A stretch of DNA of 39,901 nucleotides from Chloroflexota bacterium. GTDB taxonomy: Bacteria > Chloroflexota > Dehalococcoidia > Lucifugimonadales > Australimonadaceae. This document shows positions 1-39,901 of the stretch, in pieces. Both the position numbers and the translations under genes were made by a program. The notes beneath the pieces were generated by a model. The model ran no database searches. It was given only the letters and a program-made list of their open reading frames with translations, and was not told where the DNA came from. The stretch lies in contig JAPPHT010000044.1 in NCBI GenBank assembly GCA_028874795.1, positions 30,643-70,543 of the forward strand. Direction: 5' to 3'. Position 1 is the stretch's first letter; each line of letters opens with the position of its first letter.

Positions 1-125
1 CCGCGTCGGGGGATTTTTGCCGATCCACGCGCCGGTGCTGGGGTCTTTCAAGCCGAGCACGCCCGCCGGCGCCCAAATGACCGCGCCCAGCCGGTTGGGG
101 GGGGGGCGCCTTCGTATCGAGCGTG
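1..125 (-). other. possible edge fragment of a coding region
   Basis: One minus-strand frame is open to the window edge, with G/C-rich third positions and a protein-like stretch (contains GAVIWAPAGVLGLKDPS). No start codon is visible. The frame runs through a 10-base G/C homopolymer at about 97-106, which could conceal a frameshift. I do not recognise the protein. It would lie just downstream of the two solute-binding lipoprotein genes, so a transporter subunit is one possibility, but nothing seen proves it. Confidence 0.2.
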
Positions 126-140
126 GCCTGCGCTGGCGGA

Positions 141-1436
141 CTAGTCCACGCCGCCCGCGAGTGTGATGAAGCCCTCGCGGAGCACGGGGTCCTTCAGTGC
201 CTCCTTGCCGTCAGCGATCACCTTTACGATCTCTTCAGGCCCGGAGTAGCCGACCTCGCGTCCCAGAAGCTTGGCTGCCTCGATGAAATCGGGGTCGTGT
301 GCCGTCGCGCGGAACGCCTCCACCCAGATCTGGTAGATGTGCTCCGGCGTGTCCGGGTGCAGGATGAACAGCCGGGACATGCCTTCGTTGATCGTCTCGG
401 TCACGCTGAACAGCGTCTTCTGTTCGTCCGTCAGGTCGATGATGTCGAACAGGTGCGGAGGTATCTCGGCGCCCAGGTCCCTGGTGACGTACTCGTAGAA
501 CTCCCGGTCATCTGAGGGATCGGCCCCCCAGTAGAACAGCGGCACGATCAACTGTCCCTCTACCCACTCGGGGAAGAGGCTCCTGGCGATGTCCGGGCCT
601 CCGCGGTTGGAGATATCGAGCTCGCCGCGGTCGAACGCTGCGGCGATGTCGGACGAACCGGGATAGCCGTAGACGTTCTTCACCGGTCCGCCGATCAGCT
701 CGATGAACGTCGTTGCGATGCCGCCGCTGTCGCCTGGCTCGGTCGCGCCGACTACGAGGTCTTTGCCCTTGGCCACGGCCTCCTCCCACGTTGTGGCGAA
801 GTCGCGGAAGGCGTACTGCGCACTCGTGGTCTTCACCGCCGAGGCCGTACCGACGATCTTGAGCGTGTCGGGGTCGAAGTCGGGCACGTCTATGCCCACC
901 AGCTCGCGCTTGAAGAAGCGCGGGTGCACGACCGCGATCGCGTATCCGTCGGGATTGGAGTCGACGAACGTCGGCTTGAAGATCCGCTCGCCACCGCCGC
1001 CGGTGAGGTTCCGCACCACGAAGCGGGGGTTGCCCGGAAGGTGGTTCGGCAGGAACTTCGCCATGAGTCGGGCGTAAGTGTCATAACCGCCGCCCGGCGA
1101 GTAGCCGACGTTGACAGAGATGCGCTTGCCCCTGAAGTGCTCCTCGGGGTCGAAGCCCGGGATGGGAGTCGCCGTCGGACGCGGCACAGGGGTCGGTGTG
1201 GCTGCGGCCGGAGGTGGCGTGACGCCAGGTGGGAGCGGCGTCGGCGTCGCCGCCGGCTCCGCCGGGTCCTCCGGTGCCATCGCATCTGCCGGGGTCGGCG
1301 TAGCCGCCGGCCCATCCGCCGGCACAGGGGTCGGCGTTGCAGCGGGCGCGGGCTCCTCCTCGCCCCCGCAGGCCAGGGCCAGCAGCGCCGTCGTCAACAG
1401 CGCCGCGGTCAATGCGAAGTATCGGATCACACGCAT
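141..1436 (-). CDS. TctC/Bug-family tricarboxylate-type substrate-binding lipoprotein
   Basis: A 431-residue exported substrate-binding protein of the tripartite tricarboxylate transporter (TctC/Bug) type, expected to capture a carboxylate outside the membrane for TctA/TctB. The N-terminus is a lipoprotein signal with lipobox LALAC (Cys23). Residues about 28-92 are a Pro/Thr/Ala-rich tether, then the binding domain starts at about 103. It carries the family signature GGGYDTYARL and the segment VRNLTGGGG. It lies 21 bp downstream of a close paralogue, so the two were probably duplicated in tandem and are co-transcribed. No TctA or TctB gene is visible; they may lie beyond the left edge. The substrate cannot be read from sequence. 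Confidence 0.88.
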   Translation of the reverse strand: MRVIRYFALTAALLTTALLALACGGEEEPAPAATPTPVPADGPAATPTPADAMAPEDPAEPAATPTPLPPGVTPPPAAATPTPVPRPTATPIPGFDPEEHFRGKRISVNVGYSPGGGYDTYARLMAKFLPNHLPGNPRFVVRNLTGGGGERIFKPTFVDSNPDGYAIAVVHPRFFKRELVGIDVPDFDPDTLKIVGTASAVKTTSAQYAFRDFATTWEEAVAKGKDLVVGATEPGDSGGIATTFIELIGGPVKNVYGYPGSSDIAAAFDRGELDISNRGGPDIARSLFPEWVEGQLIVPLFYWGADPSDDREFYEYVTRDLGAEIPPHLFDIIDLTDEQKTLFSVTETINEGMSRLFILHPDTPEHIYQIWVEAFRATAHDPDFIEAAKLLGREVGYSGPEEIVKVIADGKEALKDPVLREGFITLAGGVD

Positions 1437-1457
1437 AACCTTCCCTCCGTCCTTTGG

Positions 1458-2747
1458 TTAGTCCACTCCGCCCGCGAGTACGACGAAGCCCTCGCGGAGC
1501 ACCGGGTCCTTCAGCGCCTCCACGCCGTCCCGCAGCACCTGTGCGATATCGTCCGGCCCGAAGTAGCCGACGTCGCGGTTGAGGAGCGCGGCCGCCTCGA
1601 TGAAGGCCGGGTCGTGCGCGGTGGTCCGGAAGGCGTCCACCCAGATTTGATAGATGTGCTCCGGCGTGTCCGGGTGCATGACGAACAACTGCGACATCCC
1701 CTCGTTGATCGTCTCGGTAACGCTGTACAGTGTCTTCTGCTCCGGTGTCAGTTCGACGATGTCGAACAGGTGCGGAGGGATCTCGGCGCCAAGGTCGTTA
1801 ACGACGTAGTTGACGAAGCCGGGGTCGTCTTCGGGATCCGCCCCGTAGCGGAAGACCGGTACGATCTGCTGGTTCTCCACCCACTCTGGATAGAGGCTCT
1901 TGGCCGTAGTCTCTGCCCCGCGGCTGGACATGTCGATCTCACGCCGGTCGAACGCCGCCGCGATGTCGGCTGTGCCAGGGTAGCCGTAGATGTTCCTGAC
2001 CGGGCCGCCGACCAGTTCGATGAACGTGGGAGCGAGTCCGCCGCTGTCGCCGCGTTCAGTGGCGCCGATCTTGACCTCACCGACATTCGCCACTACCTCC
2101 TCCCACGTGGTGCCCAGGTCGCGGAAGACGAACTGGGCGCCCGTTGTGAGCACAGCCGAAGCGGTGCCGACGATCTTGACCGTGTTCAGGTCGAAGTCAG
2201 GCACGTCAACGCCGACCAATTCGCGCTTGAAGAAGCGTGGATGGACCAGGGCGAGCGAGTAGCCGTCGGCATCGCCTGCCAGCGCAGGGCGTATGACGCG
2301 CTCCCCGCCGCCGCCCGCGAGGTTCCGCACCACGAAGCTGGGGCTGCCCGGCATGTGGTTGGGCAGGAACTTGGCCATCAACCGGGAGTACGTGTCGTAG
2401 CCGCCGCCCGGTGAAAAGCCCACGTAGATCGAGACGCGTTTGTCGGCGAAGTACTCCTCCGCATTGAAGCCGGGCACGGGCGTCGCGGTTGGCCGCGGCA
2501 CCGGGGTCGGAGTGGGGGGAACGGGGGGTGGGGTGGCGCCCGGCGGCAGAGGTGTCGGCGTTGCCTCCGGCTGGGCCGGCTCGGCAGGCTGCTCCGGCTC
2601 CATCACGTCGGCTGGAGTCGGGGTGGCCGTTGCTGCGGGCGCGGAGGTGGGTGTAGCCGCAGGCTCCTCATCTCCTCCACAGGCGACGGCCAGGAGCATC
2701 GCGCACAGCAGCGCAGCGGTCAGTGCCAAATATCGCTTCACAGGCAT
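1458..2747 (-). CDS. TctC/Bug-family substrate-binding lipoprotein (paralogue)
   Basis: A 429-residue paralogue of the neighbouring gene, with the same architecture: lipobox LAVAC (Cys23), Pro/Thr-rich tether to about residue 92, then a TctC/Bug binding domain (GFSPGGGYDTYSRL; VRNLAGGGG; TETINEGMS). The two proteins align along their whole length with no large gap. Differences fall mostly in the tether and in scattered surface positions, so ligands may be related but not identical. It is the promoter-proximal gene of the pair. The stretch between it and the divergent Fur-family gene is about 165 bp and should hold its promoter. I saw TTGACA at 2810-2815 on the minus strand but no well-spaced -10. 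Confidence 0.88.
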   Translation of the reverse strand: MPVKRYLALTAALLCAMLLAVACGGDEEPAATPTSAPAATATPTPADVMEPEQPAEPAQPEATPTPLPPGATPPPVPPTPTPVPRPTATPVPGFNAEEYFADKRVSIYVGFSPGGGYDTYSRLMAKFLPNHMPGSPSFVVRNLAGGGGERVIRPALAGDADGYSLALVHPRFFKRELVGVDVPDFDLNTVKIVGTASAVLTTGAQFVFRDLGTTWEEVVANVGEVKIGATERGDSGGLAPTFIELVGGPVRNIYGYPGTADIAAAFDRREIDMSSRGAETTAKSLYPEWVENQQIVPVFRYGADPEDDPGFVNYVVNDLGAEIPPHLFDIVELTPEQKTLYSVTETINEGMSQLFVMHPDTPEHIYQIWVDAFRTTAHDPAFIEAAALLNRDVGYFGPDDIAQVLRDGVEALKDPVLREGFVVLAGGVD

Positions 2748-2857
2748 GACGTCTCTCCCCGTCCCTCAAGCGGGCTCGCAGAATTCTGGCGAACGATAAC
2801 AGGCGCGCATGTCAATGCCAACCGTTGCGCGCGATATTGCGACCGATTTCGGTAGCC

Positions 2858-2907
2858 TTGATTGTTGCTTGGACTCCCTGCTATTCTCTTGCAAATCTTG
2901 GCAAGAG
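2858..2907 (+). promoter_or_regulatory. promoter and perfect inverted repeat upstream of the Fur-family gene
   Basis: TTGATT (2858-2863), an 18-bp spacer and TATTCT (2882-2887) with an extended -10 TG at 2879-2880 form a plausible promoter. Overlapping the -10 and predicted start is a perfect inverted repeat, CTCTTGC-N8-GCAAGAG (2886-2907). It ends 7 bp before the start codon at 2915. Fur-family repressors commonly autoregulate through such sites. The inner part, TTGC-N8-GCAA, resembles the nickel-responsive Nur box of Streptomyces as I recall it, with slightly different spacing. Confidence 0.6.
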
Positions 2908-2914
2908 CGATGCG

Positions 2915-3454
2915 ATGCAACACTACAGCGAATCGGTGGAAGCGATACGCGCAGCGGGACGCCGCGTCACGATACAACGTGTCGCCGTACTGGACGCCAT
3001 CCGCGAGATGGAAGGGCACGTAGCCGTCGACCAGGTTGCCGCCAGAGTGCGCGAGAAGCACCCCCAGATGGACCTCGCGACCGTCTACCGCACCGCAGGG
3101 CTGCTCGGCCGCCTGCACCTGCTCAACGAGGTCTCCATCGGCGGCGTGAGCCACTACGAGTACGCCTCTCCCGGCCAGCGGCACGGCCACATGGTCTGCG
3201 AGCACTGCGGCAGTACGATCCACGCCTCAACCACGCACCTCGACCAACTGCGCGAGGCGCTGCTGCGCGACACCGGCTTCGAGCTGCACCTGGAGCACCT
3301 CACCATGAGCGGGCTCTGCCGGGAATGCCGCCGGGACGAGGAACACTCGCACAGCGGCCACACTCACGCGCAAGCGCAACACCACGAACATCCCAGGGCG
3401 GGCGACGCAGGCATACGTCGGCACGCCCAAAGCGAAGGGGAGGGACTGCTATGA
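2915..3454 (+). CDS. Fur-family metal-responsive transcriptional regulator
   Basis: A 179-residue Fur-family repressor. An N-terminal winged helix (about 1-80, with the family segment DLATVYRTAGLL) is followed by the dimerisation and metal domain: RHGHMVCEHCG (H90, H92, C95, C98) and GLCRECRR (C135, C138), the usual structural-zinc Cys pairs. After residue 143 comes an unusual His-rich tail of about 27 residues (HSHSGHTH, QHHEHP). An in-frame ATG at 2825 would add 30 residues, but 2915 gives the normal family N-terminus and leaves the promoter and palindrome outside the gene. The stop overlaps the start of the Ni/Co transporter (ATGA), so the regulator probably senses the metal that transporter carries. 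Nickel (Nur-like) is my preferred reading; zinc or iron are not excluded. Confidence 0.88.
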   Translation: MQHYSESVEAIRAAGRRVTIQRVAVLDAIREMEGHVAVDQVAARVREKHPQMDLATVYRTAGLLGRLHLLNEVSIGGVSHYEYASPGQRHGHMVCEHCGSTIHASTTHLDQLREALLRDTGFELHLEHLTMSGLCRECRRDEEHSHSGHTHAQAQHHEHPRAGDAGIRRHAQSEGEGLL

Positions 3455-4197
3455 TCGAAGCCGGTTCCGGTGTATGGGCCATCCTGGCCATCGGGATGCT
3501 CCTGGGCCTGAAACACGCGACCGACGCGGACCACGTGGTGGCCGTCGCCACCTTTGCGACCGAGCACGGGAACGCCTGGCGCGGCCTGTGGGTCGGCGCC
3601 TCGTGGGGGCTCGGTCACACCACTCCACTGCTCGTTCTGGGCATCGTGATCCTCATCCTCAAAGAGGCGTTGCTCGACCGCTACGAGGCTGTCGCGCCGG
3701 TACTGGAGTTCGGCGTCGGAATCATGCTCGTACTCCTGGGAGCGCAGGTCTTCTACAAGCTACGACGGGGCTCACTGCACGCGCACGTACACGAACATCA
3801 GGGCCAGGCGCACGCGCACGTGCACGCGACGCACCGCGAGGGCAGCGAGCCGGGCAACGGCAACGGCCTGCACGAGGCCCTGCGCCCGCAGTTCCGCCTC
3901 AAGTCTTACGGCGTCGGCATCGTACACGGCCTCGCCGGGAGCGCAGCCGTGATGCTGGTGCTGCTACCCCAGATAGACGTTTTCTGGGTGGGACTGGGCT
4001 ACCTCCTGTTGTTCGGCGTCGGGACAGTGGCCTCCATGGGCGTCATCACGATCATCCTTGGAGTGCCGTTCGCGGTCATGTCACAGGCGCGGCGGTGGTA
4101 CCAGGCCGTCGCGGGAGTCGCGGGTGCGGCGAGCCTGCTGTTCGGCGCCGCGCTCATGGTGGAGATAGCGACGGGCATGACGGTCATCCCGTTCTAG
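3451..4197 (+). CDS. NiCoT/UreH-like nickel or cobalt transporter
   Basis: A 248-residue polytopic membrane protein of the nickel/cobalt transporter superfamily. The diagnostic motif is in the first helix region: LKHATDADHVVAV (H22, D25, D27, H28), matching the HAxDADH signature needed for Ni/Co transport. About six hydrophobic segments are visible. The loop at 110-128 is dense in His (HAHVHEH, AHAHVHATH) and likely binds metal on one face of the membrane. The ATG at 3451 overlaps the stop of the Fur-family gene in an ATGA arrangement, with AGGGGAGGG just upstream, so the two are translationally coupled. Which metal is moved cannot be decided here; no urease, hydrogenase or cobalamin gene is in the window, although the methylmalonyl-CoA mutase at 13887 needs B12. 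Confidence 0.85.
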   Translation: MIEAGSGVWAILAIGMLLGLKHATDADHVVAVATFATEHGNAWRGLWVGASWGLGHTTPLLVLGIVILILKEALLDRYEAVAPVLEFGVGIMLVLLGAQVFYKLRRGSLHAHVHEHQGQAHAHVHATHREGSEPGNGNGLHEALRPQFRLKSYGVGIVHGLAGSAAVMLVLLPQIDVFWVGLGYLLLFGVGTVASMGVITIILGVPFAVMSQARRWYQAVAGVAGAASLLFGAALMVEIATGMTVIPF

Positions 4198-4299
4198 GCC
4201 GGAGTCGCCCGCCAACCCCCAGTGGTGCCGCCTGTTCGATTTCGGGCTATAGTTCTGCTCTGTAGGGGGCGGATCTGAAAGGATGAGCGGGGGTGCGTA

Positions 4300-5379
4300 A
4301 TGGCAACCGTGATCGACGCCGATACCCACGTGGTGGAGTCCGAGGCGGTCTGGGAGTTCTTCGACGAGGAACTGGCCCACTTGAAGCCGGTGCTCGTGGG
4401 CACTACAGAGCCGTCCACGGGGCAACCACGCAACCGGTGGGTCATCGGACGGCGGCTGATCCCGCAGCCTGCCGGGCCGGGCGGGCACAACGCGCAGGCG
4501 CCTCCCGCGGATGCCGAAGTCCTCGCCAGCAAGTTCTGGGGAGGCAAGTCGCTGCAGGACCTTCCCTACCGGCTGCAGGCAGCAGACGAGATGAGCGTGG
4601 ACGTTCAGGTCGTCTACCCAACCCTTTTCATCGTCTACCTCACCGGCGACCCGCAACTGGAACTCGGACTGTGTCGCGCCTACAACCGATTCATGGCCGA
4701 CGTGTGGTCGAATTCCGGCGGCCGCCTGCGCTGGATACTCGTCCCGCCGCTCCAATCCGTCGACCGGGCGATCGAGGAGATGCATTACGGTGTTGCGAAC
4801 GGTGCGGTAGGTGTCCTCTTCCGCGGCATGGAGGGCAGCCGCTCGCTCTGCGACCCGTACTTCTTCCCCGTGTACGACGAGGCGCAGAAGCTCGGCCTGC
4901 CCGTCTGCATCCACACCGGCGCGGGCAACCCCGCTATCACCGAGGCCTTCGATACGACCATCGTACAGTCGTTCCCACAGCAACGGCTGCTGCCGCTCAT
5001 CGGCTTTCACGACCTCGTATCTCACCGCGTGCCGGAGCGGTTCCCTGACCTGCGCATCGGCTTCATCGAAACGAGCGCGTCCTGGGTGCCGTACCTGCTG
5101 CACTACCTGAAGCACCGCGTACGCGACGGTAGCAACCGCTGGGAAGGCGGCGTGCTGAAGGACTACCGGCTCTTCGTCGCCTGCGAGGCGGACGAGGACA
5201 TCTCGTACCTGGCGCAGTGCATCCCGGAGGACCAGCTCCTCATCGGCTCGGACTGGGGCCACACCGACCCGTCCGCGAACTACTCCATCGTCGACGAGCT
5301 CAACGCACGTGAGGACGTGGAGCCGGAGCTCAAGGAGAAGATCCTCAGCCACAACCCACGCAGCTTCTACCGGATGTAG
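4300..5379 (+). CDS. amidohydrolase-2 (ACMSD-like) family metal-dependent hydrolase
   Basis: A 359-residue TIM-barrel metal-dependent hydrolase or decarboxylase of the amidohydrolase-2 family. Metal ligands are visible in order: DADTH at the N-terminus (D8, H10), CIHTG (H205), and LIGSDWGH near the C-terminus (D318), with an intervening FIETSASW. Family members include ACMSD and aromatic-acid decarboxylases, as well as C-C hydrolases; the substrate is not predictable. The start at 4300 follows GGATGAGCGGGGGT. It stands alone, convergent with the heme operon, with only 19 bp separating the two stop codons. A paralogue lies at 17805. A weak TATAGT at 4248-4253 could be its -10. Confidence 0.85.
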   Translation: MATVIDADTHVVESEAVWEFFDEELAHLKPVLVGTTEPSTGQPRNRWVIGRRLIPQPAGPGGHNAQAPPADAEVLASKFWGGKSLQDLPYRLQAADEMSVDVQVVYPTLFIVYLTGDPQLELGLCRAYNRFMADVWSNSGGRLRWILVPPLQSVDRAIEEMHYGVANGAVGVLFRGMEGSRSLCDPYFFPVYDEAQKLGLPVCIHTGAGNPAITEAFDTTIVQSFPQQRLLPLIGFHDLVSHRVPERFPDLRIGFIETSASWVPYLLHYLKHRVRDGSNRWEGGVLKDYRLFVACEADEDISYLAQCIPEDQLLIGSDWGHTDPSANYSIVDELNAREDVEPELKEKILSHNPRSFYRM

Positions 5380-5398
5380 GTGCGGGGGTATCAGCCCC

Positions 5399-6343
5399 TC
5401 AACCGCGGAGGAGCACCGTTCGCCCGCCGGCGCCGGTGGTGACGAGGTCTAACAGCGCCTCCACGAAGTCCGGGGAGTCGTTCGGCATCTCGATGCGAGC
5501 TGATCGCACACCATGGTCTGCTGCGGTCCGCATCGCCGCGACGTCGATGTCGAACAGTATCTCCAGGTGGTCGCACACGAACCCGAACGGCACGACGAGC
5601 ACATCCCTCCGCCCCTCTCCCGCGAGCTGCTCGATGCTTTCCAGGATGTCCGGTCCCAGCCACGGCGTCCCGGTCTTCGCCGCGCTCTGGTAGGCGATGC
5701 GCCAGGAGCCAAGCCCCACGGCGTCAGCCACCGCCGCGGCGCTTTCGGCCAACTCCCGCGGGTACGGGTCTCCTTCGTCCACTATCCGTGCGGGCAGGCT
5801 GTGCGCCGTGAACAACACCTCGGCGTCCGTTGGCGTATCGAATCCGCGAAGCCCCTCCTCGATCCGGCGCGCGATGAGTGCCGTGAACACCGGGTTGGCG
5901 TGCCAGCTCTCGACGAACCGCACGGGGATGGAAGAAGCCGCACTCCGCAGGCTGTGCTCCAGGGCATCGCGGTACCCGGCGATGCTCATCCGAGAGTAAT
6001 GCGGCGCCATCGGCAGTGCCACGAGTTCGTCGACGTCGTCGGCCACGATGCGGTCGACGGCCTCGGCGATGAACGGGTGCCAGTGTTTCATTCCGACGTA
6101 CACGCGCCAACCGGCCGCGCCGCCATCCCGGTTCAGCCGTTCTTCCAGGAGAGCCGCAACGCTCCGGGTGATCTGCAGCAGCGGCGTACTACCGCCAACC
6201 GCCTGGTACCGCTCCGTGAGCGCAGCCACCGCCTCCGGACTGGGTTCCCGCCCGCCGAGGATCTCGCGGTAGTACGGTCCGACGTCGCTCAGGTCCTCCG
6301 GCGTCCCATACGCCATCAGCAGAACGCCCTTCAATCCAGACAC
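5399..6343 (-). CDS. cpfC: ferrochelatase (coproporphyrin ferrochelatase)
   Basis: A 314-residue class of enzyme that inserts Fe2+ into a porphyrin. Visible motifs are AYGTPE at the N-terminus, MAPHYS, the catalytic-His segment FTAHSLP, and the Glu-bearing CDHLEILFD. It is the last gene of a four-gene minus-strand operon with chdC, hemE and cgoX. Because a ChdC is present, the likely substrate is coproporphyrin III rather than protoporphyrin IX. I chose a GTG start at 6343: it begins the family N-terminus (GLKGVLLMAYG), sits 20 bp after the preceding stop, and has GGAG 7-8 nt upstream. The longer open frame into cgoX has no family similarity. Also named hemH. Confidence 0.92.
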   Translation of the reverse strand: MSGLKGVLLMAYGTPEDLSDVGPYYREILGGREPSPEAVAALTERYQAVGGSTPLLQITRSVAALLEERLNRDGGAAGWRVYVGMKHWHPFIAEAVDRIVADDVDELVALPMAPHYSRMSIAGYRDALEHSLRSAASSIPVRFVESWHANPVFTALIARRIEEGLRGFDTPTDAEVLFTAHSLPARIVDEGDPYPRELAESAAAVADAVGLGSWRIAYQSAAKTGTPWLGPDILESIEQLAGEGRRDVLVVPFGFVCDHLEILFDIDVAAMRTAADHGVRSARIEMPNDSPDFVEALLDLVTTGAGGRTVLLRG

Positions 6344-6363
6344 GCCTCTGCTCCGTTCCTCGT

Positions 6364-7842
6364 TCAGGCGCTCGTCGCCTGCGCCGTACCCTGGCCTGCC
6401 CCACGCAGCGCCAGCGCGTGCACGCGATCGGCTGCTTCGCGGCCCTGCCGTATGCAGTCGGGAACGCCTACGCCGCCATAGGACGCGCCGCACAGGAACA
6501 GGCCTGCGTGCATGGAGAGCTCCCTGTCCAGACCGGCCAACCACTGCGTGTGTTCCACCCGATACTGCGGCAGGCCGTCCGCCCACCGGTGCACCCAGGT
6601 GCGCTTCGGGGCACCGCTCAGGCCGAGAAGGGGTCGGAGCGCCTCGCAGGCAGAGTCGGCCAGTTCAGCGTCGCCATACGCCAGCGACGCCTCGTCTTCA
6701 GCGCGCACGAACGCGCGCAGCAGGACATAGCCATCCGGGCTGCGGCCCGGCCATTTTGACGATGCCCACGTGCACCCCGCCACCGGCCCGCCCTCGGAGC
6801 GCGGCGCCAGGAAGCCGGAACCGTCCAGCGGGTGGGCGACGTCCTCGCGGCGGAACGCAAGGAACACGCTGACAGCGGGGGAAACCCGCATCCGTCCCAG
6901 CGCCTGGGCCAGTCCCGGGGCGAACGAACCGATCAGGTCGCCGGCGTCGCGTGCAGGAGTGGCGAGCACAACGGAGTCCGCTTCGAACGACCGCTCGTCG
7001 TCCAGCGTGACCCGGTAGGGCTGGGACTCTCCTTCGACGCGGTCCACGGTCACGACTACGCGTCCACCGATCATCTCGGTCCATTCGAGACGCTCCACAA
7101 CCGCCTGAACGAGCTGTTGAGTGCCGCCTCTGAACGAGAAGAACGCGCTCGGCGGCTGTGCTGTGCCTTTCGCGGCCCTGCGCGCCTCGCGCATCCCCCG
7201 CATGATGCTGCCGTAGCGTTGCTCCCACTCCTCCAGCATCGGAAAAAGCGCGTCGATGCTCATGTCGTAGAGGTCGCCACCGTACACACCGGCCGTGAGG
7301 GCCTCCAGGAGCGTATCGGTGAGTTCCGCGCCGACGCGTCTCCGCAGGAATCCTCCCAGTGATTCGCGCCTCGCAGCGGTACGCTTTCGCACCAGGGGTT
7401 CGAGGATGGCGCGCAGCTTGCCACGCCATGAGAGGAACGACGCGTTCCATACGTCGCGCCAGCCTGCGGGTGCGGGCCCCATCAGGCCGGGAGGGATGCG
7501 GTGCAGTTTGCCGTTGCGCAGGAGCGATGCACCGCTCGCCTGCATGTAGACGATGTCGTCCTCGATACCGAGTTCGCGGGCGAGTTCGAGCGCCCACGGC
7601 TTCCTCGTGAGGAAGCCGTCCGGCCCGCCCTCTACGATGAAGCCATCCTCGCTCAGGGTACTGATCTTGCCTCCGAGCACGCGCTCGCGCTCGACGATGA
7701 CCACGGACAGGTCCGTTCCCGCCTGGCGCGCGCCCTGCTCCAGGTACCAGGCCGCGGCCAGTCCCGTGATGCCCCCGCCGACGATGACTACCGAGAAGCG
7801 CTCCCCGTCCGGCGAACGATGGTCAGGAGGCATGAGCTCCAT
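6364..7842 (-). CDS. cgoX: coproporphyrinogen III / protoporphyrinogen oxidase (FAD)
   Basis: A 492-residue FAD-dependent oxidase of the HemY/CgoX type that aromatises a porphyrinogen. The N-terminus holds the dinucleotide-binding motif VVIVGGGITGLAAAWYLE, followed by GGKISTL and EGGPDGFL. The C-terminus has the second FAD contact, GASYGGVGVPDCI. With a ChdC gene in the same operon, the substrate is probably coproporphyrinogen III. The start overlaps the end of hemE by 20 nt; an alternative ATG at 7833 would shorten this to 11 nt. Tight overlap implies translational coupling. The older symbols hemY and hemG have been used for this family. Confidence 0.92.
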   Translation of the reverse strand: MELMPPDHRSPDGERFSVVIVGGGITGLAAAWYLEQGARQAGTDLSVVIVERERVLGGKISTLSEDGFIVEGGPDGFLTRKPWALELARELGIEDDIVYMQASGASLLRNGKLHRIPPGLMGPAPAGWRDVWNASFLSWRGKLRAILEPLVRKRTAARRESLGGFLRRRVGAELTDTLLEALTAGVYGGDLYDMSIDALFPMLEEWEQRYGSIMRGMREARRAAKGTAQPPSAFFSFRGGTQQLVQAVVERLEWTEMIGGRVVVTVDRVEGESQPYRVTLDDERSFEADSVVLATPARDAGDLIGSFAPGLAQALGRMRVSPAVSVFLAFRREDVAHPLDGSGFLAPRSEGGPVAGCTWASSKWPGRSPDGYVLLRAFVRAEDEASLAYGDAELADSACEALRPLLGLSGAPKRTWVHRWADGLPQYRVEHTQWLAGLDRELSMHAGLFLCGASYGGVGVPDCIRQGREAADRVHALALRGAGQGTAQATSA

Positions 7843-8884
7843 CCCATTCCCGTACGCAATCGATCATGTGCATGACGTTGTCCAGCGGGGTCTGGGGCAG
7901 GATACCGTGACCGAGATTGAAGATGTGGCCGGGGCGGCCTCCCGCGCGTTGCAGCACGTCGCGGGTCTGCTCCCGCACCACCTCCGGAGGGCCGAGCAGG
8001 ACGGCAGGGTCCAGATTGCCCTGCACGGCGACGGCTCCCAACGAAGCCCACGCCTCGTCCAGAGGAACGCGCCAGTCCAGGCCCACCACGTCGGCGCCGC
8101 TCTCCCGGATGACCTCGTTGAGTCCGCCGGAGCCCGTCGCGAAATGGATGACCGGGGCGCCCGCCGCCTTGACCGCGCTAAGGATCTCGCGGGTGTAGGG
8201 GAAGACGTACTCCTGGTAGTCGCGCCTGCTCAACCAGCCGACCCAGCTGTCGAACAGTTGCAGCGCCTGCGCACCCGCGGCCGCCTGGGCCAGCAGATAC
8301 GTCTTCACCATACCGCTGAGACGGCCCATCAGGCCGTGCCACAGGTCCGGCTGGCTGTACATCATCGCCTTGGTTGCGGCGTAGTTCCGTGACGGCCCCC
8401 CCTCGATCAGGTACGTGGCAAGCGTGAACGGCGCACCGGCGAACCCGATCAGCGCCTTCTCGTCCGGCAGCTCGGCCCGCACGAGCCTCAGCGCCTCCAA
8501 CATGTACGGCACATCCTGCTCGGGCTCGAGCGGGCGCAGGCGTTCGAGGTCGCCGCGAGAGCGGACCGGAGGGTCTATGACCGGGCCGACCTTCTCCACC
8601 AACTCCACCTCGATGCCGACGCCGACCAACGGCGTCACGATATCGGCGAAGACGATCGCGGCGTCGACGTCGAAGCGCTCCAGCGGCTGCAGGGTTACGC
8701 TGGCGGCGAGCTCCGGGTTGCGGCAGATGTCCAGGAGGCTGTGCTTCTCCCGCACCTTCCGGTACTCGGGCAGTACCCGCCCGGCCTGCCGCATGATCCA
8801 CAACGGAGTGCGCCCGGTACTTTCCATCCTGGCAGCCTTCAGCAGCGCAGGCTCATACCCGGTGTGCGTTGCGAGCGTACTCAT
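7823..8884 (-). CDS. hemE: uroporphyrinogen decarboxylase
   Basis: A 353-residue cytosolic enzyme that decarboxylates the four acetate side chains of uroporphyrinogen III to give coproporphyrinogen III. Both family signatures are present: PLWIMRQAGRVLPEYR (about 27-42) and the GFAGAPFTLATYLIEG block. The catalytic Asp segment is FADIVTP (D82). Length is normal. It lies 15 bp downstream of chdC and overlaps cgoX, so it supplies the substrate for the next gene product in the same transcript. Confidence 0.95.
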   Translation of the reverse strand: MSTLATHTGYEPALLKAARMESTGRTPLWIMRQAGRVLPEYRKVREKHSLLDICRNPELAASVTLQPLERFDVDAAIVFADIVTPLVGVGIEVELVEKVGPVIDPPVRSRGDLERLRPLEPEQDVPYMLEALRLVRAELPDEKALIGFAGAPFTLATYLIEGGPSRNYAATKAMMYSQPDLWHGLMGRLSGMVKTYLLAQAAAGAQALQLFDSWVGWLSRRDYQEYVFPYTREILSAVKAAGAPVIHFATGSGGLNEVIRESGADVVGLDWRVPLDEAWASLGAVAVQGNLDPAVLLGPPEVVREQTRDVLQRAGGRPGHIFNLGHGILPQTPLDNVMHMIDCVREWDGAHAS

Positions 8885-8899
8885 CGCGTCTGCGTCCGG

Positions 8900-9592
8900 C
8901 TATCCGAGCAGGTCCAGGATGCGTTCAGGCTCTCTCTTCACACACGTGAAGATGGGCGTGTCGCGCAGGGTGTGACGCCTGGCCTCGGTGGAGCGGAGCT
9001 CGACGACGAGGTCCTGGAACTCGGCGAGCGAGTCTGTCTCGTATCCCACGATGAACTCCTGGTCACCCAGCCCGGTAGAGTAGAGCAGTATCTGGCTGAT
9101 GTCGGGATGGGTCCGCCCCACGCGGATGTGCTCGTTCATCATCCCCTGCCTCGCCTCGCGGGAGATGAGGTACCACTCTATCGTCTTCGTGAAGGGGTAG
9201 AGCACGAAGTACCTTCCCTTCTCCTGCGTCTCCTCCGCGTGGTCCTGTCCCGTCCGTGCCTGGCCATACGTGGACCGCCGCAGGAGTCCGAAGTACGAGT
9301 GGCTGACTTCCAGGAAGCCCCCCAGCTCCGTGGCGAGCAGAGCGCCCAGCGTATCTTCGAGGGGTTCGAGTCCGGACGACGTCCGCCACAGCATGAAGTC
9401 CGTGTCAGGCCGGAGCCCGAGCGTGCTGTAGGAATGCGCCGGCGCCTCGGCTTCGGTCGCACGGAGGGTGGTGAGGAACTCTTCCTTGTGGCGGGTCCTC
9501 GTATCGGCGGCTTCCCGCCGCCATGATCCGTCCACCTTGAAGAACACGAACTGGACGCAGGTGTCGCCTGTTCCTGTGGGACCGTCTTTCAA
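8900..9592 (-). CDS. chdC: coproheme decarboxylase (HemQ, chlorite dismutase family)
   Basis: A 230-residue protein of the chlorite-dismutase-like HemQ/ChdC family, which converts coproheme III to heme b using H2O2. The catalytic Tyr lies in YPFTKTIEWY (Y132), and the proximal heme His in MMNEHIRVGR (H155). The Gln/Arg layout of true chlorite dismutases is not evident. The only usable start is TTG at 9592; an in-frame stop lies 15 nt upstream, and AAGGA sits about 10 nt before the TTG. It is the first protein gene of the heme operon and lies 34 bp downstream of tRNA-Gln. Its presence assigns the operon to the coproporphyrin-dependent route. Confidence 0.92.
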   Translation of the reverse strand: MKDGPTGTGDTCVQFVFFKVDGSWRREAADTRTRHKEEFLTTLRATEAEAPAHSYSTLGLRPDTDFMLWRTSSGLEPLEDTLGALLATELGGFLEVSHSYFGLLRRSTYGQARTGQDHAEETQEKGRYFVLYPFTKTIEWYLISREARQGMMNEHIRVGRTHPDISQILLYSTGLGDQEFIVGYETDSLAEFQDLVVELRSTEARRHTLRDTPIFTCVKREPERILDLLG

Positions 9593-9626
9593 CTCAGGCC
9601 ATCCTTGTCACGCGGCGGCTCCAGCC

Positions 9627-9700
9627 TGGCTGCCCCGCCTGGATTCGAACCAGGGTCAACAGATCCAAAGTCTGCTGTGCTACCACTGCACCACGGGGCA
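9627..9700 (-). tRNA. tRNA-Gln (anticodon TTG)
   Basis: The minus strand folds as a complete cloverleaf: acceptor TGCCCCG pairs with CGGGGCA, the D-stem is GTGC/GCAC, the anticodon arm is GCAGA-CTTTGGA-TCTGT with anticodon TTG, and the T-arm is CCTGG-TTCGAAT-CCAGG. The discriminator is G, and CCA is encoded at 9627-9629. Total length is 74 nt including CCA. It lies between the NIPSNAP gene and chdC on the same strand and may be processed from a shared transcript. Confidence 0.95.
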
Positions 9701-9779
9701 CCGAGCCAGTGCATCGCTATTGTACCGCTCGGCGTCCCCGCACGGACCGGCGACCCTACGCCGGGAGCTGCGGTGAGAA

Positions 9780-10085
9780 TTACGTAGCCTCCCAGATCGA
9801 GTTCTCGATCCGGGCGACGATGAGGCCGTCCTTCTCAGACTCGGCGAAGGCGCGTATGCGCTCCGGGTCGTCGCGGAAGGTCGCCCACTTCGCGCGCCGC
9901 TCGGCGTCGTCCTCCCACGCCAGCATGTAGTGGAACTTCGTGTTGTCGCCCACGGACTCCGTCCAGTACCCCACGGGGCGGAATCCGTGCCGCAGGAAGA
10001 TCTCGTGCGTGACGTTCCCGAACCGCTGAACGACGGCTCGCAGTTTGCCCGGCATCGCATGGTAGGTGCGCATCTCGTAGATCAT
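9780..10085 (-). CDS. NIPSNAP family protein
   Basis: A 101-residue ferredoxin-like alpha/beta-barrel protein of the NIPSNAP family, recognised by the opening MIYEMRTYHAMPGKL, the FGNVTHEIFLRHGF segment, and YMLAWEDDAERRAKW. Members are single-domain dimeric proteins of uncertain chemistry, sometimes found near catabolic genes. I chose ATG 10085 over the upstream 10118 because GAGGAGGG lies 5 nt before it and the family N-terminus begins there. It follows the DUF192 lipoprotein gene on the same strand with a 74-bp gap. No substrate can be inferred. Confidence 0.85.
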   Translation of the reverse strand: MIYEMRTYHAMPGKLRAVVQRFGNVTHEIFLRHGFRPVGYWTESVGDNTKFHYMLAWEDDAERRAKWATFRDDPERIRAFAESEKDGLIVARIENSIWEAT

Positions 10086-10159
10086 GGAACCCTCCTCAGC
10101 CGCGTGAGGATACCCCATCGCGCGAGCGGTCGCTCGTATTCACTCCTGCGCGGGACAGC

Positions 10160-10816
10160 CTACGGAAGCGGCGCATAGGTAACGACCGAGCCCTCGCCGA
10201 TGCCAAGCTCCTCAGAAAGCCCCGCGTTGATCTCCAGCACGTAGCGTATCGGTGCGCCCGATGAGTAGAGCGGCAACGCCGAGCCCGGTGTCCCCGGCTC
10301 GGGGAAGGGCAACCGCTCCGCGACGCCCGTGACGACGAGGTCGTCCGATATCCAGACGATGTCTATGGGGAAGCGCATACCGCGCATCCAGAACGTCGCG
10401 CTCCCCGTGCCGCCCATGTCGAACCACATGCCGCGTCCCCGTTCGAGTCCGTCGCGCCCGCCGAGTCCCAGACGCCGCCGATCGGGAGTATCCGCCACGT
10501 CCACGCCGAACGTGAATCCCTCGATGGTCACCTCGGCCTGCGGATAGCCCGACGGCGTCGGCGTAGGCGCCGGTGTTGGCGTCGGCGAGGGCGCCGGACT
10601 AGGCGTTGGCGTGGGCACGGGTGTCGGGGTCGGCGTTGATGTGGAAGTCGCGGTCGGGGTTGGCGCAGGCGTTGACGTAGGGGCCGACGTGGGCGTGGGG
10701 GTGGAAACGGGGGTGGGGGTCGGCGTCGGGTCAAGCGAGCACGACAGTGCCGCCAGGGCGACCGCCGCGCAGAACGACAGCACGACGGGAAGCGCATGCC
10801 AACGGTGCGAAGTCAT
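10160..10816 (-). CDS. DUF192 lipoprotein with Pro/Thr tether
   Basis: A 218-residue predicted lipoprotein. A signal sequence ends in lipobox LAALSC (Cys26). Residues about 30-89 are an almost pure TP/AP/SP repeat that should act as an extended surface tether. The C-terminal 125 residues are a DUF192 domain: [32 protein letters not shown] and VLEINAG. DUF192 function is unknown. The repetitive linker is built from near-repeats of GGCGT/GGGGT on the plus strand and is prone to length change. It follows the Rieske oxygenase gene by 30 bp, suggesting co-transcription. The start at 10816 is the only one giving a complete signal peptide. Confidence 0.85.
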
Positions 10817-10846
10817 CGACCCATCGCGCCGGCGGCAACCGCGCCG

Positions 10847-12238
10847 TCAGGCCCCTTGTGCCTGCCGCAGCTGCAACTCCTCTGTCTCACGGTAGAGCTG
10901 CACGATGGTGTCGCGGTCCGGGCAGTACCTGTCCACGTCGTCGTCGATGTAGAGCCAGCCGCCCTTGGAGACCTTGTGGAAGTTGGCGCGGTAGTAGATG
11001 CTCCCCCTCGGTCCGCGGTTCGCAACCACCTGCGCCGCTGTCTCACCGTCCTGTTCCAGCAGCCGCTCCGGGCGCTCTATCGTGGACGGGTCGCGGAAGA
11101 CGTTCATCGGCTCGCCGCCGTCCTGCACCACCTTGATCTGCTCCTTCAAGAGGTTCCGGTACGCGATGACCAACGCGTCCGATACGCCCAGGTGCTCCTG
11201 TGTCCTGTCTGCGATCTCTCCCTGGGACCACCACGCGATCATGTCCTGGGAGAGCACGTTGTCCAGGATCGGCTCGCCGTTCGCGTAGTCCAGCGGGACG
11301 TCGGCATAGGGGACTCCATGCTGCTCCGGCACGTTCACTCCCGGCGGGAAGTCGTAGTAGAAGTACTGGAAGTGCCAGGTGTTCGTGTCGTCCAGCGGCA
11401 CGCCTATCTGGTACGACTTGCGGATCGTACCCGGCGCGTACGGCGCGAACGTGAGCGTATAGGGGAAGAGGAACGAGTTCGTGCCGATCGTCCAGGACGG
11501 CTCGTCCTCGCTCTTGTCCGATTCGAGGTTGCCCTTCGTGAACCCGAACTGGTTCCAGACGGGCTGGTACCTCGTGTAGACGCCCTTGTCGAGCTTGTCC
11601 TGCTGCTGGCGCATCGTCGCGTTGTAGCGGGCCCGGTTATCGTCAGTCAGCCTCCCCTGCCGTTCGAGTGCGTACTGCGCGAGCCGCCCGTGCAGGTAGA
11701 CCGCGTGGCCCAGGTCGCCCCGGTTCTCCATGACCTGCAGCCAGTTGCACGGAAGACGGTGAGCGACGATCTGGCGGAACCCGCCCGGCCGCACGAACAG
11801 GTCCCAGCGGGGGAGCAGCGGGACGGGCGCGGGGCCGAGGTACGCCCACACGAGACCGCCCATCTCCTGTACCGGGTAGTGCAGCGTCTGCACCTTCTCC
11901 TTGAACGTGCTGTCCGGCGGCTCCAGCGGCGTCTCGATGCAACGGCCCTCCTCGTCGAACAGCCACCCGTGGTAGGCGCAGCGCAGGCCCCTTTCCTCCG
12001 GGATGCCGTACTGGAGGCTCATCAGGCGGTGCGGGCAACGCAGGCCGAGCAGCCCCAGCGTGCCGGAGCGGTCGCGGTACAGCGCCAGCTCCTCGCCGAG
12101 GATCTTCACCTTACGCACCGGGTTCTGGTCCAGCTGCTGCACAGCCGCGATGGGGTGCCAGTAGCGCCGCATCAACTCGCCGCCAGGCGTGCCCGGCCCC
12201 ACCCGCGTCAGCAACTCGTTATCCTGCGCAGTCAGCAT
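10847..12238 (-). CDS. Rieske non-heme iron oxygenase, large subunit
   Basis: A 463-residue aromatic-ring-hydroxylating-type oxygenase alpha subunit, nearest in style to phthalate dioxygenase-like enzymes. The Rieske [2Fe-2S] ligands are CPH and CAYHGW at about 68-95. The mononuclear Fe site is D-x2-H-x4-H in NRGDLGHAVYLHG, with a later Asp candidate in LSQDMIAWW. The start has GGGAGGG upstream. No reductase or ferredoxin gene is adjacent, so electrons must come from elsewhere. It lies 33 bp downstream of ruvB and upstream of the DUF192 gene. It is a paralogue of the Rieske gene at 16441: the first 100 residues match closely, the catalytic C-terminal halves less so. The substrate is unknown. 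Confidence 0.9.
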   Translation of the reverse strand: MLTAQDNELLTRVGPGTPGGELMRRYWHPIAAVQQLDQNPVRKVKILGEELALYRDRSGTLGLLGLRCPHRLMSLQYGIPEERGLRCAYHGWLFDEEGRCIETPLEPPDSTFKEKVQTLHYPVQEMGGLVWAYLGPAPVPLLPRWDLFVRPGGFRQIVAHRLPCNWLQVMENRGDLGHAVYLHGRLAQYALERQGRLTDDNRARYNATMRQQQDKLDKGVYTRYQPVWNQFGFTKGNLESDKSEDEPSWTIGTNSFLFPYTLTFAPYAPGTIRKSYQIGVPLDDTNTWHFQYFYYDFPPGVNVPEQHGVPYADVPLDYANGEPILDNVLSQDMIAWWSQGEIADRTQEHLGVSDALVIAYRNLLKEQIKVVQDGGEPMNVFRDPSTIERPERLLEQDGETAAQVVANRGPRGSIYYRANFHKVSKGGWLYIDDDVDRYCPDRDTIVQLYRETEELQLRQAQGA

Positions 12239-12271
12239 CGCGTGTCCCTCCCATCATGCTACGCACTCCGC

Positions 12272-13318
12272 TCACTGGCCCGTGCTGTCCCACAGCTGCG
12301 GCTGCCCGACCACGAGTCGCGGCGGCGGCGTGATACCCAGGTGCTCGTACGCTGCGCGAGTCAGCATCCTTCCCCGCGGCGTGCGGTTCAGGAAGCCCAG
12401 CTGCATCAGGTACGGCTCGTAGACGTCCATGATGGTGTCTGCCTCTTCGCCCGTAGACGCCGCGAGCGTATCGAGGCCCACCGGGCCGCCGCCGTACTTC
12501 TCCGCGATCATCCGCACGAGGCGGTGGTCGACCTCGTCGAGGCCGAGCGCGTCCACCTCCATCAGCCCGAGCGCCTGCGATGCCACTTCCTGCGTCACGC
12601 GGCCGTCGGCGCGCACCTGCGCGAAGTCGCGCACCCGGCGCAGCAGCCGGTTCGCCACGCGGGGCGTTCCCCGTGCGCGCTTGGCGACTTCTTCGACGCC
12701 TCCCTCTTCCGCCTCCAGCTCCATGATGCGCGCCGAGCGTCGCACGATGGCCTGCATTGCGGCTTCGTCGTAGAAGTCGAGCCGGTAGACCGAGCCGAAC
12801 CGGTCCCGCAAGGGCGCGCTCAGCATCGAGTAGCGGGTCGTCGCACCGACCAGCGTGAACGGTTCTACCTTCAGGTTGATGCTCTGCGCCTGCAGCCCTT
12901 TCCCCATCACCCACGAGAGCGAGTAGTCCTCCATCGCCGGGTAAAGGATCTCCTCCACGAGTTTGCTCAGCCGGTGGATCTCGTCGATGAACAGCACGTC
13001 GCCGGGTTTGAGCTGCGTGAGGAGCGACGCCATGTCGCCGGGACGCTCGATGGCCGGCCCCGCGGTCGTGCGGATGTTTGCACCCATCTCCGCGGCGATG
13101 ATGGTTGCGAGCGTCGTCTTGCCCAGGCCGGGCGGGCCGTAGAGCAGCACGTGGTCCAGCGGCTCGCCGCGCTGCAGGGCGGCGTCCATGGAGATCGTGA
13201 GTGTCTCTTTGACGCGCTCCTGCCCGATGTACTCGGCGAGGCGCCTTGGGCGCAGTCCGCCCTCCGAGCCCCGGTCCTCCTCGCGCGCTGCTCCTGAGAC
13301 GATGCGTTCCTTGGCCAT
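12272..13318 (-). CDS. ruvB: Holliday junction branch migration ATPase RuvB
   Basis: A 348-residue AAA+ motor that drives branch migration at Holliday junctions with RuvA. Visible motifs are [11 protein letters not shown], Walker [10 protein letters not shown], Walker B FIDEIHRL, sensor VGATTR and the arginine-finger region PLRDRFG, with the RuvB winged helix at the C-terminus ([16 protein letters not shown]). Full length. ruvA and ruvC are not adjacent. It diverges from hicB; the shared 97-bp spacer contains an 18-bp palindrome that could be an operator. Confidence 0.97.
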
Positions 13319-13327
13319 CCCGCCGCG

Positions 13328-13384
13328 ATTCTAGCGCATGACGTGCAGGAGCCTGCACGCGACCCGAGTCGCCCCTGCTACAAT
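13328..13384. promoter_or_regulatory. divergent ruvB/hicB promoter region with 18-bp palindrome
   Basis: On the minus strand TAGAAT (13333-13328) is a -10 candidate for ruvB. On the plus strand an extended -10, TGcTACAAT (13376-13384), serves hicB. Between them is CGTGCAGG-AG-CCTGCACG (13342-13359), an inverted repeat with a 2-bp centre that covers the -35 position of both promoters. It could be a HicB operator or an SOS-type site for ruvB; sequence alone does not decide. Confidence 0.5.
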
Positions 13385-13415
13385 CACTCACAAGGTAGCG
13401 TCACGGAGGGTGAGC

Positions 13416-13631
13416 ATGGAGCGCACGTACGAAGTTGTGCTCGAACCGTCGGAGCAAGGCGGCTTCACTGTTTTCGTGCCGGGTATGCGTGGCTGCGTCT
13501 CCGAGGGCGCAACGGAAGAAGAAGCGCTGGAGAACATCAAGGACGCGATCCAGGGTTGGCTGGAGGTCTGGGAGGAGATTGAACGAGAGGAAGCCACGTG
13601 GCTCCGCCGCACCGTCGTGATTAGCCGTTGA
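13416..13631 (+). CDS. hicB: HicB-family antitoxin
   Basis: A 71-residue small protein with the partial RNase-H-like HicB fold: YEVVLEPSEQGGFTVFVPGMRGCVSEGATEEEALENI, the typical opening strands and first helix. It lacks a separate DNA-binding domain. The start at 13416 is supported by GGAGGGTGAGC immediately upstream. Its stop codon overlaps the TTG start of a hicA-like reading frame, so the pair was built as a translationally coupled unit in the order hicB-hicA. Because hicA is frameshifted in this sequence, the antitoxin may be an orphan, unless the shift is a sequencing error. Confidence 0.85.
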   Translation: MERTYEVVLEPSEQGGFTVFVPGMRGCVSEGATEEEALENIKDAIQGWLEVWEEIEREEATWLRRTVVISR

Positions 13632-13847
13632 ACCGCCTTCCCGACCTCTCACACCAGCGCATCGTCCGCGCTCTGGAGAGGGGGCGGGTTCTTCATCAAG
13701 CGGCAGGGTAAGCACATTTACATGTACAACCCCGAGCGTCGAATCGTTGCAGTCATCCCTCGGCACAATCCGGTCCAGCGAACCACTCTCCTGAGAATTC
13801 TCCAGCAGATCGGGCTCTCCCCAGACGAGTTCAACGACCTCGTGTAG
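13628..13847 (+). pseudogene. hicA: HicA-like mRNA interferase toxin, frameshifted
   Basis: Translation from TTG 13628 gives NRLPDLSHQRIVRALERG and then shifts frame at a run of five G (13680-13684), stopping after 27 codons. Dropping one G restores an intact 72-residue HicA: the sequence continues GFFIKRQGKHIYMYNPERR, then VAVIPRHNP, and ends at TAG 13847. That includes the KxxGKH catalytic-His segment of HicA double-stranded-RNA-binding-like toxins. The 220-nt span is one base too long for a clean frame. The rest is undamaged, so this is either a recent inactivating +1 mutation, a phase-variable or slippage site, or an assembly error. Confidence 0.72.
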
Positions 13848-13874
13848 CCATCATCCTCCCCGCCTCTCACCCTG

Positions 13875-13880
13875 TACACT
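13875..13880 (+). promoter_or_regulatory. -10 box placed for a leaderless mutase transcript
   Basis: TACACT ends 6 nt before the ATG at 13887, which would put transcription initiation at or next to the A of the start codon. There is no Shine-Dalgarno sequence before this ATG (spacer AACCCC). No good -35 is visible. Confidence 0.4.
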
Positions 13881-13886
13881 AACCCC

Positions 13887-15560
13887 ATGACCGACGACGC
13901 CCACGAGCGCTGGCAACGCGAGACATACGAGCCCGCCGTCCGCCGCGTGCCGGAGCGCAAGCCTGCCTTCTCCACCGAGTCCGGTATCGAGGCCGCGCCC
14001 CTCTACGGACCGGACGGCCCTTCGACAGGCCCAGGACGAACGGACGGGGACTCTCAGGAGGACCGGCTCGGCTATCCGGGCGAGTACCCGTTCACGCGCG
14101 GCGTGCAGCCGTCCATGTATCGCGGTCGCCTCTGGACGATGCGCCAGTACGCGGGTTACTCGACGCCGGAGGACTCCAACGCTCGCTACCGCTTTCTGCT
14201 CTCGCAGGGGCAGACCGGCCTCTCGGTCGCCTTCGACCTCCCCACCCAGACCGGCTACGACGCCGACCACGACATGGCGCGCGCCGAGATCGGCAAGGTC
14301 GGCGTGCCCATCTCCAGCCTGGCGGACATGGAAGCCCTGTTCGACGGCATACCGCTCCGCGACGTCACCACGTCCATGACCATCAACGCCACCGCGCCGA
14401 TGCTGCTCGCGCTCTACCTGGCCGTCGCGCGCAAGCAGGGCGCGCCGTTCGCCGAGATCGGCGGCACCACGCAGAATGACGTGCTGAAGGAGTACATCGC
14501 GCGCGGCACCCACATCTTCCCGCCCCTGCCCTCGCTCCGGCTGGCGACGGACATGTTCGCCTGGTGCGCCGCGGAAGTGCCGCGCTGGAACACGATCAGC
14601 ATCAGCGGCTACCACATGCGCGAGGCGGGCGCGACGGCCCCGCAGGAGCTGGCGTTCACGCTGGCGAACGGCATCGCCTACGTGCAGGCCGCTGTCAACG
14701 CCGGGCTGAACGTGGACGACTTCGCCGGACGGCTCTCCTTCTTCTTCGCATCGCACAACAACCTCTTCGAGGAGGCCGCGAAGTTCCGCGCGGCGCGGCG
14801 CATGTGGGCGCACATCATGCGCCACCGCTTCGGCGCGAAGGACGCGCGCTCATGGATGCTGCGCTTCCACACGCAGACCGCCGGCGTCACGCTCCAGGCG
14901 CAGCAGCCCGACGTGAACGTTGTCCGCACGACGGTGCAGGCGCTCGCCGCGGTGCTCGGCGGCACGCAGTCGCTCCACGTCAATTCGAAGGACGAGGCGC
15001 TCGGGCTGCCCACCGAGGACTCGGCGGCGCTCGCGCTCCGCACGCAGCAGGTGCTTGCGAACGAGTCCGGGGTCGCGGAGACGATCGACCCGCTCGGTGG
15101 GTCGTACTACGTAGAGCGCCTGACGGACCTTATCGAGCGCGAGGCGTCGGCCTACATCGAGCGCATCGACGCGATGGGCGGCGCGGTGGCGGCGATCGAG
15201 GCGGGCTTCCAGCGCGGCGAGATCGAGGAGGCCGCCTACCGCCACTTTCAACTCGTGGAGAGCGGAGAGCGCGTCATCGTGGGCGTCAACGCGTTCACGT
15301 CGGAAGAGGACGAGCGCATCGAGTTGCAGACGATCCCGCCCCACGCGGCCCAACGCCAGCTCGACCGCCTCGCCCGCGTCCGCAGCGAGCGCGATACCGC
15401 GGCGAGCGAGGCGTCGCTGCAACGCCTCGGCGAGGCGGCGCGCTCTGCGTCAACCAATCTCATGCCGCCCATCCTCGAGTGCGTCGAGTCGTACGCCACG
15501 CTCGGGGAGATCTGCTCCACGCTGCGGGACGTGTTCGGCACATTCGAAGCGCCCCCCTAG
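13887..15560 (+). CDS. methylmalonyl-CoA mutase-type large subunit (substrate domain)
   Basis: A 557-residue acyl-CoA mutase large subunit. The TIM-barrel substrate domain shows [70 protein letters not shown] and [10 protein letters not shown]. The C-terminal B12-binding domain of single-chain mutases is absent, so a separate small (about 140-residue) cobalamin-binding subunit must exist elsewhere. Closest in style to archaeal/Chloroflexota split mutases; methylmalonyl-CoA is the likely substrate, but isobutyryl-CoA and related mutases share the fold. The role would be propionate or branched-chain/odd-chain oxidation feeding succinyl-CoA. No MeaB chaperone, epimerase or carboxylase is adjacent. 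Confidence 0.9.
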
Positions 15561-15611
15561 CCACCCCCACATGTCCACAGTGGTTCCAAGGACCGTTCCG
15601 GCCTTACAAGG

Positions 15612-15647
15612 TATAGACTAGTCTAGTCTGGATGATATAGACTAGTC
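15612..15647. promoter_or_regulatory. paired TATAGACTAGTC sites upstream of the Phd/YefM-VapC operon
   Basis: TATAGACTAGTC occurs twice (15612-15623 and 15636-15647), 24 bp apart. Each copy contains the palindrome ACTAGT, and the first extends to a 15-bp symmetric AGACTAGTCTAGTCT (15615-15629). The sites lie 27-62 bp before the antitoxin start and contain TATAGA-like -10 candidates. Toxin-antitoxin operons are usually repressed by the antitoxin at such repeated palindromes, so this is the likely operator. Confidence 0.65.
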
Positions 15648-15673
15648 CTGATTGAAGAACGAGGAGGAACACC

Positions 15674-15970
15674 GTGACCACGCGAACCGCACCTCAACGT
15701 GACGACCCCACCCGCACGTGGACCATCGCCGAAACCAAGGCGCGGCTGTCTGAGATCCTGCGCCTCGCAGACGAGGAAGGACCCCAACGCATCGGCGTGC
15801 AGCGCGCGTTCATCGTTGTGCCGGAACGCGTCTGGCAGGAGCGGGCGCGTCCCCGCAAACCGCTCGGCCAGTGGCTCGTGGAGAACTTCCCCCGTGGCAT
15901 CGACCTGGAACTCCCTTCCCGTGACGATGACGACCGCGAGATCCCCTTCGCCGACGAAGCCAACCGATGA
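15674..15970 (+). CDS. Phd/YefM-family antitoxin
   Basis: A 98-residue antitoxin. The N-terminal DNA-binding fold of the Phd/YefM type is visible in TWTIAETKARLSEILRLADEEGPQRIG followed by FIVVPERVW; the acidic, disordered-looking C-terminus (about 75-98) should wrap the toxin. The start is GTG 15674, with GAGGAGGAA placed ideally before it. Its stop overlaps the toxin start (ATGA). It would neutralise the downstream PIN-domain RNase and, with it, repress the operon at the paired sites at 15612-15647. Confidence 0.88.
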   Translation: MTTRTAPQRDDPTRTWTIAETKARLSEILRLADEEGPQRIGVQRAFIVVPERVWQERARPRKPLGQWLVENFPRGIDLELPSRDDDDREIPFADEANR

Positions 15971-16386
15971 GCGGCTATCTGCTCGACACGAACGTCATCT
16001 CGGAGTTGGCCAAGAGTCCACCGGACAGGCACGTGGTGACCTTCCTCAATACGATGGACGACCTCTGGATTCCTGTCATCGCACTGTACGAGATCGAGTA
16101 TGGGTTGCAGCTTCTCCCGCAGGGAAGGCGGCGCAACTCCATCGCAGTTGCAATGACTGGGTTCTTGGATGAGTACAGCCAGCGCACTCTGTCGATGGAC
16201 CGTGAAGCGGCGAAATATGCCGGCGGGTTGCGAGCAGAGGCGCACCGGTCCGGCCGACGCCTCAGGATTGCCGACGCCCTCATAGCCGGGATAGCTGCGG
16301 CGAACGACCTCTCGCTCGCTACGCGCAATGTCGCCGATTTCGACTATCTCCCCATCGAAGTGGCCAACCCCTGGTTGGGTGTATAA
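15967..16386 (+). CDS. VapC/FitB-like PIN-domain ribonuclease toxin
   Basis: A 139-residue PIN-domain endoribonuclease toxin. The four acidic metal-binding positions are visible: D7 in LLDTNVISE, E42/E44 in YEIEYGL, D103 in IADALIAG, and D124/D126 in RNVADFDYL. It overlaps the antitoxin by 4 nt. The FitB-like ending (LPIEVANPW) is typical of the VapC/FitB subgroup. VapC toxins generally cleave tRNA or rRNA; the target here is unknown. Nothing suggests inactivation. Confidence 0.92.
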   Translation: MSGYLLDTNVISELAKSPPDRHVVTFLNTMDDLWIPVIALYEIEYGLQLLPQGRRRNSIAVAMTGFLDEYSQRTLSMDREAAKYAGGLRAEAHRSGRRLRIADALIAGIAAANDLSLATRNVADFDYLPIEVANPWLGV

Positions 16387-16397
16387 GCCGCTACGCG

Positions 16398-16406
16398 TGC
16401 TACAAT
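16398..16406 (+). promoter_or_regulatory. extended -10 promoter for the Rieske gene
   Basis: TGcTACAAT is the same extended -10 as before hicB. It lies 34 nt before the ATG at 16441, leaving room for a short leader with its own ribosome-binding site (GGGAGGA, 16427-16433). No clear -35 is visible, which is tolerable for an extended -10. Confidence 0.5.
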
Positions 16407-16440
16407 CCCGCCAATCTGCTCGCATCGGGAGGATGAAGCG

Positions 16441-17742
16441 ATGCTCTCCGTACAGGACAACGAACGCCTCACGCAGGTCGGCCCCGGCACGCCCATGGGC
16501 GAGCTCATGCGACGCTACTGGCACCCCTTCGCCGCAGCAACGGAGCTCGACGAGCGCCCCACGAAGCCGGTGCGCCTCCTCGGTGAGGACCTCGTCCTCT
16601 ACAGAGACAGGTCCGGCACGCTGGGCCTCATCGAGCGCTTCTGCCCCCACCGCCGTGTCGACCTCTCCTACGGCATCCCGGAGGAGCACGGCCTCCGCTG
16701 CATGTACCACGGCTGGATGATGGACGAGACCGGTCAGTGCATCGAGCAGCCCTTCGAAGAGACCGTTCACCCGGACGGTCGCTTCAAGGAGAAGGTGAAG
16801 GTCGCCGGCTACCCCGTGCAGGAGATGGCGGGGATGCTGTGGGCATACATGGGCCCCGCTCCCGCGCCGCTCATCCCCATGTGGGAGCCGTACACCTACG
16901 AGAACGGCTACTCGGACATCGGCATCGCCGAGCTCCCCTGCAACTGGCTGCAGTGCCAGGAGAACTCCCACGACCCCGTACACCTGGAGTGGCTGCACGG
17001 CTACTGGGGCGTCGTCCAACAGCGAGAGAAGGCCATCGCTCTCGGCGGCGAGCCGGACCTGAGCCCCATCATCCCGCGCAACCACAAGGAGATCGGCTTC
17101 ACCGAGTTCGAGCACGGCATCATCAAGCGACGCGTCGTCGAGGGCACGACGAAGGATGACCACGACTGGAAGGTCGGCCACCCCGCGCTCTTCCCCAACA
17201 TCCTCTTCGTCGGCGACGGCGTGAAGTGCAACTTCCAGTACCGCACGCCTGTCGACGACACCACGACCCTTCACATCACCTGGTTCTTCTACAAGGCCGC
17301 GCCGGGCACGACGCTGCCGAAGCAGGAGAAGGTACCGCACTTCATCGTTCCGCTTCACGACGAGCAGGGGCACCTCATCCCGGACCTCGTGAACCACCAG
17401 GACTTCGTCGCCTGGATCACGCAGGGACCGAACGCCGACCGCGTTCGCGAGAAGCTCGGCGAGTCCGACCGCGGCATCATCCTCCTCCGCAAGCAGCTCA
17501 TGGAGCAGATGAAGATCGTCGAGGACGGCGGCGACCCCATGAACGTCATCCGCGACCCGGACAGGAACGGCAGCATCGAACTGCCGCTGGAGCGCTGGCC
17601 CTCGTTGCAGGAAGTGAACCGGCTCTCGGTCTACGTCACGGCGCAGGCCGGAGAGACCGAGCAGGTGAAGAGCAACATCCAGGGCGTGCTCGACACCTGG
17701 GCCGGCCACGCCGACGAGGTGATCGCGAGCAACAGGAGTTAG
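16441..17742 (+). CDS. Rieske non-heme iron oxygenase, large subunit
   Basis: A 433-residue oxygenase alpha subunit. The Rieske cluster ligands are CPHRRVDL and CMYHGW; the mononuclear iron site is D-x2-H-x4-H in NSHDPVHLEWLHG, with a late Asp candidate in HQDFVAWIT. The family uses O2 and external electrons to hydroxylate or demethylate aromatic and similar ligands. It leads a same-strand group with an amidohydrolase, a HAD hydrolase and a bicupin, suggesting ring activation at the head of a catabolic path. The paralogue at 10847 shares its first 100 residues closely. The ribosome-binding site GGGAGGA fixes the start. No reductase component is encoded nearby. Confidence 0.92.
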   Translation: MLSVQDNERLTQVGPGTPMGELMRRYWHPFAAATELDERPTKPVRLLGEDLVLYRDRSGTLGLIERFCPHRRVDLSYGIPEEHGLRCMYHGWMMDETGQCIEQPFEETVHPDGRFKEKVKVAGYPVQEMAGMLWAYMGPAPAPLIPMWEPYTYENGYSDIGIAELPCNWLQCQENSHDPVHLEWLHGYWGVVQQREKAIALGGEPDLSPIIPRNHKEIGFTEFEHGIIKRRVVEGTTKDDHDWKVGHPALFPNILFVGDGVKCNFQYRTPVDDTTTLHITWFFYKAAPGTTLPKQEKVPHFIVPLHDEQGHLIPDLVNHQDFVAWITQGPNADRVREKLGESDRGIILLRKQLMEQMKIVEDGGDPMNVIRDPDRNGSIELPLERWPSLQEVNRLSVYVTAQAGETEQVKSNIQGVLDTWAGHADEVIASNRS

Positions 17743-17804
17743 CTGGTAACCGTCGGGAACACGGAACGATGCGGCGCTGAACCGGCCGCATGGGAGGAGC
17801 AGCG

Positions 17805-18947
17805 ATGGCCAAGAACGGCTTCCTCGTCTTCGACAGCGACATGCACATCATGGAGCCGCCGGACCTGTGGCAGCGCTACATCGACGAGCGCTACAAGAGC
17901 GCCGCGCCGGTCGGCATCACGTCCGAGAACGTGCGCGACCTCCGCATCAGCTGGCCCGACCTCGCCGCGGTCGCCGACGGCACCGGCGCGGGCGGGACCA
18001 CCATCAACCGCGTCGGACACAACTACGAGAAGAACCAGGTCCTCTACAGGGACCACTCCTCGCGCGGGTGGGACTCCTACTGCCAGCTCGAGGCGATGGA
18101 CATCGAGGGCATCGACGTCGCCGTCATGTTCCCCAGCAGGGGCCTCAGCGTCCTCACCCGCCCCGACATCGACCCCGGTCTCGGCGCCGCCATCGCCCGT
18201 GCCTACAACGACTGGATGTACGACTTCTGCTCCGTCGACCCCAACCGGATGTTCGGCGCGGGCATGATCTCCGTCTACGACATCAACGACGCGGTGGCGG
18301 AGACCCGGCGCGCGGTGGAGGAACTGGGCTTCAAGGCTGTCTTCGTCCGCTCCAACGTCGTCAACGGCAGGAACTGGCACGACACCTGGTACGACCCGCT
18401 GTGGAACACGCTGGAGGAGTTGGATGTGCCGATCGGCTTCCACGAGGCCTCCGGCTCCATGTCCAGGCAGGCCGGCGAGCACTTCGACAACTTCATGCTG
18501 CGCCGTGTTTACGCGCAGCCCTTCGAGCAGATGATGGGTCTGGGCAGCTTCGTCGGCGGCGGCGTCCTGGAGCGCCACCCGAGGCTCCGGGCCGCGTTCC
18601 TGGAGGCCAACTGCGCGTGGCTCCCCTGGCTGCTCTGGCGCATCGAAGAGATGCACGAGCTCGAGCTCGACGCCTACATGCCGGAGCTCCAGGAGAACCC
18701 CATCGAGATCTTCAAGCGCCAGTGCTGGGTCTCCATCGAACCGGACGAGGCGCCCGCCAAGTACGCCATCGACTACGTCGGCAGCGACCAGCTCGTCTTC
18801 TCGACCGACTACCCCCACGGCGACTCGCGCTACCCGAACGCGGTCAACGCCTTCCTGGAGCTGGACCTCACGGACGAGGAGAAGCGCAAGATCCTCTGGG
18901 ACAACTGCGCCCGCTTCTACAAGGTGGAGGCGCCCGTCCCGGTCTAG
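17805..18947 (+). CDS. amidohydrolase-2 (ACMSD-like) family metal-dependent hydrolase
   Basis: A 380-residue TIM-barrel metalloenzyme. N-terminal metal ligands are in FDSDMHIMEP (D12, H14); further His/Asp candidates lie in IGFHEASGSM and FSTDYPHGDSRYP. FLEANCAWLPWLLWRIEE matches the family helix after the barrel. It could decarboxylate an aromatic acid or hydrolyse a ring-cleavage product made by its neighbours. I chose the ATG at 17805 over one 15 nt upstream because GGGAGGAGC lies just before it. It follows the Rieske gene by 62 bp; a short hairpin (ATGCGGC/GCCGCAT, 17769-17791) lies in the gap. A strong hairpin follows its stop. Confidence 0.88.
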   Translation: MAKNGFLVFDSDMHIMEPPDLWQRYIDERYKSAAPVGITSENVRDLRISWPDLAAVADGTGAGGTTINRVGHNYEKNQVLYRDHSSRGWDSYCQLEAMDIEGIDVAVMFPSRGLSVLTRPDIDPGLGAAIARAYNDWMYDFCSVDPNRMFGAGMISVYDINDAVAETRRAVEELGFKAVFVRSNVVNGRNWHDTWYDPLWNTLEELDVPIGFHEASGSMSRQAGEHFDNFMLRRVYAQPFEQMMGLGSFVGGGVLERHPRLRAAFLEANCAWLPWLLWRIEEMHELELDAYMPELQENPIEIFKRQCWVSIEPDEAPAKYAIDYVGSDQLVFSTDYPHGDSRYPNAVNAFLELDLTDEEKRKILWDNCARFYKVEAPVPV

Positions 18948-18970
18948 GCCGCAAGGCAAGCGTTTGACGC

Positions 18971-19002
18971 AGGGGCAGGCAGTCATCCGGTTGCCTGCCC
19001 CT
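18971..19002 (+). terminator. rho-independent-type terminator
   Basis: A perfect 11-bp stem AGGGGCAGGCA / TGCCTGCCCCT with a 10-nt loop, followed by CTCTCT. It lies 24 bp after the amidohydrolase stop and so probably ends the Rieske-amidohydrolase transcript before the HAD gene. The T-tract is weak. Confidence 0.6.
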
Positions 19003-19075
19003 CTCTATGCGATCCGTAAGGCCGATGCGGATATCCTTGCGAGAGTCGGTCAGCCATGAGGGAAGGTGACCCCGC

Positions 19076-19717
19076 GTGAACAGGGAGATTATCGTCGCGC
19101 TGGACGCGATGGGCGTCATCTACCAGCCGGGAGCGGACGTTGACGAGTTGGTCATCCCGTTCGTCCGGGAGCGGGGGTGCACGAAGGCTGACGCCGAGAT
19201 CGTCGCCCTCTACAACGATGCCTCGCTCGGCCTGCTGAGCACCCGGGAACTGTGGACGCGCCTGGACGTCGCCGGAGACCCCGAACATCTCGACCGCGGG
19301 ATAGCGGCCCGCTACACCGTCACCGACGGCCTCCACGACTTCCTCCGCTGGTGCGGGGACGCGGGTCTCCCCGTCGCCTGTATCTCGAACGACGTCTCGG
19401 AGTGGGCGACCCTGAGGGCCCGGCACTTCAGGCTCTCAGACGCCATCGCGTCATGGACGATAAGCGGCGACGTCGGGGCCCGGAAGCCGGACGCGGCCAT
19501 CTACGAGGCTTTCCTGTCGGCGGTGTCTCCTCACACGACGTGCGTCTTCGTGGACGACAGGCCCCGGAACGTGGCGGCGGCGGCATCCAGGGGTATGCAC
19601 GGCGTGCTGTTCGGCCCGGGCGCCGCCACCTTCCCACAGGCGATGACGGTGGCTGCCGATTTCGCGGTGCTGAAAGGGCTGATACAGGAGATGCGGGCTG
19701 ACAGCAGCGCCCGGTAG
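19076..19717 (+). CDS. HAD-superfamily hydrolase
   Basis: A 213-residue haloacid-dehalogenase-superfamily protein with a cap. Motif I is VALDAMGVIY: the nucleophile Asp (D10) is present, but the usual second Asp of phosphatases is Met, a pattern closer to dehalogenase-type DAYGT than to DxD phosphatases. Motif II is CISND, the Lys motif is ARKPDAAI, and motif IV is VFVDDRPRN. The start is GTG 19076 with GGGAAGG upstream. It sits between the amidohydrolase and bicupin genes, separated from the first by a terminator. Whether it is a phosphatase, a dehalogenase or inactive is unresolved. Confidence 0.8.
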   Translation: MNREIIVALDAMGVIYQPGADVDELVIPFVRERGCTKADAEIVALYNDASLGLLSTRELWTRLDVAGDPEHLDRGIAARYTVTDGLHDFLRWCGDAGLPVACISNDVSEWATLRARHFRLSDAIASWTISGDVGARKPDAAIYEAFLSAVSPHTTCVFVDDRPRNVAAAASRGMHGVLFGPGAATFPQAMTVAADFAVLKGLIQEMRADSSAR

Positions 19718-19721
19718 GACG

Positions 19722-19763
19722 CCTCATTGTGCGTGAAGCGCTCCTCATTGTGCGTGAAGCGCT
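19722..19763 (+). repeat. perfect 21-bp tandem repeat upstream of the bicupin gene
   Basis: The 21-mer CCTCATTGTGCGTGAAGCGC-T occurs twice with no gap (19722-19742, 19743-19763). The period is two helical turns, so a bound factor would meet both copies on the same face. It lies 47 bp before the bicupin start, directly after the HAD stop, and could be a regulator site or a recent slippage duplication. Confidence 0.85.
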
Positions 19764-19809
19764 ATTGAGATACGCTTGCCTCACATTCATCCGAAAGAGG
19801 TGACGCCAG

Positions 19810-20964
19810 ATGGTAATGCAAGGCACCGACATGAAGGTGGCGGAGACGCCAACCGGGCAGCTCGAGGACTTCCGCATCCCCGACGCCTACGAGGACTGGC
19901 TGGACAGCGAGGGGGTGATGGTCCATAAGACCTACTACGTTCCCAACTGGCACGAGGTCGAGGTCGGCCCGTGGGAACGGAAGGGCGGCGAGGGCGCCGT
20001 CGTTCACATCGACAACGCTCTCCTGCCGAACGACCTCCACGTGGTCGACATCAGGCCCGGCGGTAAGTCCGAACCTGAGCACCACATGTACGAGATCAAC
20101 TTCTACATCGTCCAAGGACGCGGCGCCACCACCGTCTGGATGGACGAATCGAGCAAGCAGACCTTCGAGTGGAGGACAGGCTCACTCTTCACCATCCCCC
20201 TCAACTCCTGGTACCAGCACTTCAACGGCTCCGGCGACGAGAAGGTCCGCTACATGGCGACCACCAATGCCCCGCCCATGATGCGCCTCTTCCGCGACAC
20301 CGACTTCATCTTCAACAACGACTTCATGTTCCGCTCCCGATACTCCGACGACGAGTCCTACTTCAGCGGCAACGGCAAGCTCTACAACAAGCGCATCTGG
20401 GAGACCAACTTCATCCCCAACGCCCCGGACATGGCCCTCTACGGCTGGAAGGAGCGGGGCGCCGGCGGCATCAACGCCATGCTGCAGATGGGCCAGAACG
20501 ACATGGGCAATCACATCTCCGAGTTCCCCATCGGCACCTACAAGAAGGCCCACCGCCATGGCCCTGGCGCTCACCTCTTCCTCCTCAGCGGCGACTCCGG
20601 CTTCTCCCTCCTGTGGACGAAGGAGGACCGCTCCGACATGGTGAAGTGCGACTGGCAGATCGGCTCCATCGTCATCATCCCGAGTGACGGCACCTTCCAC
20701 CAGCACTTCAACTCCGGCACCAAGCGCGCCCGCTACATGGCGCTGCGCGGCGGCAACGGCGGCTTTTACGCGCCCAACCAGCGCGCCACCGCCGACGTGA
20801 GCATCAAGGAGGGCGGCATCCAGGTCGAGTACGAGGACGAGGACCGCGAGATTCACGAGATCTTCGAGGCCGAGCTCGCCAAGTCCGGCGCCCAGTGCAA
20901 CATGAAGGCCTTCATCCCCTACTGCACCGGCGTCGCAGGCGTCACCAGCGAGCGCGACACGTAA
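19810..20964 (+). CDS. bicupin protein, gentisate 1,2-dioxygenase-like
   Basis: A 384-residue protein with two cupin domains. Cupin 1 (about 75-160) has EPEHHMYEINFYIVQG (H91, H92, E95) and the second-motif His in WYQHFNG (H137). Cupin 2 (about 235-320) has AHRHGPGAHLFLLSG (H248, H250) and FHQHFNSG (H297 or H299). This is the layout of gentisate and related ring-cleaving dioxygenases and of other bicupins. Metal ligands appear intact in cupin 2 and probably in cupin 1. With the Rieske oxygenase upstream, ring cleavage is a reasonable inference, not a demonstrated function. Two ATGs lie at 19810 and 19816; GAAAGAGGTGA precedes the first. A strong terminator follows. Confidence 0.8.
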   Translation: MVMQGTDMKVAETPTGQLEDFRIPDAYEDWLDSEGVMVHKTYYVPNWHEVEVGPWERKGGEGAVVHIDNALLPNDLHVVDIRPGGKSEPEHHMYEINFYIVQGRGATTVWMDESSKQTFEWRTGSLFTIPLNSWYQHFNGSGDEKVRYMATTNAPPMMRLFRDTDFIFNNDFMFRSRYSDDESYFSGNGKLYNKRIWETNFIPNAPDMALYGWKERGAGGINAMLQMGQNDMGNHISEFPIGTYKKAHRHGPGAHLFLLSGDSGFSLLWTKEDRSDMVKCDWQIGSIVIIPSDGTFHQHFNSGTKRARYMALRGGNGGFYAPNQRATADVSIKEGGIQVEYEDEDREIHEIFEAELAKSGAQCNMKAFIPYCTGVAGVTSERDT

Positions 20965-20976
20965 GCGCGACTCGTC

Positions 20977-21041
20977 ATTCCCGCGAAGGCGGGAATCCCG
21001 CAGCCCTCGGGGAGAGGGTTCGCGGTGAGGGTGTACCCGTG
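20977..21041. repeat. intergenic hairpin ATTCCCGC...GCGGGAAT and repeat fragment
   Basis: An 8-bp perfect stem with a GAAG loop (20977-20996), a widespread type of intergenic palindrome, is followed by GAGAGGG-N5-GGTGAGGGTGT-A-CCCGTG (21012-21041). The second part matches a copy at 23080-23108, so it belongs to a dispersed repeat. No protein is encoded. Confidence 0.6.
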
Positions 21042-21095
21042 TAGGCGCATCCCTGTGAGCGCCGAACCGGAGCCGCCTGGCGAAGCGAGGGCAAC

Positions 21096-21128
21096 AAGAA
21101 GGGCGGGGGCAGAGCCCCCGCCCTTCTT
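21096..21128. terminator. strong terminator after the bicupin gene
   Basis: A perfect 15-bp stem, AAGAAGGGCGGGGGC / GCCCCCGCCCTTCTT, with a 3-nt loop. The A-rich and T-rich ends allow it to act in both directions. It lies 131 bp after the bicupin stop, between that gene and the convergent glycosylase gene. Confidence 0.82.
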
Positions 21129-21471
21129 CTGCGTCTAGGGAACGAGCACCGCCACGACCGCCGGCGCACCGATGCTCCCACTCGCTGTGGGGAGAACGGC
21201 GAGGGTTGACTGTGACACCCGCCTCTTTCGCGGTCTGCTCCTGCCCCCTTACCCTGTTCTGTGTCGACCCGCCAACCTCGCAGCCAACCTCTGCGCGGCC
21301 TTCGAGCGCCGTGGGACCGAATGAGACCGAATGGGGCCGTCAGGCGAAATACCGCCGCTCAGGAGTGAAATGTTGCCAATTGTTACCAGATATTACCGCT
21401 GGCGCGGCGAAGCTCTTGCGCTCTACGAGCGGACGGCAATTCTTCACGCCTGGAGAAGGAGCAACACTCGC
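21129..21471. other. intergenic stretch without a recognisable gene
   Basis: About 340 bp between the bicupin terminator and the stop of the glycosylase gene. Open frames here are short, lack ribosome-binding sites, and do not resemble a protein family I know. A direct repeat ACCGAATG appears twice near 21316-21332. The segment around 21360-21400 is less G/C-rich than its surroundings. I see no RNA structure. Confidence 0.5.
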
Positions 21472-22176
21472 TCACTTCGCGGCGCGGCGACCCGTGGCGC
21501 AGAGGTCGGAGAGGACACAGGACGCGCATCGCGGCTCGCGCTTGGTGCACACGTCCTTGGCATGGGCGTCCAGCAGCGCGTGGTACTCGTTGAAGAGCGC
21601 AGCGTCGTGCGGCAGGTGCCGCTCGAACAACGCCTGATAAGCGTCGTAGCCGCGCAGCCGGTGGCGCGGCAGCATCCGGGCGACGATCCGCTGGGTGTAG
21701 ACGTCCATCACGAACGACGGCAACCCCGCGGCGTACAGCACGATGTCGTCCGCCGTCTCCGGCCCGATGCCGTGCACCGCCAGCAGCTCGGCGCGCAGTG
21801 TCTTCGGCTGCATGGTTCGCCAGACCTCGATGCTGTCGTCGTAGCGGCCCAGGAAGTCAGCCATCGCCTTCAGCTTCCGCGCCTTGGCGTTGAAGTACCC
21901 GCTGGGACGGACGACCTCGGCCAGCGCCTCCTCTGGCATCGCGCGCAGCGCCGCCGGCGACATCGCGCCTGCCGCCTTGAGGTTGTCTATGGCGCGCGCG
22001 GCATTCGTCCAAGCCGTGTTCTGCGTCAGGATCGCGCCGACGATCGTCTCGAACGGGCCGTCGCCCGGCCACCAGCCCTGCGGGCCGTGGTGCGCGAGCA
22101 GGCGGTCGTACGTCGTGGTAAGCAGCCGCGTGATGCGGGCGGAGCGGCGCGGGCGGGCGGGGGCAGGTCGTGCCAT
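21472..22176 (-). CDS. endonuclease III-like DNA glycosylase (MagIII-like)
   Basis: A 234-residue HhH-GPD base-excision glycosylase with a [4Fe-4S] cluster. The helix-hairpin-helix is VHGIGPETADDIVLYAAG (about 134-151), the catalytic Asp is D158 in VMDVYTQRI, and the cluster cysteines are C210-x6-C217-x2-C220-x5-C226. The position of the Nth lyase Lys is Glu (GPETAD rather than GRKTAN), which points to a monofunctional glycosylase such as MagIII (3-methyladenine) rather than a bifunctional Nth. I chose the ATG at 22176 because it leaves a spacer for the divergent pyrF promoter; an upstream ATG at 22212 is possible. Confidence 0.85.
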   Translation of the reverse strand: MARPAPARPRRSARITRLLTTTYDRLLAHHGPQGWWPGDGPFETIVGAILTQNTAWTNAARAIDNLKAAGAMSPAALRAMPEEALAEVVRPSGYFNAKARKLKAMADFLGRYDDSIEVWRTMQPKTLRAELLAVHGIGPETADDIVLYAAGLPSFVMDVYTQRIVARMLPRHRLRGYDAYQALFERHLPHDAALFNEYHALLDAHAKDVCTKREPRCASCVLSDLCATGRRAAK

Positions 22177-22204
22177 GCGCCCGATGCTACCAGCCGTCCC
22201 CGCT

Positions 22205-22213
22205 TGGTACACT
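22205..22213 (+). promoter_or_regulatory. extended -10 for pyrF, likely leaderless
   Basis: TGgTACACT ends 7 nt before the ATG at 22221, so transcription would begin at or just before the start codon. No Shine-Dalgarno sequence lies in the gap (CAATGCC). Confidence 0.45.
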
Positions 22214-22220
22214 CAATGCC

Positions 22221-23048
22221 ATGAGCGCCTTCATCGAACAGCTGGACGCGGCAGCCGCGCGCAACCGGAGCCTCCTGTGCGTCGGTCTCGACCCCTCCCT
22301 CCTATCGATGCCCATCGACGACATCGCCGAGTTCAACCGGGCCATCATCGCCGCCACGAGCGACCTCGTCTGCGCGTACAAGCCGCAATGGGCCTTCTAC
22401 GAGGCCGAGGGCATCCCCGGCATCGAGGCGCTGCAGGCCACCATCGAGGCGGTGCCGGACGGCGTGCCCGTCCTGCTCGACGCCAAGCGCGGCGACATGG
22501 ACAACACCTCCAGGGCCTACGCAAAGGCCGCGTTCGAGACGTGGGGAGCGGACGCCCTGACGGTGAACCCTTACCAGGGACGCGACGCGATGCAGCCGTA
22601 CCTGGACTACGCGGACAAGGGCGTCTTCGTCCTCGTGCGCACCTCCAACCCCGGCGGCGCCGAGTTCCAGGACCTCACCGTGCGCGGCAACGGCGTCGAG
22701 GGCCCGCTCTACGAGGAGGTCGCCCGGCAGGCGGTGGCATGGAACGACAACGGCAACGTCGGCCTCGTCGTCGGTGCGACCGTACCGGACGAGCTTGCGC
22801 GGGTGCGGAGCATTGTCGGCTCGATGCCGATCCTCATCCCCGGCATCGGGGCGCAGGGCGGCGACCTCGAAGCGTCCGTGCGGAACGGCACGGACGCAAA
22901 CGGACGCCGCATCCTCATCTCCGCCTCCCGCAGCGTCATCTACGCCTCCAAGGGCGCGGACTTCGCCGGTGCCGCCCGCGCCGAGGCGGAGCGTCTCCGC
23001 GGCGCCATCAATGCAGAACTCGACCGGATGGGCAAGCAGTGGGCGTAG
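22221..23048 (+). CDS. pyrF: orotidine 5'-phosphate decarboxylase (type 2)
   Basis: A 275-residue cytosolic enzyme that decarboxylates OMP to UMP in pyrimidine synthesis. The catalytic Asp-Lys-Asp array is visible in [17 protein letters not shown], typical of the type 2 (mycobacterial-like) subfamily. The N-terminus has [10 protein letters not shown], and the phosphate-binding end [10 protein letters not shown] and [11 protein letters not shown]. Length is normal for the subgroup. It diverges from the glycosylase gene. A longer frame exists upstream, but the start at 22221 gives the family N-terminus and fits the promoter. Confidence 0.95.
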
Positions 23049-23065
23049 TCAAGAGTCGCATGGTC

Positions 23066-23108
23066 CCCTCTCCCCCTGGGAGAGGGCTGGGGTGAGGGTG
23101 TTCCCGTG
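23066..23108. repeat. dispersed repeat with 9-bp stem overlapping a start codon
   Basis: A perfect inverted repeat CCCTCTCCC-cct-GGGAGAGGG (23066-23086) is followed by CTGGGGTGAGGGTG-TT-CCCGTG. The tail matches 21012-21041 with few changes. Its last GTG (23106-23108) is the likely start codon of the DUF951 gene, and the GGTGAGGG within the repeat is its only ribosome-binding-site candidate. It may also act as a terminator for pyrF. Confidence 0.7.
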
Positions 23109-23312
23109 GCCGTAGAGTTCCATCTCGGCGAGCGGCTCACGCTCCGCAAGCCGCACCCGTGCGGCGGCGTGGAGTGGCGCGTCGAGCGGCTCGGCGCCGA
23201 TGTCGGCATCCGCTGCCTCACCTGCGGTCACTACCTGCTTACACCCCGCCGCAAACTGGAGCGCGCCACGAAGTCGCACCTGCCCCCGCTCTCCGTCGAG
23301 GGCTCCGCGTAG
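23106..23312 (+). CDS. DUF951 family protein
   Basis: A 68-residue DUF951 protein, recognised by [38 protein letters not shown] Cys in PHPCGG and the CLTC pair suggest a small metal-binding or nucleic-acid-binding fold; function unknown. GTG 23106 is the best start. It follows pyrF by 57 bp and is convergent with the MFS gene, 6 bp from its stop. Confidence 0.82.
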
Positions 23313-23318
23313 GACTCC

Positions 23319-24521
23319 TCACTCCGCCTCGCTTCCACGATTGCTTCGTTCCCCGGACGCAGCGTAGAGCAGCGGCGTGAGGAGCGCCGTGCCGAGCATC
23401 ATGACCCCCATGACGGTGACCGAGGCCGACAGGCTCGTCAACGATGCGAGCGGGCCGAACAGCAACGGCCCCAGCATCTGCCCCGACGCCCAATAGATGC
23501 CCACGACAGCCATGAACACGCCCCGCTGCTCGGGGCTGCTCGCCATCGCCGTCAGGCTCACGTTCAGGATCCGCCCCGCGTTGAACGATAGCCCGAGAAT
23601 GAACATCAGCCCGATCGCGACAGTGTAATCCCCACCCCACATGACGACTGCGAACAGCGGCAGGCCATGCGTCGCCAACGTCAAGGCGTAGGTCGGCCGC
23701 TGGCCCACCCGCTTGAGGAGGCTGGGGAACGCGAAGCCCATGATGATCGCCCCGAACGCGTGGACAGCCATCAGCGCTCCGAACGCGTCGTCGTCGAAGC
23801 CGAACTCCTTGTACAACGCCGCCCCAACCGATGACAGCGCCGCGACCTGCACGGAGGTCGCCAGCGCCATGAGGGCGGGCAGTATGGTGGCGCGGTTGCG
23901 GAAGACGCCCGGCACCGGCCCGAGGATCTCGCGCAGTGTCATCGCCGCCTGCCTGGGCAACTGCGGCGTTACGGCCACGATGAACATGGCCCCCGCCGAT
24001 AGGCCTGCGGCGATGAGGAACCCTTCCTGGTAACCCAGCACCACCGCAACGAACCCGCCGCCCGCATTGCCTGCCAGTCCTCCCACTGCCGCGAACCCGA
24101 AGAACCGCCCGATCAGCGTCGTCGGCCGCGACTCGTCGATCCGGCTGCCGTAGGACTGAGAGGAGGTCCAGTAGACTGCGCGGGAGGCGCCGAACAACAC
24201 CTGCGCCAGCAGCAGGGCGAACAGCGTGGAGGAGAGCGCGAGCCCGAGCGACCCCACTACCAACGCCGCGATGCTCGCCTGGATCACCCATCGCTCGCCG
24301 ATACGGTCGGAGATGACGCCGCCGAATATCCGTACCGTCACCTGGAACAGGCCCTGGCCCGCGATGATCAGCCCGAGCCAGGCAGGGTTGTAGCCGAGCG
24401 AGATGATGTACAGCGGCACGAGGACGATGAGGCCCCCGAGCACGACGCTGTACGCGGTGGTGTGAATGTAGAGGCCTGCTTCAGCGAGGAGCGCGCGTGG
24501 TGCGGCGGACATCGCCCGCAT
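23319..24521 (-). CDS. MFS transporter
   Basis: A 400-residue major facilitator superfamily permease with about twelve hydrophobic segments. The loop after helix 2 has FGGVISDRIGERW, the classic G-x3-D-R-x-G-R/E-R motif A, and helix 5 has FGFAAVGGLAGNAGGG. It resembles drug/metabolite efflux members, but the substrate cannot be told. GAGGTG lies 7 nt before ATG 24521, supporting this start over the ATG nine bases downstream. It is the last gene of a minus-strand set with FmdB and a 42-residue coiled-coil protein. Confidence 0.88.
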   Translation of the reverse strand: MRAMSAAPRALLAEAGLYIHTTAYSVVLGGLIVLVPLYIISLGYNPAWLGLIIAGQGLFQVTVRIFGGVISDRIGERWVIQASIAALVVGSLGLALSSTLFALLLAQVLFGASRAVYWTSSQSYGSRIDESRPTTLIGRFFGFAAVGGLAGNAGGGFVAVVLGYQEGFLIAAGLSAGAMFIVAVTPQLPRQAAMTLREILGPVPGVFRNRATILPALMALATSVQVAALSSVGAALYKEFGFDDDAFGALMAVHAFGAIIMGFAFPSLLKRVGQRPTYALTLATHGLPLFAVVMWGGDYTVAIGLMFILGLSFNAGRILNVSLTAMASSPEQRGVFMAVVGIYWASGQMLGPLLFGPLASLTSLSASVTVMGVMMLGTALLTPLLYAASGERSNRGSEAE

Positions 24522-24548
24522 GGTATCGCACCTCGGTGCAAGGCGTGC

Positions 24549-24677
24549 CTAGCCTTTCGCTTTGAGCGCGTCCACCTCGTTGCGTAGGGAAACGACCTCG
24601 GCGCGGAGCGACGCCAGTTCGACTCGCACCTGCTTGAGTTCCACTTCCACGACCGTAAGCTCCGACTTGGTGACCAT
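24549..24677 (-). CDS. 42-residue coiled-coil protein
   Basis: A small gene with GGGAG 10 nt before its ATG. The product is nearly all one amphipathic helix: ELTVVEVELKQVRVELASLR then EVVSLRNEVDALKAKG, with Val/Leu at heptad-like positions. It should form a short homo- or hetero-oligomeric coiled coil. I know no named family. It lies 25 bp after the FmdB gene and 27 bp before the MFS gene, so it is probably part of a three-gene transcript. Confidence 0.7.
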   Translation of the reverse strand: MVTKSELTVVEVELKQVRVELASLRAEVVSLRNEVDALKAKG

Positions 24678-24702
24678 GCTGTTGTGCTCCCTGGATGTTT
24701 GT

Positions 24703-24909
24703 TCAGTCCTGACCCGGCTGCCCGGCGCGGAAGGCCCCTGCGCGCGGGACCCGGAGGGCATAGCCGTCCTTCGACGCGAAGACCGACGGCAGCCTCGCCG
24801 CCTGCTTGCCGCAGGATGGGCACTCGGCAGGGCTGTCTGCCTCGCTCATGGGCCTGCGCTGCTCGAACTCAGCCCCGCAGTCCTTGCAGCGGTACTCGTA
24901 AAGCGCCAT
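24703..24909 (-). CDS. FmdB-family zinc-ribbon protein
   Basis: A 68-residue FmdB-type regulator-like zinc ribbon: MALYEYRCKDCGAEFEQRRP, then ECPSCGK, with Cys8, Cys11, Cys30 and Cys33 as zinc ligands. AAGGAG precedes the ATG at 24909. FmdB was named for an amidase/formamidase operon regulator, but the family's general role is unclear. It heads the transcript containing the 42-residue coiled coil and the MFS transporter, and diverges from the HAD-like gene at 24978. Confidence 0.9.
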   Translation of the reverse strand: MALYEYRCKDCGAEFEQRRPMSEADSPAECPSCGKQAARLPSVFASKDGYALRVPRAGAFRAGQPGQD

Positions 24910-24977
24910 CTCATCCGCTCCTTATTCTGTCGTCGAGCAGGGGGTAGTTTAGCGCGTCGGGGGCTATGCTGTGAGGT

Positions 24978-25412
24978 ATGCAGTTGAGTGCCGTCTTCTT
25001 CACCATTGACGTGCTGACGGACGGGCGGTCACCCCCCGAGGTGGACCCGCGCGCAGCCGCAGCAGTGATCGAGGCGCTGGACGCGCGCGGCCTCGTTTCT
25101 GCCGCCCTCTCAAACGGCCCTTCCGAGCCTGCCCGGGCGCTGCTCGAAACGCTCGGCCTCATTCCGCACGCACTCGTGGGAGCGGATGACAAGCGGAAGA
25201 CGATGCCAGCGCCAGACCTCGTGTTCCGCGCCTGCGAGGTGGTGGGTGTGCCTCCGTGGGAGGTTCTCCTCGTGGACTGCACTGATGCCGGACGCCAGGC
25301 GGCAGCTTCTGCCGGATGCCTCTTCGCAGGCGCAGGCACGGCCGGAGCATTCACGATAGGCGCGTTGGAAGAAGTGCTCGGCATCGTCGACGGCGCCGGG
25401 CCGTCGCGTTAG
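24978..25412 (+). CDS. HAD-like protein without cap domain
   Basis: A 144-residue HAD-like core. AVFFTIDVL supplies a single Asp at motif I, without the second Asp (DVL). SNGPS is motif II-like, APDLVFRACEVVGV precedes, and LLVDCTDAGRQAAASAG is the motif IV and following loop. The usual cap is missing, and the Lys motif is uncertain (KRKTMPAPD). It may be a reduced phosphatase or a non-catalytic relative. A TATGCT hexamer (24965-24970) ends 7 nt before the ATG, so the transcript may be leaderless, though GAGGT also lies in the gap. Its stop overlaps the end of the convergent ABC ATPase gene by 4 nt. Confidence 0.65.
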   Translation: MQLSAVFFTIDVLTDGRSPPEVDPRAAAAVIEALDARGLVSAALSNGPSEPARALLETLGLIPHALVGADDKRKTMPAPDLVFRACEVVGVPPWEVLLVDCTDAGRQAAASAGCLFAGAGTAGAFTIGALEEVLGIVDGAGPSR

Positions 25413-26530
25413 GCCGGGTCGCCCGCGTGGGATGTGCCGTGAGCCGATGGCGGCGGAAAGGCCGCCACGAAGCTGTTGACCCCCACCTTCACCGTCTCCC
25501 CCACCTCAGCGGGGATGTGCACACCCATGACGCAACGCACCGGCCTGCCGGAACGGAGGCGCAGATTCACTGCCTTGGAGGTGCCGTGGAATTCCACGGA
25601 CGTCACTGTCGCTTCGACCGACGGATCGGACTCCGGATGCAGGCGTACCGTCTCGGGACGCACGCACACGATCACCAGCCCCTTCGGAGGGTAGGGATTG
25701 CCCACCGGAAGCACACCCAGTTCACAGCGGACGTAGCCGCCTGAGCATTCGCCCGGGAGGATGTTGGCGACTCCCATGAACCGTGCCACGCCGAGCGACG
25801 CAGGGTAGAGGTAGACCTCCGACGGAGAGCCGGCCTGTTCCAGCCTGTTGTCCAGCATGACGCAGAGCTTGTCGGCGATGCTGAACGCTTCGTCCTGGTC
25901 ATGCGTCACGAAGACGGCTGTCGTCTCCGCGTCCCGCAGTATCTGTCGGATGTGAGCCCGCACGTGCCGCCGCAGGTTCGCATCCAGGTTCGAGAATGGC
26001 TCGTCCAGCAACACCACACTCGGCTTGGGGGCAAGAGCTCTCGCGAGGGCGACGCGCTGTTGCTGACCGCCTGAGAGTTGGTCCGGCATGCGCTCGGCCT
26101 CCGCCGTCATCCCCACGAGTTCCAGCGCCTGCTGCACAGCGCGCTCACGGCCAGGACCGCGAGGCACGCCGAACGCGACGTTCTTGCGAACGGTGAGGTG
26201 GGGAAAGAGCGCGTAGTCCTGGAACACCATTCCCACGCGCCGGCGCTCCGGTGGTACGAACTCCCGCGGCCCAACGACGGTCCGGCCGTCTATAGTGACG
26301 CTCCCCGCATCCGGCGTCTCGAAACCGGCCATCAGACGCAGGGTTGTTGTCTTGCCGCCACCGCTTGGGCCAAGGAGCGCGACCATGCTGCCGCGTTCGG
26401 CGTCGAACGTGGCTTCACGGAGGGCGGTCGTGCCGTTGAACGACTTCGCCAACCCCCGCACCCGGACCGCGGGCCCTTCGCCGTATACGAACGTCTCGTG
26501 CGCTCTGCGACGGGGAAACGATACGCGCAT
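25409..26530 (-). CDS. ABC transporter ATP-binding protein (FbpC/PotA-like)
   Basis: A 373-residue ABC importer ATPase. Walker A is GPSGGGKT (54-61), the Q-loop is MVFQDYALFP, the signature is LSGGQQQ (152-158), Walker B is SVVLLDEP, and the H-loop is VFVTHDQDEAF. A C-terminal TOBE-like regulatory region follows (about 240-360). This layout is that of FbpC (ferric), PotA (polyamine) and CysA/ThiQ-type importers. No permease or binding protein is next to it, so it must energise partners elsewhere or be a remnant. The start sits 6 nt after a good promoter -10 box. Confidence 0.88.
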   Translation of the reverse strand: MRVSFPRRRAHETFVYGEGPAVRVRGLAKSFNGTTALREATFDAERGSMVALLGPSGGGKTTTLRLMAGFETPDAGSVTIDGRTVVGPREFVPPERRRVGMVFQDYALFPHLTVRKNVAFGVPRGPGRERAVQQALELVGMTAEAERMPDQLSGGQQQRVALARALAPKPSVVLLDEPFSNLDANLRRHVRAHIRQILRDAETTAVFVTHDQDEAFSIADKLCVMLDNRLEQAGSPSEVYLYPASLGVARFMGVANILPGECSGGYVRCELGVLPVGNPYPPKGLVIVCVRPETVRLHPESDPSVEATVTSVEFHGTSKAVNLRLRSGRPVRCVMGVHIPAEVGETVKVGVNSFVAAFPPPSAHGTSHAGDPA

Positions 26531-26536
26531 ACCACA

Positions 26537-26565
26537 ACGATACGTCCAACCGATGCGCTGTGCAA
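26537..26565 (-). promoter_or_regulatory. sigma-70-type promoter giving a leaderless ABC ATPase mRNA
   Basis: On the minus strand, TTGCAC (26565-26560), a 17-bp spacer and TATCGT (26542-26537) end 6 nt before the ATG at 26530. Initiation 6-7 nt past the -10 would fall on the start codon. No Shine-Dalgarno sequence lies in the gap. Confidence 0.55.
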
Positions 26566-26595
26566 TGGGCGCACTTAGTGTGTCTGCGGCACGGG

Positions 26596-27783
26596 TCAGT
26601 CATCCGACGCGGTCAGCCGCTGCTGCACTTCCACCTGCACGAGCGCTTCCCGGATGTCGCGCGACCTGCCCTGGTATACCGCGGTACTGATGTCCCGGCG
26701 GTCGTAAGCCTCGCGCAACGCCCGCGCCTCGGCGAGCAGCTGTTCGCGTGTGGCGCCGACAACGGTCATGCGTTTCCGCCGGAGCAAAGACAGCAGCAGA
26801 AACGCGACCGTCGCCCCGACAGCAGCGGGGACCGTGTACCGGACGTACCACTCTCCAGCCGACTCGCGGGCCACGTCGAATGCAGACCTCTTCGGGAGAC
26901 CCGAAACGGAGAGATCGAGCACTTCGGCGGGGGCGATGTCCTGTCCTTCCAACAGCCGGAGCAGGCGTCCGTCGAAATCGGTTGCGCCAAGGTCCGTGAG
27001 GCGCGAAGACGAGGGTGTGGCGACGTCCACAGGTACAACGAAACGCACCGACTCGGCGCCGAACCGCATCGTGCGCGACAGGTCGAGAGTTGGCTTGTCG
27101 TAGTCGAGGCGGTACACGAACTCGAACTGGTGCGGCTGTCCGGAAGCTGTCGGTGGGATGGGCGAGTTGAGCGCGAACCCGCGGTCGACGGTCAATACCT
27201 GCCCGCCGACGATGTTCGACCGCACGTCCAGGTTGTAGGCGCCTGGAGGGAGAGCGAAGCGCATGAAGCTCAGCATCGCGGGACCCTGAGCATTCAGGTC
27301 CGGGGTGAGCGTCAGGCCGCTGTCGTTCCGCACGATGGCGCGTTCAAGTATCTCCACGAACCCTTCATCCGGTACGGCGCCGGTCACGATGACGGTGTGG
27401 CTCTGGACAGTGAGGACCGCCGTGTCGTGGGTGGCGTCGAAGACCGTGACGACGACGGGGTCGGCCAGTCTGCCGGCATCTCGGAAGGCAGAGTAGCTCG
27501 CGCCCTGGTATTCGACGGAGAAGAAGAACTCACGCCCCTCGGTGGCGGCGGCAGTGAAGCTGAACGCGCCGGCGGCGTCAGGGAGCGCCGTCTGCTGGGA
27601 GACGAGCGTCACTCCCTCCAGCACGTTCATCGTGACGCGGGCCTGTGTGGGGTCGAATGAAGAGGCGTCCCCTCCGTGCTCCACGGTCCCCGATATCTCG
27701 ACCTCACCACCTTCCTGAGCCAGCACCGGCATAGGCGCCAGAGTAAGGAGGAGGAGGGCGACCGACAGGGCGGCGCGCGTCAT
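26596..27783 (-). CDS. exported, C-terminally anchored protein of the ccm module, function unknown
   Basis: A 395-residue protein with a signal peptide (residues 1-22, ending VLAQ), a long beta-rich extracytoplasmic region, one membrane helix (about 314-334), and a 57-residue cytoplasmic tail after RRKR. The first domain (EISGTVEHGG, DAAGAFSFTA) resembles carboxypeptidase-regulatory or transthyretin-like folds. The tail (ALREAYDRRDISTAVYQGRS) is a helical hairpin similar to that of the CcmI-like neighbour. It is the last gene of the respiratory and maturation operon and overlaps the previous stop by 4 nt. A role in heme delivery or apocytochrome handling is inferred from position only. Confidence 0.7.
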   Translation of the reverse strand: MTRAALSVALLLLTLAPMPVLAQEGGEVEISGTVEHGGDASSFDPTQARVTMNVLEGVTLVSQQTALPDAAGAFSFTAAATEGREFFFSVEYQGASYSAFRDAGRLADPVVVTVFDATHDTAVLTVQSHTVIVTGAVPDEGFVEILERAIVRNDSGLTLTPDLNAQGPAMLSFMRFALPPGAYNLDVRSNIVGGQVLTVDRGFALNSPIPPTASGQPHQFEFVYRLDYDKPTLDLSRTMRFGAESVRFVVPVDVATPSSSRLTDLGATDFDGRLLRLLEGQDIAPAEVLDLSVSGLPKRSAFDVARESAGEWYVRYTVPAAVGATVAFLLLSLLRRKRMTVVGATREQLLAEARALREAYDRRDISTAVYQGRSRDIREALVQVEVQQRLTASDD

Positions 27784-28139
27784 GCTTCTTCCTCCGTCGT
27801 GTCGTCCGACTGCAATGCGCGCAGCTCAGCATCGACGCGGCGCTCGATGGCCGCCGTGGTCTCGCTCACCTGCCGCTGCTGGAGTATGAGCTCCGCCGCT
27901 CGCTGGCGCGCCGACTGCAACTGTGCGCGGTACTCGGCCTCCGTCATGTTTGCCAGGAAGTACTCCTGCTGCAAGGCGCGTATCTCCTCGTAGACGCGGT
28001 CGCGGGCCCGCCGAATGCCCGACTCCAGATCGCTCGCGGGATCGTAGAGCGAGACTCCGCCATGCCGTGCAGCCCAGAACGGATAGACGAGGACGGCGAC
28101 AGTGACGACGAGCAAGAGCGTGAGGATGAGGATGGTCAT
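27780..28139 (-). CDS. CcmI-like cytochrome c biogenesis protein
   Basis: A 119-residue protein with one N-terminal membrane helix (about 2-24) and a soluble helical part carrying YEEIRALQQEYFLANMTEAEY, the short hairpin typical of the cytoplasmic start of CcmI. It lacks the TPR domain of proteobacterial CcmI. It lies 33 bp after ccmF and overlaps the downstream gene by 4 nt. Its place in the Ccm module supports a role in apocytochrome handling with CcmH and CcmF, but the family match is weaker than for those genes. Confidence 0.6.
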   Translation of the reverse strand: MTILILTLLLVVTVAVLVYPFWAARHGGVSLYDPASDLESGIRRARDRVYEEIRALQQEYFLANMTEAEYRAQLQSARQRAAELILQQRQVSETTAAIERRVDAELRALQSDDTTEEEA

Positions 28140-28172
28140 GGCTGTCGCGCCACGGCGGTCGCCGCCGCAGGC

Positions 28173-30173
28173 CTATGCCATCCCCGCGCCGGGTGCAGTG
28201 CCCGGCGCAGAAGGGACTGCATAGGAGGCAGCGCGCTGCCGCGCGGGCCAGAGCGCAACCACGGTGCCAAGGATGACGAACGGCCCGGCCAGCCACATCC
28301 ACCAGACCATGGGGTTCACGAGCAGGCGGAACGCAGCGGTCTGGCCGTCCGGCTGCAGCTCGCTGAAGATCACGTACAGGTCCTCCTGCGGCGTGGAGCG
28401 TATGCCCGCCCGGGTTGAGATCATGGAGAACGACGGATACACGCCCTGCCATGCGTTGAGCATACCCAGGCTGCTGCCTCGCCTCGTGACCGCCAGAGCG
28501 GCGGTGCGCTCGGTCCGGTCGGCGAATGTCTCGCCGCTCACGTCCACGAACTCGATCGTGTACTCGCCTATCGTGGCCCGCTCGCCGACCGTGAGGAATA
28601 CGTCCCGCTCCTCGCTGTAGAAGGAGGAGCCGACGATGCCGAAAGCAAGCATGACGACAGCAAGGTGGACGACGTAGCCCCCGTACCGCGGGCGGTTGGA
28701 TGCCACCAGCCGGGCGAACGCAACCGGCCACAGGGCGCCCGTGGAACGGCTGCGGGCCACCGTACCCCGCACCCACTCCCGCACGATGCTGACACCCGCG
28801 AACGTGCTGACGGCAATACCGATCACAACGACGGGCAGCGTGACGCGGAAGAGGAGAGCGGCAGCTACCGTTATCGCGAGCGTCACCATGCCGGGCACGA
28901 TCAGGGCGCGCCTGACGGTCTGCCACGTCGCCGTCCGCCAGGGCAGCAAGGGACCGATGCCCATCAACAGGACCAGGGCGAGCATGAGGGGACCGTTGAC
29001 CGCGTTGAAGAAAGGCTCACCTACCGTGATCGTGCGGCCTGTAGCGAGCTCCGAAATAAGCGGGAAGACGACACCCCACAACGTGACGAAGGCTATGCCG
29101 AGCAGCAGCAGGTTGTTCACGAGGAACGCCGCCTCCCGGGAGAGCGGCGATTCCAGCGACGATGTACCGCGCAGGACCGCCAGGCGGTAGAAGAACAGTG
29201 CGAACGACGCAACCGTAACGACGCCCAGGAACGTTAGGAACACCCAGCCAAGCGTCGACGCGCCGAACGAATGCACCGACGGTACCGGTCCACCGCGATT
29301 GATGAAGATGCCGAACGCCCCGAGAGTGAAACTTATGTTGATGAGGGCGATGTTCCACATGCGGAACATCCCGCGGCGCTTCTGCACCATGATGGAATGG
29401 ATGAAGGCGGTAAGCGCCAGCCAGGGCATGAAGGCGGCGTTCTCAACAGGGTCCCAGGCCCAGTACCCGCCCCAGCCGAGGATCGTGTACGCCCACCACG
29501 AGCCGAGCAAGAGGCCGATGGCAAGCAGCACCCATGCTGCCAGTCCCCACACGCGTCCAGCGTCAACCCAGTCGTCATCGACGCGGCCTCGCAGCAAAGC
29601 CGCAACCGCCAGCGAGAACGGGACCGCGATCGCGACGAGGCCCGTCATGATGAGCGGCGGGTGCGCGAACATGCCCGGGTGCGTAAGCAGCGGGTTGATG
29701 CCCTGCCCGTCTGCCGGAGCGCGCTCCAGCGTGTCGAACGGGTTGGCAAGGAAGAAGAGCACCACCAGGAAGAAGAGCAGGATGAGCATGAGGACGCCGT
29801 TCGCGTACGGACGGAGCGAACCCAGCCGCTGGGGGGCGAGCGCCATGGAAAGCGCGGCCATGCCGCTCAACGCGAAGGCGACGTAGAGGAGCGATCCCGC
29901 ATTTCCCGCGTAGAACGCGACCCAGGTGTAGACGCGCGGCATCGCAAGGTTGCTGTTTTCCGCCACGTACCGGATGCTGAAGTCGTTCTCGAGGAAAGCG
30001 TAGACGAGCGCCCCCATCGACACCGCGAGCGTCAGCGTGATCAGGTAGTTCGCGCGCTGAGCGCTGACGACTGCCCGAGCATCACGCCGCTTCGCGCCCG
30101 CGAACGACGCAAGCACGCTGTAGGCCGCGAGGAGCAGCGCCAGGAGTATGGTCGCCGTACCGAGGTTTGCCAT
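28173..30173 (-). CDS. ccmF: cytochrome c heme lyase subunit CcmF
   Basis: A 666-residue polytopic membrane protein that transfers heme to apocytochrome CxxCH sites on the outer face of the membrane. The WWD heme-handling motif is at WGGYWAWDPVENAAFMPW (234-251). The segment THPGMFAHPPL (165-174) supplies His candidates, and many hydrophobic helices flank both. GGAGGAG lies 10 nt before the start, inside the end of ccmH; the two genes are 4 bp apart. Position after the ACIII genes matches its task: ActA (five hemes) and ActE (one) need attachment. No ccmA, ccmB, ccmC, ccmD or ccmE gene is in the window. Confidence 0.93.
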   Translation of the reverse strand: MANLGTATILLALLLAAYSVLASFAGAKRRDARAVVSAQRANYLITLTLAVSMGALVYAFLENDFSIRYVAENSNLAMPRVYTWVAFYAGNAGSLLYVAFALSGMAALSMALAPQRLGSLRPYANGVLMLILLFFLVVLFFLANPFDTLERAPADGQGINPLLTHPGMFAHPPLIMTGLVAIAVPFSLAVAALLRGRVDDDWVDAGRVWGLAAWVLLAIGLLLGSWWAYTILGWGGYWAWDPVENAAFMPWLALTAFIHSIMVQKRRGMFRMWNIALINISFTLGAFGIFINRGGPVPSVHSFGASTLGWVFLTFLGVVTVASFALFFYRLAVLRGTSSLESPLSREAAFLVNNLLLLGIAFVTLWGVVFPLISELATGRTITVGEPFFNAVNGPLMLALVLLMGIGPLLPWRTATWQTVRRALIVPGMVTLAITVAAALLFRVTLPVVVIGIAVSTFAGVSIVREWVRGTVARSRSTGALWPVAFARLVASNRPRYGGYVVHLAVVMLAFGIVGSSFYSEERDVFLTVGERATIGEYTIEFVDVSGETFADRTERTAALAVTRRGSSLGMLNAWQGVYPSFSMISTRAGIRSTPQEDLYVIFSELQPDGQTAAFRLLVNPMVWWMWLAGPFVILGTVVALWPARQRAASYAVPSAPGTAPGAGMA

Positions 30174-30177
30174 CCGT

Positions 30178-30729
30178 TCAGCGCTCCTCCGTGCGTGAGT
30201 CCTCGCCCAGTTCCCGGTCCACGAGATCGAACGGTAGCGGGGCGTCGCTGGCGGCGCCCGTAGCGCCTCCGGCCGCCGCCATCGGCGAAGCCTCAGCCAC
30301 CGGACGCCTGCTCATATTGCGTATCGCGAAGGCCACCGCAGCCGCTCCAAGGAGGAGTACGAGCGGCGGGACCAGCCAGGCCAGGAGGGAGAAGCCGCGC
30401 GTCGGGGGCGACGCCAGTATCCCTTCGCCGTACGATTGTACGAGGCTGTCCATGATGGCGTCGTCGGTGGCGCCGCTGCGGAGTTGCGTCCTGATGGCCT
30501 CGCGCATCGCATCGGCGATAGGCGCGTTGGACTCGTCGATGGTCTGTCCGGCGCACTGCGGGCACATGACGCCGGAGTAGATGCGCTGGGCACGCTCTTC
30601 CAGGTCGGGGGGAAGCTCATCGTACCCCTGCGCGTTAGCAGGCACGGCCGATGCCACGGAGAGGGCGCAGAGCATGAGAAGGACCGCCGCGGCGCGGCTG
30701 AGGCTTGGTCTGATAAGAGCGGTCCTCAC
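30178..30729 (-). CDS. ccmH: CcmH/NrfF-family thiol-disulfide protein
   Basis: A 183-residue protein of the cytochrome c maturation pathway that keeps apocytochrome thiols reduced. A signal peptide precedes QGYDELPPDLEERAQRIYSG, then the redox pair C56-PQ-C59 in VMCPQCAGQTIDES. A membrane helix follows (about 116-137), with a cytoplasmic tail. The start is uncertain: I use GTG 30729 because it gives a clean signal peptide; an open frame extends upstream into actE. It follows actE by 37 bp and precedes ccmF by 4 bp. Confidence 0.82.
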   Translation of the reverse strand: MRTALIRPSLSRAAAVLLMLCALSVASAVPANAQGYDELPPDLEERAQRIYSGVMCPQCAGQTIDESNAPIADAMREAIRTQLRSGATDDAIMDSLVQSYGEGILASPPTRGFSLLAWLVPPLVLLLGAAAVAFAIRNMSRRPVAEASPMAAAGGATGAASDAPLPFDLVDRELGEDSRTEER

Positions 30730-30766
30730 GGCCAGCGGCGCCTCGGCGGCTCTACCGCCGCCCGCG

Positions 30767-31429
30767 CTAGAGTTGCCCCCGGAGATCGAGGAGGCGGAGA
30801 GTCCGCTCCTCTTCGGAAACATCGTTGATCGATTGGAGAACAGCCTGCCGCTGAGCGACGGTTGCGTCGATCAGTGTTACGAGCGCCCAGCGGTCTTCCT
30901 CAGTGAGCAGGGGTTCGAAAGCGGGCATGTACCCTACGCCGCCCGAGATGCTGCCGAACGCCTCACCGGGGGTCACTTCGGTGGTTCCCGTGTCGCGGAT
31001 GACCACGATACCGTCACCGTCGCCGAACGCCGGAGGCCGGGTGACGTTGTGATCGCTGAGCAGGCCACCCACGTAGCCGTCGCCGCCCGCGGTCAAGCCA
31101 TGGCACATGGAGCAGTTCTGCTTGAAGAGCAGGGCGCCGCGTTGCATGGCGAGCGGGTCTCCGGCGAGCGGGTTCGGCAGCTCCTCGATGTTCTCTATCT
31201 CTCTCACGGAGATGTAGCCACCCTCCACCGGATAGGAGTCTTCCGGCGGCAGGAACCGTGGGGGCTCCTGCGACTTCATCGTCTGGTTGTAGTGCATCTC
31301 CTGGAAGACGTCTATCGGGTAAGAGCCGGTGGAGCGGAAGGGGTCTCCCGGTGAGCATGCGGCAGCCACCGAAGCCAGTGCGACGACGGCGGCCAGCAGC
31401 AGGAGGGTGTTGTGACTGCGGGGCTGCAC
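30767..31429 (-). CDS. actE: ACIII monoheme cytochrome c lipoprotein (ActE)
   Basis: A 220-residue exported lipoprotein cytochrome (lipobox SVAAAC, Cys25). The single heme site is CSMCH (106-110), and the axial Met is likely M168 in GGVGYMPAF. It would pass electrons from Alternative Complex III to a soluble carrier or a terminal oxidase. It lies 7 bp downstream of actD and precedes the maturation genes. Length and lipid anchor agree with ActE. Confidence 0.88.
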   Translation of the reverse strand: MQPRSHNTLLLLAAVVALASVAAACSPGDPFRSTGSYPIDVFQEMHYNQTMKSQEPPRFLPPEDSYPVEGGYISVREIENIEELPNPLAGDPLAMQRGALLFKQNCSMCHGLTAGGDGYVGGLLSDHNVTRPPAFGDGDGIVVIRDTGTTEVTPGEAFGSISGGVGYMPAFEPLLTEEDRWALVTLIDATVAQRQAVLQSINDVSEEERTLRLLDLRGQL

Positions 31430-31436
31430 TGCTTGC

Positions 31437-31949
31437 CTAACCCTCCTCCTTCTTGATCTCTTCGGCGCCGGCGCTCTGCAGGGCAGATTCGGCTGCGCCC
31501 GCCCGCTCCTCCGGGCAGTCCACGATGATGCCTATGTAACCCTCGGTGATGCGCTCGTCGTAGAGGCCGAGCTTGCGACGCGGCAGGCGGGACTCGAAGA
31601 GCACGCCGAGTACCGTGAAGATGATGGCGCCGAGCATGGTGTTCTCGTACATGATGATGGTCATTGGCGGGATGCTGAGCAGGGGCTTGCCGCCCGTGAC
31701 CAGCGGGTAGGAGATCTGGGTGCCCGCCGTCCACAGCAGGCCGATGGCGAAACCGATGAGCGCCCCGACGAGCGGGAACATGAAGAGCCGCGTCTCCGGC
31801 TCATGCTCGCCGAAAGAGCCCTCGGGGAACGGGCTGCCGGAGTAGACGTCAAGGTCCTCGACGGGGAAGCCGTCCTCCTTGAGCTTGGTCATGGCCCCTG
31901 CGGCTTGTTCAGGGTCCTGGAACAGCCCCATCAGTTTCGTGTTTGCCAT
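31437..31949 (-). CDS. actD: ACIII membrane subunit ActD (DUF3341)
   Basis: A 170-residue DUF3341 protein. It begins KLMGLFQDPEQAAGAMTKL, a ferredoxin-like part, then carries two membrane helices (about 58-76 and 100-115). Its place between actC and actE is the usual one. It is a structural subunit without visible cofactor motifs. GAGGAGAG before the ATG supports the start. Confidence 0.9.
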   Translation of the reverse strand: MANTKLMGLFQDPEQAAGAMTKLKEDGFPVEDLDVYSGSPFPEGSFGEHEPETRLFMFPLVGALIGFAIGLLWTAGTQISYPLVTGGKPLLSIPPMTIIMYENTMLGAIIFTVLGVLFESRLPRRKLGLYDERITEGYIGIIVDCPEERAGAAESALQSAGAEEIKKEEG

Positions 31950-31971
31950 CGAACTCTCCTCGCTCCGCCAG

Positions 31972-33345
31972 CTAGTGCTCTTTCACCAGAGCAGGGACCA
32001 CACGGTCGCCCACACGGACCTCGTCTATCAGTTTCTGGCCTTCCTTCTCCTCCCAGACGGGGATGAGCGGGAAGAACTTGCTGAACAGCATCAGGAGGAA
32101 CGCCACCAGCGCGATGGAGCCCACGATGAGCGTTACCTCCACGGCACTCGGGCGGTACGTGTCGTAGGTGAACACCCATGGCCCCTTCCGCATGAGCGCG
32201 GGCACGATGATGATGAGACGTTCCAGGAACATGCCGACGTTCACCATCAGGCTCGTCCAGAGCATCCACGTGAAGCTTCGTCTGACGCGCCGGAACATCC
32301 ACAAGGGCACCGGGATGATGTACGAGCAGACGATGAACACCAGGAACAGCCAGCTCCACGGCGGCTCGAAGAGGCGGAGGTGCCACACGGTCATCTCCTG
32401 CTCTTCTTTCAACCACAGGGCGAATACCAAGTCCAACCAGAAGAAGAAGAGCCAGGCGGTGGCCACCACGATCAGCAGCCTCGCCACCGCGTCTATGTGC
32501 TCCTCCCAGATGAAGTTCTCCAGGCGGTAGAGTTTCCGCATCAGGATCATCAGCGTGACGACCGCCGACACGCCCGAGTGCACCGCTCCGATAACGAAGT
32601 ATGGCGCGAAGACAGTTACGTGCCACGACGGAACGAGGCTGACGCCGAAGTCCCACGACACGATGCTGTGCACGGAGACGAACACAGGAAGGATGAGAGC
32701 TGAGAGGAGGATGCCGGCGATGCCCTGCAGCTTCCACTGCCTGGGATTGCCGTGCCAACCAAGCGCCAGGATGCCGTAGACCGTGCGGCGCCAGCCGGTG
32801 CTGCGGTCACGGATGATGGCGAGGTCCGGTATCAGTGCGGTGTAGACGAACAGGGAGCTGGAGGTGAGGTAGGTGATGATCGCGGTGGGGTCCCACACCA
32901 GCGGCGACCGCACGTCCGGCCAGATGCCGCGCGCCCAGTCGTAAGGGAATACCCAGTAGAAGATGCGCCAGGGCCGGCCTGCGTGGATCAGCGGCTGCAG
33001 GAGGGAGGTCATGAGCGCGAAGACGGTCATGGTCTCGGCGGCGCGCACCATCGGTCTGCGCCATTCCGCCTGGCTCAGCCTCAGGATGGCAGAGATCATC
33101 ACGCCGGCGTGGCTGATGCCGACCCAGAAGATGAAGTTGGTGATGAAGAATCCCCAGAAGATGGGCTGCTGCAGGCCGGTCACCCCCAGGCCCTGGTTCA
33201 TCATGAAGCCGAATGCGCTCGCCGCCCCAGCTACGATGAGCCCCAGGATTGAGACGATGACGACCCACCACATGGGCGTCCTGAGCACCACGTCCAGGAG
33301 CTCCCTGTTTATCTGTGCGTCGGTTAGTGTCCTGCGGTAATACAT
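31972..33345 (-). CDS. actC: ACIII quinol-oxidising membrane subunit ActC (NrfD/PsrC family)
   Basis: A 457-residue NrfD-family integral membrane protein with about ten helices. QQPIFWGFFITNFIFWVGISHAG and WRRPMVRAAETMTVFAL are the ActC-style first helices. His and Asp residues in helices form the quinol and proton sites in known complexes. It follows a second NrfD-like gene by 25 bp and precedes actD. The C-terminus ends on the cytoplasmic side with EKEGQKLIDEVRVG. Confidence 0.92.
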   Translation of the reverse strand: MYYRRTLTDAQINRELLDVVLRTPMWWVVIVSILGLIVAGAASAFGFMMNQGLGVTGLQQPIFWGFFITNFIFWVGISHAGVMISAILRLSQAEWRRPMVRAAETMTVFALMTSLLQPLIHAGRPWRIFYWVFPYDWARGIWPDVRSPLVWDPTAIITYLTSSSLFVYTALIPDLAIIRDRSTGWRRTVYGILALGWHGNPRQWKLQGIAGILLSALILPVFVSVHSIVSWDFGVSLVPSWHVTVFAPYFVIGAVHSGVSAVVTLMILMRKLYRLENFIWEEHIDAVARLLIVVATAWLFFFWLDLVFALWLKEEQEMTVWHLRLFEPPWSWLFLVFIVCSYIIPVPLWMFRRVRRSFTWMLWTSLMVNVGMFLERLIIIVPALMRKGPWVFTYDTYRPSAVEVTLIVGSIALVAFLLMLFSKFFPLIPVWEEKEGQKLIDEVRVGDRVVPALVKEH

Positions 33346-33370
33346 CCGGCTATCGTCCGTGCCTGCACGG

Positions 33371-34750
33371 CTAGTGCGACTTGGCTATCACTCTTGCGTA
33401 GCGGTTCAGGTAACGCCTCACCTTCACGAGCCTGAGTCCTTCCCCCACCTCCCAGATGGAGACCACCGGGATGATCTTGCTGACGAGCATGAAGAGCAGC
33501 ACACACCCGGAGATCGCGCCGATCATGATGAGCAGGTCCGGCGGAGCCGGCCACTGCGTCGCGGGGCGCGGGTCCATCACGTGCAAGCTCGGGTCCTCAA
33601 CCGAGAAGGCCGAGACGTACAGCCGCACCTGGTTCACCAGCGCCCCTATCACGACGCCGGTGCCCACGAGGGCGGGGCCCCACACACTGCGGCGTACCGG
33701 GTTCCAGACCAGTGCCACAAGCGGGCCTATGAAGTTGAGGAAGAAAGAGATCATCAAGGCGCCGCGGTACTCGTCGAGCACCAGCAGCCGTATGACCTCG
33801 CTCTCGCCCGGCTGGCGCCCGTACCAGAAAGTGATGAAGCTCGCCCACCAGAAGTAGAACCAGAGCAGCGAGAACGCGAGCAGCGGCTTGGACAGGGCCC
33901 AGAACTGCTCCACGCTGAAGTACCTCTCGTAGTTCCCCAGCCGCCGCATCAGGTACATGGTGAGCAGGGTCATGCCCACCGCGCCCTGCAGGCCGTTGAC
34001 CACGACCGTCGCTGGAATGATGGCGTCCTTCAACCCCGGGATCAGCCCGTGGTGGAAGTCCGAAATCATGAGCGTCTGTACGAGCGGGTACGTGAGCAGG
34101 TACATCGCACCGGCAAGCAGCGACCCCTGGTAGAGCACGCGCCACTGGCGAAGACCGCCGACCCATCCAAGCGACAGCCAGCCGATGACACGCTGGCGTG
34201 GAGATGCTGGCAGGTGGTCGCGCGCCGCCGCCAGGTCCGGCAGGGCGACGGCCCACAGCAAGGCCAGCCCGATGAGAGCCAGCGTGCCGTAACCGATGAT
34301 GTCCCACAGGCCCGGCGCCCCCAGCGGGAACTCGAACCAGATGCTGAGCCTGCCGTCTATGGAAGGAAGGGCGATGAGCGCCGGGATAAGCATGAGCACG
34401 ACGAGCAGACCGGTGATGGCCATGTTCTCGGTGACGCGAGTAAGCGGCCGCCGCCAGTTTGCCTTGGCGAGGCGGAGCCCCGCCGAGATGACCGGCATTG
34501 CCGTGAACGTCGTAACGATGAATGCGAGCGTTGCGACGAAGTAGCCCCAGTTCTCCCGGTTCTCGTCGCTGAAGCCTTCGGATAAGCGGATGACGAACCC
34601 CACGATGCCGAGGACGAACAGAAACGCGAGCACCGTTACCCATCCCCAGAAGCGATGGCCCAGTTCCTGGAAGCGGCCAAGCACGTCCCTCGCGACATCC
34701 TGATGCGTCGGCAGCGGCCCGGCGGTCAGTTCGTGTTCGCCGTTATGCAT
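33371..34750 (-). CDS. second NrfD-like ACIII membrane subunit (ActF-like)
   Basis: A 459-residue polytopic NrfD-family paralogue of ActC. It shares GYFVATLAFIVTTFTAMPVISAG and WRRPLTRVTENMAITGLL with the family, but is only distantly similar to its neighbour. In ACIII the partner of ActC is ActF, usually encoded at the end of the operon; here it sits between the Fe-S subunit and ActC. The start overlaps the upstream Fe-S gene by 8 nt, so they are coupled. The C-terminus (WEVGEGLRLVKVRR) mimics that of ActC. Whether it binds quinol or is structural is not decided by sequence. Confidence 0.85.
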   Translation of the reverse strand: MHNGEHELTAGPLPTHQDVARDVLGRFQELGHRFWGWVTVLAFLFVLGIVGFVIRLSEGFSDENRENWGYFVATLAFIVTTFTAMPVISAGLRLAKANWRRPLTRVTENMAITGLLVVLMLIPALIALPSIDGRLSIWFEFPLGAPGLWDIIGYGTLALIGLALLWAVALPDLAAARDHLPASPRQRVIGWLSLGWVGGLRQWRVLYQGSLLAGAMYLLTYPLVQTLMISDFHHGLIPGLKDAIIPATVVVNGLQGAVGMTLLTMYLMRRLGNYERYFSVEQFWALSKPLLAFSLLWFYFWWASFITFWYGRQPGESEVIRLLVLDEYRGALMISFFLNFIGPLVALVWNPVRRSVWGPALVGTGVVIGALVNQVRLYVSAFSVEDPSLHVMDPRPATQWPAPPDLLIMIGAISGCVLLFMLVSKIIPVVSIWEVGEGLRLVKVRRYLNRYARVIAKSH

Positions 34751-35456
34751 GAGCGTCTACCTGCTTCAGGTACTTCACGCTGGGGTTGGTGCCGAGCGCT
34801 TCCAGCACACGGTATGCTCGCTCGTCCTCCCACTTCTGAGAGACGCGGGAGTCGGGGTTGTTGAGATTGCCGAACGTCATGGCATCGGTCGGGCAGGCCT
34901 GCACGCACGCGGGATTGAACGCCTGGTCCTCCACCTGTTTGCCGCCGCGGGTGCTCCGGCGGATGCGTTGGATGCAGAAGGTGCATTTCTCCATGATGCC
35001 GCGCGTCCGCACGGTAACGTCCGGGTTCAACTGGTTCCGGAGGTCCTCCGGCCAGACCGGCTCCCAGTAGTTGAACAACCGGGCATGGTACGGGCAGTTG
35101 TTGCCACAGAAGCGCGTGCCCACGCAGCGGTTGTACACCTGAACGTTCAGTCCCTCGCTGTTGTGGTAGGTCGCATACACCGGGCAGACGGACTCACACG
35201 GGGCGTTGTCGCAGTGCTGGCAGAGAACGGGCAGGAAGCGTGCCTTGATGTCCGGGTAGTCGCCTTCCCAGTAGCGCTCCACGCGGATCCACTCGATGGC
35301 ACGACCATCCAGAAAAGCGGACTGATCGTTGAGCGGGATGTTGTTCTCAGACTGGCAGGCGATGACGCACGCCTGACAGCCGGTACAGCGGTCCAGGTCT
35401 ATGACCATCCCCCACTTGTGGTCTGCTCTGTTCTTTACCTGTGTGCGTGTCGCCAT
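34743..35456 (-). CDS. ACIII iron-sulfur subunit (ActB C-terminal part, separate)
   Basis: A 237-residue ferredoxin-type subunit. Cys motifs in order: RCTGCQACVIAC, LCQHCDNAPCESVCP, RCVGTRFCGNNCPY (three Cys, a 3Fe-4S candidate) and KCTFCIQRI with ACVQACP. This is the set expected for the Fe-S half of ActB, which in many ACIIIs is fused to the molybdopterin-like half. Here the halves are two genes 18 bp apart. It wires the quinol site to the pentaheme ActA. Confidence 0.92.
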   Translation of the reverse strand: MATRTQVKNRADHKWGMVIDLDRCTGCQACVIACQSENNIPLNDQSAFLDGRAIEWIRVERYWEGDYPDIKARFLPVLCQHCDNAPCESVCPVYATYHNSEGLNVQVYNRCVGTRFCGNNCPYHARLFNYWEPVWPEDLRNQLNPDVTVRTRGIMEKCTFCIQRIRRSTRGGKQVEDQAFNPACVQACPTDAMTFGNLNNPDSRVSQKWEDERAYRVLEALGTNPSVKYLKQVDAHA

Positions 35457-35474
35457 GACTAGTCCTGCTCTGCG

Positions 35475-37694
35475 CTATGCCTTGTGCACGTATATGAGTT
35501 CTTCGCCATGGAGCTGGCGGGCGGGCTCGATCCCTTCCAGTTTCGGCACCACCCTCGTCCGGGTAGTGCCGGAGACGCGGACGCGAGTAGCGCCCCAGGC
35601 GAATGCCCCCGTCTCCGCATCTTCCGCGGGCTCCAGTATGTCCAGCACGTTCGCGCCGCGCCGCGCCGCATAGCTGGTGAAGGCACGGTGACCCTGCCCC
35701 ATCGGCACCGCGGCCACACTCGGAGGCGTAGCAGGGTTGATGTAGACCGGCACGCGGATGGTGCGACCCGTGGACGACTCCACGATGACGACGTCGTTGT
35801 TCTTGAGCCCCAACTCATCGGCGGTGTGCGGGTTGAGTTCCACCCATGTGTCCCACACGGCGCTGGTGATGGGGTCCGGCGCCGACTGCGCCCATGGCAG
35901 GTGCGCGTACTGTCCGGCGCCCACCCCGATGCCTTCGAAGGGGACCAGGTGAAGCGGATAGCGCTTCGAGTCAGCTGGCGAAACGTTGGGAGGCCGCGAC
36001 GGAAGGGCCGGCAATTCAGGACGGGAACCGTCCGCGGTCGCCCGGATGTCCCACCATCCGCCTCGTTCCAGTGTGCGCTTCCAGAACTCCACGAACGTAG
36101 GCTGCACAACGGAGCCGCGTTTCCGCTCGTGGAGTTCCATGGCGAGCGAGCGCACCGCCTCACGCATGTCCGCTCCCGGCAGGTCGGACAGACCGAGCTC
36201 GCTACCTGCGCTCAGCAGCACGTCGCCGAAACTCCAGGTCTCGTGGAAAGGTCTCACCGCGGGCTGCTGGAAGCCGACGGTCGTATACCCGGGGCCTGGA
36301 TTCGGTTCGTCTGTGCCCCATTCTTCCAGGGGAGTGTGGCACGGGAGGATGAGGTCGGCGAGTTCGCTCGTCTCGTCGAGGAAACTCGAGAAGCTGACGA
36401 TCGTTTCCACGCTGCGCAGGGCGCCTCGGGCATCAAGCTCGCCGGGCAGGCCGTAGGCCAGGTCGGCATCGCGCACGAGTACGGCCGTGATGTCGCCGGA
36501 GCGCATGTCAGCCAACGTTTGCTTCCAGTCCCGCAGCGAGGTTGTCCGGATGCGCCCGCTGACCGGTTCCGGGTTGAAGACAAGTCCACCTGGCCGGTTC
36601 ACCGAACCCACGAGAGCGTTCAGCGCATACACGGCGATCATGTTGAACAGGCCGTTCTCCTGGGCCGCGGAGGGGCCGCCGCCGATCACGAGCGCCGGCC
36701 TGTTGTGGCTGTCCGCCAGCTCGTGCGCCAACTCCGTAATGACGTGGGCGTCGACGCCCGTCTGCCATGCAACGCTATCGGGTGCAAACGCCTGCAATGC
36801 CCTTGCGCCCTGCCCGCCGGTCAACGCGGATGCGGCATCCGCGTCCGCCGTGCCCTCGTCGATTATCGTGTAGGCGATAGCCATCGCCAGTAGGCCCTCG
36901 GAGCCGGGCGTCGCATAGACCCAGTGGTCGGCGGCCGCAGCCGTGGTCGAGTAACGGGCGCCGACGTGCACCAGTCGTCCGCGGGAGCGGCCCGCGCCCT
37001 GGCGGAACTCGCCATAGCCGCGCGAGAAGTGCGTGGGGTTGACCCAGGTGCCCAGGAAGTCCGCACCGAAGTTCAGTATGTAGCTTGCGTGCGCGATGTC
37101 GAAGTCAGGCTGCGTGTTCTGCCCGTACAGTTGCCTCAGGGCCTCGCGGACGACGCTCTCACAACCGAGCGGGTCGAAGCCCTGAAGGCGCACGCCGGAA
37201 CCATCGGCGAACGCCTTCACAACGTCAGCTACACGTCCACGAAGCAATGGAGTCGCCAGCAGGACCTCGCCCTGGTCCCGGCCGTTCAGGATCCTGACGA
37301 GCTCCCGGATGCCGTCGTCCCATCCGATCTCGACGAACGGTCCACCTTTGGCGATACGGATCAGCGGGTGCTTGATCCTGTCCGGGTGGTAGAGCGCCTG
37401 CAGCAGGGCCTCTGCGCGTATGCCGTGTTTACCCGTGTTTACAGGATGATCCGGGTTGCCCTCTATCTTCTTGGCGCGCCCTTCCATCACCCGGACGAGC
37501 AGACCCTCGCTCGCCATGCCGAGCTGGGCAGCGGTCGCGTAGTAGTTATCTCTGCCGGTCACGAGGTCTTCCGGCATCTCGACGGGGCTCTGCACCTGGA
37601 TCTCGTGGTCCGGCACGCGGCAGCCGTTGAAGACGACCGCGCCTATGCTGGTTACGCCTGCCCACTTGAGAAACTGTCTGCGCGTCAGTGGCAT
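35475..37694 (-). CDS. actB: ACIII molybdopterin-oxidoreductase-like subunit (ActB N-terminal part)
   Basis: A 739-residue molybdopterin-oxidoreductase-like chain with a Tat signal (TRRQFLKWAG, residues 4-13). It keeps the fold (EGNPDHPVNTGKHGIRAEALLQ, DLILPCHTPLEEWG, LNPHTADELGLKNND), but lacks the N-terminal CxxC Fe-S motif, and no Mo-binding Cys or SeCys is obvious. This is known for ActB, where the domain is thought to be structural. A Cys at 25 (VVFNGC) could be lipidated; uncertain. It lies 12 bp downstream of actA. Confidence 0.93.
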   Translation of the reverse strand: MPLTRRQFLKWAGVTSIGAVVFNGCRVPDHEIQVQSPVEMPEDLVTGRDNYYATAAQLGMASEGLLVRVMEGRAKKIEGNPDHPVNTGKHGIRAEALLQALYHPDRIKHPLIRIAKGGPFVEIGWDDGIRELVRILNGRDQGEVLLATPLLRGRVADVVKAFADGSGVRLQGFDPLGCESVVREALRQLYGQNTQPDFDIAHASYILNFGADFLGTWVNPTHFSRGYGEFRQGAGRSRGRLVHVGARYSTTAAAADHWVYATPGSEGLLAMAIAYTIIDEGTADADAASALTGGQGARALQAFAPDSVAWQTGVDAHVITELAHELADSHNRPALVIGGGPSAAQENGLFNMIAVYALNALVGSVNRPGGLVFNPEPVSGRIRTTSLRDWKQTLADMRSGDITAVLVRDADLAYGLPGELDARGALRSVETIVSFSSFLDETSELADLILPCHTPLEEWGTDEPNPGPGYTTVGFQQPAVRPFHETWSFGDVLLSAGSELGLSDLPGADMREAVRSLAMELHERKRGSVVQPTFVEFWKRTLERGGWWDIRATADGSRPELPALPSRPPNVSPADSKRYPLHLVPFEGIGVGAGQYAHLPWAQSAPDPITSAVWDTWVELNPHTADELGLKNNDVVIVESSTGRTIRVPVYINPATPPSVAAVPMGQGHRAFTSYAARRGANVLDILEPAEDAETGAFAWGATRVRVSGTTRTRVVPKLEGIEPARQLHGEELIYVHKA

Positions 37695-37706
37695 TCGTCT
37701 TCTCGC

Positions 37707-38303
37707 CTAGTAGTGGCACGTCGTGCAATCGGTCGGCGCATCGTTGTCACGGTGGCAGTCGACGCAATCGCGCATCTTCAGATTTCGGACCTGCTCGACG
37801 ACCTGCATGCTCGCGATGTCGCCGTGGCAGGTAGAACAGGGGAACCCCTGCTGGATGTGCGGGGCATGAACGAACTGCACGTGGTCCGGAAGCCGGTGGA
37901 CCCGCACCCAATTGACCGGGTCAGGTAGTTCCGGGGGATCCAGTGCGAGCTTCTCCGGGTCTCTTATGAACTTGGCTATTTCGGCCTCCGCCGTGGAGGA
38001 GGACGACTGCTCGCCCGTGATGCGATCGAAGTCGTGGCAGAACCAGCACTGAGCGACAGCAGGAACGGTCGCCGCCTCTTCGGTAGCAACCGTCCGGTGA
38101 CAGAACTGGCAGTCCAGGCCTGCGGTAGTCACGTGAACTGTGTGTGGGAATGCCACCGGCTGCGTGGGTCCGTCTCCGAAACCCAGGACAGCGGGAGGCT
38201 GCGCCCACCATGCCTGTACGAAGAAGTAGGCCACGAAGGCGAGAACCAGAGCGGCGACCAGACCTATGACAGGAACGATTATCTTGACCAGGGAGTTGCT
38301 CAT
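37707..38303 (-). CDS. actA: ACIII pentaheme cytochrome c (ActA)
   Basis: A 198-residue protein with one N-terminal membrane helix (about 8-31) and five heme sites: CQFCH (65-69), CWFCH (86-90), CSTCH (156-160), CVDCH (180-184) and CTTCH (193-197). Pentaheme ActA is the hallmark of Alternative Complex III. It acts on the outer face of the membrane, joining the Fe-S subunit to monoheme ActE. Further His residues between hemes are axial-ligand candidates. GGTGAGCGA lies before the ATG. Confidence 0.95.
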   Translation of the reverse strand: MSNSLVKIIVPVIGLVAALVLAFVAYFFVQAWWAQPPAVLGFGDGPTQPVAFPHTVHVTTAGLDCQFCHRTVATEEAATVPAVAQCWFCHDFDRITGEQSSSSTAEAEIAKFIRDPEKLALDPPELPDPVNWVRVHRLPDHVQFVHAPHIQQGFPCSTCHGDIASMQVVEQVRNLKMRDCVDCHRDNDAPTDCTTCHY

Positions 38304-38330
38304 CGCTCGCTCACCGGGTAGTCCCCGGCG

Positions 38331-38633
38331 TTACTGCGCCCCCCTGTAGAACAGATCAGATATGAGGTCCAGCCTCTCGATGAAGAGCGAGATGGCGTAG
38401 AGCTCGAGCGCCAGGAAAAGCGCAGCCGCTCCGTAGAGCGGTATACGGATGCGGCGGGCAACGTGCGCCGGGATGTCGCGGGAGATGGCAAGCGACGGGA
38501 TCATGCCGTGGGCCAGGAGCATGGATGCTCCGAAGCCGAGAGCCGACCCCAGCAGGAACCACAGCGCCGCAAGGAGGTCGGCGGCCGCCGCCCAGTCAGA
38601 TGCCGTTATGATCGAGGGGTCCGGGCCGGTCAT
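38331..38633 (-). CDS. small membrane protein heading the ACIII operon
   Basis: A 100-residue protein with two or three hydrophobic helices: DLLAALWFLLGSALGFGASM, then a short loop with ISRDIPAHVARRIRIP, then LYGAAALFLALELYAISLF. It has no cofactor motif, and I do not recognise its family. It is 27 bp upstream of actA on the same strand, so it may be an accessory subunit. The ribosome-binding site is weak (GGACGATG). A promoter lies about 120 bp upstream. Confidence 0.75.
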   Translation of the reverse strand: MTGPDPSIITASDWAAAADLLAALWFLLGSALGFGASMLLAHGMIPSLAISRDIPAHVARRIRIPLYGAAALFLALELYAISLFIERLDLISDLFYRGAQ

Positions 38634-38752
38634 TCACATCGTCCGAGGGCCTGCGTTTCAAACAGCGTCACCGGAAGCCCTGCCTGCTTCTGGATTGGGC
38701 GGAGAGACGCTGCGCGAACGTACCATCGGCGATGCTCCCGCCAGGAGAAGCA

Positions 38753-38781
38753 CGTTAAACCACTCTCATGGCGGGTGTCAA
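38753..38781 (-). promoter_or_regulatory. promoter for the ACIII-ccm operon
   Basis: On the minus strand, TTGACA (38781-38776), a 17-bp spacer and TTAACG (38758-38753) face the first gene at 38633. TTTAAC at a 16-bp spacing is an alternative -10. A leader of about 110 nt is implied. The rest of the 309-bp gap (38634-38942) contains no recognisable gene. Confidence 0.55.
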
Positions 38782-38873
38782 CAGTTTGTGATGAATTTCG
38801 CACACGCCATGAACAGGGGCGCCGCACGCTTCACGCAGAAGCATCAACTGGCCGTCTCACATGGCCCGATCGC

Positions 38874-38901
38874 TTGCAATCCGACGGTGTCGGCCTACAA
38901 T
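38874..38901 (+). promoter_or_regulatory. promoter for the small Tat-signal gene
   Basis: TTGCAA (38874-38879), a 16-bp spacer and TACAAT (38896-38901). It lies 41 bp before the ATG at 38943 and diverges from the ACIII promoter. Confidence 0.55.
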
Positions 38902-38942
38902 TGTCTGCCGTGGCCGGCTTGGCCAACGGAGTGCAGCAGACG

Positions 38943-39158
38943 ATGGCAGGCCAGAATCAAACGACTTCACGGAACACCGTTACGCGGCGCGGCTTTCTCA
39001 AGCGCGTCGCCTTGGCGGGCGCAGCCGCGTCTGCGCTGGGCATCCTCGCCAGGGGCCGGTTCGCCGGCATCGGACAGCAAGGGCGGTCGATGCCTGCCGA
39101 TCTCCCGGGCGCGGGTTCCATCTTCCAGCCACGCGGCGATACGCGCATCCAGCGTTGA
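38943..39158 (+). CDS. 71-residue Tat-signal protein, function unknown
   Basis: A small gene whose product is mostly a twin-arginine signal: TRRGFLKRVALAGAAASALG, then about 37 residues rich in Gly and Arg, ending RGDTRIQR. There is no Cys, heme motif or domain beyond the signal. Tat export normally carries folded cofactor proteins, so so short a mature part suggests either a partner-bound peptide or the remnant of a longer gene. GGAGTG lies about 10 nt before the ATG, and a good promoter precedes it. It diverges from the ACIII operon, whose ActB also has a Tat signal. Confidence 0.65.
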   Translation: MAGQNQTTSRNTVTRRGFLKRVALAGAAASALGILARGRFAGIGQQGRSMPADLPGAGSIFQPRGDTRIQR

Positions 39159-39217
39159 GCGTAGACATCGCTGAGGAACGCGTCACGTAACTATCCCCGG
39201 ATGGCGAATAACCTTGC

Positions 39218-39255
39218 TCTGTGCGTTGACGACGCACAGAATCCTCTTATACGAT
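39218..39255 (+). promoter_or_regulatory. promoter and operator-like palindrome upstream of the Lrp/AsnC gene
   Basis: TTGACG (39226-39231) with TACGAT (39250-39255, 18-bp spacer) or TATACG (39248-39253, 16-bp) forms a promoter. A perfect 9-bp inverted repeat, TCTGTGCGT-N5-ACGCACAGA (39218-39240), covers the -35. Lrp-family regulators often autorepress; this is the obvious site. Confidence 0.6.
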
Positions 39256-39351
39256 GCGCCAGAATCACCTGATGCAGCAACTGCGCGAGCGGGACTCCTC
39301 TGGAAAACGCCGACGGACCAGGTCACGCAGCGCCTGCTGGGGAGTGAAGCG

Positions 39352-39795
39352 TTGGACAACATAGACCGACGGATCATCGAGACGCTTCAGCAGGACGGAC
39401 GTGCATCCCACGCGCAGATGGCGCGCGAACTGGGGCTGAGCGAAGGAACTGCTCGGCGCCGCCTCGCCAAGCTGCTCCAGGATAAGGTCATCAGGGTCGC
39501 CGCTATCCCGGACCCCGAGAGGCTCGGCTACCACACCTCCGCATTCATCGGCCTGCAGGTGGACCCGGCCCGGGTCGAAGCCGTGGCCGACGAGTTGTCC
39601 GACCTCCCCGAGGCGGAGCACGTCTCCATCACCACGGGGAGCTACGACATCTTCATCTGGGTGAACCTGACGAGCTCCGAAGCCCTCGCCTCGTTCCTGC
39701 ACAACAAGGTGGGCATCGTCGAGGGTGTCAGGCATACGGAGACTTTCGTCAGCTTGGAGACTCGCAAGCGCGCCCTCGGAGCCGGACTGCTGTAG
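39352..39795 (+). CDS. Lrp/AsnC-family transcriptional regulator
   Basis: A 147-residue regulator with an N-terminal helix-turn-helix (LDNIDRRIIETLQQDGRAS, MARELGLSEGTARRRLAKL) and a C-terminal RAM domain (DPERLGYHTSAFIGLQ; ITTGSYDIFIWVN) that binds a small effector, often an amino acid, and oligomerises. The likely start is TTG 39352, with GGGGAG 9 nt upstream; it gives the family N-terminus. A frame extends upstream to 39214, but crosses the promoter. No obvious target gene adjoins other than itself. It is followed by tRNA-Phe. Confidence 0.88.
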   Translation: MDNIDRRIIETLQQDGRASHAQMARELGLSEGTARRRLAKLLQDKVIRVAAIPDPERLGYHTSAFIGLQVDPARVEAVADELSDLPEAEHVSITTGSYDIFIWVNLTSSEALASFLHNKVGIVEGVRHTETFVSLETRKRALGAGLL

Positions 39796-39807
39796 CGCAC
39801 CGGCCGG

Positions 39808-39836
39808 TTGACACTGTCCAGACCGCTCCGTAGCAT
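39808..39836 (+). promoter_or_regulatory. tRNA-Phe promoter
   Basis: TTGACA (39808-39813), a 17-bp spacer and TAGCAT (39831-39836) end 11 nt before the mature tRNA 5' end. It begins 13 bp after the Lrp/AsnC stop. Confidence 0.65.
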
Positions 39837-39847
39837 GGAATCACCGG

Positions 39848-39901
<54 letters not shown>

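Follow-up and report, generated by a model that had tools for sequence, protein, structure and literature searches.

A conserved inverted repeat as the putative operator of a Fur-regulator operon, probably for nickel/cobalt uptake, in Dehalococcoidia

The window, a stretch of 39,901 nucleotides from a Dehalococcoidia genome (G000:C87:30643-70543; assembly of 3.33 Mb in 90 contigs), carries a two-gene operon on the plus strand. The first gene (2915–3454) encodes a Fur-family regulator of 179 aa with two CxxC motifs and a C-terminal tail rich in His, identified by PF01475 and a predicted model. The second (3451–4197) encodes a 248 aa NicO-like transporter with a KHATDADH motif and a His-rich loop, identified from a PF03824 match under the cut-off, the HATDADH motif and an hhalign comparison. 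The ATG of the Fur gene is at 2915 and its stop codon at 3452–3454, overlapping the transporter ATG (3451–3453) as ATGA. An earlier note on this DNA had called the genes translationally fused; they overlap, but no fused protein is encoded. Two tandem, similar lipoprotein-like ORFs with no Pfam match (141–1436 and 1458–2747) lie upstream of the operon on the minus strand.

The sequence at 2886–2907, CTCTTGCAAATCTTGGCAAGAG, ends 7 nt 5′ of the Fur gene and is, as the earlier note had reported, a perfect CTCTTGC-N8-GCAAGAG palindrome with 7-bp arms around an N8 spacer. Within it lies the core TTGCAAATCTTGGCAA (2889–2904), delimited by its conservation beside the Fur start, which reads as TTGCAA-N4-TTGCAA with the 12th position mismatched. 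A -10-like hexamer, TATTCT (2882–2887, plus strand), shares bases with the left arm of the palindrome next to the core, and a weak -35-like TTGATT, often TTGACA in relatives, is found 18 bp before it (2858–2863, plus strand). A Shine-Dalgarno-like AAGAG (2903–2907, plus strand) is inside the right arm, 7 nt before the ATG.

The palindrome alone is unremarkable and no rarer than chance geometry: the window contained seven perfect palindromes with 7-bp arms and an N8 spacer, against a mean of 4.95 and a largest value of 10 in 40 first-order Markov simulations. The genome-wide operator search that had been suggested for this genome gave no excess of sites over control patterns. With up to three mismatches, the palindrome pattern had 132 forward matches against 186 for the reversed control pattern; the core pattern TTGCRANNNNTYGCAA with up to one mismatch had 8 against 7. 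Exact YTGCRANNNNTYGCAR was found twice against seven times for the control, and neither match was the window operon, where the core has one mismatch. A multi-site regulon in this genome was therefore rejected. One extra site (L039) precedes an ORF for a Pro-rich, lipoprotein-like product; relatives did not confirm it, and the same 16-mer lies inside an ORF in G009. In three genomes of the same family (G006, G012 and G015), the sole exact YTGCRANNNNTYGCAR was the promoter of the Fur-transporter operon; these single-site genomes and the lack of excess here are both compatible with a one-operon regulon. The palindrome is thus called an operator because of the conservation of its core and its placement.

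The transporter was present in 69 of 118 relatives, and a Fur gene was directly upstream of it in 19 of the 29 relatives' loci that were examined. TGC-N8-GCA was read by eye beside the Fur start in 18 of those 19 loci, the other (L033) being a one-base variant. At the ten Fur-less loci, no TGC-N8-GCA was found within 200 bp upstream of the transporter, with only 26 bp available for L020. A named set of 80 loci, which overlaps the 29, was also tabulated; the Fur/box table leaves out 21 of them, mostly from other phyla and none with a Fur profile match, as well as L055, which lacked upstream sequence. The box accompanied 24 of 25 Fur-adjacent but only 2 of 33 Fur-less loci of the transporter among the 58 Chloroflexota loci (Fisher p = 6e-13), which supports the earlier placement of an operator over the start region of this operon. 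The closest named matches of the window transporter were in Chloroflexi, SAR202 and Dehalococcoidia MAGs.

One of the two matches at Fur-less loci (L087) is probably due to chance. The other (L082, in G028) is convincing, the box standing before the transporter gene itself, just behind a TTGACA-N17-TAGAAT promoter. In the same genome, a Fur-ZnuA-ATPase-permease cluster (L162, G028:C37:20500-27500) directly precedes the boxed NicO gene. This gene has a promoter of its own and a TTGCGAATGTTCGCAG box. A different repeat, ATGATACTAATGTATCAT, was seen upstream of the Fur-less NicO genes L071, L072, L074 and L077; it resembles the Zur-type repeat. L073 and L081 lack the left arm, and the right arm may be a -10 hexamer, so we make no claim for it; it could be a second kind of metalloregulator site or belong to a promoter. 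A same-genus genome, G001 (one contig, 96% complete), was without the transporter and without a close Fur orthologue at E ≤ 1e-25, as if both had been lost together.

The distance from the end of the core to the Fur start was 5–14 bp in the boxed named loci with a clear start. A free search, made without a shuffled control, found a promoter with at least 8 of 12 matches in 49 of 66 boxed loci, and in 32 of those 49 the -10 ended 4–6 bp 5′ of the core. Since the -10 ends just before the core in many boxed loci, transcription most likely starts within the core, so that a repressor bound there would block initiation. The outer CTC/GAG pairs were about as frequent in the 66 boxed loci as expected from column composition, and the full arms are a local feature rather than a conserved palindrome. 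Antisense ORFs set aside, no neighbour besides Fur was common to more than 12 of 59 loci. A riboswitch at the transporter was also considered and rejected; the sole Rfam match in 14 scanned loci was a tRNA.

The Fur clade was then surveyed across the class. A profile made from 24 Fur orthologues found matches at E ≤ 1e-25 in 236 of the 294 genomes of the class. The 88 loci examined comprised 27 of the first 30 (three from the window's own genus were dropped), one from the same-order genome G035, and 60 taken down the ranking among the matches listed, with several matches skipped. A locus was counted as linked when no more than about 2.9 kb separated the Fur start from an importer gene in the same direction, and 57 of the 88 were linked. 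The importers were 16 CbiM/NikM (ECF) proteins, 17 GIDW-type NicO proteins, four short NicO proteins, one canonical NiCoT and 19 ZnuA-type ABC systems. Importer metal was taken throughout this survey from the family name by homology, and 38 of the 57 are Ni/Co-type because of the homology of the CbiM/NikM, NicO and NiCoT families. All five CbiM representatives exceeded the Pfam cut-off, and two of the five passed the NCBIfam 'cobalt transporter CbiM' models. The canonical NiCoT (L207) exceeded the PF03824 and TIGR00802 cut-offs, while two GIDW-type proteins were weakly NicO, under the cut-offs. An ABC binding protein (L210) was over the cut-off of PF01297 (ZnuA) and under that of every specific Zn or Mn model it matched.

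Of the 57 linked loci, 40 had a box scoring at least 11 of 12, a threshold chosen after the scores were known; the 31 unlinked Fur homologues and the 431 control windows yielded one such box each. These figures include L262, which was moved by hand to the linked group once its genes had been inspected (its ZnuA family was confirmed); before the move they were 39/56 and 2/32. By importer, the box was present in 13/16 ECF, 8/17 GIDW-type, 3/4 short NicO, 1/1 canonical NiCoT and 15/19 ABC loci; the 17 linked loci below threshold included 9 of the 17 GIDW-type. In two unlinked loci (L221 and L252), less than 900 bp follow the Fur gene, and a linked importer could have been missed there. The unlinked boxed homologue (L279, in G165) is a Fur of this clade with a perfect box, TTGCAACTATTTGCAA; no importer was recognised over the 2.5 kb downstream of it. 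TGC-N8-GCA was present in 42 of the 57 linked upstream regions, against 1–3 of 57 for each of the spacings N5–N7 and N9–N13. N4 (22/57) and N14 (31/57) were also frequent; we attribute this to a GCA that follows the ribosome-binding site and a TGC that precedes the core.

The window regulator scored 80.4 bits against PF01475 (cut-off 23.1), placing it in the Fur superfamily, and its best sequence matches among solved structures were Fur and PerR. Its predicted model has the Fur fold, with a Fur-Mn-DNA complex as the top structure match (Z 14.2); against Nur, the comparison gave Z 11.3 and rmsd 3.5 over 129 aligned residues. As far as a predicted model goes, the comparison confirms the fold and does not favour Nur over other Fur-family proteins. 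H35 was invariant in the 57 linked members, and E72, H90, H92 and the four Cys were invariant in the 56 that are not cut there. In the same 56, position 82 was E in 43 and H in 13, and position 128 was H in 54. The H35/E82/H90/H92 set of the window protein is one that we take to be like that of Fur. Position 128 aligns with a His of Nur and is Arg in the PerR, the Bacillus Fur and the window genome's own Zur-like paralogues that were compared. Of the 31 unlinked homologues, 12 kept E72 and 30 kept H128; E72 therefore goes with linkage, and H128 marks the wider clade. Among the 24 aligned proteins, only close relatives share the His-rich tail. Nur was placed on a long branch near the ECF-linked proteins in a FastTree tree of Fur proteins rooted at the midpoint, which was not counted as evidence. 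A fourth Fur paralogue of the window genome (L008, G000:C2:21832-22128) has a degenerate metal site (SPLNHLTC), and a Rieske-domain protein is encoded in the same locus.

The HAxDADH motif is the signature of NiCoT permeases and is present in the transporter, where HATDADH was invariant in 16 of 16 aligned proteins. This motif and a local profile match are the features shared with the HoxN/NixA-type NiCoT permeases; 95 columns align to the canonical NiCoT with an hhalign probability of 94%. The window protein differs in being shorter, in aligning over those N-terminal columns only, and in scoring under the cut-offs of both PF03824 (23.1 bits against 27.7) and TIGR00802 (19.9 against 333.05), and we refer to it as NicO-like.

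In Nur, the M-site consists of His 33, 86, 88 and 90 and the Ni-site of His 70, 72 and 126. The Streptomyces coelicolor protein (PDB 3eyy) is like the window regulator in belonging to the Fur family, in its link to metal uptake and in the TTGCAA half-site. Equivalents of His33, 88, 90 and 126 are kept as H35, H90, H92 and H128, whereas the window protein has no equivalent of His86 and has E72, S74 and H128 in the columns of His70, 72 and 126. The His72 column is variable in the linked members, with His in 6 of 57. The review PMC7055735, in the part available, names Nur as the Fur-family nickel sensor, gives its M-site four His and its Ni-site three, the latter a possible crystal artefact, and has it repress nikABCDE and sodF. 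The Nur consensus is tTGCaa-N5-ttGCAA, and its action on sodN is only indirect (PMC3919588, in excerpt). Here, TGC-N9-GCA was found in only 3 of the 57 linked upstream regions, against 42 with TGC-N8-GCA. The resemblance of the core to a Nur box, suggested earlier, therefore extends to the half-site but not to the spacing, which is N4 in place of N5. The genes behind the regulator also differ, being NicO, NiCoT, ECF and ZnuA-type importers rather than the nikABCDE genes under Nur.

NikR belongs to a protein family unrelated to Fur, and NikR regulons are similar in that one repressor accompanies varied nickel importers across lineages. The passages seen of PMC2667541 and PMC545781 tie NikR to NikABCDE, NikMNQO or NiCoT according to lineage, and its long operator in E. 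coli is GTATGA-N16-TCATAC (PMC7055735, same part). The predicted Desulfovibrio Zur box, ATGCAACnnnGTTGCAT in the passages seen of PMC545781, shares the TGCAA half-site, and ZnuA-type ABC neighbours are found in a third of the linked loci. It differs in having TGC-N9-GCA where N8 is found here, most linked importers here are of Ni/Co type, and the window genome keeps separate ZnuA loci. As the half-site is common to the Nur and predicted Desulfovibrio Zur boxes, the box does not name the metal. No description of a Fur-family Ni/Co regulator in Chloroflexota was found among the titles and abstract openings of the openly licensed PMC papers covered by the searches.

Likely users of nickel or cobalt were sought in the 16 genomes (G000–G015) of the window genome's own family. 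Ni-SOD, LarA, CobN and CbiC were each found in 0 of 16, and there was no full-length urease and no NiFe-hydrogenase match over the cut-off. Matches to the urease profile over the cut-off in G006, G008, G009, G011 and G012 covered only 42–54 of 121 positions, in long ORFs, and were not counted; G010 had two NiFe-hydrogenase matches under the cut-off. None of these six markers of nickel enzymes or B12 synthesis was convincingly found as a reason for the pump in this family, and among the markers searched no Ni or Co user was identified there. Outside the family, Ni-SOD was found in 90 of 102 relatives and was not associated with the transporter (51/56 with it, 39/46 without it; p = 0.37). No box of at least 11/12 was found from −300 to +100 of the Ni-SOD domains of 12 relatives; one (L283) has such a box further in. 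G016 has a Ni-SOD, no NicO match and a Fur of this clade before a ZnuA-type ABC operon, as if the ABC system were supplying nickel, a suggestive case that we read from gene content.

Two further Fur-family genes of the window genome (L005, G000:C89:41512-41856, and L006, G000:C31:28549-28893) both have a ZnuA-family neighbour, whose product contains long loops rich in His and Glu. Upstream of both Fur genes is a repeat, TTGATACTNNGTATTGAC (as TTGATACTCCGTATTGAC or TTGATACTAAGTATTGAC), unlike the window box, and these are probably two zinc-uptake loci. An imperfect TTGATACTNNGTATTGAC-like repeat was also found near the zur gene of G028. The window operon has neither this repeat nor a ZnuA neighbour, the two features that mark Zur in this lineage.

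On these sequence comparisons, the core would be the operator of an autoregulated Fur-family repressor of Ni/Co uptake, similar to Nur in its way of working and distinct from it as a protein, a reading to which we give a probability of about 0.6. A Nur-like way of working is plausible because the same Fur clade precedes canonical NiCoT and CbiM/NikM genes. The Nur-like nickel unit of the earlier note thus survives as a mode of action, while residues and spacing show that the regulator is not Nur and no convincing nickel enzyme was found among those searched in the family. When metal is replete, a metal-loaded Fur dimer would bind TTGCAA-N4-TTGCAA at the promoter/start region and block RNA polymerase, silencing both its own gene and the NicO-like importer coupled to it; this negative feedback may extend no further than the window operon. 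Across the Dehalococcoidia, the Fur clade would keep itself and its operator, with a varying importer behind. The H128 shared with Nur and the separate zinc-type loci of the window genome speak for this reading. Against it stand the 19 ZnuA-type importers, the transporter scores under the family cut-offs, the 17 linked loci below the box threshold, the missing association of transporter and Ni-SOD outside the family, and the want of an identified Ni or Co user within it. What the comparisons show is sequence, conservation and linkage; from these we infer binding and repression, which way the metal is carried, and that the metal sensed is nickel and/or cobalt.

Zinc is the serious rival, though an unlikely one. 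Under it, the regulator would be a further Zur-like repressor of zinc importers, and the NicO-like pumps would carry zinc or several metals. The 19 ZnuA-type ABC systems among the 57 linked importers fit this, as do the boxed G028 transporter just downstream of a Fur-ZnuA-ATPase-permease cluster, the TGCAA half-site common to the Desulfovibrio Zur boxes predicted in that part of PMC545781, and the lack of an identified Ni or Co user in the family. Set against them are the 38 linked importers from Ni/Co-type families and the different repeat at the window genome's two other Fur genes that adjoin ZnuA-family genes. A Mn/Fe-responsive Fur, Mur or PerR-type repressor that took over a broad-specificity importer is less likely still: the closest solved structures by sequence (Fur and PerR) and by fold (the Fur-Mn-DNA complex) and the presumably Fur-like H35/E82/H90/H92 set would suit it, but linked members retain E72 and H128, position 128 is Arg in the PerR and Fur compared, and the linked genes are mostly Ni/Co-type importers. 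That the repeat is a chance palindrome or mere ribosome-binding region with no operator role, as its unexceptional count in the window and the AAGAG in its right arm might suggest, is very improbable given that both half-sites and their spacing are conserved and accompany the Fur gene.

Most likely the operator is real and the mechanism ordinary, namely Fur-family autorepression. The unexpected part is the reach, with one regulator-operator cassette before several importer types across the class. The chances appear evenly balanced that this is an undescribed, non-Nur Fur sensor of Ni/Co, with H35, E72, E or H82, H90, H92 and H128 as candidate ligands, TTGCAA-N4-TTGCAA as its site, and a portable cassette behind which importers of at least five types have replaced one another. 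If so, it would be a second, class-wide Fur-family nickel sensor with a different operator spacing and metal site, and would bear on how Fur proteins change their metal and DNA specificity. It would likewise offer a way into the study of Ni/Co uptake by SAR202 and other Dehalococcoidia, represented here mostly by metagenome-assembled genomes, and would allow substrates to be predicted for the poorly annotated NicO-like and ZnuA-like importers found behind the box.
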